From Cryobacterium sp. N22 (GTDB taxonomy: Bacteria; Actinomycetota; Actinomycetes; Actinomycetales; Microbacteriaceae), in NCBI RefSeq assembly GCF_002929555.1, contig NZ_PJJP01000039.1, forward strand, positions 1 to 64,000: DNA of 64,000 nt, read 5' to 3'. A program made the translations under genes and the position numbers. The notes under the pieces were generated by a model that ran no database searches, was not told where the DNA came from, and worked only from the letters and a program-made list of their open reading frames with translations. Positions 1-64,000 of the stretch are shown here, piece after piece (position 1 is the first letter of the stretch; each line of letters starts with the position of its first letter).

Positions 1-341
1 TCGGTCGAGGGAACCTCGGCGACGGGCGCCTCAGCGGCGGGTGCCTCGGCGGCGGGTGCCTCGGCGGCGGGTGCCTCGGCGACCGGGGCTGCGGCCGCAG
101 CGGAGCCGTCGCCGATCGTCACCAGCGGGGTGCCGACCTCGACGGTCTCGTCCTCCTGGACGAGGATGGCTTCGATGATGCCGGCAACGGGGGATGGGAT
201 CTCCGTGTCGACCTTGTCGGTCGATACTTCGAGCAGCGGTTCGTCGACTTCGACGCGGTCTCCCACGTTCTTGAGCCAGCGGGTGACCGTACCCTCTGTG
301 ACACTCTCACCGAGTGCCGGGAGGTTGACGGATTCGCTCAT
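1..341 (-). CDS. sucB: 2-oxoacid dehydrogenase E2 (dihydrolipoamide acyltransferase), N-terminal part
   Basis: Only the first 113 codons lie in the window; the gene runs off the left edge. The N-terminus is a lipoyl domain with the lipoylation motif STDKVDTEI, the modified lysine being residue 43, followed by an Ala/Pro/Glu-rich flexible linker. E2 swings its lipoyl arm between the decarboxylase (E1) and dihydrolipoamide dehydrogenase (E3) and transfers the acyl group to CoA. The ATG at 341 has a good AAAGGAG ribosome binding site. The E3 gene lpdA lies 67 bp upstream on the same strand, which fits one complex. Actinobacterial E2 proteins of this type may serve pyruvate as well as 2-oxoglutarate dehydrogenase, so the exact substrate is open. 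Confidence 0.88.
12..87. repeat. 15-bp tandem repeat in the E2 linker
   Basis: About five near-identical 15-bp units (core gcctcggcggcgggt; clean copies at 28-42, 43-57 and 58-72, diverged copies on both sides). Read on the minus strand they encode a repeated Ala-Glu-Ala-Pro-Ala linker between E2 domains. Such linkers are common in E2 proteins and vary in copy number. Confidence 0.8.
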
Positions 342-408
342 GCGTTTGTCTCCTTTGAAACCATTAATGTCTGACCAATGTTAGTGAGAATCTGTGTGCC
401 GAAACGGG

Positions 409-1782
409 TTACATCGCGTGCAAAGGCTTGCCGGCCAGAGCCAGGAAAGCTTCGCCGAGTGCTTCGTTCTGGGTGGGGTGCGCGTGCAGCAGCGGCGCGA
501 GGTCCTCAGGGTAGGCCTCCCAGTTGACGATGAGCTGGCCCTCGCCGATCAGCTCGCCCACGCGGGCGCCGATCATGTGGATGCCGACGATGGGACCGTC
601 AGCGACGCGGACGACCTTGATCGATCCGGTGGTGCCCAGGATCGAGCTCTTGCCGTTGCCGCCGAGGCTGTACTCGTAGCTGGAAACCTGGTCGGCGCCG
701 AACTTGGCGGCCGCCTTGGCCTCGGTGTAGCCGACCGACGCGATTTCGGGGTCGCAGTAGGTGACCTTCGGGATGTTCAGGTCGTCGACGACGATCGGGG
801 CCAGGCCCGCGATCTCCTCGGCGACAAAGATGCCCTGCTGGAAGCCGCGGTGCGCGAGCTGCAGTCCGGGGACGATGTCGCCGACGGCGAAGACGCCGGG
901 GATGTTGGTGGCGAGGCGCTCGTCGGTGATGACGAAACCGCGGTCCATGGTGATGCCGACCTCTTCGAAGCCGAGGCCCGCGGTGGACGGGCCGCGTCCG
1001 ACGGCGACGAGCAGCAGCTCGGCCTCGATCGTGGTGCCGTTCTCCAGCGTGACGACGACGCCGGAGTCATCCTGCGTTACCGACTGGAACCGCACGCCGA
1101 GGGAGAAGTCGATGCCGCGCTTGCGGAACGCCCGCTCGAGCTGCTTCGACACCGACTCTTCTTCGTTGGGAGCGAGGTGCGGGAGGGCTTCGATGATCGT
1201 GACGTCGGCGCCGAAGGACTTCCAGACGCTGGCGAACTCGACGCCGATGACGCCACCGCCGAGCACGGCGACCTTCTTGGGCACGTAGTTGAGCTCCAGG
1301 GCCTGCTCGCTGGTGATGACACGGCCTTCGATGGCCAGCCCCGGCAGCGAACGGGAGTACGACCCGGTGGCCAGCACCACGTTCTTGCCCACGATGGTGT
1401 CCTCGCCGACCTGCACGGTCGTGGGGGAGATCAGGCGACCCTCGCCGGCGATGACGGTGATACCGCGGGCCTTGATCAGTCCCTGGAGGCCACGGAACTT
1501 GCTCGCAACGATGCCCTCACGGAACTTGGTCACGGCGTCGATGTCGATGCCCTCGAAGGAGGTGTTCACGCCATACTTGGCCGACTCGCGGCTCACGTCC
1601 GCAACCTCGGCCGAGTGCAGCAGCGCCTTGGTCGGGATACAACCGACGTGCAGGCAGGTGCCACCGAGCTTGTCCTTCTCAATCAGGCCGACGGTCAGGC
1701 CCAGCTGAACGGCGCGCAAGGCGGCCGCGTAGCCGCCGCTGCCGCCACCGAGAACTACAAGGTCAAAATTCTGTTCAGACAC
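409..1782 (-). CDS. lpdA: Dihydrolipoamide dehydrogenase (E3)
   Basis: A 457-residue flavoprotein that reoxidises the dihydrolipoyl group of 2-oxoacid dehydrogenase complexes with NAD+. Visible parts in order: an FAD-binding GGGSGGYAAALRA loop near the N-terminus, the redox disulfide motif GGTCLHVGCIPTK, a second dinucleotide motif LGGGVIGVEFAS for NAD, and a C-terminal His-Glu pair in HAHPTQNEALGEAF. I chose the GTG at 1782 because GAGGGAG precedes it at proper spacing and the protein then begins directly at the FAD domain; an in-frame start at 1833 would add 17 unlikely residues. It lies between pepA and the E2 gene, all on the minus strand. Confidence 0.95.
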   Translation of the reverse strand: MSEQNFDLVVLGGGSGGYAAALRAVQLGLTVGLIEKDKLGGTCLHVGCIPTKALLHSAEVADVSRESAKYGVNTSFEGIDIDAVTKFREGIVASKFRGLQGLIKARGITVIAGEGRLISPTTVQVGEDTIVGKNVVLATGSYSRSLPGLAIEGRVITSEQALELNYVPKKVAVLGGGVIGVEFASVWKSFGADVTIIEALPHLAPNEEESVSKQLERAFRKRGIDFSLGVRFQSVTQDDSGVVVTLENGTTIEAELLLVAVGRGPSTAGLGFEEVGITMDRGFVITDERLATNIPGVFAVGDIVPGLQLAHRGFQQGIFVAEEIAGLAPIVVDDLNIPKVTYCDPEIASVGYTEAKAAAKFGADQVSSYEYSLGGNGKSSILGTTGSIKVVRVADGPIVGIHMIGARVGELIGEGQLIVNWEAYPEDLAPLLHAHPTQNEALGEAFLALAGKPLHAM

Positions 1783-1889
1783 CCAGATACTCCCTCGTGC
1801 ATCACATACACTTTCACGGCCCGTCCGACGCACGTGTCGTGCGCGGGCGGGCGTTGAACGGCAAGGATTTTCCTGCCTATAAGACCTTA

Positions 1890-3377
1890 CTACTTGCGCG
1901 AAAACTCCTCGGCCAGTCGCAACAGGGTCCGGACCGTCACGCCGGTCGGGCCGGGGGCGGTGAAGCCGAGCCCGCCGCCGACAAGCTGGGCGCTGCCGGC
2001 GATGTCCAGATGAGCCCAGGGGATGCGGGTGGCGTCGGCGTCCTCGCCTGTCGTGCCGATGAATTCGTTCAGGAAGACCGCGGCCAGGAGCATCCCGCCG
2101 CCGGTGTTGCCGATCTTGGCGTTCGCGATGTCCGCGACGTCGGAGTTGAGCAGGGCGCGCAGTTCCTCGGGCATCGGCATGGGCCAGGCCAGTTCGCCCT
2201 CTGCCTTGCTCGCGGTGAGGACCTGGGCCACGAGGTCGTCGTCGCCCAGCACCGCGGAGTACCGGGTGCCGAGGGCCACGATCGCGGCGCCGGTCAGGGT
2301 CGCGACGTCGATGATCGCGTCGGGGTTCTCCTCGCCCGCGGCGACGAGCCCGTCAGCGAGGACCAGCCGGCCTTCAGCGTCGGTGTTGAGCACCTCGACG
2401 GTGCGACCGCCGCGCATGGTCAGCACGTCGTTCGGGCGGATCGCGGATCCGGACGGCATGTTCTCGGCGATGCACAGCCACGCCGTGAGCCGCACGGGCA
2501 GGCGCAGGCGGGCCGCGGCCAGGGTGACGGCCAGCACGGTGGCGGCACCGGTCATGTCGTACTTCATGCCCACCATGGACGCCGGCGGCTTCAACGAGAG
2601 TCCGCCGGTGTCAAAGGTGATCCCCTTACCCACCAGCGCCAGGTGCTTGGTCGCCTCGATCGGGTCGTAACTGACCTTGACCAGTCGGGGAGGCCGGGTC
2701 GACCCCTGGCCCACACCGGCGATGCCGCCGAATCCGTCGGCGACGAGCTGGTCTTCGTCCCAGATCGTCAGCGTGACCGGGAGTCCCTCAGCGGCCGCAG
2801 CGGCGAGGTCGGCCAGGGACTGGGGATACAGGTCAAGCGGGGGCATGTTCACGAGGTCCTTCACCAGGCTCACGGCCTCGGCCACGATCCCGGCGCGGTC
2901 GGACGCGTCCTCATCGGCCTGATCCGTGTGCACGGTGATGTCGGCGGCCGGAAGCTTGGTGGCGGCCAGGGACGCCTTGCGGTAGGTCGTGAAGGCGTAC
3001 GCACCGAGCGCAGCACCCTCCAGGACCGCCGCCGCCTGGTCCGCGTCGGCCAACGGCAGGGCGAACGCCACCGTGGCGGCGCCCGTGAGCTGGCGCACCG
3101 CTGAGCCGGCCGCGTAACGCAGCGACTCCGGTGTGACATCCGAGCCGAGCCCGACCACGGCGATGCTGCGCGCGGCTCCGACGACGGGCGCGAGGCGAAC
3201 CACCTGGTCCTTCGTCCCGGTCACGCCGACGGCGGCGAACTGTGCCGCGATCCCCTCGAAGCCCGGGTCGGCGAACAGGGTCGGCCCGTCCTTTCCCTGC
3301 ACGGCGCCGACAACGAGCACGTCGGCAGTGGATTCGATCGAGGGCTGTGCGGACACGGAAACGCGGGAAACGGTCAT
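1890..3377 (-). CDS. pepA: Leucyl aminopeptidase (M17)
   Basis: A 495-residue cytosolic M17 aminopeptidase that removes N-terminal residues from peptides using two metal ions. The C-terminal catalytic domain carries the metal-ligand motifs VGKGITFDTGGLSLKP and NTDAEGRLVLADGL, the latter being the family signature. Length is normal for the family. The ATG at 3377 sits 6 nt after a TAGCAT -10 box on the minus strand, so the mRNA is probably leaderless. A 107-bp gap separates it from lpdA, so lpdA may have its own promoter. Confidence 0.95.
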   Translation of the reverse strand: MTVSRVSVSAQPSIESTADVLVVGAVQGKDGPTLFADPGFEGIAAQFAAVGVTGTKDQVVRLAPVVGAARSIAVVGLGSDVTPESLRYAAGSAVRQLTGAATVAFALPLADADQAAAVLEGAALGAYAFTTYRKASLAATKLPAADITVHTDQADEDASDRAGIVAEAVSLVKDLVNMPPLDLYPQSLADLAAAAAEGLPVTLTIWDEDQLVADGFGGIAGVGQGSTRPPRLVKVSYDPIEATKHLALVGKGITFDTGGLSLKPPASMVGMKYDMTGAATVLAVTLAAARLRLPVRLTAWLCIAENMPSGSAIRPNDVLTMRGGRTVEVLNTDAEGRLVLADGLVAAGEENPDAIIDVATLTGAAIVALGTRYSAVLGDDDLVAQVLTASKAEGELAWPMPMPEELRALLNSDVADIANAKIGNTGGGMLLAAVFLNEFIGTTGEDADATRIPWAHLDIAGSAQLVGGGLGFTAPGPTGVTVRTLLRLAEEFSRK

Positions 3378-3383
3378 GCCTTG

Positions 3384-3389
3384 ATGCTA
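3384..3389 (-). promoter_or_regulatory. Leaderless -10 box of pepA
   Basis: TAGCAT on the minus strand ends 6 nt before the pepA ATG, so transcription would start at or next to the start codon. No ribosome binding site is visible. Confidence 0.55.
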
Positions 3390-3460
3390 CGGGGCAGAGT
3401 GTTCGCTCTGGGCACCACGGCGGGAGGAGCGATTCTCCGACGCCGGGCGAATCGTCCGCC

Positions 3461-3466
3461 TAGAGT
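3461..3466 (+). promoter_or_regulatory. Leaderless -10 box of the first PAC2 gene
   Basis: TAGAGT is followed by 6 nt and then the ATG at 3473. No Shine-Dalgarno sequence precedes the start. The pepA promoter is about 75 bp away and points the other way. Confidence 0.55.
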
Positions 3467-3472
3467 TAATGG

Positions 3473-4396
3473 ATGCGCGATCCAGACGAAATCTATACGC
3501 TCACTTCGGACGCCGCAGGCGTTCCAGAAGGGCTGCATCTCGTCGCGGGCCTCACCGGATTCGCGGACGCCGGCGGCGCGGTGTCCCAGTTCACCGAATA
3601 CCTGCTCGCGACCCTCGAGCACGAGGTCATCGCCGAGTTCGACGCGGATCTGCTGCTCGACTACCGGGCGCGGCGACCGATCATCTACTTCGATCAGGAT
3701 CACCTGACTGACTACCAGCCGCCCCGGCTCCGGCTGTACCTGGCTCGGGACGAGATCGGCCAGCCGTTCCTGCTCCTGGCCGGCTTCGAACCCGACTTCC
3801 GGTGGGAGCAGTTCACTGCCGCGGTGCTCGATCTCGTCGGCCGGTTCACGGTGTCCTCCACCACGTGGGTGCACGCCATCCCGATGCCGGTCCCGCACAC
3901 CCGACCCATCGGTGTGACGGTCAGCGGCAACCGCACCGACCTCATTGAGAGCATGTCGGTGTGGCGCCCGCACACCCAGGTGCCCGCCAACGCCCTGCAC
4001 CTCGTGGAATTCAGGTTGCAGGAAATCGGCGCCTGGACCATCGGCTACGTCCTGCTGATCCCGCACTACCTCGCCGACACCGAATACCCGTCCGCGGCCC
4101 TGTCGGCCTTGGAAAGCACGAGCGCGTCGACCGGGCTGATCTTCCCCACCGATCGGCTGCGGGAGAAGAACCGCGAGTTCATCGGCCGGATCGACGAGCA
4201 GGTGGCGGAGAACCCCGAACTCGCCAAGCTCGTCGGCACCCTCGAAGAGCGCTACGACGCCTATATGGAGGGCAACACCCTGCGGTCGCCGTTGACCGAC
4301 GAGGACGGCGCGCTGCCGTCGGCAGATGAAATCGCGGCGGAGCTCGAGAAGTTCCTCGCGACCAGACGTGGCCGGGACGACGGCCAACAGCCCTAG
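3473..4396 (+). CDS. PAC2-family protein (first copy)
   Basis: A 307-residue cytosolic protein of the PAC2 family, named after the eukaryotic proteasome assembly chaperone; the actinobacterial members have no firmly established function. Recognisable features are the N-terminal GLTGFADAGGAVSQF strand-turn, the middle segment VHAIPMPVPHTRPIGVTVSGN and the later IPHYLADTEYPSAALSALE, followed by an acidic helical tail. A second PAC2 protein with the same architecture is encoded at 51206-52147. The gene stands alone, divergent from pepA, with a leaderless-type start. Confidence 0.85.
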   Translation: MRDPDEIYTLTSDAAGVPEGLHLVAGLTGFADAGGAVSQFTEYLLATLEHEVIAEFDADLLLDYRARRPIIYFDQDHLTDYQPPRLRLYLARDEIGQPFLLLAGFEPDFRWEQFTAAVLDLVGRFTVSSTTWVHAIPMPVPHTRPIGVTVSGNRTDLIESMSVWRPHTQVPANALHLVEFRLQEIGAWTIGYVLLIPHYLADTEYPSAALSALESTSASTGLIFPTDRLREKNREFIGRIDEQVAENPELAKLVGTLEERYDAYMEGNTLRSPLTDEDGALPSADEIAAELEKFLATRRGRDDGQQP

Positions 4397-4448
4397 CCCG
4401 ATGCCCACCCGGCGGGCCGCGATGGTCGGGGGGAGTGTCGCACCCGGC

Positions 4449-4454
4449 TAGATT
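4449..4454 (+). promoter_or_regulatory. Leaderless -10 box of the MFS gene
   Basis: TAGATT followed by 7 nt and a GTG at 4462. This decides the start of the MFS gene in favour of 4462 over the in-frame GTG at 4435. Confidence 0.5.
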
Positions 4455-4461
4455 GAGGCGA

Positions 4462-5796
4462 GTGAACTCTCGTCGATCCTGGTTGATCTTTTCCTTCGGA
4501 TCGTTCGTCTACCTGGCCGCCGTCATGCAGCGCACCTCGCTCGGCATCGCGGGTGTGTCGGCAACCGAACGATTCGGCGGCTCGGCCGCCGTCCTGTCCA
4601 GCATGGCCGTGGTGCAGCTGATCGTCTACGCGGCGGCCCAGATCCCGGTCGGCGTGCTGATCGACAGGTTCGGGCCCCGCGTGCTGATGCTCGCCGGCAC
4701 CGTCCTGATGGTGGCGGGGCAGCTGACGCTGGCCTTGGCACCGTCCATCACTCTCGCGGTGGTGGGGCGGATGCTGGTGGGTGCCGGCGACGCCGCAATC
4801 TTCATCTCGGTGATCAGGCTGATCACCTCCTGGTTCTCCGGCCGAATCGTGCCCCAGCTCTCGCAGTGGTTCGGCAACATCGGCCAGCTGGGCCAAGTGC
4901 TCTCGGCCGTGCCGCTGGCGTGGGTCCTGCGCGAGTTCGGCTGGACACCGGCGTTCCTGGGCGCCACCCTGGTGGTCTTCGTGGCCTTCGTGGTGGTTGT
5001 CGTGGGCATCCGCGACCGGCCGGCCGGGTCGCCGGACCAACCGCGGCCGCAGAGCTGGGGGAGCGCCCTGACCCAGCTGCGGCACAGCCTCAGCCGGCCG
5101 GGAACCCAGCTGGGCTTCTGGTCCCATTTCGTCACCCAGTCCTCCGGGACGGTTTTCACCCTCCTGTGGGGCTTCCCGTTCATGGTCTACGGTCTCGGCT
5201 ACGAGTCGAGCATGGCCGCCATGATGCTCACCATCCCGGTTGCCGCCGGAATGATCTGCGGACCGATCCTGGGAGTACTGACGGCCCGGCATCCGCTGCG
5301 TCGCAGCAATATCGTGCTGGGCATCGTCACGGTCATGGCCGCGGCGTGGGCTGTGGTTCTCCTCTGGCCGGTGGCGCCGCCATTCTGGCTCATCGTCGTC
5401 CTGCTGATCGTGCTGGGCGGCGGTGGCCCGGGCTCGCTGATCGGCTTCGACTTCGCGCGCACGTTCAACCCGCAACGCAGTCTCGGGTCGGCCAACGGGG
5501 TCGTCAACGTCGGCGGGTTCCTGGCCAGTTTCGTGATGATGTTCCTGATCGGGGTGCTGCTGGACCTCCAGGACGGTTGGCGGCAGGCCCAGGGCGGCGC
5601 CAGCGACCTCTACGCGCTGGACTCGTTCCGTGTCGCGTTCGCCGTGCAGTTCCTGGTCGTCGGGATCGGTGTGCTCATGCTCGTGAGCACCCGCAAACGA
5701 ACCAGGCGGCTGCTGTCCCGGGATGAGGGAATAGAAGTGGCGCCACTCTGGGTTGAACTCTCCAGGAGACTACGGCGACGCAGGCACGGAGAGTAA
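4462..5796 (+). CDS. MFS transporter
   Basis: A 444-residue integral membrane protein with about twelve hydrophobic segments and the typical two-half layout of the major facilitator superfamily. The motif between the second and third membrane segments (VLIDRFGPRVLM) matches the family loop G-x-x-x-D-R-x-G-x-R. The substrate cannot be read from sequence. The start at GTG 4462 is preferred because a TAGATT -10 box lies 7 nt upstream; GTG 4435 is the alternative. The C-terminal tail is basic and cytoplasmic. Confidence 0.82.
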   Translation: MNSRRSWLIFSFGSFVYLAAVMQRTSLGIAGVSATERFGGSAAVLSSMAVVQLIVYAAAQIPVGVLIDRFGPRVLMLAGTVLMVAGQLTLALAPSITLAVVGRMLVGAGDAAIFISVIRLITSWFSGRIVPQLSQWFGNIGQLGQVLSAVPLAWVLREFGWTPAFLGATLVVFVAFVVVVVGIRDRPAGSPDQPRPQSWGSALTQLRHSLSRPGTQLGFWSHFVTQSSGTVFTLLWGFPFMVYGLGYESSMAAMMLTIPVAAGMICGPILGVLTARHPLRRSNIVLGIVTVMAAAWAVVLLWPVAPPFWLIVVLLIVLGGGGPGSLIGFDFARTFNPQRSLGSANGVVNVGGFLASFVMMFLIGVLLDLQDGWRQAQGGASDLYALDSFRVAFAVQFLVVGIGVLMLVSTRKRTRRLLSRDEGIEVAPLWVELSRRLRRRRHGE

Positions 5797-5899
5797 GAGT
5801 GCGTGGCTCGGTTTATACACAATCCGTGCAATAATTGTCAATAGGACCCGTTCTGGTTCCTGGGCGCACCGGCTGCTTGTCGGCTGCAATCCCGGGGAC

Positions 5900-5939
5900 T
5901 TGACATGGGTCCTAGTACTGCCCAAAAACGTACTGCCCA
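5900..5939 (+). promoter_or_regulatory. Control region upstream of sigA with direct repeat
   Basis: In the 238-bp gap before sigA, a TTGACA hexamer at 5900-5905 is followed by two exact copies of gtactgccca (5915-5924 and 5930-5939), 15 bp apart. No clear -10 sits at the usual distance, so this may be a regulator site or part of a promoter for a different sigma factor. AT-rich sequence at 5810-5845 could hold another promoter. Confidence 0.35.
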
Positions 5940-6034
5940 TAACCCCCGCTCTCAGATGAACCCGGCCCGGCCGAGTACCGCACTGAGCGAGGCCGCGCCG
6001 CACGCGCACGAACCACGGCATGAGAGGTGTTCGA

Positions 6035-7363
<1,329 letters not shown>

Positions 7364-7367
7364 AGAG

Positions 7368-8642
7368 TTGCCTCTGCGGTATGCGCCGGCGATCCTGCTC
7401 GGCAGGGTCGCACGCACCCTCGCGCGCTGGCGCAAGCCCGGTGGCGGGTCTGCGGTCCCCGGGCTGGTGGTCAACACCATCGCGCCCGGGTTCCTGCCGC
7501 GCACCCTGAACGGGTTCCCCGGCGGGCTCGTCATCGTCACGGGTTCGGCCGGTAAGTCCACGACCACCAAGATGCTCGTTGCCGCCCTGCGCGCGCACGG
7601 CATGTCGGTCTTCACCAACCAGTCGACGGCGAACATCAGCCAGGGACTCACCTCGGCGCTGCTGGAGCGGGTCAGCCTGACCGGCCGCATCGAGGGCGAC
7701 ATCGCGGTTCTCGAGATGGACGAGGGCCATGGCGCCCTGATCTCCGGCTCCCTGAACCCGCGCGTGGTCGTGCTGACCAACGTGATGGTGGACCAGATCG
7801 ACCGTTTCCACGACTCCGACATGGTTGCCGCGATGCTGGCCAAGATCGCCGCCCGCGCCACCGGTTCCGTCGTGCTGAACGCCGATGACCTCTACCTGGC
7901 CCGGCTGGGCGACGGCGTCGTTTCCGGCGTCACCGTGGCCCGTTACGGAGTGTCGGACGAGGTGCTCGCCGCGAACCCGCGGGGATTGGGCTACTCGCTC
8001 ACGTCGCCGACCCGGCTCGACGCTGCCGACGGCATGGTCCTGACCGGGGTCAGCGGGCTCGACGCCACCGTCCTGGTCGACGGCCGGGTGCACGAGCTGC
8101 GGTTGCCGGCCAGAGGCACCCACTACGCGGTGGATGCGCTCACCGCACTTGCCGCCGCGCGGTCGGCCCTGCTCGAGAGCTTCGACGCCGCCGTCGCGGT
8201 CGCGGCGATCTCCACCATCCCCCCGGTCTTCGGTCGCGGCGAGGTCGTGTCGGTGCGTGGCAGCACCGTGGAATTCGTGCTCGTGCAGAACCCGGCCAGC
8301 CTGCAGCTGAATGTGGACAGCCTGGACCCTGACACCGAACAGATCCTCGTCGCCGTCGGCTCCGACGTGCGCGACCCCTCCTACCTCTGGCCGGCCGACA
8401 CGTCCGGCCTCGGCCACGTGCAGATCGCCTCGGGCTCGAAGGCCTACGATATCGGGCTGCAACTGGCCTACGACGGTGTGATCGTCGACCGGATCGAACC
8501 CGACCTCGGGCGGGCCCTCGACGACTTCCTGGCTCTGCCGGAACCTGCCCACGGTGTCAAGACGATCATCTTCTCGGCCGACTCGATGCGGCGTACCCGG
8601 GCGCACCTCGGCCTGGAAACCAACGAAGCGGACCCGTCATGA
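7368..8642 (+). CDS. murT: MurT-like Mur ligase (DUF1727), divergent
   Basis: A 424-residue protein built like MurT, the ATP-dependent ligase that activates the D-Glu alpha-carboxyl of lipid II. Seen: an N-terminal segment, the P-loop VTGSAGKSTTTK (residues ~58-65), the Mur central-domain segment LTNVMVDQIDRFHDSD, and a C-terminal DUF1727 domain with VLVQNPASLQLN and DVRDPSYLW. Oddities: the P-loop reads SAGKS instead of TNGKT, and the protein contains no cysteine, so the four-Cys zinc ribbon of known MurT proteins is absent. The start is set at TTG 7368, just after sigA, because the family N-terminus begins there; upstream in-frame codons overlap sigA. Its stop overlaps the gatD start (ATGA). 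Confidence 0.85.
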   Translation: MPLRYAPAILLGRVARTLARWRKPGGGSAVPGLVVNTIAPGFLPRTLNGFPGGLVIVTGSAGKSTTTKMLVAALRAHGMSVFTNQSTANISQGLTSALLERVSLTGRIEGDIAVLEMDEGHGALISGSLNPRVVVLTNVMVDQIDRFHDSDMVAAMLAKIAARATGSVVLNADDLYLARLGDGVVSGVTVARYGVSDEVLAANPRGLGYSLTSPTRLDAADGMVLTGVSGLDATVLVDGRVHELRLPARGTHYAVDALTALAAARSALLESFDAAVAVAAISTIPPVFGRGEVVSVRGSTVEFVLVQNPASLQLNVDSLDPDTEQILVAVGSDVRDPSYLWPADTSGLGHVQIASGSKAYDIGLQLAYDGVIVDRIEPDLGRALDDFLALPEPAHGVKTIIFSADSMRRTRAHLGLETNEADPS

Positions 8643-9376
8643 CAGTCGACCACCCGGCAGACCTCACCATCGTGACCCTGCTCCCGCAGCTGCTGGACAC
8701 CAACGGTGACGCCGCGAACGCGCGGGTTCTCGCGCAACGCGCCCGGTGGGCCGGCCGGTCAGCCCGGATCGTGCCCGTGCAGTCCGTTGCTGATCTTCCC
8801 GAGACCGTCGACCTCGTCGTCATCGGATCGGGAACCGACACCGACCTCGTCGCCGCACGCGACGCCCTCAGGGCCCTGGCCGAGCCACTGCGTGCCTGGC
8901 TGGCCGGGGGAGTGCCCGTGCTCGCCGTCGGCACCGGCTGGGAGCTGCTCAGCGCCGGGCTCGACCTGGCCGACGGCTCGACGGTCGACGGTCTCGGCCT
9001 CGTCTCGGGGCGCGCGAGCGCCCTGCCCGCCCGCGTCACCGACGACCTCGTCGTCGACGCCGACGGGCTGCGCCTGCTCGGCTTCGAAAACCACCTGCGC
9101 GGGTACGCCGGCGCCGCGGCCCCGCTGGGCACGGTGCCCTACGGCACCGGCAACGGCGACGGAACCGAGGGTGCAGTTGCCGGAAGCTTCATCGGCACTC
9201 ACCTACACGGCCCGGTCCTGGCCCGCAATCCGCAGCTCGCCGACCGGATGCTCCGGTCGGCCTGCGCCGCCAGGGCGCTGTCACTGGCTCCGTCCGCGCA
9301 GACCGATGCGGTCGACGGCATAGCAAAAGCCGCACGCAACCAGGTTGCAGTGCGGCTCAGCCTCACCTCGGAGTAG
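8639..9376 (+). CDS. gatD: GatD-like glutamine amidotransferase, catalytic Cys missing
   Basis: A 245-residue homologue of GatD, the glutaminase partner of MurT that normally supplies ammonia to amidate D-Glu of lipid II. The family frame is clear: LTIVTLLPQLLDTNGDAANA at the N-terminus, the GFENH segment in the middle and IGTHLHGPVLARNP with the catalytic histidine. The nucleophile elbow, normally A-V-C-G-G-Y-Q, reads A-V-G-T-G-W-E, so residue 98 is Gly (codon 8930-8932) and the catalytic cysteine is gone. The GGGQDxEQ loop is also changed, to GSGTDTDL. It overlaps murT by 4 bp, so the pair is co-translated. It probably does not hydrolyse glutamine and may be a structural or substrate-positioning partner (inference). 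Confidence 0.85.
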   Translation: MTVDHPADLTIVTLLPQLLDTNGDAANARVLAQRARWAGRSARIVPVQSVADLPETVDLVVIGSGTDTDLVAARDALRALAEPLRAWLAGGVPVLAVGTGWELLSAGLDLADGSTVDGLGLVSGRASALPARVTDDLVVDADGLRLLGFENHLRGYAGAAAPLGTVPYGTGNGDGTEGAVAGSFIGTHLHGPVLARNPQLADRMLRSACAARALSLAPSAQTDAVDGIAKAARNQVAVRLSLTSE

Positions 9377-9408
9377 GACTCACCCGGCCAGGAGCCGGGT
9401 GAGTCCTA
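9374..9408. terminator. Perfect 15-bp hairpin between gatD and DUF7455 gene
   Basis: Stem taggactcacccggc (9374-9388), loop cagga, and its exact reverse complement at 9394-9408. The gatD stop codon lies in the stem. It separates two convergent genes and could end transcription from both sides, although there is no T-run. Confidence 0.75.
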
Positions 9409-9417
9409 CCGGACGGG

Positions 9418-9654
9418 TTAGGACTTCTGGTCCTCGAAGAGTCGGCTCGACTCGTCGTGCCAGCTTTCGGCGATAGCGGCGAGCTTCTCCTGGTGCTTGC
9501 GTCCGTGGTGGGCGCAGAAGAGCAACTCGCTGTTATTCACGACTACACGAATGTAGGCCTGAGCGCCACAAGCGTCGCAGCGGTCGGCCGCGGTGAGCTG
9601 GTGGGGGGCGCCCTGTTGGTCGACGGCACCATTTTCGGTGGCGATCTGGGACAT
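9418..9654 (-). CDS. Small zinc-ribbon protein, DUF7455 type
   Basis: A 78-residue protein with one CxxC...CxxH zinc-ribbon-like motif (DRCDACGAQAYIRV, then LLFCAHHGRKH) and an acidic C-terminus. It resembles the DUF7455 family, widespread in Actinobacteria and without known function. The ATG at 9654 has a strong GGAGGAG ribosome binding site; a longer in-frame start at 9690 lacks one. It is convergent with gatD and divergent from the topoisomerase gene. Confidence 0.8.
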   Translation of the reverse strand: MSQIATENGAVDQQGAPHQLTAADRCDACGAQAYIRVVVNNSELLFCAHHGRKHQEKLAAIAESWHDESSRLFEDQKS

Positions 9655-9839
9655 ATTCTCCTCCTCCAGACTGATACCAGGTGATACCAATTGAATCCTT
9701 ACTCACCATGTAAACACGGCCTGGCTCGGATTGGGCCACAGTTGGGTGACATTTCGCTCACCGCGTAGCATTCTGCGCGGTGCACCCGGCGCGGGGAGCC
9801 CGATCGAGTGTCGATCGGGGCTGAACGCGTTCGGGTCGC

Positions 9840-9845
9840 TATTCT
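9840..9845 (+). promoter_or_regulatory. Leaderless -10 box of parE
   Basis: TATTCT ends 8 nt before the GTG at 9854, which is where the conserved GyrB/ParE N-terminus begins. No ribosome binding site is present. Confidence 0.5.
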
Positions 9846-9853
9846 TAACCGTT

Positions 9854-11932
<2,079 letters not shown>

Positions 11933-11972
11933 CCCGCCCGACAGGTGCGGGCCGGGCAGCCGAAAACCGGCG

Positions 11973-14459
11973 TCAGCCGATACCCGAACCGATCGAGCCG
12001 ACGAGGGCGTCCAGCATGGTCCCGGAGGCATCGCGTCGGGCACCGGTGTCCGGCAGTGTGCGGGGAGAACCCTCGACGCCCAGTGCGCGTGCGGGTGCCG
12101 CACCCACCCAGGCCACACCGAGAACGTCTTCGCCCTTGAGGAAGCGGTGCGAGCGCACCCCTCCGGTGGCTCGGCCCTTGGCGGGGAACTCGGTGAAGGC
12201 GGACACCTTGGCGCTGCCGGGATCCGTTCCCGGCAGGGTCTGGCTGCCGGAGGCGATCGTCGCCACCACGGCCTCCTCGGCGGCGTCGGCCGCCAGGCTG
12301 GTGAAGAACACCACCCGCGCGTCCGGGCCCAGCTTGATGCCCGCCATCCCGCCGGCCGTGCGGCCCTGCGGGCGCACCGTCGATGCGGGGAAGCGCAACA
12401 ACTGGGCGTCGGAGGCGACGAAGACCAGTTCGTCGTCCTCGGCGCCCTGGACGGCGCCCACGACCTCGTCGCCGGGCTTGAGCGCGATGATCTCGAAATC
12501 GGGCTTGTTCGCCCAGTCGTTCGGGGTGACCCGCTTGACGATGCCCTGCCGGGTGCCGAGCGCGATGGCCCGGTCGCTGTCCAGGGCCACGAGGGCGCGC
12601 ACCACTTCACCGCCGCTGCCCAGCGAGAGGTAGTCGCGCACGCGCACACCGGCCGCCAACTGGATCGAGGTGGGCGGCAGCACGGGCAGGTCAACGGGGG
12701 AGAAGCGGATGAGCCGGCCCTTATTGGTCACGGCACCGATCTCCGAGCGGCTGGAGGTGTCCAGGGCGGACAGGACGGCGTCGTGCTTGCTGCGGCGGTG
12801 CGCCGGCGTGATGCGTTCGGTCTGGTCGTCGCCGGGCTGCGGCAGGTCCACCCTGGCGATGCGGCCCGTGCTGCTCAGATACACGCGGGTGGGGGAGTCT
12901 GACACTTCGAGCACGGCCGTCTTCCGCGCCGAGGCGCCGGCAATGCTCGGACGGGCCTCGGTGAGCAGGGTGCGCCGCGGGGTGCCGAACCTGTCGGAGA
13001 TGGCGGCCAGCTCGTCCGAGACGAGGGTGCGGATGGCCTGCTTGCTGGCGAGCAGGGCTTGCAGCTCCTTGATCTCGGCGAGCAGCTGGTCTCGCTCGGT
13101 TTCGAGTTCGATGCGGGAGAACCTGGTGAGCCGGCGCAGCCGCAGCTCGAGAATGTACTCGGCCTGCAGCTGGCTGAGATCGAACACGTCGATGAGCCGG
13201 GTGCGGGCCTGCTCGGTGTCGTCGCTGGCGCGGATCACCTGGATGACCTCGTCGATGTCGAGGATCGCGATGAGCAGTCCCTCGACCAGGTGCAGGCGTT
13301 CCAGGCGACGGGCGAGTCGGTACGCGGTACGCCGGGTGACGACCTCGACGCGGTGGTTGACGTACACCTGCAGCAGCTCGACCAGGCCCAGCGTCTGCGG
13401 GCCGCCGTTGACGAGGGCGACGGCGTTGATGTTGAAGGAATCCTCTAGCGGAGTCACCCTGTACAGCTGCTCGAGCACGGCCTCGGGGCTGAAACCGGTC
13501 TTGATCCCGATCACGAGCCGCAGGCCCTTGGTGCGGTCGGTGAGGTCGGTGACGTCGGAGATGCCGCTGAGCTTCTTGGAGTTGACGCCGTCCTTGATCT
13601 TCTCGATCACCCGTTCGGGCCCGACCAGGTAGGGCAGCTCGCTGACGACGAGTCCGGCCTTGCGGGCGGTGATCGCCTCGACCGACACCTTGGCCCGGGT
13701 CTTGAAGCTGCCGCGACCGGTCAAGTAGGCGTCCTTGATGCCGGCCAGGCCCACGATGGTGCCGCCGGTGGGCAGGTCGGGGCCCGGCACGAACTCCATG
13801 AGCTCGTCCAGGGTCGCGCGCGGGTGGGCGAGCAGGTGCCTGGCGGCGCCGATGACCTCGACGAGGTTGTGCGGGGCCATGTTGGTGGCCATGCCCACCG
13901 CGATGCCGCTGGCCCCGTTGACGAGAAGGTTGGGGTACGCCGCCGGCAGCACGTCCGGCTGGGTGAGCTGGTTGTCGTAGTTGGGCACAAAATCCACGAC
14001 GTCTTCGTCGAGGTGCTCGGTCATCGCCAGGGCCGGTGCCGCCAGGCGCGCCTCGGTGTACCGGGGTGCGGCGGGCCCGTCGTCGAGGGACCCGAAGTTG
14101 CCGTGCCCGTCGATCAGCGGAACCCGGAGGGTGAAGGCCTGGGCCATCCGAACCATGGCGTCGTAAATGGCGGTGTCGCCGTGCGGGTGCAGCTTTCCCA
14201 TCACCTCGCCGACGACTCTGGCCGACTTCACGTGCCCGCGGTCGGGCTTCAGGCCCATCTCGCTCATCTGGTACAGGATGCGGCGCTGCACCGGCTTGAG
14301 GCCGTCCCTGGCGTCGGGGAGGGCACGGGAGTAGATCACCGAGTAGGCGTACTCGAGGAACGACCCCTGCATCTCCGTTGACACATCGACGTCTTCGATG
14401 CGCTCGGTGGATGCGGCGGACCCCGTGTTGGCTGACACTGTCTTGTCTGAGCGGCTCAT
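11973..14459 (-). CDS. parC: DNA topoisomerase IV subunit A
   Basis: An 828-residue type IIA topoisomerase A subunit, which breaks and rejoins DNA through a tyrosine. The catalytic tyrosine is about residue 134 in APRYTEARL. The quinolone-determining segment reads [12 protein letters not shown], with Thr at the position of E. coli GyrA Ser83 and Asp at the position of Asp87. The middle is a coiled-coil gate and the C-terminal ~300 residues form the beta-pinwheel repeats. I prefer the ATG at 14459 because a CAGAAT -10-like box ends 6 nt before it; the longer ATG at 14483 has no support. It probably pairs with the convergent parE. Confidence 0.92.
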
Positions 14460-14568
14460 TCGTAGATTCTGAGTGTGGTGCATGTCGGCAGAACCGGGAG
14501 CACCAGGCTGATGCGCACGGACCTGCGCTGAGGAAACCTGCGGCCGGGTCTATGTCAGACTGGGCCAG

Positions 14569-15705
14569 ATGCCCCCTATGTTACCGGTCCGGCCCTTCAG
14601 CGCCGTTCGCCTTGCCGACGTTTTGACAAGTTCGCTGGCCTCGGTCCGGTCCCAGCCGAACCCGCTCGGGCTCCCGCCGGCCGGCAAGGCACTCGTGCTC
14701 CTCGCGGACGGCCTCGGGGTGAGCAACCTGCGCGCACGCGCCGGGCATGCCCGGTTCCTCACCTCGCATCTGGCCAAGACCGACGTCGTCGACGGGGTGT
14801 TCCCGGCCACGACCGCCGCGGGCATCGCCTCGCTGACGACCGGGGTCGCGCCCGGCACCCACGGGCTGGTCGGCTACAAGGTCTTCGACGCGGCCAACGA
14901 CAGGGTGGTCAACCAGCTCACCGGCTGGGACGAGCGGATGGAACCGCACAGCTGGCAGAACCAGCCGACGGTCTTCGACACGGCCGCGGCGGCCGGGATT
15001 CCCAGTTTCGCCGTCGGGCCCAAGCGGTTCACGGATTCCGGCTTCAGCCAGGCGGTGCTGCGCGGTGCCGGCTATGTGCCGGCCGAGACCATCGGTGCGC
15101 GGTTCGCCGCGGCGCGGGCGATCTTCGACGCCGAGCCCACGGCCCTGATCTACCTGTACGTGCCCGAACTGGACGTCAACGCGCACGCCCACGGCTGGGA
15201 ATCCGCTCGGTGGCTGGCGCAGCTGGAGAGCCTCGATGCCGAAACGGCGCGGTTCGCCGGCACCCTGCGCCCGGACGAGGGCATGATCCTCACGGCAGAC
15301 CACGGAGTCGTCGATGTTCCCGCGGCCAAGCAGGTGCTCTTCGACACCGTGCCGGCCCTCGTCGCCGGGGTGCGCCACATCGGCGGTGACCCCCGCTGCC
15401 TGCAGCTCTACACCGAGGACGGTGTCGACGCCGACGCGCTGGCGGAGACCTGGCGTGGGGTCGAGGGGGAGCGCGCCTGGATCTTCACGCGCAGCGAGGC
15501 CGTGGCTGCGGGCCTGTTCGGCGCGGTGCGCGACGATGCCGCGGCTCGGATCGGCGACGTCATCGTGGCGGCACGGAAGCTGATCGCCTATTACGACTCC
15601 CGGGAGCCCAACCAGTCCGCTCGGAGCATGGTCGGCCAGCACGGCTCGCTGACCGACGAGGAACTTCGAGTTCCCGTCATCAGGTTGGGCGCCTACCGGC
15701 GTTGA
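14569..15705 (+). CDS. Alkaline phosphatase superfamily (nucleotide pyrophosphatase/phosphodiesterase) protein
   Basis: A 378-residue metalloenzyme of the alkaline phosphatase superfamily, in the nucleotide pyrophosphatase/phosphodiesterase branch. Metal and nucleophile motifs are visible: ALVLLADGLGVSNL, FPATTAAGIASLTTGVAPG (Thr nucleophile), LYVPELDVNAHAHGWES and LTADHGVVDVP. There is no signal peptide, so it is probably cytoplasmic. The substrate is unknown. The ATG at 14569 follows a weak CAGACT box by 7 nt. It is divergent from parC and ends at a strong hairpin. Confidence 0.82.
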   Translation: MPPMLPVRPFSAVRLADVLTSSLASVRSQPNPLGLPPAGKALVLLADGLGVSNLRARAGHARFLTSHLAKTDVVDGVFPATTAAGIASLTTGVAPGTHGLVGYKVFDAANDRVVNQLTGWDERMEPHSWQNQPTVFDTAAAAGIPSFAVGPKRFTDSGFSQAVLRGAGYVPAETIGARFAAARAIFDAEPTALIYLYVPELDVNAHAHGWESARWLAQLESLDAETARFAGTLRPDEGMILTADHGVVDVPAAKQVLFDTVPALVAGVRHIGGDPRCLQLYTEDGVDADALAETWRGVEGERAWIFTRSEAVAAGLFGAVRDDAAARIGDVIVAARKLIAYYDSREPNQSARSMVGQHGSLTDEELRVPVIRLGAYRR

Positions 15706-15717
15706 CCCGACACACAG

Positions 15718-15751
15718 AAAAACCCCTCGGAGCCGGCTCCGAGGGGTTTTT
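15718..15751. terminator. Bidirectional rho-independent terminator
   Basis: A perfect 34-bp palindrome: A-run, cccctcggagcc, its complement, and a T-run. Both sides have A/T tails, so it can end the plus-strand phosphodiesterase gene and the minus-strand DUF3043 gene. Confidence 0.9.
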
Positions 15752-15766
15752 GTGTGCTGTCGTGGA

Positions 15767-16363
15767 TCAGGCCGGGTACTGGCCGCGCTTGACCTGCGGC
15801 TTCGGCAGGCGCATGACCCGCAGCTGCAGTGCTCGCATGGCCGCGTACCAACGCACCTTCTCGGCCCTGTCGGCGCCGAACTTGGCCTGGATCTTCTTGG
15901 TCAGAATGAAACCGAGCACGATGCAGTCGCCGATCGCGACCAGGAAGAACGCCCAGAGAGCGAGGATGCCGTAGGTCTGCACGGACGGATCCGGGAAGAA
16001 GGTGAGCAGGATGACCAGGAACATCACCGGGATCATGAACTCGCCCACGTTGAATCGCGCGTCGATGTAGTCACGGGCGAAACGCTTCTGCGGTCCACGC
16101 TCGCGCACCGGGAGGTACTTGTCGTCACCGGCGGCCATGCCGAGCCGGGCCTTCTCGCGGGCCTCGGCCGACTTCGCCCGCGCCTGCTTGGCGGCGAGCT
16201 TGCGGTCGTCCGGAACGAGCGGGCGTTTGTTCGCGGCCTCCTGCACACGGCGGCTCGGTGTGGGCTGGCCCTTGCGCGTTGACGTACCGGCCAGGCGGGA
16301 CTTCGTCTCGTCGGCGGACTCGATCGACGGTTCTGCGCCGGGATTTACAGGTTGCTTAGCCAC
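15767..16363 (-). CDS. DUF3043 membrane protein
   Basis: A 198-residue protein of the actinobacterial DUF3043 family, function unknown. The first ~110 residues are charged and Lys/Arg-rich, including the family segment GDDKYLPVRERGPQKRFARD. Two hydrophobic helices follow (around FMIPVMFLVILLTFF and ILALWAFFLVAIGDC), then a basic tail. The GTG at 16363 has AAGGA seven bases upstream; a longer in-frame start at 16378 is less likely. It is divergent from the M20 dipeptidase gene, with only 39 bp between the starts. Confidence 0.8.
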   Translation of the reverse strand: MAKQPVNPGAEPSIESADETKSRLAGTSTRKGQPTPSRRVQEAANKRPLVPDDRKLAAKQARAKSAEAREKARLGMAAGDDKYLPVRERGPQKRFARDYIDARFNVGEFMIPVMFLVILLTFFPDPSVQTYGILALWAFFLVAIGDCIVLGFILTKKIQAKFGADRAEKVRWYAAMRALQLRVMRLPKPQVKRGQYPA

Positions 16364-16389
16364 ATCAGTTCCTTGCACTTAGGTTGCCT

Positions 16390-16395
16390 TAAGAT
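16390..16395 (+). promoter_or_regulatory. Leaderless -10 box of the M20 dipeptidase gene
   Basis: TAAGAT followed by 7 nt and the ATG at 16403. No ribosome binding site is visible. Confidence 0.55.
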
Positions 16396-16402
16396 TACTC
16401 GC

Positions 16403-17839
16403 ATGACGGATACCGCGGACACAGCAGCAGCAACCACCCAGCAAGTCGCAGCACAAACCCTCGAATCGGCGCTGCGGAACGCCGTCGAACGGGAGCTTCC
16501 CCGTACGGTCGCCGACCTGTGCGCCCTGGTGCGGATCCCCTCGGTGTCCTGGGCGGCGTTCGACCGCGATCACGTGCGCGTCAGCGCCGACGCCGTCGCC
16601 GAGCTGGTGCGCGAGATCGGGATCTTCGACACCGTCACGGTCACCCAGGCCGGCATCCCCGGTACCGACGAACTCGGACAGCCTGCCATCCTCGCCACCC
16701 GCGCGGCCAGGAACGGCCGCCCCACGGTTCTGCTCTACGCCCACCATGACGTGCAGCCTCCCGGGCTCGACGACGCGTGGGACTCACCGCCCTTCGAACC
16801 GACACTGCGCGGGGACCGACTGTACGGCCGCGGCGCCGCGGACGACAAGGCCGGCGTGATGGCGCACGTCGCCGCATTGCGGGCCCTGCTCGCTGCAACC
16901 GGCGGGGACCTTGACCTCGGCCTGGCCCTCTTCATCGAGGGCGAGGAAGAATTCGGCAGCCGTTCCTTCGCCACCTTCCTCACCGAGAACCGGGACGCGC
17001 TCCGCGCCGACGCAATCGTCGTCGCCGACTCGAACAACTGGGACGTCGACACTCCGGCCATCACCATCGGACTGCGGGGCAACGTCACGTTCCGGCTCAC
17101 TGTCAGCACGTTGGCGCACGCGTCGCACTCCGGAATGTTCGGCGGGGCCGTGCCGGACGCGATGATGGCGACCATCAAGCTGCTGGGCACCCTGTACGCC
17201 GCAGACGGGTCCGTCGCGATCAGCGGTCTCACCAGTCACGACGCGCCGACCCCGCCGTACGACGAAGCCGCGCTGCGTCAGGAGACCGGCCTGCTCGACG
17301 GGGTCGCCCCGATCGGGCACGGCTCCATTCTCAGCCGCATCTGGTCCCAGCCCGCGCTGACGGTGACGGGTATCGACGCGCCCACCGTCGCCAATGCGTC
17401 CAACACCCTCACACCCGCGGTCAGCGTGCAGATCAGCGTGCGGATCGCGCCGGGCCAGTCCGCCAGGGAGGCTGCCACCGTTATCGAGGCGCACCTGCGG
17501 GCGAACGCGCCGTTCGGCGCCCACGTCGCCATCGACGACCTGGACACCGGAGAACCGTTCCTGGTCGACACCGGCGGGTGGGCCGTGGCCGAGACGCGGC
17601 TGGCTATGACGGCCGGCTGGGGCGTGGAACCCGTCGACATCGGAGTGGGCGGCTCGATCCCGTTCATTGCGGACCTCGTCCGGGAGTTCCCCGAAGCGCA
17701 GATCCTGGTGACCGGTGTGGAAGACCCCGATTCCCGCGCGCACAGCCCCAACGAGTCGCTGCACCTGGGCGTCTTCAAACGGGCCGTGCTCAGCGAGGCG
17801 TTCCTTCTGGGCCGCCTGAACGACCGCACGGGCCACTGA
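16403..17839 (+). CDS. M20-family dipeptidase
   Basis: A 478-residue zinc peptidase of family M20/M25/M40, probably a cytosolic dipeptidase. Metal and catalytic motifs are in order: LLYAHHDVQPPG (His ligand, catalytic Asp), GRGAADDKAGVMA (bridging Asp) and LFIEGEEEFGS (catalytic Glu, Glu ligand), then the dimerisation domain and SIPFIADLV near the C-terminus. The ATG at 16403 is 7 nt after a TAAGAT box. A second M20 peptidase of different subfamily style is encoded at 54382-55707. Confidence 0.9.
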   Translation: MTDTADTAAATTQQVAAQTLESALRNAVERELPRTVADLCALVRIPSVSWAAFDRDHVRVSADAVAELVREIGIFDTVTVTQAGIPGTDELGQPAILATRAARNGRPTVLLYAHHDVQPPGLDDAWDSPPFEPTLRGDRLYGRGAADDKAGVMAHVAALRALLAATGGDLDLGLALFIEGEEEFGSRSFATFLTENRDALRADAIVVADSNNWDVDTPAITIGLRGNVTFRLTVSTLAHASHSGMFGGAVPDAMMATIKLLGTLYAADGSVAISGLTSHDAPTPPYDEAALRQETGLLDGVAPIGHGSILSRIWSQPALTVTGIDAPTVANASNTLTPAVSVQISVRIAPGQSAREAATVIEAHLRANAPFGAHVAIDDLDTGEPFLVDTGGWAVAETRLAMTAGWGVEPVDIGVGGSIPFIADLVREFPEAQILVTGVEDPDSRAHSPNESLHLGVFKRAVLSEAFLLGRLNDRTGH

Positions 17840-17969
17840 TCCACAGAAAGCGTCCGCGTGATCCAGCCCGCTCACGGCACGGCCGGATACACTAAGAGAA
17901 GATTCGCCGGCGGACCCCATGCGCGTGGGATGCTCACCGACGCGAAACCGGATAATACCGAGGAGCACC

Positions 17970-18326
17970 ATGACCGACACGATCGAAACCAGCACAGCCG
18001 CCCACGGCGTCGGCCTCACCGACGTCGCCGCCGCGAAGGTTCGCAGCCTGCTCACCCAGGAAGGCCGCGAAGACCTGCGTCTGCGAGTCGCGGTTCAGCC
18101 CGGCGGCTGCTCCGGCTTGATTTACCAGTTGTACTTCGACGAACGCACCCTCGAGGGTGACGCCGTCAGGGACTACGACGGTGTCGAGGTCGTCGTCGAC
18201 AAGATGAGCGTCCCGTATCTCGAGGGCGCCTCCATCGACTTCGAGGACACCATCCAGAAGCAGGGCTTCACCATCGACAACCCGAACGCCGGCGGCAGCT
18301 GCGCATGTGGAGACTCGTTCAACTAG
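17970..18326 (+). CDS. erpA: Iron-sulfur cluster insertion protein ErpA
   Basis: A 118-residue A-type carrier that delivers [Fe-S] clusters to target proteins. The three cluster-binding cysteines are present: one in QPGGCSGLIYQL and two in GGSCACGDSF at the C-terminus. GAGGAG before the ATG at 17970 sets the start. A TACACT sequence near 17888 may be its -10 box. It sits just before the cytochrome oxidase operon, a familiar actinobacterial order. Confidence 0.93.
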   Translation: MTDTIETSTAAHGVGLTDVAAAKVRSLLTQEGREDLRLRVAVQPGGCSGLIYQLYFDERTLEGDAVRDYDGVEVVVDKMSVPYLEGASIDFEDTIQKQGFTIDNPNAGGSCACGDSFN

Positions 18327-18346
18327 CGCTCCGATCGATACACACG

Positions 18347-18380
18347 AAGGAGACCGTCCATGGGACGGTCTCCTTTTGTG
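18347..18380 (+). terminator. Terminator after erpA
   Basis: Stem aaggagaccgtcc, loop atg, exact complement ggacggtctcctt, followed by TTTTGTG. This is a clear rho-independent terminator. Confidence 0.9.
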
Positions 18381-18592
18381 TATATCGGCGTCGTGTGCCC
18401 GCCGCCGACGTCTCTTCCCCCGTCAAAACGGCCTCGAACAGGCCCTTCGGCCCTGTTGTGATGCGCCGATCGGGGTGGAGAATTGCGACGGGCCCGTCGC
18501 TCGTGCACTCGGGCGGGACCGGCGCGGAGTAAGCTAAAGATGATAAACGCACTTCCTGTGTAGTGCCTTCACGTCTTTCCGAAAGGTCACCG

Positions 18593-19480
18593 GTGCTCAA
18601 AAACCGCCGTCTCCGATGGGCCGTCATTCCGGTCGCAGCAACGCTAGCCATAGTCCTCGCCGGATGCACCCAGGCTCAGCTCAACGGGTACCTGCCCGGT
18701 TTCGAGGAGGGCGAGTCCCCGGTAACCAACAACACCGAGCGGGTGTCCGGTCTGTGGACCACCTCGTGGATCGTGCTGCTGATCGTGGGTCTGATCACCT
18801 GGGGCCTCACGATCTGGTCCGTCGTCGTCTACCGCCGACGCAAGGGCCAGACCGGCCTTCCGGTGCAGCTGCGCTACAACATGCCGATCGAGATCTTCTA
18901 CACGATCGTCCCCCTCATCCTGGTGCTGGGCTTCTTCGCGTTCACCGCGCGGGACCAGAACGCCATCGAGGCACGGTTCGAGGAACCCGACCTGCAGATC
19001 GAAGTGATCGGCAAGCAGTGGGCGTGGGACTTCAACTACGTCACCGACGACGTCTACACCCAGGGCATCCAGGGTCAGCCGGACCTCGACGGCGAGAAGG
19101 GCGCGCTGGTCGAGTCCGAGATCCCCACGCTCGTGCTGCCGGTCGGCAAGAAGATCGAGATCGCCCTCGAGGCGCGCGACGTGATCCACTCCTTCTGGGT
19201 CATCGACTTCCTCTACAAGAAGGACATGATCCCGGGCAAGACCAACTACATGTCGGTCATCCCCGAACGGGTCGGCACCTACGCCGGCAAGTGCGCCGAA
19301 CTCTGCGGCGAGTACCACTCGCTGATGCTCTTCAACGTGGAGGTCGTGTCCGAGGCGGACTACGAGGCCTACGTCGACTCCCTGCGCGCCGCCGGCAACG
19401 ACGGCCAGGTTTCCAACGAATACGACCGCAACCTGAACCAACCAGGCACCGACGCCCCGACGGCTGAGGAAGGCAACTAG
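18593..19480 (+). CDS. ctaC: Cytochrome c oxidase subunit II
   Basis: A 295-residue membrane-anchored subunit that receives electrons at its dinuclear copper A centre and passes them to subunit I. It starts as a lipoprotein with lipobox LAGC (AIVLAGCTQ), has two membrane helices, then a periplasmic cupredoxin domain with the copper A ligands in HSFW and CAELCGEYHSLM. GTG 18593 is chosen because AAAGG lies at proper spacing; an in-frame GTG at 18563 is the alternative. A TAAGCT sequence at 18530-18535 is a possible -10. First gene of ctaC-ctaD-ctaF. Confidence 0.95.
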   Translation: MLKNRRLRWAVIPVAATLAIVLAGCTQAQLNGYLPGFEEGESPVTNNTERVSGLWTTSWIVLLIVGLITWGLTIWSVVVYRRRKGQTGLPVQLRYNMPIEIFYTIVPLILVLGFFAFTARDQNAIEARFEEPDLQIEVIGKQWAWDFNYVTDDVYTQGIQGQPDLDGEKGALVESEIPTLVLPVGKKIEIALEARDVIHSFWVIDFLYKKDMIPGKTNYMSVIPERVGTYAGKCAELCGEYHSLMLFNVEVVSEADYEAYVDSLRAAGNDGQVSNEYDRNLNQPGTDAPTAEEGN

Positions 19481-19483
19481 ACC

Positions 19484-21220
<1,737 letters not shown>

Positions 21221-21643
21221 ATGAAAGCCAATGTCAACCTTTACTGGATCCTGACGGGATTCCTCGCGCTGGTCGCAGTCGCGTACGTCGTGTGGGGCCT
21301 CGTCGACCCGACCCAGGGTCGCATCGAGTGGGTCGGAACCTTCGCGATCTCGCTCTGCGCCCTGCTCGTGGCGTTCATCGCCTTCTACCTGTCCCGCGTC
21401 TACAAGGCGCAGGGCGGCGAGCTGCCCGAAGACATGCTCGACGCGAACATCGATGACGGCGACCCCGAGCTGGGCTTCTTCAGCCCATGGAGCTGGTGGC
21501 CGATCATGCTCGCGGCCAGCGCCGCGCTGCTGTTCCTGGGACTGGCCGTGGGTTTCTGGATCTCATTCATCGCGGTCGGCATCGGCGTGATCAGCCTCGT
21601 CGGCTGGGTCTACGAGTACTACCGCGGACTCTTCGCCCGCTAG
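21221..21643 (+). CDS. ctaF: Cytochrome c oxidase subunit IV (actinobacterial)
   Basis: A 140-residue protein with four hydrophobic helices, matching the actinobacterial subunit IV that stabilises the bcc-aa3 supercomplex. Family segments are YWILTGFLALVAVAYVVWG at the N-terminus and LGFFSPWSWWPIM in the middle. Its ATG follows the ctaD stop codon with no gap. Confidence 0.93.
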   Translation: MKANVNLYWILTGFLALVAVAYVVWGLVDPTQGRIEWVGTFAISLCALLVAFIAFYLSRVYKAQGGELPEDMLDANIDDGDPELGFFSPWSWWPIMLAASAALLFLGLAVGFWISFIAVGIGVISLVGWVYEYYRGLFAR

Positions 21644-21662
21644 GCCTCGACACCGCACGAAA

Positions 21663-21694
21663 AAGCGCCAGTGACCTTAGGGTCGCTGGCGCTT
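21663..21694. terminator. Terminator between the two facing respiratory operons
   Basis: Stem aagcgccagtgacc, loop ttag, ggtcgctggcgctt (one G-T wobble), preceded by an A-run on the plus strand (a T-run on the minus strand). It can serve ctaF and the convergent rlmA gene. Confidence 0.85.
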
Positions 21695-21710
21695 CGTCGT
21701 GTGCCGAGGC

Positions 21711-22685
21711 TCAAGCGTTTGAGCGGCGGAATCCAAGGAGTCGGAACGCCACGGTGACCTCGGTTGACCCGGCCCGGTCAGCGGGGTCGGCGGATGACGG
21801 GTGGTGCGAGGACGGGCCCATTCCGATCAGGGCGGCAACGTCGTCGGGGGAGAGCAGCAGGGTCCTGGACAGGTCCGCCGTGGACTCCAGGTGAAAGCCT
21901 GACGCCAGGCTGGTGACCAGGTCGTCGGTCTTGTTCCCGTGCACGTCCAGGGCCAGGCCGGCGGCGCGGAGCTCCTGGAGGTGGCTCGGGTGTGGCACCA
22001 CGACGGCCAGGAGCCCGCCAGGAGCCAGGATGCGATGGAACTCGGCCGGATTCCGGGGAGCGAACACGTTGATCGCGGCGTCAGCGGCACCGTCCCGGAT
22101 CGGAAGGGCAGACCAGACGTCCGCGACGAGTCCGTTGGTGGTCGAGTTCGGATCGGTCAGTCCGGCCCGGACGGTGCGTGCGACCGCGGCCGCGGACAGG
22201 TCCATGGCCAGCGCTCCGACGCCGGTGGTCCGGGCTGACGGGGAACCGGGGGAGTCGCGGCCCGAGACGGCGTCCAGGACGCCGCGGAGGTAGTAGCCGG
22301 TGCCGCAGCCGATGTCGATGACACGGTGCGGTGACTCGGCGGCCACAAGGGCGCTGAGGGCATCGCGGAGCTCGGTGTACCAGCCGCGTTCCAGGAAGAG
22401 ATCGCGCGCGTCGAGCATCGCGGCGGAATCGCCGATGAGTTTGCGTGAGCCGACGAGGAGGGAGGCGAAGCCTCGCCGGTTCGTGTCGAACCGGTGGCCG
22501 TTGCGGCAGGCGAGCACCAGCTCGCCCGCCGGGACGAGGTCGGTGGAACAGTTCGGGCACCGCAGCCACTCAGACAGTGTCTGGAGTGGGTGCGGTGCCC
22601 GAACCGGTTCGGCTGAGGAACTAGTGGTGATCGCCGTGGCTCTCTTCGAGTTCCTTGGTCCCGACCGGGGCAATCCGGTCTTCAA
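21711..22685 (-). CDS. rlmA: 23S rRNA (guanine-N1)-methyltransferase, RlmA family
   Basis: A SAM-dependent RNA methyltransferase. It has an N-terminal zinc ribbon (LRCPNCSTDL ... LACRNGHRFD), the RlmA link SLLVGSRKLIGDSAAM, and a Rossmann SAM site with VIDIGCGTGYYLRG. Actinobacterial members methylate 23S rRNA near G745/G748 and can influence macrolide sensitivity. The frame is open to 22685 (324 codons) but there is no ATG or GTG near the zinc ribbon; only TTG codons at 22685 and 22673, inside qcrB, are available. The start is thus uncertain, and translation may be coupled to qcrB. Confidence 0.85.
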   Translation of the reverse strand: MKTGLPRSGPRNSKRATAITTSSSAEPVRAPHPLQTLSEWLRCPNCSTDLVPAGELVLACRNGHRFDTNRRGFASLLVGSRKLIGDSAAMLDARDLFLERGWYTELRDALSALVAAESPHRVIDIGCGTGYYLRGVLDAVSGRDSPGSPSARTTGVGALAMDLSAAAVARTVRAGLTDPNSTTNGLVADVWSALPIRDGAADAAINVFAPRNPAEFHRILAPGGLLAVVVPHPSHLQELRAAGLALDVHGNKTDDLVTSLASGFHLESTADLSRTLLLSPDDVAALIGMGPSSHHPSSADPADRAGSTEVTVAFRLLGFRRSNA

Positions 22686-24237
22686 AGAACCAGCGGGACA
22701 GGCCGGCGCGAACCCGTTGCAGAGGCGACACCTTGCCCTGGGCGTTGGGTGTCAGCTCCAGCGGCTGGTAATCGGCGTAGCTGACCAGCTTCCAGCGCTC
22801 GTACTCGTCGACAGGCTGGTGCACCTCGATGTACTCGCCGCCGGGCAGACGCACGATACGGCCGGACTCATAGCCGTGCAGAACGATCTCGCGGTCCTTC
22901 TTCTGCAGCGCCAGGCACACCCGCTTGGTGATGAAGAATGCGATGAACGGGCCCAGGATCACGATCACCTGAAGAGCGTGGATGACACCCTCCATGGTGA
23001 GCTTGAAGTGGGTGGCGATGATGTCCGAGGACGCTGCCGCCCACAGGCCGGCGTAGAACGTGACACCGGCGGCGCCGATGGCCGTTCGGGTCGGCGCGTT
23101 GCGCGGACGGTCCAGGACGTGGTGCTCGCGCTTGTCGCCGGTGATCCAGGCCTCGATGAACGGGTAGATCAGCACCGTGACGATGAAGATACCGATGACG
23201 GTGAGGGGGATCAGGATGTTGAACGACCAGGTGTGGCCGAACCACACCCATTCCAGTCCCGGCGGTACCAGTCGCAGTGCTCCGTCGGCGAAACCGATGT
23301 ACCAGTCCGGCTGGGTTCCGGCAGACACCGGTGAGGGGTCGTACGGTCCGTAGTTCCAGATCGGATTGATCGTGAAGAACGAGGCCATCAGCATCACCAC
23401 GCCGAAGACGATGAAGAAGAATCCACCGGCCTTGGCGGCGTAGACCGGCAGCACCGGGTAGCCGACGACCCGTTCGTTCGTGTGGCCCGCACCGGGGTAC
23501 TGCGTGTGCTTGTGCACCACGACGAAGAGGAGGTGGATCGCGATCAGCGCGACGATGATCGCCGGCAGCAGCAGGATGTGCAGCGAATACAGGCGACCGA
23601 CGATGTCGGTGCCCGGGAACTCACCGCCGAAGAGCAGGAACGAGATCCAGGTTCCCACGACGGGGATGCCCTTGACCATGCCGTCGATGATCCGCAGGCC
23701 GTTGCCGGAGAGCAGGTCATCCGGCAGCGAGTAGCCGGTGAAGCCCTCGGCCATGGCCAGGATGAACAGCACGAAGCCGATCACCCAGTTGAGCTCGCGC
23801 GGCTTGCGGAAGGCTCCGGTGAAGTAGATGCGGAGCATGTGCAGGCCGATCGACGCCACGAACAGCAAAGCTGCCCAGTGGTGCACCTGGCGCATCAGGA
23901 GACCGCCGCGCACATCGAAGGAGATGTCCAGCGAAGACGCCATGGCCACGGACATCTCCACGCCCTTGAGCGGCACGTAGGAGCCGTCATAGTGCACTTC
24001 GGCCATCGATGCCTGGAAGAAGAAGGTCAGGAAGGACCCGGACAGCAGGATGATGACGAAGCTGTACAGCGCCACCTCACCCAGCATGAACGACCAGTGG
24101 TCTGGGAAGATCTTGCGACCTAGCTCCTTGACCAGGGTGGAGGCGCTGGTGCGCTCGTCGATGTAATTCGCCGCGGCGCCGGTCAAACCGCCGGGCTTCT
24201 TCGTCGCTGCGGGTTTCATATTAGTTGCGGTACTCAC
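22621..24237 (-). CDS. qcrB: Cytochrome bc1 complex cytochrome b subunit
   Basis: A 538-residue haem b subunit of the menaquinol:cytochrome c reductase. The N-terminal half has the four-helix haem domain with histidine ligands (MRQVHHWAALLFVASIGLHM and later IHLLFVVVHKH); the C-terminal half has the quinol site (PPGLEWVW segment) and extra helices. The GTG at 24237 overlaps the qcrA stop (GTGA) and has GGGAG upstream. Order ctaE-qcrC-qcrA-qcrB is standard for Actinobacteria. Confidence 0.95.
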   Translation of the reverse strand: MSTATNMKPAATKKPGGLTGAAANYIDERTSASTLVKELGRKIFPDHWSFMLGEVALYSFVIILLSGSFLTFFFQASMAEVHYDGSYVPLKGVEMSVAMASSLDISFDVRGGLLMRQVHHWAALLFVASIGLHMLRIYFTGAFRKPRELNWVIGFVLFILAMAEGFTGYSLPDDLLSGNGLRIIDGMVKGIPVVGTWISFLLFGGEFPGTDIVGRLYSLHILLLPAIIVALIAIHLLFVVVHKHTQYPGAGHTNERVVGYPVLPVYAAKAGGFFFIVFGVVMLMASFFTINPIWNYGPYDPSPVSAGTQPDWYIGFADGALRLVPPGLEWVWFGHTWSFNILIPLTVIGIFIVTVLIYPFIEAWITGDKREHHVLDRPRNAPTRTAIGAAGVTFYAGLWAAASSDIIATHFKLTMEGVIHALQVIVILGPFIAFFITKRVCLALQKKDREIVLHGYESGRIVRLPGGEYIEVHQPVDEYERWKLVSYADYQPLELTPNAQGKVSPLQRVRAGLSRWFFEDRIAPVGTKELEESHGDHH

Positions 24238-25307
24238 TGTCGCTCCCAAAAGCTCGGTCCGACGGGTTCAAGGAAATCGCTCTGGGCGATCAGGTATCCC
24301 TCGGAGTCCACCGCGATGGGCAGCTGGGGGAGTGCGCGCTTGGCCGGTCCGAAGATGACCTTGGCGTGGTCGGCCACGTCGAACTGCGACTGGTGGCACG
24401 GGCAGAGGAGGTGGTGCGTCTGCTGTTCGTACAGGCCCACCGGGCATCCGACGTGCGTGCAGATCTTGGAGTACGCGACGATGCCGTCGTAGGACCAGGT
24501 GACACGCTCGGGGAGCTGGTTGAGGTCTTCGGGCTTCATGCGCACGAGGATGACGGCGGCTTTCGCCTTCTCTTCGAGTCTGCCGTGCTCGAGGTCCTGC
24601 AGTCCCTCCGGGATCACGGCGAACGACGACCCGAGGGTCACGTCGGAGGCCTTGATCGGCGCCCCTGAGGGATCCAGGGCCAGCCTGGTGCCCTTCTTCC
24701 ACATGGTCTGATTCAAGAGGGCGACCGGGTCCTGGTCCTGCGGGGCGAGCCCGCGGAACAAGACGACAGCGGGGAGCGGGAACACCACGAGGGCACCGAT
24801 GAGGCTGTTGCGGATCAGGGCGCGACGGCCGAGGCCGGACTCCTCGATCACTTCGTGGTAGATCTCCACGGAACGCTCACGAGCCTGGTCGCTGCCGCGA
24901 ACCGGGTGGCGCTGATCGATGCCTTCGGTGTTGGGCATCAGGGACTTGCCCCAGTGCACGATGCCGATACCGAGTGCCAGCAGCGCCAGCGCGAGTCCGA
25001 TACCGATGAACAGGTTGTTCAACCGCACCGAACCCGGTTCCTCGGGAACGATCGGGAAGACCATGTACGCCGCGATAGCGAAGATGCTGCCGACAACGGA
25101 CAGGTAGAACAGGGTGTAGACGGTGCGCTCCGCGCGCTTCTCTGCGCGCGGGTCGAGGTCGGTCACACGCTGTCGGTGCGGCGGCAGGCCGGGATTCTTC
25201 AACGCGTCGCGTGCAACCACGGCGGTGCCCGCGGCGGCCGTGACGTGCTCGACGCTCGAGGAGTCGGCAGCGGTCAGGTCCTTTCCGCTGGTCTCATCGC
25301 TGGCCAT
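24234..25307 (-). CDS. qcrA: Rieske iron-sulfur subunit of the cytochrome bc1 complex
   Basis: A 357-residue subunit with three membrane helices in its N-terminal half, as in other actinobacterial QcrA, and a C-terminal Rieske domain. The [2Fe-2S] ligands are in CTHVGCPVGLY and LLCPCHQSQFD. GAAGGAG before the ATG at 25307 is a strong ribosome binding site. It overlaps qcrB by 4 bp. Confidence 0.95.
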   Translation of the reverse strand: MASDETSGKDLTAADSSSVEHVTAAAGTAVVARDALKNPGLPPHRQRVTDLDPRAEKRAERTVYTLFYLSVVGSIFAIAAYMVFPIVPEEPGSVRLNNLFIGIGLALALLALGIGIVHWGKSLMPNTEGIDQRHPVRGSDQARERSVEIYHEVIEESGLGRRALIRNSLIGALVVFPLPAVVLFRGLAPQDQDPVALLNQTMWKKGTRLALDPSGAPIKASDVTLGSSFAVIPEGLQDLEHGRLEEKAKAAVILVRMKPEDLNQLPERVTWSYDGIVAYSKICTHVGCPVGLYEQQTHHLLCPCHQSQFDVADHAKVIFGPAKRALPQLPIAVDSEGYLIAQSDFLEPVGPSFWERQ

Positions 25308-25361
25308 GGTTCTCCTTCGGGGGCGCTGTCTGTGGTCGCTGTGTCATATTCCGGGTGCCGA

Positions 25362-26174
25362 TCAATTTGATTTCGCCGCGATCCACACGGTCAGGGCGAC
25401 GATGGCGCCCAGACCGAAGATCCAGAGGAACAGTCCTTCTGACACCGGTCCGAGGGACCCGAGGGCGAATCCACCCGGAGACGGGTTGTTGTCGAGGTAC
25501 TTGAGGTAGGTGATGATGTCGCGCTTGTCTTCGGGCGAGATGTTCATGTCGTTGAACACCGGCATGTTCTGCGGTCCGGTGACCATGGCCTCGTAGATGT
25601 GCTCCGGGCTGACGCCCTCCAGCGCGGGAGCGTACTTGCCCTCGGTGAGCGCGCCGCCGGCCCCGGCGACGTTGTGGCACATGGCGCAGTTGATGCGGAA
25701 CAACTCGGCTCCGGCTGCGGCGTCGCCCTCGGCATCGAGGTACTCGGCTTCGGGCAGTGCCGGGCCGGGAGCGAGGGATGCGACGTAGGCGACCAGAGCC
25801 GCGGTCTGCTCCTCGGTGAACTGAACCGGCTTGACGATGGCTTGCGGACCGTTGGCCTGCATGGGCATGCGTCCGGTGCCGACCTGGAAGTCGACGGACG
25901 CGGCACCCACACCGATCAGGCTGGGACCGGTACCGGTTCCATCGGCGCTGAGGCCGTGGCAGGTTGCGCAGTTCGCGGCGAAGAGTTTTTCACCCTCGCT
26001 GATGGTCTGCTGCGACGCCGTTTCGGTCTGTGCGGTGGCCGTGCTGGTGCTGACCATCGCGTACGCGCCGCCGGTGAAGAGCAGTCCGATCGCGATCAAC
26101 GCGACGCTGGCGACCGGGCTGCGCCGTCCGGTGCGACGTGCGCGGCCGTTGGTAGGTTTCTTAGTCCTGGGCAT
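25362..26174 (-). CDS. qcrC: Dihaem cytochrome c subunit of the bc1 complex
   Basis: A 270-residue protein with an N-terminal membrane anchor (VASVALIAIGLLFTGGAYAM), two cytochrome c domains with haem motifs CATCHG and CAMCHN, and a C-terminal membrane helix. It links the bc1 complex directly to oxidase without a soluble cytochrome c, as known for actinobacterial supercomplexes. It lies 54 bp before qcrA and 24 bp after ctaE. Confidence 0.95.
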   Translation of the reverse strand: MPRTKKPTNGRARRTGRRSPVASVALIAIGLLFTGGAYAMVSTSTATAQTETASQQTISEGEKLFAANCATCHGLSADGTGTGPSLIGVGAASVDFQVGTGRMPMQANGPQAIVKPVQFTEEQTAALVAYVASLAPGPALPEAEYLDAEGDAAAGAELFRINCAMCHNVAGAGGALTEGKYAPALEGVSPEHIYEAMVTGPQNMPVFNDMNISPEDKRDIITYLKYLDNNPSPGGFALGSLGPVSEGLFLWIFGLGAIVALTVWIAAKSN

Positions 26175-26198
26175 ACTGAGTGTGTCCGCTCCTGCTTG

Positions 26199-26828
26199 TT
26201 ATTTGAGAACGTAGATGACCAGGAAGAGCCCGATCCACACGACGTCGACGAAATGCCAGTAGTACGAGACCACGATGGCGCTGGTGGCTTCCTTGTGACC
26301 GAAGTTCTTGACCGCGAAACCGCGACCGATCACGAGGAGGAAGGCAATGAGTCCGGCGGTCACGTGGATGCCGTGGAATCCGGTGGTGAGGTAGAACGCC
26401 GAGCCGTAAGCGTTGGAGGCGAGTGTGACGCCTTCCGACACGAGGGTCGCGTACTCCAGGACCTGGCCGGAGACGAAGATGGCGCCGAGCGCATAGGTGA
26501 GGAAGAACCACTCGACCATGCCCCACTGGCTGGGCTTCCAGCCCGTGGACCTGGCCTGCAGGCGCTCGGCGGCGAACACGCCGAACTGGCAGGTGATCGA
26601 GGAGGAGACCAGGACCAGGGTGTTCACCAGGGCGAAGACGAAGTTGTGCTTTTCCGTCTCGAACTGCCACAGCTCCGGGGAGGTGGACCGCAAGGTGAAG
26701 TAGATGGCGAAGAGGCCAGCGAAGAACATGACCTCGCTACCCAGCCAGACAATGGTGCCAACCGCCACGCTGTTGGGCCTGTTAACTACGGGAATGGTCG
26801 CCCGGGGAGAAATTGAGGTCGTCGTCAC
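26199..26828 (-). CDS. ctaE: Cytochrome c oxidase subunit III
   Basis: A 209-residue subunit III with five membrane helices; [20 protein letters not shown] and the C-terminal [14 protein letters not shown] are family signatures. The start is GTG 26828: a CATAAT -10 box ends 6 nt before it, so the transcript is probably leaderless, although GGAGGA also lies in the spacer. It heads the minus-strand operon ctaE-qcrC-qcrA-qcrB-rlmA and is separated from the rest of the oxidase genes (18593-21643). Confidence 0.94.
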
Positions 26829-26834
26829 TCCTCC

Positions 26835-26840
26835 ATTATG
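26835..26840 (-). promoter_or_regulatory. Leaderless -10 box of ctaE-qcrCAB
   Basis: CATAAT on the minus strand, 6 nt before the ctaE GTG. It decides the start against a longer in-frame reading to 26915. Confidence 0.5.
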
Positions 26841-26958
26841 ACCGATTCCTCCACAGGTTTTTCTCAAGGTGAAGTGCCATAAGACCCTAATGTGAAAAAT
26901 GGCCTCCCCAACCACAGGCTCTCGGTGCCGAAATGCCGGCCGGGGGAGCGCCGGCGCT

Positions 26959-26964
26959 TAAGAT
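26959..26964 (+). promoter_or_regulatory. Leaderless -10 box of trpD
   Basis: TAAGAT followed by 6 nt and ATG 26971, the same arrangement as before the M20 gene at 16403. Confidence 0.55.
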
Positions 26965-26970
26965 TGGGCC

Positions 26971-28023
26971 ATGCTCGAATCCCAGTCTTGGCCCGCCGTT
27001 CTCGATGCCCTTCTGCGTAGAGAGGACCTGAGCGTCGCCGATGCGGCCTGGAGCATGGAACGCATCATGCTCGGTGAGGCCACTCCGGCCCAGCTCGCCG
27101 GCTTCCTGGTGGCGTTGCGCGCCAAGGGCGAGACCGTGGATGAGATCGTCGGTTTCCGGGACGCGATCCTCGACCACGCCGTTCCGCTGAACGTCAACTC
27201 GATGGGGCTGGACATCGTCGGCACCGGGGGAGACCGGTTCGGCACCGTGAACGTCTCGACCATGGCATCGATAGTGTGTGCGGCGTCCGGCGTGCCGGTG
27301 ATCAAACACGGCAATCGGGCGGCCAGTTCCGCATCGGGTTCGTCAGACGTGCTCGCCGCGCTGGGTATCGACCTGACCCTGTCGGCCGACGTCGTGGCCT
27401 CGATCCTGGCCGCCACCGGCATCACCTTCGCCTACGCAGCGGCGTTCCACCCCGGTTTCCGGCACGCCGCCGCCGTTCGGGCCGAGCTGGGCATCCCCAC
27501 GGTGTTCAACTTCCTCGGCCCTCTGGTCAACCCTGCCCGCCCGGAAGCATCCGCGGTCGGTGTGGCCAACCTCGACAGGGTCCCGCTGTTCGTCGGGGTT
27601 TTCCAGACCCGCGGCGCGTCGGCACTGGTGTTCCGCGGTGACGATGGCCTCGATGAGCTGACCACGACGGGTCACAGTCACGTCTGGGAGGTGTCCAGGG
27701 GTCTGGTCACCGAGCACGACATCGATCCGCGCGATCTCGGCATCCCGCGGGCGACCATGAGCCAACTGATCGGCGGTTCGCCGGAACACAACGCCAAAGT
27801 GGTGCACTCGGTCCTCGCCGGTGAGCACGGACCGGTGCGGGACATCGTGCTCCTGAACGCGGCAGCGGGCCTGGTCGCCTACGACCTCGCTCACGATCCC
27901 GCGCAGTCGCAGGTCAGCATCCTGGACCGGTTTCGGGCGAAACTGGCCGTGGCAGGGCAGGCCATCGACTCCGGCGCGGGAACCGCAAAGCTCGCTGACT
28001 GGGTGCAGGCCAGCCGCGCCTGA
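26971..28023 (+). CDS. trpD: Anthranilate phosphoribosyltransferase
   Basis: A 350-residue enzyme of tryptophan synthesis that joins anthranilate to PRPP. The PRPP-binding motif GTGGDRFGTVNVST and the KHGNRAASSASGSSDVLAALG segment are intact, as is the later HPGFRHAAAVRAELGIPTVF. No other trp genes are nearby; trpD next to ctaE is also the order in mycobacteria. It is divergent from ctaE with a leaderless-type start. Confidence 0.95.
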   Translation: MLESQSWPAVLDALLRREDLSVADAAWSMERIMLGEATPAQLAGFLVALRAKGETVDEIVGFRDAILDHAVPLNVNSMGLDIVGTGGDRFGTVNVSTMASIVCAASGVPVIKHGNRAASSASGSSDVLAALGIDLTLSADVVASILAATGITFAYAAAFHPGFRHAAAVRAELGIPTVFNFLGPLVNPARPEASAVGVANLDRVPLFVGVFQTRGASALVFRGDDGLDELTTTGHSHVWEVSRGLVTEHDIDPRDLGIPRATMSQLIGGSPEHNAKVVHSVLAGEHGPVRDIVLLNAAAGLVAYDLAHDPAQSQVSILDRFRAKLAVAGQAIDSGAGTAKLADWVQASRA

Positions 28024-28036
28024 CCTGCCGGGCTAT

Positions 28037-28078
28037 CCGGTTGCGCAGCCCCGCAGGTGTGCGGGGCTGCGCAACCGG
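28037..28078. terminator. 19-bp perfect hairpin between trpD and glpK
   Basis: Stem ccggttgcgcagccccgca, loop ggtg, and exact complement at 28060-28078. There is no T-run. It lies between two convergent genes and probably ends both transcripts. Confidence 0.7.
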
Positions 28079-28109
28079 CGGCGGCGGCTTCAGCTGGAGG
28101 TTCTGACGG

Positions 28110-29624
28110 TTAGAGCACGTCCTCGTCGACCCAGTCGAAGGTCTTGGTGACGGCCTTCTTCCAGTTGCGCAGCTGGCGGGCGCTTTCCTCCTCGCTCAAC
28201 TTCGGCGTCCAGCGGCTGTCTTCCTGCCACTGCGACCGCAGCTCGTCCAGGGTGCTCCAGAAGCCGACCGCGAGGCCCGCCGCGTAGGCTGCGCCGAGCG
28301 CGGTGGTTTCGGCGACGACCGGACGCACCACGGGCACACCGATGATGTCGGCCTGGAACTGCATGAGCAGGTTGTTCTTGATCATGCCGCCGTCGACCTT
28401 GAGTTCGGTCAGCGGCACCCCGGAGTCGGCATTCACCGCATCGAGCACCTCGCGGGTCTGGAAGGCCGTGGCCTCCAGCGCCGCCCGGGCGATGTGGCCC
28501 TTGTTGACGAACCGGGTCAGGCCGACCAGGGCGCCGCGGGCATCCGAGCGCCAGTACGGCGCGAACAGGCCGCTGAAGGCCGGCACGAAATACGCACCGC
28601 CGTTGTCGTCGACCGTGGCGGCGAGCTTCTCGATCTCCTCCGAGGAGGTGATCATGCCCAGGTTGTCGCGCAGCCACTGCACCAGGGCGCCGGTGACGGC
28701 GATCGACCCCTCCAGGGCGTAGTGCGGTTCGGCGTCGCCGAGCTTGTAACCCAGTGTGGTCAGCAGGCCGTTCTTGGAGTGGATGATCTCGGTGCCGGTG
28801 TTGAAGATCAGGAAGTTACCGGTGCCGTAGGTGTTCTTCGCCTCGCCCTGGTCGAAGGCGGCCTGGCCGAACGTGGCGGCCTGCTGGTCGCCGAGGATGC
28901 CCGCGATCGGCACCTCGCGCAACAGGCTGTGCTCGTTGACCGTGCCGTAGACCTCGCTCGAGGACTTGATTTCGGGCAGCATCGACTTCGGCACATTGAA
29001 GATGCGCAGGATCTCGTCATCCCACTGCAGCGTCTCCAGGTCCATGAACAGGGTCCTGCTGGCGTTGGTGACGTCGGTGGCGTGTACGCCGCCCTCCAGG
29101 CCCCCGGTGAGGTTCCAGAGCACCCACGAGTCCGTGGTGCCGAACATCAGGTCGCCGGCCTCGGCCTTGGCCCGGGCACCCTCAACGTTCTCGAGGATCC
29201 AGACGATCTTGGTACCGGAGAAGTAGGTCGCCAGCGGCAGGCCCACCTTCTGCTTGAACCGCTCCACGCCGCCGTCGGCGGCGAGCCGGTCGACGATCGG
29301 CTGGGTGCGGGTGTCCTGCCAGACAATGGCGTTATAGACGGGCTTGCCGGTGGTGCGGTCCCAGACCACTGCGGTTTCGCGCTGGTTGGTGATGCCGACC
29401 GCGGCGATGTCGTGCCGGGTGAGGTTGGCCTTGGAGAGCGCTTGGCCGATCACCTCACGGGTGTTGTCCCAGATCTCCATCGGGTCGTGTTCCACCCAGC
29501 CGGCGCGGGGGAAGATCTGCTCGTGCTCGAGTTGTCCGGTCGAGACGATGGATCCGGCGTGGTCGAAGATGATGGCGCGAGAGCTCGTGGTGCCCTGATC
29601 GATGGCGAGTACATACTTAGCCAT
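28110..29624 (-). CDS. glpK: Glycerol kinase
   Basis: A 504-residue FGGY-family kinase that phosphorylates glycerol to glycerol 3-phosphate. The N-terminal phosphate motif [16 protein letters not shown] and the C-terminal FGGY signature region ([19 protein letters not shown]) are present and the length is normal. AAGGAGG precedes the ATG at 29624. glpF lies 120 bp upstream on the same strand. Confidence 0.96.
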
Positions 29625-29662
29625 GGTGTACCTCCTTGTACGTTGCGTGGTGGCTTGAACAG

Positions 29663-29687
29663 ACTATAAAACCGTCTGGCGGTTTTT
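29663..29687 (-). promoter_or_regulatory. Probable glpK promoter with an inverted repeat
   Basis: On the minus strand a TATAGT -10 hexamer (29663-29668) is abutted upstream by the inverted repeat aaaccg-ccaga-cggttt. This is where a repressor of glycerol genes could sit. The regulator is not in the window. Confidence 0.42.
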
Positions 29688-29709
29688 AGGTGGTGTGTTG
29701 CACAGCGAA

Positions 29710-29739
29710 GCAGGCCGGTCCGTGGAGGGACCGGCCTGC
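29710..29739 (-). terminator. Hairpin after glpF
   Basis: Stem gcaggccggtcc, loop gtggag, exact complement ggaccggcctgc, starting just past the glpF stop. There is no T-run, so it may be a partial terminator between glpF and glpK. Confidence 0.55.
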
Positions 29740-29744
29740 CACGG

Positions 29745-30509
29745 TTACGCGATGACCGGCAGCCAGACCAGCGACGCCCAGCCCGCCAGGACTCCGCCGA
29801 TGACGGGTCCGACAACGGGAACCCAGGAGTAGGCCCAGTCCGAGGAGCCCTTGCCCTTGATCGGCAGGATGAAGTGCGCGATCCGGGGGCTGAGGTCACG
29901 GGCCGGGTTGATGGCGTACCCGGTGGGGCCACCGAGCGAGACGCCGATGACGAGAACCAGCAGCGCAACGGGCAGCGCCCCCAGCGCAGCGAGACCGCCG
30001 CTCTCGCCCTGACGGCCGCCGCCGAATGCGATCACCACGAAGACCAGCACGAAGGTGCCGATGATCTCGGTGACCAGGTTCCAGCCGTACGAGCGGATGG
30101 CCGGCCCGGTCGAGAAGGTTCCGAGCTTGTTGGCGGGCTCGGGCTCCTCGTCGTAGTGCTGCTTGTAGGCCAGCCAGCACACGACGGCGCCGAGGAAGGC
30201 ACCGAGGAACTCGCCGGCCAGATAAACGAGCACGGACAGGAAGTTCACCGGGACGCCGAGGCCGAATTCGGTGGCGCCAGAGGCGACGAGGCCGAGGGTG
30301 ACGGCCGGGTTGAGGTGTGCGCCTGAGTTGTATGCCACCGTGACACCGGCGAAGACCGCGAAGGCCCAGCCGAAGGTCACCATGAGGAACCCGCCGCCGA
30401 AACCCTTATTCTTCGTCAGGGCCACGTTGGCCACGACACCACAACCAAGGAGGATGAGCATCCCTGTGCCCAGCACCTCCGACAAAAATACAAGACCGAT
30501 ATTGTCCAC
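29745..30509 (-). CDS. glpF: Glycerol uptake facilitator (aquaglyceroporin)
   Basis: A 254-residue MIP-family channel with six membrane helices. Both NPA pore boxes are present (SGAHLNPAVTLG and GYAINPARDLSP); the Asp after the second NPAR is typical of glycerol-conducting members. GTG 30509 has GAAAGG upstream. It is followed by glpK and is divergent from dhaKLM, so this region handles glycerol entry and phosphorylation and dihydroxyacetone phosphorylation. Confidence 0.93.
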   Translation of the reverse strand: MDNIGLVFLSEVLGTGMLILLGCGVVANVALTKNKGFGGGFLMVTFGWAFAVFAGVTVAYNSGAHLNPAVTLGLVASGATEFGLGVPVNFLSVLVYLAGEFLGAFLGAVVCWLAYKQHYDEEPEPANKLGTFSTGPAIRSYGWNLVTEIIGTFVLVFVVIAFGGGRQGESGGLAALGALPVALLVLVIGVSLGGPTGYAINPARDLSPRIAHFILPIKGKGSSDWAYSWVPVVGPVIGGVLAGWASLVWLPVIA

Positions 30510-30743
30510 GATGACCTTTCTCGTAAGAATCGAGATGCCGGCTGTACCGGAGCAATCCCTTCGCGGTGAGCGATTTCGCAGTCACCATAGCGCGGGCGGG
30601 GCGCGAGCGAAATAGTCCCGGTGGGCAGCATCATCTGCCTCTTACCCAGACCGATGGCAGCGCGTAGGTTGTGCAGGGAGCACAGTTACGTGCCCGGCGC
30701 TGAAGCCTGCGCCGATCGATCCCGACGAAACGAAGGAATGGTC

Positions 30744-31745
30744 ATGAAAAAGCTTGTCAACGACCCGAAGAACGTTGTCGACGAAGCCGTCGCCGGTTTC
30801 GGTGCGGCGCACGCGGATATCGTGCGTGTTTCCCTGGACCCCGTGTTCATCGTGCGTGCGGACGCGCCGGTGGCGGGAAAGGTCGGCATCGTCAGCGGCG
30901 GTGGCAGCGGGCACGAGCCCCTGCACGGTGGTTTCGTCGGGTTCGGCATGCTGGATGCGGCGGTGCCGGGCGCCGTGTTCACGTCGCCGACCCCCGACCC
31001 GATCCTGGCCGCCACCAAGGCCGTCGACGGGGGAGCCGGGGTGCTGCACATCGTGAAGAACTACACAGGCGACGTGCTGAACTTCGAGACCGCGGCGGAT
31101 CTGGCCGAGGCCGATGAGATCGAGGTGCGCACGGTGATCGTCAACGACGACGTCGCCGTGAAGGACTCGCTGTACACCGCGGGGCGCAGGGGAGTGGCCG
31201 GCACCGTGCTCGTGGAGAAGATCGCCGGTGCGGCCGCCGAACGCGGTGACGACCTGACCGCCGTGGCGACCGTCGCCGAGAAGGTGATCGGCCAGGTGCG
31301 CTCGATGGGCGTGGCGCTCACGCCGTGCGTCGTGCCCCACGCCGGGGAGCCCAGCTTCACCCTCGCCGACGACGAGATCGAGATCGGCATCGGGATCCAC
31401 GGCGAGCCCGGGCGTGAGCGGATCAAGCTCGAACCGGCCGATGCGATCGTCGACCGGATCCTCGGACCGATCCTGGACGACATCCCCTACGCATCCGGGG
31501 ACAAGGTCCTGCTCTTCGTCAACGGAATGGGCGGGACGCCCCAGGTTGAGCTGTACATTGTATTTCGACGGGCCGCCGAAGTTCTCGCCGAGCGAGGCAT
31601 CGAGGTGACACGCACGCTCGTCGGCAATTTCACAACATCACTGGAGATGCAGGGCATGTCGATCACGGTTCTCAAACTCGACGATGAGTTGACCGCCCTG
31701 TGGGATGCTCCGGTGCACACGGCCGCACTGCGGTGGGGAAAGTAG
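30744..31745 (+). CDS. dhaK: Dihydroxyacetone kinase subunit DhaK
   Basis: A 333-residue substrate-binding subunit of the PTS-type dihydroxyacetone kinase. The segment [18 protein letters not shown] carries the histidine that binds the ketone covalently. The ATG at 30744 is preferred over the one at 30738 because AAGGA then has normal spacing and the protein begins MKKLVNDP, as in the family. First of three genes, dhaK-dhaL-dhaM. Confidence 0.95.
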
Positions 31746-31755
31746 GGAAGACCGA

Positions 31756-32394
31756 ATGAGCGTAGACGTCGCATGGGCCCAGGCCTGGATCAGGAGCAGC
31801 GCGAAGGTTCTCTCTGAGCACCGCGCCGAGCTGAACACCCTCGACCGCGAGATCGGCGACGGTGATCACGGCGAGAACATGGACAGGGGCTTCCAGGCCG
31901 TCCTGCCCAAGCTCGAGGCGTTGGCTGACGTGGAAACTCCTGGTGAACTGCTCAAGGCTCTCGCGGCGACGCTCATTTCGACCGTCGGCGGTGCGGCCGG
32001 TCCGCTCTATGGCACCGCGTACCTCAAGGCCGCCGCCGCCGTGAGCGGGGCCGCCGAACTGGACGGCCCGGCCGTCGTCGCCCTGCTGACGGCCGGGCGG
32101 GACGGCATCGTGCTGCGCGGCAAGGCCGAATCCGGTGACAAGACCATGGTGGATGCCTGGACCCCGGCAGTGGAGGCGGCCGTCGAGGCCGAAGCCGCCG
32201 GGGCCAGCCCCAGCCTGATCCTGGCCGCCGCCGCAGACGCTGCCGAGGCCGGCGCCGTTGCGACCGAACCCTGGGTGGCGCGGAAGGGCCGGGCGAGTTA
32301 CCTGGGGGAGCGAGCCATCGGCCATCGCGATCCCGGCGCTCAGTCGACGGCGCTCATCCTCCGCTGCGGCGCCGATGCGGCCGCACAGTCCTGA
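31756..32394 (+). CDS. dhaL: Dihydroxyacetone kinase ADP-binding subunit DhaL
   Basis: A 212-residue subunit holding ADP/ATP as a cofactor. The Asp ligands for magnesium are in DREIGDGDHGENMDRGF, and STVGGAAGPLYGTAYLKAA is a family signature. DhaL-bound ATP phosphorylates dihydroxyacetone on DhaK and is regenerated by DhaM. The ATG at 31756 is 10 bp after dhaK. Confidence 0.95.
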   Translation: MSVDVAWAQAWIRSSAKVLSEHRAELNTLDREIGDGDHGENMDRGFQAVLPKLEALADVETPGELLKALAATLISTVGGAAGPLYGTAYLKAAAAVSGAAELDGPAVVALLTAGRDGIVLRGKAESGDKTMVDAWTPAVEAAVEAEAAGASPSLILAAAADAAEAGAVATEPWVARKGRASYLGERAIGHRDPGAQSTALILRCGADAAAQS

Positions 32395-32396
32395 TT

Positions 32397-33155
32397 GTGG
32401 CTGAGCTGATTGTGACTGACCCGAACGTGACTGACCCGGACGCTCCTGAGCCCCTGGTAGGCGTGGTGTTCGTCTCGCACAGCGGCGAGATCGCCTCCGG
32501 TCTGGTGACGCTGGCCCGCCAGATGGCCCCGAACGTCGCCCTGGTGGCCGCGGGCGGAATGGATGACGGCGGAATCGGCACGAGTTTCGACAAGATCGCG
32601 GCAGGCATCGCGGAGGCCGACCACGGTGGCGGCGTCGTGTTGCTCTGCGACCTGGGCTCGGCCATCCTGACCGCGGAGACCGCGGTGGATTTCCTCGACG
32701 ACGAGGTGCGGGCCCGGGTGCGCATCGCCGACGCGCCGCTCGTGGAGGGCGGTGTGGCGGCCGCCGTCACGGCCGAGATCGGGGGAGACCTCGCGGCCGT
32801 ACTCGCGGCGGCCGAGTCGGCACAGGGCGGCGGGTCAGCCCCGACAGAGGCTGCGCCGTCCGAACCGGCGGGCGCAGACGGTGCCGAGGGCGCGGCGCGT
32901 CCGGTCAGCCGTACGGTGACGTTGCGAAACCGGGACGGGCTGCACGCCAGGCCCGCGGCGGACTTCGTGAAACTCGCCAGTGGATTCGACGCTGAAGTCA
33001 CCGTCAACGGCAAGGACGCCCACAGCCTGCTGGGCATCATGTCGCTCGGGCTGACCCGGGGGATGAGCGTGGAGATCTCCGGGCCCGACGAACGATCGCG
33101 GGCGGCGGTGGACGCCCTGGCCGACCTGATCGAGACCGGTTTCGGCGAAGAATAG
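32397..33155 (+). CDS. dhaM: Dihydroxyacetone kinase phosphotransferase subunit DhaM (EIIA-HPr fusion)
   Basis: A 252-residue phosphoryl carrier that passes phosphate from the PTS to DhaL. The N-terminal ~130 residues form the mannose-type EIIA domain with its active His in GVVFVSHSGEIASG. After an Ala/Gly-rich linker, the C-terminal ~90 residues form an HPr domain with LRNRDGLHARPAADF. Unlike E. coli DhaM there is no EI-like C-terminal domain. The start is uncertain: GTG 32397 is the first option, but in-frame GTG codons follow at 32412 and 32427 and the EIIA fold begins later. Confidence 0.92.
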   Translation: MAELIVTDPNVTDPDAPEPLVGVVFVSHSGEIASGLVTLARQMAPNVALVAAGGMDDGGIGTSFDKIAAGIAEADHGGGVVLLCDLGSAILTAETAVDFLDDEVRARVRIADAPLVEGGVAAAVTAEIGGDLAAVLAAAESAQGGGSAPTEAAPSEPAGADGAEGAARPVSRTVTLRNRDGLHARPAADFVKLASGFDAEVTVNGKDAHSLLGIMSLGLTRGMSVEISGPDERSRAAVDALADLIETGFGEE

Positions 33156-33197
33156 CGGCACGGTTGGCGTTCCTTGGCCGGGGGCGTTGCAGGGGCG

Positions 33198-33203
33198 TAC
33201 GCT
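33198..33203 (+). promoter_or_regulatory. Leaderless -10 box of the small ORF at 33210
   Basis: TACGCT followed by 6 nt and ATG 33210. Confidence 0.45.
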
Positions 33204-33209
33204 GTGGCC

Positions 33210-33530
33210 ATGGTCCAGAATGAGAAATCCTCGGCCCAGGCTCACCGCCGAGGCGCCAACCGGTTGTTCGACTGGGTGGAGGACCGGCTCCGGCCAGCCT
33301 TCGACTCCCCGCCCGTGGGCACCTACGACGCGGCGGAGACGACCGGGCTGGCCCAGTGCCCGGTGTGCGGCCGCCCGATGACCGAGCACACCATCGAACA
33401 CTCGGCGCACGACACCGTGCTGAACTGTCCGATTCCGCACCCGGGCGCCTGGGACCGGGACGCGTTCGAACCGGTCAATGAATTCGGCATGGTCATGCGC
33501 CGTAGGCCGGACGAGGGCGCGCCGGACTGA
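33210..33530 (+). CDS. Hypothetical small protein with Cys/His cluster
   Basis: I do not recognise this 106-residue protein. Its middle holds CPVCGRPM, HTIEHSAHD and LNCPIPH, which could bind a metal. The ends are charged and there is no membrane segment. A short conserved-looking C-terminus (NEFGMVMRRRPD) follows. The start at ATG 33210 is 6 nt after a TACGCT box, so it is probably transcribed separately from dhaKLM. Codon use looks like its neighbours. Confidence 0.65.
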   Translation: MVQNEKSSAQAHRRGANRLFDWVEDRLRPAFDSPPVGTYDAAETTGLAQCPVCGRPMTEHTIEHSAHDTVLNCPIPHPGAWDRDAFEPVNEFGMVMRRRPDEGAPD

Positions 33531-33670
33531 GTGTTGCGGGCGCCGGCCTTGAACTGCGCTACCGGGTGATCGGCACACAACTCAGCGATGCGGCGCGGCG
33601 GCTGGACCGCATCGGTGCCGAGTGGGACCGCCGGCTGGCGGTTATCAGGCAGATCGCCGAGGAGCTGTGA
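33527..33670 (+). pseudogene. Probable 3' remnant of an ArsR-type regulator gene
   Basis: An open stretch of about 47 codons ends in TGA at 33670. Its C-terminal part reads GTQLSDAARRLDRIGAEW then DRRLAVIRQIAEEL, like the last helix of ArsR-family winged-helix repressors. The DNA-binding half and a proper start are missing, and the frame overlaps the end of the preceding gene. I infer a decayed or truncated gene; a short translated ORF from GTG 33567 is the alternative. Confidence 0.4.
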
Positions 33671-34039
33671 AACCCTCAACCCGGGGTTGATCCCGGCCCC
33701 GATCTCTGTTTGTTGACATAATGTGCATTATCGGTCACATAACGGTAGCGGGAAAATGGCCGGGAAGATGGCCGGGACCGGGCCGCTCCGACGTTCGAAC
33801 ACGCCGGCTGGCTCCGTGACGGCGCCGGCCCGCACGTCGGCGTCTGCCGGGCGCCGGGCATAAGTCGGCACACCGGACATGGTCGCATGTGGCCCGGTGG
33901 CCGGCTGGCCGGCTGTGCCGGCGACGGTCGGGCGCTTCGTTGACGCACCCCTTTCGAGCCGCTCAGCGCGCCAATCTGCATGTTATGTCAAGAAATCAGC
34001 TTTTCTCAGCAGAACCGCAGCTCGTCTCGGTAATTCGGG
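33671..34039. other. 369-bp intergenic gap between convergent genes
   Basis: No convincing gene. It holds a good -35 (TTGACA) and a dyad at 33713-33741, a 35-codon open frame (33756-33863) with a weak ribosome site, and GC-rich dyads such as 33676-33690. The size and content suggest remains of lost genes. Confidence 0.5.
33713..33741 (+). promoter_or_regulatory. Orphan promoter with embedded operator-like dyad
   Basis: TTGACA at 33713-33718 and an ACATAA-like -10 about 17-18 nt downstream. Between them lies the dyad ataatg-tg-cattat (33718-33731). An ATG-initiated 35-codon frame follows at 33756. No known gene is driven by it. Confidence 0.42.
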
Positions 34040-36427
<2,388 letters not shown>

Positions 36428-36556
36428 CGTGTCTCCAAAAAGGGGGTGCCGTGGCTCTGCAGCCGACCAGCTTCGAGCATACGTGAGGATCTCCGTTGTC
36501 ACCGGGCAGTTTCAGTGCCGGGTGCGCTGCGCGTAGCCGTGCGGGCGGCTTCGGAT

Positions 36557-36562
36557 TAGGTT
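36557..36562 (+). promoter_or_regulatory. Leaderless -10 box of the DUF308 gene
   Basis: TAGGTT, 6 nt spacer, ATG 36569. Confidence 0.5.
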
Positions 36563-36568
36563 GTCGGC

Positions 36569-37171
36569 ATGCCCAACACCGTCGGACCCGCCAGTGCAGT
36601 CTTCGCCATCGCCATCGACCCCCGGCAGCTGAGCCGGCGGGAGATCAGCGGCATCCGGGTGGCCTTCGCGGTCAGTGCCGTGGTGGCGATCGGTATCGGG
36701 ACGATCCTGCTGGTCTGGACCGAGGCCACCCTCGCGGTCATCGCCGTGCTGTTCGGGCTGTACTTCGTGGTCAGCGGGGTCGTCCGGATCGTGCGCGGGG
36801 TGGCCAGCACCGGGTCGGCCGCCGGGGGCCGGGTGCTCAACATCGTTCTCGGCGTGCTGGTGCTGATCCTGGGCATCCTGGCGCTCCGGAACCCCGAGGG
36901 GTCCTTGGCCGTTCTCGGACTGGTGGTCGGCATCGTCTGGATCGTCGAGGGGGTGGCGGCACTGGTGGAGTACACCACGGACTCCAGCCGCTGGCCCGGA
37001 ATCCTGCTCGGCGTGGTCGGCATCCTGGCGGGCCTGATCGTGCTGTTCGCGCCGGTGCAGACCATCGGCGTTCTCGTCACGATCGGCGGCATCATGCTGA
37101 TCATTTCGGGACTCGTGCAGCTCGTGCGGGCGTTCACCTTCGGACGCGGCGTCACCGCCACCGCCGGGTGA
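36569..37171 (+). CDS. DUF308 / HdeD-like membrane protein
   Basis: A 200-residue protein with six hydrophobic helices in three similar pairs, each of the form (helix)-FGLYFVVSGVVRIVRG-type (for example VGIVWIVEGVAALVE and IGGIMLIISGLVQLVRAF). This internal repetition is typical of the DUF308 family that includes the acid-resistance protein HdeD. Its role here is unknown. Confidence 0.8.
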   Translation: MPNTVGPASAVFAIAIDPRQLSRREISGIRVAFAVSAVVAIGIGTILLVWTEATLAVIAVLFGLYFVVSGVVRIVRGVASTGSAAGGRVLNIVLGVLVLILGILALRNPEGSLAVLGLVVGIVWIVEGVAALVEYTTDSSRWPGILLGVVGILAGLIVLFAPVQTIGVLVTIGGIMLIISGLVQLVRAFTFGRGVTATAG

Positions 37172-37177
37172 GCAGAT

Positions 37178-37951
37178 CTAGCTGGTGAAGTCCGAGGTGT
37201 CGCCGACGTAGCGGGTGTTGTTCGCCGGCACCGGCTCGACGGCGGCGAGAACGATCTCGGCGGCGAACTCGCTGACGTTGTAGAGCTTGCCGGCGGAATC
37301 CTGGCGGGCGCTGATGGCTCCGGGGTTCGCGCGTTCGAGCAGGACGGCCGTGATGGTGCCCTGGATCATGTCGCCGGAGACGACGACGAAGCCGATGCCG
37401 GCCTCGGCCAGTTCGGGGATGACGGCGCGCAGGGCGTCTTCGCCGGCGCGCTTGCTGCGGGCGACCGGCTCGTAGACCGCGACGTTCGACGCGGTGTCGA
37501 CGAAGTGCGCCTGGTGGCTCGTGATGAAGACCACGCGGGCGCCGTCGCTGAGCAGCGGCACTGCCGCGGTGAGCAGGTTGACCTGGGCGTCGCGGTTCAG
37601 CTGCATGGCGTAGTCCTCGGCCATGCCGGACTCCATGCCTCCGGAGGCATTCATCACGAGGATGTCGAGTCCGCCGTACTCGGCGCGGATGGTGTCGAAC
37701 ATCGCCGAGACGGACTCAGCGTCGGTGAGGTCAGCGGCCACGGTGATGGCGGTTCCGCCGGCGGCGCGGATGGCATCGGCCAGCTTGGTGGCGCGTGCTT
37801 CCTTGTTCCGGTAGTTGATGACGACCTTCGCGCCGGCTTCGGCGAAGTAGGCGACGGTGTCGGCTCCGATCCCCCGGGACGAGCCCGTGACGAGGATGCG
37901 CTTTCCCGAGAGGCTGCCGGGCTGGAGGGGATTCATCGATGGTGTGCTCAC
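37178..37951 (-). CDS. SDR-family oxidoreductase
   Basis: A 257-residue short-chain dehydrogenase with a Rossmann fold: NAD(P) motif ILVTGSSRGIGADTVAY, the DxT-type strand AADLTDAES and the NASGG motif. The active-site Ser lies near VVFITSHQAHF, and the Tyr-Lys pair is probably in AVYEPVARSKRAGE, where the usual YxxxK spacing is not kept (Y then K eight residues later). Catalysis may be altered, and the substrate is unknown. GTG 37951 is chosen because a TAGTGT box lies 8 nt upstream; ATG 37936 is the alternative. It is convergent with the DUF308 gene. Confidence 0.82.
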   Translation of the reverse strand: MSTPSMNPLQPGSLSGKRILVTGSSRGIGADTVAYFAEAGAKVVINYRNKEARATKLADAIRAAGGTAITVAADLTDAESVSAMFDTIRAEYGGLDILVMNASGGMESGMAEDYAMQLNRDAQVNLLTAAVPLLSDGARVVFITSHQAHFVDTASNVAVYEPVARSKRAGEDALRAVIPELAEAGIGFVVVSGDMIQGTITAVLLERANPGAISARQDSAGKLYNVSEFAAEIVLAAVEPVPANNTRYVGDTSDFTS

Positions 37952-37959
37952 GGGGATAA

Positions 37960-37965
37960 ACACTA
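37960..37965 (-). promoter_or_regulatory. Leaderless -10 box of the SDR gene
   Basis: TAGTGT on the minus strand, 8 nt before GTG 37951. Confidence 0.4.
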
Positions 37966-38029
37966 CCAACATGCCCAACACCTCCAAGTGCTAGCGTCAT
38001 CTGCAAGCGACGCTAAGAGGGGCGGCGAC

Positions 38030-38500
38030 ATGGTGGATTTGACGGACTACCTGTGGATCGTATGGCTGGTGTTCATCCTGGTCTGCGTCATCATCGAGCT
38101 GCTCACCCTGGATTTCACCTTCCTGATGATCGCCGTCGGCAGTCTCGCCGGGCTGGGCGCGAACCTGCTCGGCTGGGACTGGTGGGTGCAGATCCTCGTC
38201 GCCGGCGCCGTCTCGGTGTTGCTGCTGCTGCTGATCCGCCCGGTGCTGTTGCGGCTGATGGCCAAGGGCGCGGCGTCGGTACCGCCCAGCAACGTGGCCG
38301 CGCTGATCGGCATGGGCGGGCGGGTGTCCTCCACGATCACCGAGTTGGGCGGTCTGGTCAGGCTCGACAACGGCGAGACCTGGACGGCCGGCCTCTCCCC
38401 CGACCGGGTCCAGACCCGCATCGATCCCGGCGAACGGGTGCTGGTGTCGGCCATCGAGGGTTCCACAGCTGTTGTCGTCCCCGAGGAAAGGACCGATTGA
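38030..38500 (+). CDS. NfeD-like membrane protein
   Basis: A 156-residue protein with an N-terminal helix, two more membrane helices (around TFLMIAVGSLAGLGANLLG and LVAGAVSVLLLLLIRPVLL) and a C-terminal OB-fold-like domain containing IGMGGRVSSTITELGG. This is the short NfeD type, which works together with SPFH proteins. The SPFH gene follows with a 1-bp gap. GGGGCGG before ATG 38030 is a weak ribosome site; TAGCGT at 37992-37997 could be the -10. Confidence 0.85.
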   Translation: MVDLTDYLWIVWLVFILVCVIIELLTLDFTFLMIAVGSLAGLGANLLGWDWWVQILVAGAVSVLLLLLIRPVLLRLMAKGAASVPPSNVAALIGMGGRVSSTITELGGLVRLDNGETWTAGLSPDRVQTRIDPGERVLVSAIEGSTAVVVPEERTD

Positions 38501-38501
38501 C

Positions 38502-39482
38502 GTGCCAAATCTCGATCAACTCCTGCTCCAGATCTTCGTGCTGGTCCTCATCATCGTCGTGCTGGTCTTCGTCGTGGTGGTGCTCGTGCGCACCATCCGC
38601 ATCATTCCCCAGGCCAGTGCCGGTGTCGTCGAACGCCTCGGCAAGTACCACAAGACCCTGATGCCCGGACTCAACATCCTGGTGCCGTTCGTCGACAGGG
38701 TGCGACCGCTCATCGACATGCGCGAACAGGTGGTCTCCTTTCCCCCGCAGCCGGTGATCACCGAGGACAACCTGGTGGTGTCCATCGACACGGTCGTCTA
38801 CTTCCAGGTGACGGATGCCCGCGCGGCGACCTATGAGATCGCCAACTACCTCGGCGCGGTCGAGCAGCTCACGACGACCACGCTGCGCAATGTGGTCGGC
38901 GGGCTCAACCTCGAGGAGGCGCTGACCAGCCGGGACAACATCAACGGGCAACTGCGGATCGTGCTGGATGAGGCCACCGGAAAGTGGGGCATCAGGGTCG
39001 GCCGGGTGGAGCTGAAGGCCATCGACCCGCCGCATTCGATTCAGGACTCGATGGAGAAGCAGATGCGCGCCGAACGAGACCGCCGGGCGCTGATCCTCAC
39101 GGCCGAGGGCACCAAGCAGTCCGCCATCCTCACGGCGGAGGGAGCGCGTCAGGCCTCGATCCTGCAAGCCGAAGGCCAGGCCAAGGCTGCCGTGCTGCGG
39201 GCCCAGGGAGAGGCGGAGGCCATCACCACGGTCTTCAAGGCCATCCACGATGGCGACCCCGACCCGAAGCTGCTCGCCTACCAGTACTTGCAGACCCTGC
39301 CGAAGCTGGCGGACGGCACGGCGAACAAGCTCTGGATCGTGCCGAGCGAGCTGACCGAGGCGATGAAAGGCATCGGCAGGGCCTTCGGCCCGAACGCGGT
39401 TCCAGGTTCTCACCCGGGCGCCGCCGCAGCCGAACCGTCGGGGGCACTCCCAGAAACACCGGGGCCCGGACATGAGCGCTGA
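38502..39482 (+). CDS. SPFH/Band 7 (stomatin-like) protein
   Basis: A 326-residue protein with an N-terminal membrane helix (IFVLVLIIVVLVFVVVVLV), then the SPFH domain beginning IPQASAGVVERLGKYHKTL, a long charged coiled-coil rich in Ala/Glu/Arg (the repeated LTAEGxxQxxIL motif) and a C-terminal segment LPKLADGTANKLWIVPSEL. Such proteins form large membrane-bound rings that organise membrane domains or proteases. GTG 38502 is used; it pairs with the NfeD gene just upstream. Confidence 0.9.
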   Translation: MPNLDQLLLQIFVLVLIIVVLVFVVVVLVRTIRIIPQASAGVVERLGKYHKTLMPGLNILVPFVDRVRPLIDMREQVVSFPPQPVITEDNLVVSIDTVVYFQVTDARAATYEIANYLGAVEQLTTTTLRNVVGGLNLEEALTSRDNINGQLRIVLDEATGKWGIRVGRVELKAIDPPHSIQDSMEKQMRAERDRRALILTAEGTKQSAILTAEGARQASILQAEGQAKAAVLRAQGEAEAITTVFKAIHDGDPDPKLLAYQYLQTLPKLADGTANKLWIVPSELTEAMKGIGRAFGPNAVPGSHPGAAAAEPSGALPETPGPGHER

Positions 39483-40251
39483 ACCGTCTACCTTCCTGTC
39501 CCCGCCGGGGCCGCGCATCCTCGCGCACCGCGGGCTCAGCACCCAGGCGCCGGAAAACACCCTGCTCGCCTTTCTGCAGGCCATCCTCGGCGGGGCAACA
39601 CACCTCGAAACCGACGTGCACGCCAGCAGCGACGGCATCGCCGTGATCAGCCACGACCCTGTCCTGCCGAACGACGGACCGGCCGTGAACGCGCTCACGA
39701 TGGCCCAGCTCAGCCGGGTCGACCTCGGTGCGGGTCAGACCTATTGTTCCCTCGCGGAGGCGTTGGCCGCGTTCCCGGAGGCGAGGTTCAACATCGACAT
39801 CAAGTCCGCCGACGCCGTGCTGCCGGCCGCGCGCGCCATCCGGGCGGCCGCCGCCTCCCGCCGGGTGCTCCTCACCTCGTTTTCTGAGAGCCGGCGCCGT
39901 CGGGTGCTCCGGGCCGTGCCCGGAGCGACGACATCGGCCTCTGCCCAGGGGATCGCCCTGATGCTCGCCGCTGTGGGCCTCCGGCAGCACTGGGCGCTCC
40001 CCCGCATCCTGCGCGGGGTCGACGCCATCCAAGTGCCGCTGCGGGCGGGTCGGCTGCGCATCGTCACCCCCCGCGTGATCCGCCGAATGCATGCAATCGG
40101 CGTGGAGGTGCACGTGTGGACGGTCAATGACCCGGCCCTGATGGCCCGGCTGCTGGCACTGGGCGTCGACGGCCTCGTCACCGACCGCTGCGACCTCGCC
40201 GCCCACCTCGTCAAGGGCAGAGAATCCACACCAGACAGACCCGGTTTCTGA
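39472..40251 (+). CDS. Glycerophosphodiester phosphodiesterase
   Basis: A 259-residue TIM-barrel enzyme that cleaves glycerophosphodiesters to glycerol 3-phosphate and an alcohol. Catalytic motifs are HRG in ILAHRGLSTQAPENTLLAF, the metal ligands in ETDVHASSDG and the following HD in AVISHDPVLP. No signal peptide is present, so it is probably cytosolic. It overlaps the SPFH gene by 11 bp and is likely in its operon. Confidence 0.9.
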   Translation: MSAEPSTFLSPPGPRILAHRGLSTQAPENTLLAFLQAILGGATHLETDVHASSDGIAVISHDPVLPNDGPAVNALTMAQLSRVDLGAGQTYCSLAEALAAFPEARFNIDIKSADAVLPAARAIRAAAASRRVLLTSFSESRRRRVLRAVPGATTSASAQGIALMLAAVGLRQHWALPRILRGVDAIQVPLRAGRLRIVTPRVIRRMHAIGVEVHVWTVNDPALMARLLALGVDGLVTDRCDLAAHLVKGRESTPDRPGF

Positions 40252-40277
40252 GAGATCCCCGGGAGATAGGCGGTAAC

Positions 40278-40304
40278 GGAAAGATAACGCACAGCTTGAT
40301 GGTT
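40278..40304 (+). promoter_or_regulatory. SigR-like promoter upstream of rbpA
   Basis: GGAAA (40278-40282), about 19 nt, then GTT (40302-40304) resembles the thiol-stress SigR/SigH consensus GGAAT-N18-GTT. rbpA is a known SigR target in Streptomyces. An alternative is a housekeeping -10 in tagaac/taggaa just downstream. Confidence 0.35.
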
Positions 40305-40340
40305 TAGAACTAGGAATGCATCGCGAGAGGAGACCACACG

Positions 40341-40703
40341 ATGGCAGATCGTAGTTTGCGTGGCATGAGGTTGGGTTCGCAGAGCCTGCAGAGCGAAGAG
40401 GGCGTGACCTTTTCCCCACGCGTCAGTCACACGTATTTGTGTGCAACGTGCGAACGCGAGACGGTGATGATTTTCTCCGCCGAAGCAGAGGCACCAGACG
40501 AATGGGAGTGCCGTTTCTGCTCCCAGACCGCAACCCGGTTGGTTGATTCGAAGCCAGTGGTCGTTGACCACTCCGACGAAAAAATCGCCCGCACCCACTG
40601 GGACATGCTCCTGGAGCGTCGCACCCGGGCCGAGCTCGAAGAGCTGCTGGAGGAACGCCTCGCGGTCCTGCGTCAGCGTCGGGGCCAGAAAGTCGGCGCT
40701 TAG
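40341..40703 (+). CDS. rbpA: RNA polymerase-binding protein RbpA
   Basis: A 120-residue actinobacterial protein that binds the principal sigma factor and stabilises the open promoter complex. The N-terminus (RSLRGMRLGSQSLQSEEG) contacts RNA polymerase, the zinc-ribbon core has CATCERE and CRFC, and the C-terminal helix HWDMLLERRTRAELEELLEE is the sigma interaction domain. GAGAGGAG precedes ATG 40341. Its partner SigA is encoded in the same window at 6035. Confidence 0.96.
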   Translation: MADRSLRGMRLGSQSLQSEEGVTFSPRVSHTYLCATCERETVMIFSAEAEAPDEWECRFCSQTATRLVDSKPVVVDHSDEKIARTHWDMLLERRTRAELEELLEERLAVLRQRRGQKVGA

Positions 40704-40742
40704 CCACCTCAGCGGGCAGCCTGGCTCCCGCACCCACACCTG

Positions 40743-40770
40743 ACGGCGTCGGCTAACCCCGGCGCCGTTT
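40743..40770. terminator. Hairpin between rbpA and lnt
   Basis: Stem acggcgtcgg, loop ctaacc, ccggcgccgt (one wobble), followed by TT. It separates the convergent rbpA and lnt genes; the lnt stop codon lies in the loop. Confidence 0.5.
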
Positions 40771-42354
40771 GCGTATCCTCGCGCGGTCAGCAGCCACGGG
40801 GCCGGCCGACAGCCGGGGACCGGTCTCGGAGAGCCCGAGGGCTCGGGCCGAGACGACGCAGAACAGCACCCCCGCCAAGCCGAGGCCGGAGACGAACCAT
40901 TCCAGGGCCCGGCCCGCCGTCATCGCCGGAGTATTCGAGTCGCTCAGCGGAACGGTCTCGACCATCGCGCCGGACACCCAGGTGGGCAGGCTGTCGAGGG
41001 TCTGGCCGTCGGGCGTGATGATCGCGCTCGTCCCGACGGTCGAAATGTTCACCACGGTGCGACCGGCCTCGATCGCGCGGAGCCGTGCTATCGCCAGCTG
41101 CTGCACCGACTCATCGGTGCGACCGAAGTCAGCGTTGTTGGTCTGGGCCAGGATGATCTCGGCGTCGTCGTCGATCATCTCGTGCACGAGCTGGTCATCG
41201 GCGATGTCGAAGCAGATGGCGATTCCCGCGATGATGCCGTCGATGTCGAAGACATTGTCCCTGGTGCCGATCTCGTAGTCCCGGGAGACGAGGTCGATGA
41301 GCTCGGGCGCGAAGGGCCGCCAGAAGGCCCGGTCCGGCATGTACTCCGCGAAGGGAACCGGGTGCACCTTGTCGTAGAGGTCGACGGCACCTTCGCCGGC
41401 CTTCCAGAGCAACGACGTGTTGTAGTACTTGCCGTTCCGCTCGGTGATGGTTCCGGCGATCAGCGGAGCATTCATGGCCCGGCTGATGTAATCGGCCACC
41501 CGTGCCGAGTCTGCGGACCTGAGCGGGTCGACGTCGATCCCGTTCTCCGGCCAGACGACGAAGTCTACCGGCTCCCCCACCAGCGGCAGGGTCGCCGAGA
41601 CGTGGTCGTTCAGGATCTGGCCAGGCGCGTTCTGCGCGAACAGGCCGGCGTCGGAGGCGCCTTGCACGGCAGCGATCCGGGCCGTGCCGCTCTGCAGGGT
41701 CGGCCACGCCGGGAACGCCAGCAACAGGGCGACCGCGGCCACCGCTGTCGCGGACCTGGCCCCGACGCGTACCCCCGGCTCCCGGCAGAGCTGCACGGTC
41801 AGGGCGCTGAGCCAGACGATCACGAAACTCAGACCCGACATGCCCACCCAGGCGATGAGCCCGTTGAACGGGCTCTCGGATTGGGAGATGGCGACTCGGC
41901 CCCACGCGAATCCGCCGTACGGCCACACCGCGGAAATCGCTTCCCGAGCCGTCCACAGCCCCGCCACGACGACCGGGAGCACACCGATCCGGCCGGCGAC
42001 CGACGGCCAGACCCGCGGACCGATATTCAGCACCACCGCGGTCAGCGCCAGGCCGACGCCGAAGAAGAGCGCCTCGAGTCCGGCCAGGGCCAGCCAGGGC
42101 ACCGGCCCGAGGTACAGGGTGAGCCAGCTGATGTGAATGAGCCAGAACGACAGGCCGGCCACCAGGCCGACCAGGAGGCCTGTCCAGGGCCCACGGCCCA
42201 GCAGGGCCAGGAACATCAACGCCACACCGATCGGAGCCAGGATCCACCAGTCACGATCCGGGAATCCGCCGTCCAGGATGGCGCCGGCGCCGGCGGCAAG
42301 CAGAATCGCCGCCCACAGGGGCAGGCCGGTGCCTCGGAGTATGCCGGTCTTCAC
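40753..42354 (-). CDS. lnt: Apolipoprotein N-acyltransferase
   Basis: A 533-residue membrane enzyme that adds the third acyl chain to lipoproteins. About eight hydrophobic helices surround a nitrilase-like domain whose catalytic triad is visible: Glu in VVWPENGIDVD, Lys in DKVHPVPFAEYMP and Cys in IAICFDIADDQLVHE. It follows helY with a 9-bp gap as the last gene of the minus-strand cluster. In mycobacteria Lnt is fused to Ppm1; no Ppm1 domain is seen here. It is convergent with rbpA. Confidence 0.92.
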   Translation of the reverse strand: MKTGILRGTGLPLWAAILLAAGAGAILDGGFPDRDWWILAPIGVALMFLALLGRGPWTGLLVGLVAGLSFWLIHISWLTLYLGPVPWLALAGLEALFFGVGLALTAVVLNIGPRVWPSVAGRIGVLPVVVAGLWTAREAISAVWPYGGFAWGRVAISQSESPFNGLIAWVGMSGLSFVIVWLSALTVQLCREPGVRVGARSATAVAAVALLLAFPAWPTLQSGTARIAAVQGASDAGLFAQNAPGQILNDHVSATLPLVGEPVDFVVWPENGIDVDPLRSADSARVADYISRAMNAPLIAGTITERNGKYYNTSLLWKAGEGAVDLYDKVHPVPFAEYMPDRAFWRPFAPELIDLVSRDYEIGTRDNVFDIDGIIAGIAICFDIADDQLVHEMIDDDAEIILAQTNNADFGRTDESVQQLAIARLRAIEAGRTVVNISTVGTSAIITPDGQTLDSLPTWVSGAMVETVPLSDSNTPAMTAGRALEWFVSGLGLAGVLFCVVSARALGLSETGPRLSAGPVAADRARIRKRRRG

Positions 42355-42363
42355 CTCAACAGC

Positions 42364-44808
42364 CTATGCGACCGAGGAATAGGCGACGATGCCGCGCCGG
42401 ATGGAGTCCATCGCCACCCGCGCCGTGCGACCGACGGGGCCGTCCGCGACGAGCGAGAGCTGGTCGAGCAGGTCGATGGTCTGCTTGGTCCAGCGCACGA
42501 AGTCACCCGCGGCCATCTCGGCCTCCTCAAGCACCAGGCCGAGCGAATCCCCGCGCGCCCATTTCCACATGGCCAGGCTCAGGCCGCCCGCGAGGGGATT
42601 GCTGCCGGGCAGCTTGTGGTCGCGTTCGAGGTCGTCGAGCTGGCTCCACAGGATCTGGGTGGCGTCCAGGGCGGGCCGGAACGGGCCCTTGGGCAGGAAC
42701 CGTTCGTCGGTCAAGCCCTCGTCGCGGCGGGGTTCGAACACCAGGGCGCAGGCCATCGCGGCCAGGCTCGGCGCGTCGAGGGAGTTCCAGAGGCCACGGC
42801 GCAGTGACTCGGCCACGAGCAGGTCCCGGTCGGCGTAGATGCGGCGCAGGATGCGCCCGCTCTCGCTCAGCGTGACCGTGCGGTCCTCGCCGGGCAGGAG
42901 GTAGCCGAAGCCGAGCAGCACGTCGGTGACCCTGTCGAACACCCGGGCGACGGCCCCGGTGCGGGCCGTGATCTGGCTGGTCAGCGCCTCGGTCTCCCGG
43001 GTCAGCTTCCACCACCGCTGGGCCCAGCGGGCGTGGGCCTCGCGTTCGGGGCAGCTGTGGCAGGGGTGCGCGCGCATGCGCTTCCGCAGGGCGGCCAGTT
43101 CCTTCTGGCGCCGGTCCCGGCCCCGCGCGTTCGAATCGGCGGCCGCGTTCTCCCGTTCCAGGTCGGACAGGCGGCGCCGGATGCCGGAGTACTCGGTGAA
43201 GTCGCCGAGGTGGCAGGCCATCGAGGTGGCGTAGCCGTCGAGCGAGCTCTGCTGCGCTCGCACCCGGCGGGCCAGGTCAACCACGGCGCGGTCGGCCTGG
43301 AACTGCGCGAACGAGGACTCCAGGACCTCCCGGGTGCGTTCGCGCCCGAACTGGTCGATGAGGTTCACGGCCATGTTGTAGGTCGGTTTGAAACTGGAGT
43401 TCAGCGGGTAGGTGCGCCGGGACGCCAGGGAGGCGACGGCCTGCGGGTCCAGTCCCTGTTGCCACTGGATGACGGCGTGCCCCTCGACGTCGATGCCGCG
43501 GCGACCCGCGCGACCGGTGAGCTGGGTGTACTCCCCCGGCGTGATCGGCACCCGCGCCTCGCCGTTGAACTTCTCGAGCTTGTCGAGCACCACGGTGCGG
43601 GCGGGCATGTTGATGCCCAACGCCAGCGTCTCAGTGGCAAAAACCGCTTTGACCAGCTTCTTTTGAAAGAGTTCTTCGACGACTTCCTTGAACGCGGGCA
43701 GCATGCCGGCGTGGTGGGCGGCCACGCCGCGTTCGAGACCGTCGAGCCACTCCCAGTAGCCGAGCACGGCGAGGTCCTCGTCGAGCAGCGTGCGGCATCG
43801 TTCGTCGACGATCTGCCGGATCAGGTCACGCTCGGCGGTGTCGGTGAGGCGCACGCCGGCGCGGAGGACCTGACGCACGGCCTGGTCGCAGCCGACCCGG
43901 CTGAAGATGAAGAAGATGGCGGGCAACAGGTGCTTGCCCTCGAGCATCCGCACGATCTCGGCCCGGTCCATGCGCCCGGACTCCGCTTGCGCGCGCTGCT
44001 GGTGGTACCTGCTCTGGTGCGAGTTACGGCGACCAGAGCCTGACCTGTCGGAGAGCGGGCGGCCGCCGGACTGGGCCAGCCTGACCAGTTCAGGGTTCAC
44101 CCGGTGAGTGGCGGCCAGTCCGGACGAATCGAACAGGTCGAGCATCTTGCTCTTGACCAGCACGTGTTGGTCCAGCGGCACCGGGCGTTCCTCGGAGACG
44201 ATGACGTCGGTGTCGCCGCGCACGGCCTGCAGCCAGTCACCGAACTCCTCGGCGTTGGACACCGTCGCGCTCAGCGACACCATCCGCACCGACTGGGGCA
44301 GGTGGATGATGACCTCTTCCCAGACCGCGCCGCGGAAACGGTCGGCCAGGTAATGCACCTCGTCCATGATCACGAAGGCGAGATTGCCGAGCAGGTCGGA
44401 ATCGGCGTAGAGCATGTTGCGGAGGACTTCGGTCGTCATCACGACGATCCGGGCGCCGGCGTTGACGTTGGTGTCCCCCGTGAGCAGACCCACCTGGTCT
44501 GCGCCGTACTCGGCGACGAGCTCCTGGAACTTCTGGTTGCTCAGCGCCTTCATCGGCGCGGTGTAGAAGACCTTGGCGGTTTTCTGCTGCATGGCCAGGA
44601 AGATGGCGAACTCGGCGACGACGGTCTTGCCGGCGCCGGTGGGTGCGGCGACGAGCACGCTGTTACCCGCCTCGAGCGAGGCGCCCGCGGCAAGCTGGAA
44701 GGAATCCAGGTCGAAGCGCAAGCCCCGACGGAAGGTCTCGAGTTTGGGCGTCTGCGCCCGCAGGCGTGCTGCCGTGTACCGGTCGGCCGGTGTCTGGAGG
44801 TCTGACAT
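42364..44808 (-). CDS. helY: Ski2-like DEVH-box RNA helicase HelY
   Basis: An 814-residue superfamily 2 helicase of the actinobacterial HelY type, probably in RNA processing or decay. Motifs in order: Walker A VAAPTGAGKTVVAEFA, DEVH in VIMDEVHYLADRF, SAT in VSLSATVSNAEEF, the later LALGINMPARTVV and QLTGRAGRRGID, and a C-terminal ratchet/DSHCT-like region with CHSCPEREAHARWAQRW (two Cys). It is 8 bp after tatC. Confidence 0.93.
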   Translation of the reverse strand: MSDLQTPADRYTAARLRAQTPKLETFRRGLRFDLDSFQLAAGASLEAGNSVLVAAPTGAGKTVVAEFAIFLAMQQKTAKVFYTAPMKALSNQKFQELVAEYGADQVGLLTGDTNVNAGARIVVMTTEVLRNMLYADSDLLGNLAFVIMDEVHYLADRFRGAVWEEVIIHLPQSVRMVSLSATVSNAEEFGDWLQAVRGDTDVIVSEERPVPLDQHVLVKSKMLDLFDSSGLAATHRVNPELVRLAQSGGRPLSDRSGSGRRNSHQSRYHQQRAQAESGRMDRAEIVRMLEGKHLLPAIFFIFSRVGCDQAVRQVLRAGVRLTDTAERDLIRQIVDERCRTLLDEDLAVLGYWEWLDGLERGVAAHHAGMLPAFKEVVEELFQKKLVKAVFATETLALGINMPARTVVLDKLEKFNGEARVPITPGEYTQLTGRAGRRGIDVEGHAVIQWQQGLDPQAVASLASRRTYPLNSSFKPTYNMAVNLIDQFGRERTREVLESSFAQFQADRAVVDLARRVRAQQSSLDGYATSMACHLGDFTEYSGIRRRLSDLERENAAADSNARGRDRRQKELAALRKRMRAHPCHSCPEREAHARWAQRWWKLTRETEALTSQITARTGAVARVFDRVTDVLLGFGYLLPGEDRTVTLSESGRILRRIYADRDLLVAESLRRGLWNSLDAPSLAAMACALVFEPRRDEGLTDERFLPKGPFRPALDATQILWSQLDDLERDHKLPGSNPLAGGLSLAMWKWARGDSLGLVLEEAEMAAGDFVRWTKQTIDLLDQLSLVADGPVGRTARVAMDSIRRGIVAYSSVA

Positions 44809-44816
44809 CTGGTGCG

Positions 44817-45611
44817 CTAGAGCGCCAACTCCCGTTCGAGGGCACGAGCGCGCCGGGCGGCGCGCCTGTCGTGCAGGTACGCGATTCCGTACGCGGCGAA
44901 GTACAGCAGGATCATCGGCACCGCGAGCATGAACATCGAGATCACGTCGGCGGCCGGGGTGGCGATGGCGGTGAAGAGGATGATCACCAGAACGGCGATG
45001 CGCCAGGACTTGATGATCGAGGAGGCGCTGATCACCCCGGCGAAATTCAGCAGGACCACGAAGACCGGCAGCACGAAGGCGATGCCGATGGCGACGAGCA
45101 GTTTGAGGGTGAAGTCCAGGTAGTTCTGGGCGTTGATGAATGCCGCGTCCTCGGGAGGCGCGAAGCTCGTCATGAGGCCGACGACCTGCGGGAGCACGTA
45201 CCAGCCGGCTGCGCAGCCGGCGAGGAACAGCGGCACCGCCGTGAGCACGAAGCCGTAGACGTACTTCTTCTCGCCGCGGGTGAGGCCCGGCATCAGGAAC
45301 GCGAAGATCTGGTAGAGCCAGACGGGGCTGGACACCACCAGGCCCACGTAAAACGCGATCTTCAGCTTGAGGTCGAACGCGGAGGTGATGTCCGGGTAGT
45401 TGATCTGCGCGTTCCGGTTCTGCGCCTCGATGATGGCGTAGATGGGTTCGCGCAGGGCGGACCAGACTCCCTCGGAGAGCATCCAGCCGACGATGGCGCC
45501 GATGAAGATGCCGGCGGCGGCGCGGAACAGGCGCTTACGAAGCTCGACCAGATGCTGGCCCAGCGACATCGTGCCCGCACGGTTCGCACGCTTGGTGGTG
45601 CGCACGGCCAC
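44817..45611 (-). CDS. tatC: Twin-arginine translocase subunit TatC
   Basis: A 264-residue six-helix membrane protein, the signal-peptide receptor of the Tat pathway for folded proteins. The N-terminal LGQHLVELRKRLFRAAAG and the YQIFAFLMPGLTRGEKK segment are family signatures. GTG 45611 lies 5 bp after tatA; a second in-frame ATG at 45569 is the alternative. The C-terminus is basic. Confidence 0.95.
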   Translation of the reverse strand: MAVRTTKRANRAGTMSLGQHLVELRKRLFRAAAGIFIGAIVGWMLSEGVWSALREPIYAIIEAQNRNAQINYPDITSAFDLKLKIAFYVGLVVSSPVWLYQIFAFLMPGLTRGEKKYVYGFVLTAVPLFLAGCAAGWYVLPQVVGLMTSFAPPEDAAFINAQNYLDFTLKLLVAIGIAFVLPVFVVLLNFAGVISASSIIKSWRIAVLVIILFTAIATPAADVISMFMLAVPMILLYFAAYGIAYLHDRRAARRARALERELAL

Positions 45612-45616
45612 GGGAG

Positions 45617-45859
45617 TTAGGACTTCGTCTGGTCGCCCGGGCCGACGGGCCGCGTCGTGCCGTCAGCGGAGTCCGGGTGCGCCGGCGTGCCGGTCTTGTC
45701 TGCGGGCTCGTCGACGGTGTCGCTCTTGATCTCGTTCTTGAAGATCTTCATCGACTGGCCGAGGCTGCGGGCCAGGCCGGGCAGCTTGGGCGCGCCGAAC
45801 AACAGCAGGATGACGACGAGGATGATCAGAAAATGCCATCCGGTCAGATTGCTCAACAT
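45617..45859 (-). CDS. tatA: Twin-arginine translocase subunit TatA
   Basis: An 80-residue protein with one N-terminal membrane helix, the FGAPKLPGLARSLGQS hinge and amphipathic helix, and a charged unstructured tail. It forms the Tat pore with TatC. No TatB is seen in the window, as is usual for a TatA/TatC pair in Gram-positive bacteria. It overlaps the small orf upstream by 7 bp. Confidence 0.94.
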   Translation of the reverse strand: MLSNLTGWHFLIILVVILLLFGAPKLPGLARSLGQSMKIFKNEIKSDTVDEPADKTGTPAHPDSADGTTRPVGPGDQTKS

Positions 45860-46194
45860 GAGGGTCGATCCTCTGGCTTGTAGGGAGTGTGTTGGATTAG
45901 TTTACCCCGGTTGATCCTGAGATCCCGCCGGTGCGCCCGTCGGTGGGCGCGCTCGATGCGCGCCTGGTCGATCGCGGCGGCCAGGTCGCGTCGCTTCCGG
46001 AATACGGCCGGGGAGAACGGCGTGGGCGGCAGCGCGGTGTCGAGGTCGAGTTCGGCCAGCTGGTCGCCGAGGTCTTCGAGGGCGCCGAAGGTCGCCATCA
46101 GCTTGCGAAACAGGTGCACGGCGAACCAGGCCAGCATCGCGAGGAGCCCGGCGACCAGCAGCGCCCAGATCAGGATCCAGGACCAGACCGGCAT
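45853..46194 (-). CDS. Small membrane protein between pafC and tatA
   Basis: A 113-residue protein not recognised by family. It has one N-terminal membrane helix (WILIWALLVAGLLAMLAWF), a short acidic coiled-coil-like stretch (ALEDLGDQLAELD), and a very basic tail. Its start overlaps the pafC stop by one base (TGATG) and its end overlaps the tatA start by 7 bp, so it is co-expressed with both. The layout resembles a single-span accessory protein of the Tat machinery, but this is inference. Confidence 0.7.
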   Translation of the reverse strand: MPVWSWILIWALLVAGLLAMLAWFAVHLFRKLMATFGALEDLGDQLAELDLDTALPPTPFSPAVFRKRRDLAAAIDQARIERAHRRAHRRDLRINRGKLIQHTPYKPEDRPSC

Positions 46195-47210
46195 CAGTTC
46201 GGCGCCCCGGCGGCCGGCTCGCCCTGCGCTGCCGCCTCGTACCTGGCGGCGCCGGCGGCGGCCCAGTCGGCGACGGTCTGCCTGGCGGCGCCCGGGTCCA
46301 CCACGGTGACGACGCCGGCCAGACCGGAGACGAGTCGTTTGAGGCCGTGGAAGTGCGATACCCGCACCTCGGCCCGGGAGAGTCCCTCGGCGGCGGCCGG
46401 ACCGTGAGGCACGGGTCCGTAGTCGGCGAGGAGTTCCAGGGCCGCAGCGGGCAGCTCGATCGTGACGGTGAGGTCGTCGGCGGAGCCCTGGAACAGGGTG
46501 TCCGGAAGGACGACGCCGTCATCGTGGGAGTCCGCGGGCACATCCGTGGAGCGCAGGTTGCTCATCCGGTCGAGCCGGAAGGTGCGCATGGCCTCGCGCA
46601 GATGGCACCAGCCGCGCAGATACCAGTCGCTGTCGACCGATTGGATCCGCAACGGGTCGACGCAGCGGTGCTCGTCGGTCCCGCGGGCGTTCAGGTAGTC
46701 GAATTCCACCTGGGTACCCGCGCGCACGGCGGCCTGGATGACCGATATCGCCACGTCGGCGTCGGTGTGGGACACCGCGAGCTGGCTGGGCGCACCCGTG
46801 GAACTGCGGGTGAGCTTGGCCATCAGCGTGGCGATGGCGTCCCTGTCGCCGTTCTCCGGGAGGGCGGAGAGGTATTGCAGTCCAGCGATGAGTGCGGCAG
46901 CCTCCCGGGCCGAGAACCGCGGCGAATCGTCGATGGCGACCAGATGGGTGAGGACGATGTTGTCGTTGGTTTCGAATTCGTCCCATTGGATGTCGAAGAG
47001 GTCGCCGTGCAGGTACTGCCGGGTCTCCCCCGGCACCCCCGACATCGCGATGAGGTTCACGGCATCCCGCACCCGCTCGGGGGCGACCCCGAAGTGGTCG
47101 GCCACCGCGGTCACGCTCACCCTGTCGTGGTCCATCAAGAACGGCACGAGGGAGAGGAGGAAGGTGAGCTTGTCAGACGCTCCGAATGCGGCGGGCTTGG
47201 CAGCGGTCAT
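46194..47210 (-). CDS. pafC: WYL-domain DNA-damage regulator PafC
   Basis: A 338-residue WYL-domain transcription factor. The N-terminus has a winged helix (SVTAVADHFGVAPERVRDAVNLI), and the middle holds the WYL segment SDWYLRGWCHLREAMRTFRLDRM. With PafB it forms the activator of the RecA-independent DNA damage response in mycobacteria. It starts at ATG 47210, overlapping the pafB stop (ATGA). Confidence 0.9.
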   Translation of the reverse strand: MTAAKPAAFGASDKLTFLLSLVPFLMDHDRVSVTAVADHFGVAPERVRDAVNLIAMSGVPGETRQYLHGDLFDIQWDEFETNDNIVLTHLVAIDDSPRFSAREAAALIAGLQYLSALPENGDRDAIATLMAKLTRSSTGAPSQLAVSHTDADVAISVIQAAVRAGTQVEFDYLNARGTDEHRCVDPLRIQSVDSDWYLRGWCHLREAMRTFRLDRMSNLRSTDVPADSHDDGVVLPDTLFQGSADDLTVTIELPAAALELLADYGPVPHGPAAAEGLSRAEVRVSHFHGLKRLVSGLAGVVTVVDPGAARQTVADWAAAGAARYEAAAQGEPAAGAPN

Positions 47211-48247
47211 CGTGCGGCCTCCGGCCGGGGCAGTGGCGTCTCCGGCAGCGGGGCGTGGCTGTCCCGCACCCGGCGGAGGCGGTCCAGGACGGCGTCGATC
47301 AGGGTGGATGGGGAAAGCACGTAGACCTCCGGTCCGTAGCCGGCCAGCTCGTCGGCGAGGATGTTGACGTCGGTGTAGTGCAGTTCGACGCTGTCCTCGG
47401 CCGGGCCAGGCTCGCCGCGCTTGCTCAGCCGCACCGCGGCATCCGACCCGGGTTCGACGGTGATCAGTGCGACCTGGGCCTGCCATAACGCGTCGAGTTC
47501 GGCGAGGGCCCGTTCACCCTGGCCGTCCTCGGCCGGCGCGATGGTGCGACCGGGCACGGTCACCACGGGGCCGACGATCCTGGCGAGCAGGAAGGTGCGG
47601 GTGGCTCCGGCGTCCTGGTCGGCGCCGTATAGGTGCCACCGGCCCTCGTGCAGCACCACGGCCAGCGGGGCGATGACCCGGCGGCGCGGCGCGCTCTCGC
47701 CCGGCTTGAGGTAGAGGAACGCGACGACCTGACCGCGGTCCATGGCCTTGCCGAGCGGCTCGAAGGACGCCTCCCGGGCGCGCAGCGACGGTGCGTAGCC
47801 GATCACGGGGTCGCTCGAATCGATGCCGAGAGAGTTGAGCTTGGTGAGGGCGCGGCGGGACTCGGCCGAGAGGGACCCCTCCCGCCACACCGCGGCGGCG
47901 AGTTTGAGCAGCATGATCTCATCGGGCGAAAACGCGATGTCAGCCGGCAGGTCGTACAGCCCCTTGGGGATCCGGTAGCGCAGGTGGTGGTTGCTGCCGG
48001 GGTCGTCGGGTGACTCGATGGTTTCCAGCGGGATCCCGAGTTCGCGGATGTCGTCCTTGTCGCGTTCGAACTGACGCTCGAGGCTGGCGTTGTCACCGCC
48101 GACCCGGAACCGTTGCCGGTAACCCTGCACGGTCGAGAGGATATCGGCCTTGGTCAGGCCGATCTGGGTGGCAATGAGCGCAAGGACCAGGCTGAAGAGG
48201 CGTTCCTCGACGGTGACCGGGTGCGGCTGTTCTGGGGTGGGCGACAC
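47207..48247 (-). CDS. pafB: WYL-domain DNA-damage regulator PafB
   Basis: A 346-residue partner of PafC with the same plan: an N-terminal helix-turn-helix with the family segment ERLFSLVLALIATQIGLTK, and a WYL domain including EGRWHLYGADQDAGATRTFLL. GTG 48247 is preceded by a TAGAAT -10 box at 7 nt, so a leaderless transcript probably begins here and covers pafB-pafC-orf-tatA-tatC-helY-lnt. The Pup ligase gene pafA, its usual neighbour, is absent. Confidence 0.9.
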   Translation of the reverse strand: MSPTPEQPHPVTVEERLFSLVLALIATQIGLTKADILSTVQGYRQRFRVGGDNASLERQFERDKDDIRELGIPLETIESPDDPGSNHHLRYRIPKGLYDLPADIAFSPDEIMLLKLAAAVWREGSLSAESRRALTKLNSLGIDSSDPVIGYAPSLRAREASFEPLGKAMDRGQVVAFLYLKPGESAPRRRVIAPLAVVLHEGRWHLYGADQDAGATRTFLLARIVGPVVTVPGRTIAPAEDGQGERALAELDALWQAQVALITVEPGSDAAVRLSKRGEPGPAEDSVELHYTDVNILADELAGYGPEVYVLSPSTLIDAVLDRLRRVRDSHAPLPETPLPRPEAAR

Positions 48248-48254
48248 GTACGCG

Positions 48255-48260
48255 ATTCTA
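48255..48260 (-). promoter_or_regulatory. Leaderless -10 box of the pafB operon
   Basis: TAGAAT on the minus strand, 7 nt before the pafB GTG. Confidence 0.6.
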
Positions 48261-48280
48261 TCGGTGGTGCACTCGGTGGT

Positions 48281-48313
48281 CGGCCCGTCCCGCGGTGAAC
48301 GCGGGACGGGCCG
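48281..48313 (-). terminator. Hairpin after the FKBP gene
   Basis: Stem cggcccgtcccgcg, loop gtgaa, exact complement, just past the FKBP stop at 48322 and before the pafB promoter. It lacks a T-run but probably separates the FKBP gene from the pafB operon. Confidence 0.6.
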
Positions 48314-48321
48314 GGAGGCCG

Positions 48322-49287
48322 TTAGTCGACGCCGAGGATGTCCACGACGAAGACCAGTGTGGAGCCGGCCGGGATGGTGTCGGTCGCCTGGTCGCCGTAC
48401 GCCTGGTCGGGCGGGAGGACGGCGACGATCTGGGATCCGACGGTCTGGCCGATGAGGGCGTTCGCGAAGCCGGGGATCACACCGCCCTCGGTGGTGGAAC
48501 CATCGGCGGCCACGAACGCGGCAGGCGACCCGGCGGCCCAGCTGGAGTCGAAGACCTCCTTGGTGTCCCAGACCACGCCGGTGTAGTGCACGGTGACGGT
48601 CGACCCGTCGGTGACGGTCTCGCCGTCGCCCTTCTTGAGCACGCCGACCTTGAGCTCGGTGGGCGGCTCGGCCGAGGGAACGGTGATGCCGGGGGTGCCG
48701 TCTTCCGCGAGGACCACGGCGGGCAGGCCGGCGACGGGCAGCTGGTCGGCGCCGTCGGCGCGGGTGAGGTACGCCTTGACGACGTCGAGCACGAACACGA
48801 GCGAGTCGTCCGCGGCGACGCCGATGTCTTCGTTGCCGCCGGCCGGGCCGAAGGTGTCGGCCGCCGACGCGACGACGGCGACCCGGGAGCCCACCTGGGC
48901 GCAGAGCAGACCGTCGGTCAGGCCGGTGAGGGTCTGGTCGTTGAGCACGAAACTCGCCATGGTGGTGCCGTCGTACGAGCTCTGCTCGATGGCGTCACCC
49001 GTGGTGGCGTTGAAGACGCTGAGGTCGACCTGCACCTTCTGGCCTTCGGAGAGGCCAGGTCCGGTGCCCTCGATGATCTCGCTGCGCTGGGTGGTGTCGG
49101 TCTTCAGCGGGGTCGGGAAGTCGACCGTGGGGGCCGAACCGAACTTGCCCGTCACCTCCACGAGCTTGGACGCGTCGCCGGAGGACACCGGAGCCGTGCA
49201 GTCGGCGTTGTCGGGGCCGGCGCTGCAGGCGGTCAGGGTCGCGAGCACCAGGCCGGCGGTTGCGATAAGTGCGGGAACTTTACGCAC
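48322..49287 (-). CDS. FKBP-type peptidyl-prolyl cis-trans isomerase, lipoprotein
   Basis: A 321-residue exported protein: signal peptide with lipobox LTAC (LVLATLTACSAGP), then an upstream FKBP-like region (GLSEGQKVQVDLSVF) and a C-terminal FKBP domain (GSTVTVHYTGVVWDTKEVF, GVIPGFANALIGQTVGSQ, LPPDQAYGDQ). It assists folding of proteins outside the membrane. GTG 49287 is the start, with GAGGA nearby. It occupies the space between trmI and pafB. Confidence 0.9.
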   Translation of the reverse strand: MRKVPALIATAGLVLATLTACSAGPDNADCTAPVSSGDASKLVEVTGKFGSAPTVDFPTPLKTDTTQRSEIIEGTGPGLSEGQKVQVDLSVFNATTGDAIEQSSYDGTTMASFVLNDQTLTGLTDGLLCAQVGSRVAVVASAADTFGPAGGNEDIGVAADDSLVFVLDVVKAYLTRADGADQLPVAGLPAVVLAEDGTPGITVPSAEPPTELKVGVLKKGDGETVTDGSTVTVHYTGVVWDTKEVFDSSWAAGSPAAFVAADGSTTEGGVIPGFANALIGQTVGSQIVAVLPPDQAYGDQATDTIPAGSTLVFVVDILGVD

Positions 49288-49392
49288 AGGTCCTCATTTC
49301 GATACGGGGAGGCGGCAGCGTGATGCCGTCGGGTGATGTTCGGGGTGATGTCGACCGAAACCGCTGGTGCGGGCGGCAGGCCGAAGACCATC

Positions 49393-50394
49393 CTATCCGG
49401 CGTCGAGGTCCCGAGCCTTGGAGAGCGCTGCGCCGTTCTCGGCGGTGCGGTTGCGCTTGCGCATCACCTTGGCGCTGACGGACCGCTCGCCGAGGGCGCC
49501 CGGCGTCCACAGCTCGACATCGGCGTCGCTGAAGTCGGTTTTCGACGGGCGACGCTTGAGCTCGGGCAGGATCGTGTCGGGGGCCAGGCGGCGGGCGGTG
49601 ATGAGGAAGCCGGTGTGGCCGATCATCCGGTGATCGGGGCGGACCGCGAGGCCTTCCACGTGCCAGCCGCGCACCATCGTCTCGTGCGAATCCGGGTTGG
49701 TGTAGTTGCCGGTGGCACGGATGGCCTCCGCGACGCGTGACAGCTGGGTGACGGTGGCCACGTAGCAGAGCAGCACTCCCCCGGGCTTGAGCGCGTCGGA
49801 GACGACATCGATGCACTCCCACGGGGCGAGCATGTCGAGCACCACCCGGTCAACGGACTGCGCGGGCATGGTCTCCGGCAGCGTGTCGGCGAGGTCGCCG
49901 AGCGTGATGGTCCAGTTCTGCGGGTCGGTGCCGAGGAAGGTGGCGACGTTGGCGCGGGCCACGTCGGAGAACTCCTCCCGGCGTTCGAACGAGGCCAGCG
50001 TGCCGGCCGGACCGATGGCGCGCAGCAGCCAGAGCGACAGCGCGCCGGAGCCGACGCCGGCCTCGACCACGGTGGCGCCGGGGAAGATGTCGGCCTGGGC
50101 GAGGATCTGGGCGGCATCCTTGGGGTAGATGATGGCCGCGCCGCGGGGCATGCTCATCACGAAGTCGATGAGCAGCGGGCGCAACGCGAGGTGTTCGACG
50201 CCCACGTTGTTGGTGACGACGGAGGCGTCGGGCCGGCCGATGATGTCGTCGTGCTCGAGGATTCCCCGGTGGGTGTGGAACGTCTTGCCCGGTTCGAGTG
50301 TGATGGTGTTCAGCTTGCCCTTGGGGCCGGTGAGCTGCACTCTGTCGCCGGCGCGGAACGGACCGCTGTTCTGGATGACCTGGTTGTCGCTCAT
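49393..50394 (-). CDS. trmI: tRNA (adenine-58-N1)-methyltransferase TrmI
   Basis: A 333-residue SAM-dependent enzyme that methylates A58 of tRNAs. It has an N-terminal beta domain (FRAGDRVQLTGPKGKLNTI) and a Rossmann SAM site (VVEAGVGSGALSLWLLRAIG), with the motif VVLDMLAPWECIDVV. ATG 50394 overlaps the stop of the HAD gene (ATGA). In mycobacteria the Pup-proteasome genes follow trmI; here an FKBP gene does. Confidence 0.92.
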   Translation of the reverse strand: MSDNQVIQNSGPFRAGDRVQLTGPKGKLNTITLEPGKTFHTHRGILEHDDIIGRPDASVVTNNVGVEHLALRPLLIDFVMSMPRGAAIIYPKDAAQILAQADIFPGATVVEAGVGSGALSLWLLRAIGPAGTLASFERREEFSDVARANVATFLGTDPQNWTITLGDLADTLPETMPAQSVDRVVLDMLAPWECIDVVSDALKPGGVLLCYVATVTQLSRVAEAIRATGNYTNPDSHETMVRGWHVEGLAVRPDHRMIGHTGFLITARRLAPDTILPELKRRPSKTDFSDADVELWTPGALGERSVSAKVMRKRNRTAENGAALSKARDLDAG

Positions 50395-51122
50395 GCGCGT
50401 GTTGCGTCCTCGGTGTGGGTATCGGTGCGGGTGGATGGGGAAGATCGTCGGGTCAGGTAGACCTCGGTCAGGGTGGCAAGCGAGCTGCCGGCCAGGCTCT
50501 GCAGCAGCGTGTAGTGCTCGCTCTGCTCGAGCGGGACCATGTGCGGAACGGCGAGGACGACGGCGCCGGAGGCGACCGCCGCGGCGACGCCGGGCAGCGA
50601 GTCCTCGATCGCGATGCAGTGCGCGGGGTCGACGCCGAGGATGCCCGCGGCCGTGAGGTAGGCCTCGGGGTGCGGCTTGCTCTGCTGCACCATGTCGCCG
50701 GAGATGATGGTGGCGAAGGCGTTGAAGCCGACGAGGTCGGCGATCTGGCGGGCCATCCGCTGTTCGGACATCGTCACCAGGGCCATCGGCATCCCGGCGC
50801 CGTGCAACTCGGTGAGCAGCTCGTGGGCCCCGGGGCGCCACGGGATACCCGCGGAGCCGAGCTGCTCCTGAACCCGGGTGGTGAGCACGTCGACGATGGC
50901 CTCTGCGGCCAGGTTCACCCCGCGGTTCTGCAGGATGGCGGCGGAGCCGAGCAGGCCGGAGCCGACCAGGAGCATGGCGTCCGCGTGCGTCCAGACGCCG
51001 CCGAAGGACTCCACGAGCTCGTGTTCGGCGCGCATCCAGTACGGTTCGGTGTCGACCAGGGTGCCGTCCATGTCCCAGAGAACGGCGGCGGGTGGGGACG
51101 AGAGTGCGGGGATCAGTGTCAC
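50391..51122 (-). CDS. HAD-family hydrolase (beta-phosphoglucomutase-like)
   Basis: A 243-residue HAD phosphatase with the nucleophile motif VLWDMDGTLVDTEPYW, motif II in ALVTMSEQR and motif IV in HCIAIEDSLPG. The DxDGTLVDTE opening and IEDSxxG are typical of the beta-phosphoglucomutase/phosphatase group. GTG 51122 is selected because a TAAACT box lies 8 nt upstream. It overlaps trmI by 4 bp. Confidence 0.87.
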   Translation of the reverse strand: MTLIPALSSPPAAVLWDMDGTLVDTEPYWMRAEHELVESFGGVWTHADAMLLVGSGLLGSAAILQNRGVNLAAEAIVDVLTTRVQEQLGSAGIPWRPGAHELLTELHGAGMPMALVTMSEQRMARQIADLVGFNAFATIISGDMVQQSKPHPEAYLTAAGILGVDPAHCIAIEDSLPGVAAAVASGAVVLAVPHMVPLEQSEHYTLLQSLAGSSLATLTEVYLTRRSSPSTRTDTHTEDATRA

Positions 51123-51130
51123 GGGGTTCA

Positions 51131-51136
51131 AGTTTA
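51131..51136 (-). promoter_or_regulatory. Leaderless -10 box of HAD-trmI
   Basis: TAAACT on the minus strand, 8 nt before GTG 51122. Confidence 0.45.
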
Positions 51137-51205
51137 GGGGGCACGGCCTATCCTTGAAGGAGGCCGCCCAGTCGTGGTGGCCGGAATACACGAGGTTTCA
51201 CTCAA

Positions 51206-52147
51206 GTGACAGACGGCAATGGGTTCCTCAGCGGACGTCTCCTGGTGGTCGCCTTCGAAGGCTGGAACGATGCAGGCGAAGCCGCAACGGGTGCCGTGAG
51301 TACGCTGAAAGAGCTCCTCGACGTCGAAGAGGTCAAGCGGATCGACCCCGAGCTCTACTTCGACTACCAGTTCAACCGCCCCACCATCTCCACCGATGAA
51401 GACGGCCACCGGGTCATCGAGTGGCCCAGCGCGGTCATGTACGGTCCCGTCGTTCCCGGTGCCAGCGGGGTTCCGTTGGCCGAGGACGCGCAGCTCAAGG
51501 TGAGCGGCACCAACGCCGGCAACATCTACCTGCTGGTCGGAACGGAGCCCTCCCGCAGCTGGAAGAGCTTCACGGCCGAGATTCTGGACTCCGTGCTCGC
51601 CGCCGACGTGAGCGGCATCGTCTTCCTCGGCGCGATGCTGGCTGATGTGCCGCACACCCGGCCGATCTCGATCTTCGTCTCGAGCGACAATCCCGAGGTG
51701 CGCGCCGAACTGCAGATCGAGCGCAGCAGCTACGAGGGGCCCGTGGGCATCCTCAGTGTGCTGGCAATGGCGGCGGAAACCGTGGGAATCCCGAGCCTGT
51801 CGATTTGGGCATCCGTGCCGCACTACGTGCACAACGCCCCGTCGCCCAAGGCCATGCTCGCCCTGATCGACAAGCTCGAGGAGATCATCGACGTCGTGAT
51901 CCCCCGCGGCGACCTGGTCACCGACGCCTCGGAGTGGGAGACGGGCATCGATGCCCTCGCTGCCGAGGACGAGGAGATGGCCGCGTACATCGGTCAGCTC
52001 GAGCAGGCCAGGGACACCGTCGACTCACCGGAGGCGAGCGGAGAGGCGATCGCCCAGGAGTTCGAGAAGTACCTGCGCAAACGCGGCGACGGCGGCCGTG
52101 ACGGCTGGGCGGACGGCCGCCAGGGCCCGGAGCCGCGCCAGCCCTAG
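51206..52147 (+). CDS. PAC2-family protein (second copy)
   Basis: A 313-residue PAC2 protein like Rv2125 of mycobacteria, found in the same position near mshC. Segments include VAFEGWNDAGEAATGAV at the N-terminus, the middle MLADVPHTRPISIFVSSDN and ASVPHYVHNAPSPKAMLALI, and an acidic helical C-terminus. It shares its plan with the copy at 3473. GTG 51206 is the start. It is divergent from HAD-trmI. Confidence 0.88.
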   Translation: MTDGNGFLSGRLLVVAFEGWNDAGEAATGAVSTLKELLDVEEVKRIDPELYFDYQFNRPTISTDEDGHRVIEWPSAVMYGPVVPGASGVPLAEDAQLKVSGTNAGNIYLLVGTEPSRSWKSFTAEILDSVLAADVSGIVFLGAMLADVPHTRPISIFVSSDNPEVRAELQIERSSYEGPVGILSVLAMAAETVGIPSLSIWASVPHYVHNAPSPKAMLALIDKLEEIIDVVIPRGDLVTDASEWETGIDALAAEDEEMAAYIGQLEQARDTVDSPEASGEAIAQEFEKYLRKRGDGGRDGWADGRQGPEPRQP

Positions 52148-52181
52148 GCGGCCGGCCGGCCGGCCGTGGGCGTGTCTCCGG

Positions 52182-53462
52182 TTAGAGCTTGACGCCCAGG
52201 AGGGCGTCGATCGCGGCAGCGACGAGGGCGCGGTCGTCCACGCCGGCCGCCACAGCCTCGTCCACAGCGTCCAGGGCACCGCGGGTGTCGAGGTCGTCGA
52301 CCAGCGCGGCGCGCATCCGCTCGACGACCGCCGCAGCGCTCTCAAACGCCGAGACTGCGGCGCCGGTCGCGGTGTCGACGGGGCCGAACGCCAGCGTCCA
52401 GGCGGCCAGGCGAGCCTCGGCGTCCACCAGCTGCTGCGCGGTCCACTCCCAGTCGGTGCGGTAGTGCTGGGCGAGCAGGGCCAGGCGGATGGCGCGCGGG
52501 TCGGTGCCGCCCGCCCGAAGTCGGGAGACCAGGACCAGGTTGCCCAGCGACTTGCTCATCTTCTCGCCCTGGTAGGCGACCATGCCGGTGTGGCTGTACA
52601 CCTGGGCCAGCGGATGCCCGGACAGCGCGGCTGCGTGGCCGGCGCTCATGTCGTGGTGCGGGAAGATCAGGTCGCTCCCACCGCCCTGCACCGTGAAATC
52701 GGTGCCGAGCTCGGCGAGGGCGATGACGGAGCACTCGATGTGCCAGCCGGGGCGGCCGGCGCCCACGGGTGACTCCCAGGCCGGCTCTCCCGCTCTGGCG
52801 GCACGCCAGAGGAGCGGGTCGAGCCTGTCGCGCTTGCCGGCCCGGTCGGGGTCTCCGCCGCGCTCGGCGAACAGGGTGAGCATGGTGTCGACGTCGAGGT
52901 TGCTCTCCTCCCCCAGGGTCCACGGCGCCTGGCGCTCGGCCGCACGAATGTCGAAGTACAGGTCGGCGCCGGGCCCGTCGGGCGTAGGCAGCGCATCCGG
53001 CGTCGGCACCTTGTAGGCCAGCGCGGACTGGCGGAGCGTCAGCACCGCGGCGCTGATGTCGTCGATGACGTCGGTCACGGCCACAAAATCGTCCGGCGGA
53101 ATGACGCCCAGGGACTCCATGTCGGCCCTGAACAGGTCGGTCTGCTCCACGGCGAGTTCGCGCCAGTCGACGCCGGTCGCGGTGGCGCGTTCGAGCAGCG
53201 GGTCGTCGACGTCGGTCACGTTCTGGGCGTAGTGCACCCGGTAACCGCCGTCGCGCCACACCCGCTGCAGGGTGTCGAAGGCGAGGTAGGTGGCCGCGTG
53301 GCCCAGATGGGTGGCGTCGTACGGGGTGATGCCGCAGACGTACAACCTGGCCACGTCGGTCGGTTTGGCTTCGACGATCGAGTCCGTCGCCGTGTCGTGC
53401 AGGCGCGGGGCCGCTGAGAGTCCCGGAATAGACGGGATGACGGGGTGTGACCAGGCGCGCAT
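52182..53462 (-). CDS. mshC: Cysteine:glucosaminyl-inositol ligase of mycothiol synthesis
   Basis: A 426-residue cysteinyl-tRNA-synthetase-like ligase that joins cysteine to GlcN-Ins in mycothiol synthesis. The nucleotide-binding motif [19 protein letters not shown] is the MshC version of the HIGH region, and [10 protein letters not shown] is the KMSKS loop. The zinc ligands include the Cys in YVCGITPYD. It is shorter than a true CysS and lacks its anticodon domain. ATG 53462 is 6 nt after a TAGGCT box. Confidence 0.94.
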
Positions 53463-53468
53463 GCTTCC

Positions 53469-53474
53469 AGCCTA
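53469..53474 (-). promoter_or_regulatory. Leaderless -10 box of mshC
   Basis: TAGGCT on the minus strand, 6 nt before ATG 53462. Confidence 0.5.
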
Positions 53475-53475
53475 A

Positions 53476-54330
53476 CTACGCCGTGATGGTGTTCGTACCG
53501 AGCAGGACCATCACGACGATGCCCAGCGCGATGCGGTAGACCACGAACGGCATGAAGCTGCGCTTGGAGATGTAGCTCATGAAGAAGCCGATCACGAACA
53601 GGGCCACGACGAACGCCACGACGGTGGCGACGAGGGTCTCCAGCGGGCCGAACAGTTCGGGTGTGCAGTTCGCGGCGGCCGCGACGCAGGGTTCCTTGAT
53701 CGACTTGTAGATCTGGTAGAAGCCGCTGCCGAGAACGGCGGGGATGGCGAGCAGGAACGCGTAGCGGGCGGCGGCGGCCCGCTCGTAGCCGAGGAACAGG
53801 CCGGCCGTGATGGTGCCGCCGGAACGTGAGACGCCGGGGATGAGGGCCAGCGCCTGTGCGAAGCCGAAGATGACACCGTGCCCGACGGTGAGGTCGTCCA
53901 GTTTGCGGCGCTTGGCACCGACGTAGTCGGCGACGCCCAGCAGCACGCCGAACGCGATGAGCATGATCGCGGTGACCCACAGGTTGCGCAGGCTGGTTTC
54001 GATCTGGTCCTGGAACAGCAGGCCCAGGATGACGATGGGCAGGGTGCCGAGGATGATCAGCCAGCCCATGCGCGCGTCCGCGTCGCTGCGTGGCACCTTG
54101 CCGACCAGGGACTTCGCCCACTGGCCGATGATGCGCACGATGTCGCGCCAGAAGAAGATCACCACGGCCGCCTCGGTGCCGATCTGGGTGATCGCGGTGA
54201 AACGGGCGCCGGGGTCCTCACCGGTGCCGAGGAACTGTCCCACGATGCTGATGTGGGCGCTGGAGGAGACCGGCAGGAATTCGGTCAGACCCTGGACCAG
54301 GCCCAGGATGACCGCGTTGAGGAAGTCCAC
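53476..54330 (-). CDS. uppP: Undecaprenyl-diphosphatase
   Basis: A 284-residue membrane phosphatase that recycles the undecaprenyl carrier for cell-wall synthesis. The two signature segments are [19 protein letters not shown] and [18 protein letters not shown]. About eight helices. It lies 13 bp before mshC on the same strand, as in related actinobacteria. Confidence 0.95.
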
Positions 54331-54381
54331 GTGATACTCGTTTCGCTTGTGCGGTGTGCTGGCCGGTAGCGCGACAGCGGG

Positions 54382-55707
54382 CTAGTACGTCGTCAGCAGA
54401 TCGGTCAAAACCGTCCTGCCAAACACTAATGCGTCCAGTGGCACGCGCTCATCAACGCCGTGGAACAGCGCCGGAAAATCCAAATCGGCTGGGAGTTTCA
54501 GCGGGGCGAAGCCGTATCCTTTGATGCCCAGTTTGCTCAACGCCTTGTTGTCGGTGCCGGCGGGCATGAGGTAGGGCAGCACGGGAGCGCCCGGGTCGTG
54601 GGTGTCGAGGGTCTGCACGATCCGGTCGATCAGCGGGCCGGCGAACTCGGTCTCCAGCCCCACGTCACGGTGCATCACGACGATCTCGATGTCGGGGCCG
54701 ACCAGCTCGGCCAGCTCGGCCAGCACGGCGTCTTCCTCGCCCGGCAGGGAGCGCACATCGATGAGGGCCTCCGCACGGTCGGGAATGACATTGTGCTTGT
54801 AACCGGCCTGCAACACCGTCGGGTTCATGGTGGTGCGCAGGCTCGCCTGGATGAACCCCGATGCCGTGCCCGTCGCCAGGGCCAGTTCGTCCGGACCCAT
54901 GGACTGCGGCTCCACGCCGAGGATCCGCGCGATCTCCGACAGCAGCTGCCGGGTGGTGTTCGTCAGCCGGATCGGCCACTCGCGGCGCCCCACCTTGGCG
55001 ACGGCCTCGGCGAGCCGGGTGATCGCGTTGTCAGTGACCAGCCGGGAGCCGTGCCCGGCCGGCCCGTGCGCCACGAGCTTGAGCCAGATGAGAGCCTTCT
55101 CACCGGTTTGGAGCAGGTAGGCCCGCTCCCCGCCGATGCTGATCGAGTAGCCGCCGACCTCGCTGATGGCCTCGGTCGCGCCGGCGAACAGGTCCGGACG
55201 GGTGTCGACGAGGTGGTGGGAGCCGAGCACTCCCCCGGCCTCCTCGTCGGCGAAGAACGCGATGACGAGGTCCCGCTCGGGCTGGCCGCCCTGGTCGAGC
55301 ACATCCGAGAGGGACGCCAGGATCATCGCGTCCATGTTCTTCATGTCGACGGCGCCGCGCCCCCACAGCATGCCGTCCTTGATTTCGCCGCCGAACGGAT
55401 CCACCGACCAGTTCGCCGGGTCGGCGGGCACCACGTCCAGGTGGCCGTGCACCACCAGGGCGCCCTTGCTACGGTCGCGGCCGGGCACCCGGGCGACCAC
55501 GCTGGTGCGGCCCGGCTCCGAATCGAACAGCTCCGGTTTCAGTCCTAGGGCGCGCAGCTTCTCCGCGACGTACTCCGCCGCATCCGTCTCGCCGTTGGAG
55601 CGACCCTCGCCATAGTTCGTGGTGTCGAACCTGATGAGGTCGCGGGCGATCTCGGTGGTGAGGTCGAGAACGTCGGCCGATGCGGGGCTGGTGGAGGGGG
55701 CTGTCAT
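54382..55707 (-). CDS. M20-family peptidase
   Basis: A 441-residue zinc peptidase with motifs VVHGHLDVVPADP (metal His, catalytic Asp), GRGAVDMKNMDAM (bridging Asp), FADEEAGGVLGSHH (catalytic Glu) and a C-terminal LPYLMPAGTDNKALS with the last ligand region. The start at ATG 55707 is supported by a TAGCGT box 7 nt upstream; the in-frame start at 55737 is not. It belongs to a different M20 subgroup from the gene at 16403. Confidence 0.9.
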   Translation of the reverse strand: MTAPSTSPASADVLDLTTEIARDLIRFDTTNYGEGRSNGETDAAEYVAEKLRALGLKPELFDSEPGRTSVVARVPGRDRSKGALVVHGHLDVVPADPANWSVDPFGGEIKDGMLWGRGAVDMKNMDAMILASLSDVLDQGGQPERDLVIAFFADEEAGGVLGSHHLVDTRPDLFAGATEAISEVGGYSISIGGERAYLLQTGEKALIWLKLVAHGPAGHGSRLVTDNAITRLAEAVAKVGRREWPIRLTNTTRQLLSEIARILGVEPQSMGPDELALATGTASGFIQASLRTTMNPTVLQAGYKHNVIPDRAEALIDVRSLPGEEDAVLAELAELVGPDIEIVVMHRDVGLETEFAGPLIDRIVQTLDTHDPGAPVLPYLMPAGTDNKALSKLGIKGYGFAPLKLPADLDFPALFHGVDERVPLDALVFGRTVLTDLLTTY

Positions 55708-55714
55708 GCAGTTC

Positions 55715-55720
55715 ACGCTA
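55715..55720 (-). promoter_or_regulatory. Leaderless -10 box of the M20 gene
   Basis: TAGCGT on the minus strand, 7 nt before ATG 55707. It decides the start. Confidence 0.5.
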
Positions 55721-55812
55721 CCGGGCATGGAACCCACCGGTGTCCGGAAGTGGTTTGGATCCGTGCTAAGTTATTCCCCGGCAGCAAAACATAACTGCGG
55801 CCAAAACATCCA

Positions 55813-55897
55813 GTCCGGGTGGCGGAAATGGTAGACGCGCTAGCTTGAGGTGCTAGTGCCCGTATAGGGCGTAGGGGTTCAAGTCCCCTCTCGGACA
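55813..55897 (+). tRNA. tRNA-Leu, anticodon GAG
   Basis: An 85-nt class II tRNA. The acceptor arms gtccggg and ctcggac pair fully (one G-T wobble); the anticodon stem is ctagc/gctag with loop ttgaggt, giving anticodon GAG at 55847-55849. The long variable arm (tgcccgtatagggcg) and the T-loop gttcaag fit tRNA-Leu. Discriminator is A; CCA is not encoded. Confidence 0.95.
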
Positions 55898-55937
55898 CGG
55901 AGATTGTTGGTAAGACAACGATCAACGAGAACTGGTT

Positions 55938-55979
55938 GAGACAGTTCACGGGCCGGATCTTAGGATCCGGCCCTGTCTC
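55938..55979 (+). terminator. Terminator after tRNA-Leu
   Basis: Core stem gggccggatc, loop ttag, gatccggccc, extended by gagaca/tgtctc across a bulge. It lies 40 bp after the tRNA. Confidence 0.7.
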
Positions 55980-56108
55980 GTTAACGCGCACCGATGCCCT
56001 GCCGCATTGCCGCTCCGAACTCCCCGCCCGGTGAAGATTCCCGGGAACGCGTTGTTGAGCGGCCGTATCGGCTCACGCAGCCGCGTGCGGGCTCCACAAT
56101 CGTGATGC

Positions 56109-56114
56109 TAGAGT
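56109..56114 (+). promoter_or_regulatory. Promoter -10 of the cellobiose phosphorylase gene
   Basis: TAGAGT (in tgcTAGAGT, an extended -10) lies 12 bp before the operator palindrome and 114 bp before the coding start. No strong -35 is seen. Confidence 0.5.
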
Positions 56115-56125
56115 CATCCCAAGCG

Positions 56126-56147
56126 CTCGTGAGAGCGCTCTCACGAG
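56126..56147. promoter_or_regulatory. LacI-type operator upstream of cellobiose phosphorylase
   Basis: A perfect 22-bp palindrome with core TGAGAGCGCTCTCA, just downstream of a probable -10. It closely resembles the CebR operator TGGGAGCGCTCCCA of actinobacterial cellobiose genes. A LacI-family repressor bound here would block transcription; none is encoded in the window. Confidence 0.8.
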
Positions 56148-56227
56148 ACTAGGCCCGGCTGCGACGGCGGATTCAGGATGTTGAATCCCCGCGACATTCG
56201 GTCCGTTGAAACCGAAAAGGTGCACGC

Positions 56228-58699
56228 ATGAAGTTCGGCCACTTCGACGACGAAGCCAGGGAATATGTCATCGAGACCCCGTTGACCCCCTACCCGTGGA
56301 TCAACTATCTCGGCAGCGAGGACTTCTTCTCGCTGGTCTCGCACACGGCGGGCGGGTACACCTTCTACAAGGACGCCAAGATGCGTCGCCTCACCCGGTA
56401 CCGCTACAACGACGTCCCCACCGACTCCGGTGGACGCTACTTCTTCATCAAGGACGGCGACGACGTGTGGACGTCCAGCTGGCTGCCGATGAAGAAGGAC
56501 CTCGACTTCTTCGAAACCCGCCACGGCATGGGCTACACCCGCATCACGGGTGAACGCGGCGGCCTGCGGGTCTCCACGCTCTACTTCGTTCCCCTCGGCG
56601 AGACGGCGGAGGTGCAGAAGGTCACGATCACCAACACGTCGGATGCGGTCAAGACCTTTTCCCTGTTCTCCTACCTCGAGTTCTGCCTGTGGAACGCCCA
56701 GGACGACCAGACCAACTACCAGCGCAACCTCTCCATCGGCGAGGTGGAGGTCGACGGCAGCGCGATCTACCACAAGACCGAATACCGGGAGCGTCGCGAC
56801 CACTACGCCGTGTACGGCGTGAACGCCGAGATCGCCGGCTTCGACACCGACCGGGAGACCTTCGTCGGGCTCTACGAAACGCTGGCCGAGGCCAAGGTCC
56901 CGCACGCCGGCGCCGCGGCTAACTCGATGGCATCGGGCTGGTACCCGATCGGCTCCCACCAGGTCGACTCGACCCTGCAGCCCGGTGAGAGCCGCGACCT
57001 GGTCTTCGTTCTCGGCTACGTCGAGAACAACGCCGAGACCGGCGAGGAGAAGTGGGCGGACGACGCCAAGCAGGTCATCAACAAGACCCGCGCCCAGGCG
57101 CTGCTGGCCCGCCTGTCCACCACCGAAGCCGCGGATGCCGCGTTCGACGCCCTCGGCGTCTACTGGACTGACCTGCTCTCCGCGTACACGGTGACCTCCC
57201 CGGACGACAAGCTCAACCGGATGGTCAACATCTGGAACCAGTACCAGTGCATGGTGACCTTCAACATGAGCCGCTCGGCGTCGTACTTCGAGACCGGCAT
57301 CGGCCGCGGCATGGGCTTCCGGGACTCGACCCAGGACCTGCTCGGTTTTGTGCACCTGATCCCGGACCGCGCTCGCGAACGCATCCTCGACATCGCCGCG
57401 ACCCAGCTGCCGGACGGGTCCGCGTACCACCAGTACCAGCCCCTCACCAAGCGGGGCAACAACGAGCTCGGGTCCGGCTTCAACGACGACCCCGCCTGGC
57501 TGATCATCGGGGTGGACGGTTATCTCAAGGAGACCGGCGACTACACGATCCTCGACGAGGTGGTGCCGTTCGACAACAACGACGCCCTCGCCGAGACCCT
57601 GTACACCCACCTGACCCGGTCGTTCGAGTTCACCCTGAACAATCTCGGCCCGCACGGGCTCCCACTGATCGGGCGGGCCGACTGGAATGACTGCCTGAAC
57701 CTGAACTGCTTCTCCACGACCCCGGGTGAGTCGTTCCAGACCACCGAAAACCAGGCCGGCGGGGTGGCGGAGTCGACCTTCATCGCCGCACAGTTCGTGC
57801 TCGCCGCCGGCCAGTACGCGACCATCGCTGAACGCGGTGGTGACACCGTGCAGGCGGACAAGGCCCGCAAGGCCGCCGCCGAGATGAGCCAGGCGCTGTT
57901 GACGCACGGCTGGGACGGCGACTGGTTCCTGCGCGCCTACGACTTCTACGGCAACAAGGTGGGCACCTCCGAGGACACCGAGGGTCAGATTTGGATCGAG
58001 CCGCAGGGCTTCGCCGTCCTGGCCGGCGTCGGCGTCGAGCACAACAGCGACGGCACCCCGGTGAAGACCAGTCCCGCGTTCCGTGCCCTCGACTCCGTAG
58101 ACCGGCTCCTCGGCTCCGAGCACGGCCTGGTGCTGCAGTACCCGGCGTACCGCAGCTACCGCGTGGAACTGGGCGAGGTGTCGACCTATCCCCCGGGCTA
58201 CAAGGAGAACGGTGGCATCTTCTGCCACAACAACCCGTGGGTGATCATCGGCGAGACCGTGATCGGCCGCGGCGCGAAGGCGTTCGACCACTACCGGAAG
58301 ATCACGCCCGCCTACCGGGAGGACATCTCCGAGGTGCACCGCACCGAGCCGTACGTGTACGCGCAGATGATCGCCGGCAAGGAGGCCTCCAGGCACGGCG
58401 AGGCCAAGAACTCCTGGTTGACCGGCACGGCGGCCTGGAACTTCGTGACGGTCTCCCAGTACCTCCTGGGTGTGCGCACCGACTACGACGGCCTCGTGGT
58501 CGACCCGCAGATCGGACCGGATGTCGCGGAGTTCACCGTGACCCGGCAGGCCCGCGGCGCGACGTACGTGATCACGGTGGCCAACTCGGGCCGCGAGGGT
58601 TCCCGGGCCAGCCTCGAGGTCGACGGTGTCGCCATCGAGGGCCGTACGGTGCCCTACGCCCCGGCCGGCGCCACGGTGCAGGTGCGCGCGACCCTGTAG
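56228..58699 (+). CDS. cbp: Cellobiose phosphorylase (GH94)
   Basis: An 823-residue cytosolic enzyme that splits cellobiose with phosphate into glucose 1-phosphate and glucose. It is close to the Cellulomonas enzyme (known length about 822) from end to end: [61 protein letters not shown] and [18 protein letters not shown]. The general acid is Asp485 in [11 protein letters not shown]. The enzyme saves ATP when cellobiose is imported, but no importer is nearby. The gene is monocistronic or heads a short unit, controlled by the palindrome at 56126-56147. Confidence 0.94.
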
Positions 58700-58734
58700 G
58701 GGAACCAGTTGCGGCCGTCCGGACAATAGTGGGT

Positions 58735-59451
58735 ATGGACATCTACCGAACAGTCCGAACACGGGCCTGGCAGCTGTGCGTCGCCGTTGCGTGCGTCGGT
58801 GTGCTGATCACCGGATGCGGCCACGCCGACGCCACGGCTCCGTCCGCCGCCGGCCCGATCATGGGGCCGGCGCCGGCCGGGCCCAGCGCGGACGAGGTCT
58901 TCACGGCGTGCAGCCCACCGGGGATCGTGGACTACGACCCGATCGAGTCACTGGCGGTGCTGGCCGCGGACAGCACCGTGGTGATCATGGGCGAAATCGA
59001 TCGGATCCAGGCGGGCCGCGACAGCACCTACACCGCATCGAAGGAGACGTCGACGACGCGAAGCGCGGTGATCGTCGTGCGGGACGTCACGGTTGTCTAC
59101 GGAGAGTTGGACGCGGCCGTCAACGGCAGCGTCTACATCGAATTTGCGTCGAGCAGTCCGGACGAGTGCGCTGGAACGGTGCCGGCCGGAACGGCGATCG
59201 TCGCCTATCTGGAGCCGGCCTGGGACGGCGCCCGCAGCTACGTCGACGAGGACCCGACCTCCGAGTACACGGAAATCCAGGAGCCCGGCGCCGGGCGGCC
59301 CGCCGGCCAGCCGCTGTACCAGGCATCCGCGCTCGAGGGTCTGGTCTGGCAACTACCGGGCAGCGCCGAGGTGATCTGGCCGCTCTACCTGGGCACCGGC
59401 CCCGGGTCGATCCGTGAGGCCCTCCCGGACGGCACTCTCGCCGGCCCCTAG
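58735..59451 (+). CDS. Predicted secreted lipoprotein, function unknown
   Basis: A 238-residue protein with an N-terminal signal peptide and lipobox LITGC (VGVLITGCGHADA), so it is probably tethered outside the membrane. The rest is a single unknown domain with hydrophobic beta-like segments (RSAVIVVRDVTVVYGEL, GTAIVAYLEPAWDG) and no recognised catalytic motif. Three cysteines after the lipobox suggest one disulfide. It follows cbp by 35 bp but need not be functionally related. Confidence 0.7.
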   Translation: MDIYRTVRTRAWQLCVAVACVGVLITGCGHADATAPSAAGPIMGPAPAGPSADEVFTACSPPGIVDYDPIESLAVLAADSTVVIMGEIDRIQAGRDSTYTASKETSTTRSAVIVVRDVTVVYGELDAAVNGSVYIEFASSSPDECAGTVPAGTAIVAYLEPAWDGARSYVDEDPTSEYTEIQEPGAGRPAGQPLYQASALEGLVWQLPGSAEVIWPLYLGTGPGSIREALPDGTLAGP

Positions 59452-59482
59452 CGACCCTGAGGGGTTGCACGCGATGCGCGGG

Positions 59483-61078
59483 TCAGGCTACGGCGACCTC
59501 GACCTCGCCGGCTTCGGCACCCTCACTGCCGAAGATCAGGCGGCGGTTGGCGATCTTGTCGGTGAAGAACCTGTCGTGGCTGACCACCACCACGGCCCCG
59601 GGGAAGTGCAGCAGCGCCCGCTCCATCACCTGGGTGCTGGACATGTCCAGGTGGTTGGTGGGCTCGTCCAGCAGCAGCACCGAGGCGCCGGACAGCAGGC
59701 ACTGGGCCATCGCCACGCGGGCCTTCTGGCCGCCGGAGAGGTTGCCGATCTTCTGCTTGAGGTCGGCCTCGGAGAACTGGAACATGGTGAGAAACCGGTT
59801 CACCGACTTGCGGGTGGCCGTGAACGCCAGGCTGCCCTCGAGCGCGTTGACCGCGTGGCTGACGGTGTCGGTGTCATCCAGCTCGGCGAGCACCTGGTTG
59901 TACGACACCATGCCGGCGCCCTTGGCCCAGTCCACCTCGCCGTGATCCGCCGATTCCTCCCCGGTGAGAACCCGCAGCAGCGTGGTCTTGCCGCTGCCGT
60001 TCGCGCCGAGCACCACGATGCGGTTGCCACGGCGGATCTCGAAGCTCAGGTCGTTGAAGAGCACCTTCTCGCCATAGGCCTTGCTGAGCATCTCGACCCG
60101 GCAGAGCACATCCTTCACGTGCAGGCCGCCGTAGATCTCGGTGATGATCTTGTCGACCGGTCGGGGTGTGCGGGACTTCTTGATGGTGGCCAGCTGGCTG
60201 CCGAGCTTGCGGCTGGCGTTCTTCTGGGCCTCGCGCCGGTCGGCGATGCCCTCGGACTCGAAGGCGAGCAGTTCGGACTCGTGCACAAACTGCTGCTCGA
60301 GGGTCTTGAGACGGAACTGCTTCTGCACCACGTATTCGCCGAAGTTGCCCGGGTACTCGTGCAGGTGGAAGTTCTCCAGCTCGATGATGCGGGTCACGAC
60401 GGCGTCGAGGAAGGTGCGGTCGTGCGAGACGATCACGGCGGCGCCCTTGAAGTCGCGGAACCAGCTCTCCAGCCACTCCACGCCGGCTACGTCGAGGTAG
60501 TTGGTGGGCTCGTCCAGCAGCAGCACATCCGGTGCCTCGAGCAGGATCTTCGCCAGGGCCGCGCGGTTGCGCCAGCCGCCGGACAGCTCGTCGATCGCGC
60601 AGCTGCGGTGCGCCTCGTCGAAGCCCAGGATGGTCAGGGCCGCGTCGATGCGTCTCGGGTAGTCCCAGCCGTCCAGCCGGTCCATGTCCTCAAAGAGTTC
60701 GGACTGACGATGGATCAGCCGGTCGAGCTCGGCGCCGGCCGAGGAATCGGCGGCGATGGCCAGATCGATCGAGGCGAGTTCGGCTTCGACGGCCTTGATC
60801 TCCACGAACAGGGCGTCCAGCACCTCGGTGATCGTGGCCGCGCCGTTCAGCTCGGAGAACTGGGAGAAGTAGCCGATCTTCACGCCGTCATCGACGGTGA
60901 CCGTGCCGGAGTCCGGCGTCACCTGGCCGAGGATCAGCTTGATGAGGGTGGTCTTGCCCGACCCGTTCCGGCCGATCATGCCGACCCGGTCGCCAGGTTC
61001 GAGCCTGAAGAAGGTCTCCCGGAGCACCTGGGTGTTCTCGAAACGCACGGTGACGTCGTTCAGCCGGATCAAACTCAT
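59483..61078 (-). CDS. ABC-F family ATPase
   Basis: A 531-residue soluble protein with two ABC domains and no membrane part: Walker A GMIGRNGSGKTTLI and VLGANGSGKTTLL, signatures ELSGGWRNRAALAK and NLSGGQKARVAMAQ, and a charged linker between them. ABC-F proteins act on the ribosome in translation quality control or antibiotic protection; which role applies here is not evident. ATG 61078 overlaps the upstream DUF5997 stop (ATGA). Confidence 0.9.
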   Translation of the reverse strand: MSLIRLNDVTVRFENTQVLRETFFRLEPGDRVGMIGRNGSGKTTLIKLILGQVTPDSGTVTVDDGVKIGYFSQFSELNGAATITEVLDALFVEIKAVEAELASIDLAIAADSSAGAELDRLIHRQSELFEDMDRLDGWDYPRRIDAALTILGFDEAHRSCAIDELSGGWRNRAALAKILLEAPDVLLLDEPTNYLDVAGVEWLESWFRDFKGAAVIVSHDRTFLDAVVTRIIELENFHLHEYPGNFGEYVVQKQFRLKTLEQQFVHESELLAFESEGIADRREAQKNASRKLGSQLATIKKSRTPRPVDKIITEIYGGLHVKDVLCRVEMLSKAYGEKVLFNDLSFEIRRGNRIVVLGANGSGKTTLLRVLTGEESADHGEVDWAKGAGMVSYNQVLAELDDTDTVSHAVNALEGSLAFTATRKSVNRFLTMFQFSEADLKQKIGNLSGGQKARVAMAQCLLSGASVLLLDEPTNHLDMSSTQVMERALLHFPGAVVVVSHDRFFTDKIANRRLIFGSEGAEAGEVEVAVA

Positions 61079-61455
61079 GAGTCCTGCTCCCCATCCTCGG
61101 CGGCATCGACGATGCCGATGAAGCGGCTGCCGATGCCATCCACCTCACGGCGGCTGAGGCCGGCGGCGGCGGCCGGGAGCTCGTCATAACCGTGGTGGTC
61201 GCAGCTGAGGTAGGTGAACGTCGGCCACCACTTCTTCGGCCGCGTCGCCTCGGTGAACCCGCACACGCTGCAGGTCAACTCGATCCAGACGGGCTTCTTG
61301 CCGGTGCGGTTCGCGCGCGACTGCGCGAGCCAGGCGGGCGGGTTCTTCTCGATCTCGGCGAGCTGTGCTTCGGTCATGCGGCTGGGAAGGTCGTGGCGCT
61401 GCGCCATCTCGAGGGGAATGTCGAGGCGGAGCGCTGCTTCTCGTCTGGTAATCAT
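61075..61455 (-). CDS. DUF5997-type protein
   Basis: A 126-residue protein resembling the actinobacterial DUF5997 family (unknown role). The N-terminus looks like a helix-turn-helix-ish segment (RREAALRLDIPLEMA), then KNPPAWLAQSRANRTGKKPVW and TCSVCGFTEATRPKKWWPT, and a Cys-His pair in LSCDHHGYDELP, so it may bind zinc. ATG 61455 is 8 nt after a TATCGT box. It overlaps the ABC-F gene by 4 bp. Confidence 0.75.
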   Translation of the reverse strand: MITRREAALRLDIPLEMAQRHDLPSRMTEAQLAEIEKNPPAWLAQSRANRTGKKPVWIELTCSVCGFTEATRPKKWWPTFTYLSCDHHGYDELPAAAAGLSRREVDGIGSRFIGIVDAAEDGEQDS

Positions 61456-61520
61456 CAGGTTCAACGATAGGCGCTGCGACGGACGCCAACGCTCCGGGGC
61501 AGGAACTGGTTCAATGAAGC

Positions 61521-62411
61521 ATGCCTGAAACAGTTTCCCCGCTCGGCCTGCTGCTCGATGTGGATGGCCCGATCGCCAGCCCGGACACCCGCACCATCGC
61601 CACACCGAGCATCATCACCGACCTCATCACGCTGGCCGGGGCGAACGTGCCCATCGGCTTCATCACCGGTCGGTCGGCGCAGTTCATCAGCGAGCAGGTC
61701 GTGACCCCGCTGGTCACCGCGGGCCTGCCACGCGAGATGCGCATGTACGGGGTCTGCGAGAAGGGCGCCGTGTGGTTCCCCATCACCGACACCGGCATGG
61801 GCGAGGTCATCGTCGACGCCAGCGTCGCCCTGCCCGCCCCCGTGGTGAGCCGCATCCGCGAGCTGGTCGCCACCGACTACGCCGACACCATGTTCTTCGA
61901 CGAGACCAAGCTCGCCATGATCTCCGTCGAACAGCGCACGGATATCGACCGGGCCGCCTACCACGTCGCTCAGGCGTCGTTCGAGGATGCCGCGTACGCC
62001 ATCCTGATCGAACACGGACTGGGTGTGCGCTTCGGCGACAGGGTCTCCCCCGACGCCGAGGGAGCGGTACCGTTCCGCATTGACACCACGATCATTTCCA
62101 CCGACATCGAATCGGTCGACCTGGACAAGGACCACGCCGCCCAGCGCGCCCTGGCCTTCTTCGCCGAGGGCGGACCGCTCCCCCGGGTGTGGCGGTCGGT
62201 GGGCGATTCCCGCAGCGACTACCTCATGGCCGACCACCTGCACGCGGCCGGCTACGACGTGGCCCACGTGGACGTGCGCCCGGCCGACGGCATCCTGGAG
62301 CGGCCGTACCCGGTGATCGTGGAGGGCGACCTCATCCACGATGAGGCGGGCGCCGCGTTCCTGGGCCACTGGGTGCAGAAGCTCGGCCTCGCCGACGCCG
62401 TACCCGCCTAG
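61521..62411 (+). CDS. HAD-superfamily phosphatase-like protein
   Basis: A 296-residue protein with HAD motif I as LLLDVDGPIASPD (Asp nucleophile; second Asp present), motif II in IGFITGRSAQF and motif IV in SVGDSRSDYLMAD. The cap is of the Cof type, suggesting a sugar-phosphate phosphatase, but the substrate is unknown. Divergent from DUF5997. Confidence 0.75.
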   Translation: MPETVSPLGLLLDVDGPIASPDTRTIATPSIITDLITLAGANVPIGFITGRSAQFISEQVVTPLVTAGLPREMRMYGVCEKGAVWFPITDTGMGEVIVDASVALPAPVVSRIRELVATDYADTMFFDETKLAMISVEQRTDIDRAAYHVAQASFEDAAYAILIEHGLGVRFGDRVSPDAEGAVPFRIDTTIISTDIESVDLDKDHAAQRALAFFAEGGPLPRVWRSVGDSRSDYLMADHLHAAGYDVAHVDVRPADGILERPYPVIVEGDLIHDEAGAAFLGHWVQKLGLADAVPA

Positions 62412-62428
62412 CGGCGCCCGGCATCCGC

Positions 62429-63355
62429 CTAGTCTTCGACGAAGCGGATGCCGTTCTGCAGGGTGCTGCGCAGTTCGAACACCTTCTCGAAGCTGCCGCG
62501 TTCCATCCCGGCGATACCGTCTCGCAGCACCCCGACCAGGCGCGACCGCGGGATCACGACCACCATCGGCCGTCTGCCCCGGCTCGGCATCGACAGGGGC
62601 TCGGCCACGGCCTGATCCGGTACCACCACGATCAGCGCGGTGAAGCGCACCCGGAGGGACTTGGCCAGGATTCGCGCTGCGGACGCGAACTCGTCCAGCG
62701 GCTCCTCGCCCGGCGCCAGGCCCTCGCCGACGAGTTCGCCGCGCTTGAGCTGCACGGGCGACCCCCAGTCCTCCGAGAGGATGGCGAACAGCCCGGCCGG
62801 GCCGAGCACGACATGGTCGACCTTCTCGACATCGTCCCGGGTGGCGATGTCGTGCCAGGCGGTGTATCCGATGCCGAGGCCGGAGATCAGCTGGGCGGTG
62901 TTTTCCTCGGCGAGGGCCTTGGCCAGCCGGTGCCTGATCTCCCGCGGCGCCGACCGCACCAGGTCAGGGGCGTACGGGTCGGCGATGACGGTGCCGCGAC
63001 CGGCCCATTCCCGCAGCAGCGCCAGGTAGCGCTGGCGGGAGTGGCCGCCGGGATGGCCATGCATCCTGGCCTTCATTCCGTTCGAGGTGGGCCTGCCCGT
63101 CGGGCGCGACGTGCTGCTCGTGCCGGAGTAAGCGGTCTCCGGGTAGCGGGCCCCGTCGTACGCGGCCCGGGACTCTGGACTCCCGATGCGTTCCCAGGCC
63201 ACCTGCACGGCGTGGAAGGAGGCCGCACTGCCACCGACATCAGGGTGGGACTGCCGCAGCTTGAGGCGGTAGGCGCGTCGCAACTCCTCGTCGGTCACCG
63301 ACGGGCTCACGCCCAGCACCTCGTAGGGGCTGGCTGCGGCCGGACTCTCTGACAT
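62429..63355 (-). CDS. J-domain protein with NERD-like C-terminus
   Basis: A 308-residue protein. Residues ~9-70 are a J domain with the HPD motif (LRQSHPDVGGSAASF), which stimulates DnaK-type chaperones. After a Ser/Thr-rich linker, residues ~115-230 contain KVDHVVLGPAGLFAILSED, similar to NERD nuclease-related domains, although the usual catalytic Lys of that motif is not found. C-terminus RxxxGRRPMVVVIPRSRL. It is not DnaJ itself: no zinc fingers. Confidence 0.75.
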   Translation of the reverse strand: MSESPAAASPYEVLGVSPSVTDEELRRAYRLKLRQSHPDVGGSAASFHAVQVAWERIGSPESRAAYDGARYPETAYSGTSSTSRPTGRPTSNGMKARMHGHPGGHSRQRYLALLREWAGRGTVIADPYAPDLVRSAPREIRHRLAKALAEENTAQLISGLGIGYTAWHDIATRDDVEKVDHVVLGPAGLFAILSEDWGSPVQLKRGELVGEGLAPGEEPLDEFASAARILAKSLRVRFTALIVVVPDQAVAEPLSMPSRGRRPMVVVIPRSRLVGVLRDGIAGMERGSFEKVFELRSTLQNGIRFVED

Positions 63356-63481
63356 TCGTGCGGTCTCTTTCGGCCAGGAACGAAGAAAGGTCGTTCGGCT
63401 CCCAGCCTAGCCAGCGTTGCTGGCATCTGGCCGACACCGTGCGGCGCTCGCGGACCGGGCGATTTGTGCGACGATCAGCGA

Positions 63482-64000
63482 GTGAAGACCTCAACTCCAG
63501 TTCCCCGGGTGCACCGCTCAAGCACCCGGTTCATCGTCATGGTGGCCGTCGGCATCCTCGCGGGTCTGGCGTCGGGTCTGCTGGGCAACTGGTTGCTGGC
63601 GCCCGCGATCGGCTGGGCGGTCGCGGCGGTGCTCTACATCGGCTGGGTGTGGGTCAGCGTCGTTCCGCTGGACGCCGCCACCACGGCGGCCCACGCCACC
63701 AGGGAAGACCCGTCGCGGGGCATCACCGACCTGCTGCTGATCCTGGCCAGCCTGGCCAGTCTCGGCAGCATTCTCATCGTGCTGTTGCAGGCGCGTGCTG
63801 CCGAGGGGCCGGGCCAGGCCCTGCTCGCCGCCCTGGCGCTTGTCGTCGTCGCGCTGTCCTGGGTGCTCGTGCACACCCTGTTCGCCCTGCGGTACGCCTC
63901 GATGTATTACGCGGATGACGACGGCGGCATCGATTTCAACCAGCTGGAGCCGCCCAGGTACGCGGATTTCGCGTACCTGTCCTTCACCCTGGGAATGACC
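63482..64000 (+). CDS. DUF1345 membrane protein (3' end outside window)
   Basis: The first 173 codons of a DUF1345 protein. Four hydrophobic helices are visible (for example FIVMVAVGILAGLASGLLG and ITDLLLILASLASLG), followed by ALRYASMYYADDDGGIDF and FAYLSFTLGMT, a family signature. Function is unknown. GTG 63482 is the apparent start; the end is cut by the window. Confidence 0.8.
   Translation, partial: MKTSTPVPRVHRSSTRFIVMVAVGILAGLASGLLGNWLLAPAIGWAVAAVLYIGWVWVSVVPLDAATTAAHATREDPSRGITDLLLILASLASLGSILIVLLQARAAEGPGQALLAALALVVVALSWVLVHTLFALRYASMYYADDDGGIDFNQLEPPRYADFAYLSFTLGMT

Follow-up and report, generated by a model that had tools for sequence, protein, structure and literature searches.

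A Cys-less MurT/GatD-like pair behind sigA in Microbacteriaceae: a candidate for the enzyme that starts the cross-bridge of an unusual cell wall

In other bacteria, MurT and GatD add ammonia to a cell-wall building block. Group B walls occur in Erysipelothrix and Eubacterium limosum, and Micrococcus luteus carries a glycine on D-Glu. Listings of open-licence papers gave none that names the enzyme linking D-Glu to the bridge in peptidoglycan of group B. In S. aureus, according to the available parts of PMC3266927, neither MurT nor GatD is active alone, and the complex of MurT with GatD C94G lost the use of glutamine while retaining that of NH3 at pH 8.5, no use of NH3 being seen at pH 7.5. Thus, a GatD with glycine at this position can be a needed yet non-catalytic partner. 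Excerpts of PMC6085368 on the S. pneumoniae proteins assign a channel-plug role to GatD Tyr30 and, from models, a channel-gate role to MurT Arg135, and mention a cysteine tetrad in only some Actinobacteria. In Clavibacter, a genus of Microbacteriaceae, D-diaminobutyrate bridges D-Glu to D-Ala and some muropeptides carry amidated D-Glu, as described in the accessible portion of PMC9603630.

The window analyzed here is a stretch of 64,000 nucleotides from Cryobacterium sp. N22 (contig NZ_PJJP01000039.1), also of the family Microbacteriaceae, in which a murT-like and a gatD-like gene lie between sigA and a parE/gyrB-type topoisomerase gene (Table 1). The sigA stop codon occupies positions 7361-7363, the murT-like gene starts at 7368, and the two genes of the pair overlap by 4 bp (8639-8642). 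The window MurT matches PDB chains 7q8e, 6gs2 and 6fqb, and the Mur_ligase_M, MurT_C and GATase_3 domains all score over the Pfam cut-off. Against the NCBIfam equivalogs for isoglutaminyl synthase, both proteins stay far below threshold, with 81.3 and 79.9 bits for MurT (cut-off 800) and 94.8 and 72.7 bits for GatD (cut-offs 450 and 400, respectively). A search of the window's own genome for a second MurT found none, the sole match being the window gene. Plasmid homologues of the parE/gyrB-type ORF are annotated as DNA topoisomerase IV subunit B. Genes for nrdR, dihydroorotate dehydrogenase and cytochrome oxidase are found on a 465-kb Microbacterium "plasmid" record (NZ_CP072877.1), which may belong to a chromosome.

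Table 1. Features of the sigA-parE interval in the window, with residue assignments in MurT and GatD.
Feature	Position	Strand	Basis or remark
sigA	6020..7363	+	ORF; constant left boundary of the exchangeable slot
murT-like Mur ligase, type A	7368..8642	+	TTG start, 424 aa; Pfam Mur_ligase_M + MurT_C
P-loop GSAGKST	7542..7562	+	Lys present in 79/79 readable type A/B MurTs
MurT Asn89 (S. pneumoniae Asn85), acceptor carboxylate	7632..7634	+	79/79; role as given in excerpts of PMC6085368
MurT Asp118-Glu119 (S. pneumoniae Asp112-Glu113), Mg	7719..7724	+	79/79; role as given in excerpts of PMC6085368
MurT Val141 replacing channel-gate Arg135	7788..7790	+	Residue comparison
MurT Asp336 (S. aureus Asp349), third triad residue	8373..8375	+	79/79 type A/B; role as given in excerpts of PMC6113224
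gatD-like pseudo-glutaminase	8639..9376	+	245 aa; Pfam GATase_3; aligned to 5n9m and 6gs2
GatD Asn22 replacing channel-plug Tyr30 (S. pneumoniae)	8702..8704	+	Residue comparison
GSGTDTDL, altered GGGxDxxQ oxyanion loop	8825..8848	+	GSG for GGG in the window GatD
GatD Gly98 replacing nucleophilic Cys94	8930..8932	+	Codon GGC in AVGTGWE; phmmer alignment to S. aureus GatD Cys94
GatD Arg132 (Arg128/Arg142), glutamine contact	9032..9034	+	Alignment; role as given in excerpts of PMC6085368
THLHGP with His190	9197..9214	+	Catalytic His of HGP present in the window GatD
Small conserved ORF between slot and parE	9418..9654	-	Matches in 25 other loci of the compared set
parE/gyrB-type topoisomerase ORF	9731..11932 (first possible start)	+	Right slot border; matches in 25 other loci

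Relatives were collected at three levels. In the family sample, GatD was matched at 1e-8 in 86 of 120 genomes and MurT at 1e-25 in 97 of 120; in the order sample, GatD was matched at 1e-12 in 57 of 159 genomes, 51 of the 57 being read; in the class sample, a threshold of E up to 0.001 gave GatD matches, some of them weak, in 112 of 197 genomes, of which 48 were read. Types A, to which the window pair belongs, and B are Cys-less and form one clade (support 100/99), which in a tree of 80 chosen rows stands beside the Cys-bearing type C at a joint node of 92/86. Type C is the usual form in the order's other families, among those read. The 80 type A/B loci compared below represent 79 genomes (G306 contributes two) and include three genomes, G117, G187 and G450, from outside the 120. 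Residue counts leave out three loci from whose stretch GatD or MurT is absent (L016, L022 and L179); in addition, the cut contig of L134 has no readable site and the MurT sites of L103 are unreadable, so that MurT counts run to 79 and not 80. The other Cys-bearing loci number 76 (81 minus five duplicates).

A third form, type E, has neither the cysteine nor the catalytic histidine and is nested in the tree among Cys-less pairs from Bacillota; apparently, it is a second, unrelated Cys-less pair derived from that phylum. All seven type E pairs of the family carry the gate Arg, with His at both the plug site and the Cys site. The Cys label changes three times on well-supported branches of the 80-row tree, changes that we read as three losses. 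Of 54 matches in the order of Merdibacter, 49 loci were read: 32 have the cysteine and 17 are Cys-less, with TGNA or a similar motif, L319 among the latter having a Cys at the next position. GatD-like proteins with TGNA or a similar motif that lack the catalytic His and adjoin MurT were found in hosts from Clostridia and the order of Merdibacter (L278, L180, L181, L200, L202 and L310-L326); that of Vescimonas fastidiosa (L278) is recorded as a hypothetical protein.

Within the family, a type A/B or E pair is present in 84 of 120 genomes (A/B in 77, E in seven). GatD could be read in 83 of the 84, one genome (G234, locus L179) having been classed as A/B on its MurT alone, and was Cys-less in 83 of 83. 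Ten genomes have type C only, two a canonical Cys-bearing pair and two another pseudo-GatD pair (F/H), one of them with a gene for a CofE-like protein; 22 have no MurT at all, 16 of these with a CofE-like gene and six with neither. An A/B/E pair and a CofE-like gene are thus both missing from 19 of the 120 genomes (type C only in 10, a canonical pair in two, another pseudo-GatD pair in one and no MurT in six). Of the odd pseudo-GatD pairs, one (L174, G201) is surrounded by sequence of 42% GC that may be a foreign contig, and the other (L173, G249) has a CofE-like gene directly 5' of MurT. On a Leifsonia shinshuensis plasmid (L277:6724-9673), a Cys-bearing MurT/GatD pair adjoins a vanY-like M15 peptidase gene; it is an accessory Cys-bearing pair in a mostly Cys-less family. 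Type A/B was found in the window's family only, among the loci read, and the loss of the cysteine is confined to that family among the relatives read, save for the separate Bacillota pairs and two loci of family f28 in the same class (L129 and L130, from G061 and G024), in which a MurT/GatD pair reads AVDAGMA, with Asp at the Cys site, as a separate loss. The pair is not universal in the family, 36 of the 120 genomes lacking an A/B/E pair.

The original prediction had read, from the letters of the window, a glycine in place of the nucleophilic cysteine at GatD codon 98 and an altered nearby loop, GSGTDTDL. Both readings hold, the GGC codon aligning with Cys94 of S. aureus GatD, and both extend to the relatives: the nucleophilic Cys occurs in 0 of 80 type A/B GatDs as against 90 of 90 Cys-bearing pairs compared, and the GGG of the oxyanion loop is gone in 78 of the 80. 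The plug Tyr follows the cysteine exactly (0/80 and 90/90). The glutamine-contact Arg is invariant in a 24-row alignment and present in 74 of 80 type A/B GatDs. The His segment, which had also been described as kept, is indeed intact in the window as THLHGP, but a different amino acid takes the place of the catalytic His in 26 of the 80 type A/B GatDs.

Replacement of the channel gate in MurT runs parallel to these losses, the gate Arg being present in 90 of 90 Cys-bearing pairs and in none of the 79 type A/B MurTs that could be read. The ligase half is conserved throughout, all 79 of these MurTs having the equivalents of the P-loop Lys, Asn85, Asp112, Glu113, the hinge Arg and Asp349. The loss of nucleophile, plug Tyr, gate Arg and GGG together, with the ligase residues kept, indicates that the parts that would make and pass ammonia were lost jointly and that the ligase was spared. 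The same cannot be said of the zinc ribbon, whose absence from MurT had been singled out as a special feature. The window MurT (424 aa) contains no Cys at all and has an SAGKS P-loop, both in agreement with the earlier reading; fewer than four Cys are, however, also found in the MurT of all 12 Cys-bearing type C pairs of the window's family, and ribbon loss was thus ruled out as part of the change. The ribbon was judged by counting Cys: at least four are present in two of 80 type A/B MurTs, and outside the family some MurTs of type C have four or five. Two of the seven type E MurTs (L168 and L170) have one tetrad position changed.

sigA lies directly upstream of the type A/B MurT in 75 of 80 loci, and in the five loci where it was not seen the sequence upstream is short in three (less than 45 nt) and extends for 256 nt (L051) and 449 nt (L078) without sigA. 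It is also directly upstream in seven of seven type E loci, and in none of the 12 type C loci, read over 148-645 nt upstream. The region behind sigA was sought in 30 genomes devoid of an A/B/E pair, and the sigA locus was obtained in 29. Thirteen slots read at length contained, between sigA and parE, a PF01996 CofE-like gene (13), a PF14397 ATP-grasp gene (11), an alanine-racemase-like pair (eight) and an ectB-type diaminobutyrate transaminase gene (two). The racemase-like gene scores just under the alr cut-off (166.3 bits against 168). Genes of this cassette (CofE-like, ATP-grasp, racemase-like, transaminase) were observed between sigA and parE in L358-L370, and an ATP-grasp gene lies close to four of the seven type E loci (L118, L120, L170 and L171). 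CofE-like genes are confined to 17 of the 36 genomes that lack an A/B/E pair, the other 84 having none (Fisher 4.5e-11, with genomes treated as independent); the gene is located away from sigA in G288 and beside the H-type pair in G249. The exchange is visible within genera: g96 and g98 each comprise both A/B and CofE genomes, and g127, g132 and g138 both A/B and E genomes. In the 10 type C-only genomes, neither a MurT or GatD behind sigA nor a CofE-like gene was found, and the three of them read at length showed no cassette genes behind sigA. Judged by gene content, the sigA-parE interval is an exchangeable slot in which unrelated amide-ligase cassettes are swapped in one place.

That non-homologous ligases replace one another at a single site is an argument for a shared function, which, to judge by the genes for a racemase and a transaminase, may be the making and attachment of a D-amino acid, such as D-diaminobutyrate; the contents of the slot thus suggest cross-bridge synthesis. 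The diaminobutyrate transaminase is present in 21 of 120 family genomes, spread over several types, and is absent from the window's own genome, which counts against a role of the pair in bridge attachment. A division of labor in which type A would serve diaminobutyrate and type B other amino acids was considered and rejected, the transaminase not being sorted by type.

Could the slot instead be a neutral hot spot in which the pair is decaying? The faster evolution of GatD relative to MurT in 13 of 13 pairs, and the replacement of the catalytic His in 26 of 80 relatives, would be in line with decay. Yet dN/dS values, computed on stretches that took in some codons outside the genes, ranged from 0.12 to 0.38 for GatD and from 0.05 to 0.26 for MurT across the 13 pairs (some of them non-independent), well below 1; the pair directly follows sigA in 75 of the 80 loci, and the residues lost belong to the ammonia path, those of the ligase being intact. 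Decay thus strikes us as very improbable. The initial description of the pair as intact, overlapping and under selection is supported by the 4-bp overlap and by dN/dS values under 0.4 for both genes in the 13 pairs, and so is that of a dead glutaminase within a GatD retained under selection. With no Cys in any of the 80 GatDs of the clade and dN/dS of 0.12-0.38, the loss of the cysteine is evidently not a matter of chance.

The concerted losses, the retained ligase residues, the dN/dS values, the exchange of cassettes in the slot, the S. aureus C94G precedent and the Clavibacter bridge together favor the reading that the pair is a glutaminase-independent ligase that joins the first bridge residue to D-Glu, with pseudo-GatD as a non-catalytic partner, to which we assign a probability of about 0.58. 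In a lipid-linked precursor of the wall, MurT would turn what is presumably the alpha-carboxyl of D-Glu into an acyl-phosphate, with GatD as the non-catalytic partner that it requires. The attacking amine would probably be a free amino acid instead of glutamine-derived ammonia, namely the one that opens the interpeptide bridge, which would be Gly in some lineages and a D-diamino acid in others; with plug and gate gone, the amine site of MurT may admit a larger amine. In this way we infer a link of the pair to group B cross-bridges, and the pair is a candidate for the missing enzyme at the start of the cross-bridge in the family's unusual wall. The co-occurrence of an A/B pair and a Cys-bearing type C pair in two genomes (G250 and G262) counts against this assignment, as do the 19 family genomes in which both an A/B/E pair and a CofE-like gene are missing.

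An unlikely alternative to bridge attachment, though a more probable one than decay, is that the pair still makes D-isoglutamine, from free ammonia, with GatD as a scaffold only. The S. aureus C94G complex does precisely this at pH 8.5 in the experiments available from PMC3266927, and the amidated D-Glu of Clavibacter, as far as covered by the accessible portion of PMC9603630, means that an amidating activity may exist in a group B species, a point against bridge attachment as well. The same complex did not use NH3 at pH 7.5, however; moreover, the gate Arg and plug Tyr, both tied to ammonia transfer, are gone along with the Cys in all readable A/B loci, and the genes exchanged in the slot code for amide ligases, a racemase and a transaminase and for no amidase. 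Still more doubtful, in our view, is that the amine is joined to another carboxyl, for instance that of a different wall polymer or of a cofactor precursor. In its favor, D-Glu is a predicted substrate, PF01996, the family matched by the exchange partner, takes its name from an enzyme acting on coenzyme F420, and GatD has kept its glutamine-contact Arg in 74 of 80 cases. Against it, the MurT residues for the acceptor carboxylate and Mg are unchanged, the CofE-like protein of the slot reaches 34.9 bits, far under the cofE equivalog cut-off of 180.65, and the slot's racemase and diaminobutyrate transaminase fit the bridge amino acids of the window's family, such as the one described for Clavibacter in the available part of PMC9603630.

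Group B walls are otherwise known from Erysipelotrichales and Clostridia. A broader and more tentative proposal, whose chances we place somewhat under even, is that the sigA-parE interval is a cell-wall chemotype locus. Three unrelated solutions would be swapped there, the A/B pair, the Bacillota-derived pseudo-GatD pair and the CofE-like and ATP-grasp cassette with racemase and sometimes diaminobutyrate transaminase, each setting the residue that starts the D-Glu cross-bridge, and the pseudo-GatD pairs found in Erysipelotrichales and Clostridia would have an equivalent role. Bridge attachment can now be tested with a gene pair, two cassettes that take its place and exchanges that occurred naturally within genera; if the reading is true, a glutamine amidotransferase would have been turned into an amino-acid ligase through loss of its glutaminase.

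Compared to the MurT/GatD isoglutaminyl synthases of S. aureus (6gs2/7q8e) and S. pneumoniae (6fqb), the window pair shares the two-gene operon, the Mur ligase and GATase_3 domains, the ATP and carboxylate residues, MurT Asp349 and the HGP motif, but is devoid of the nucleophilic Cys, the GGG loop, the plug Tyr and the gate Arg; it is also devoid of the MurT zinc ribbon, as are the Cys-bearing pairs of its family. The S. aureus C94G mutant, as reported in the available parts of PMC3266927, resembles it in the Cys-to-Gly replacement and presumably in needing both proteins and in using an amine without glutamine; in contrast, the mutant is otherwise wild type, with gate, plug and GGG kept, and uses NH3 only at high pH. 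The type E or TGNA pairs, known from Bacillota such as V. fastidiosa and from seven of 120 family genomes, have both Cys and His replaced and in the window's family share the sigA slot with types A and B, but are of separate origin, their seven family MurTs having at least four Cys and the gate Arg. The CofE-like (PF01996) and ATP-grasp (PF14397) cassettes, finally, occupy the same sigA-parE position in the 13 slots read and likewise belong to amide ligase families, but these families are unrelated to those of the window pair, and the cassettes bring along a racemase-like pair in eight of 13 slots and a transaminase in two of 13.
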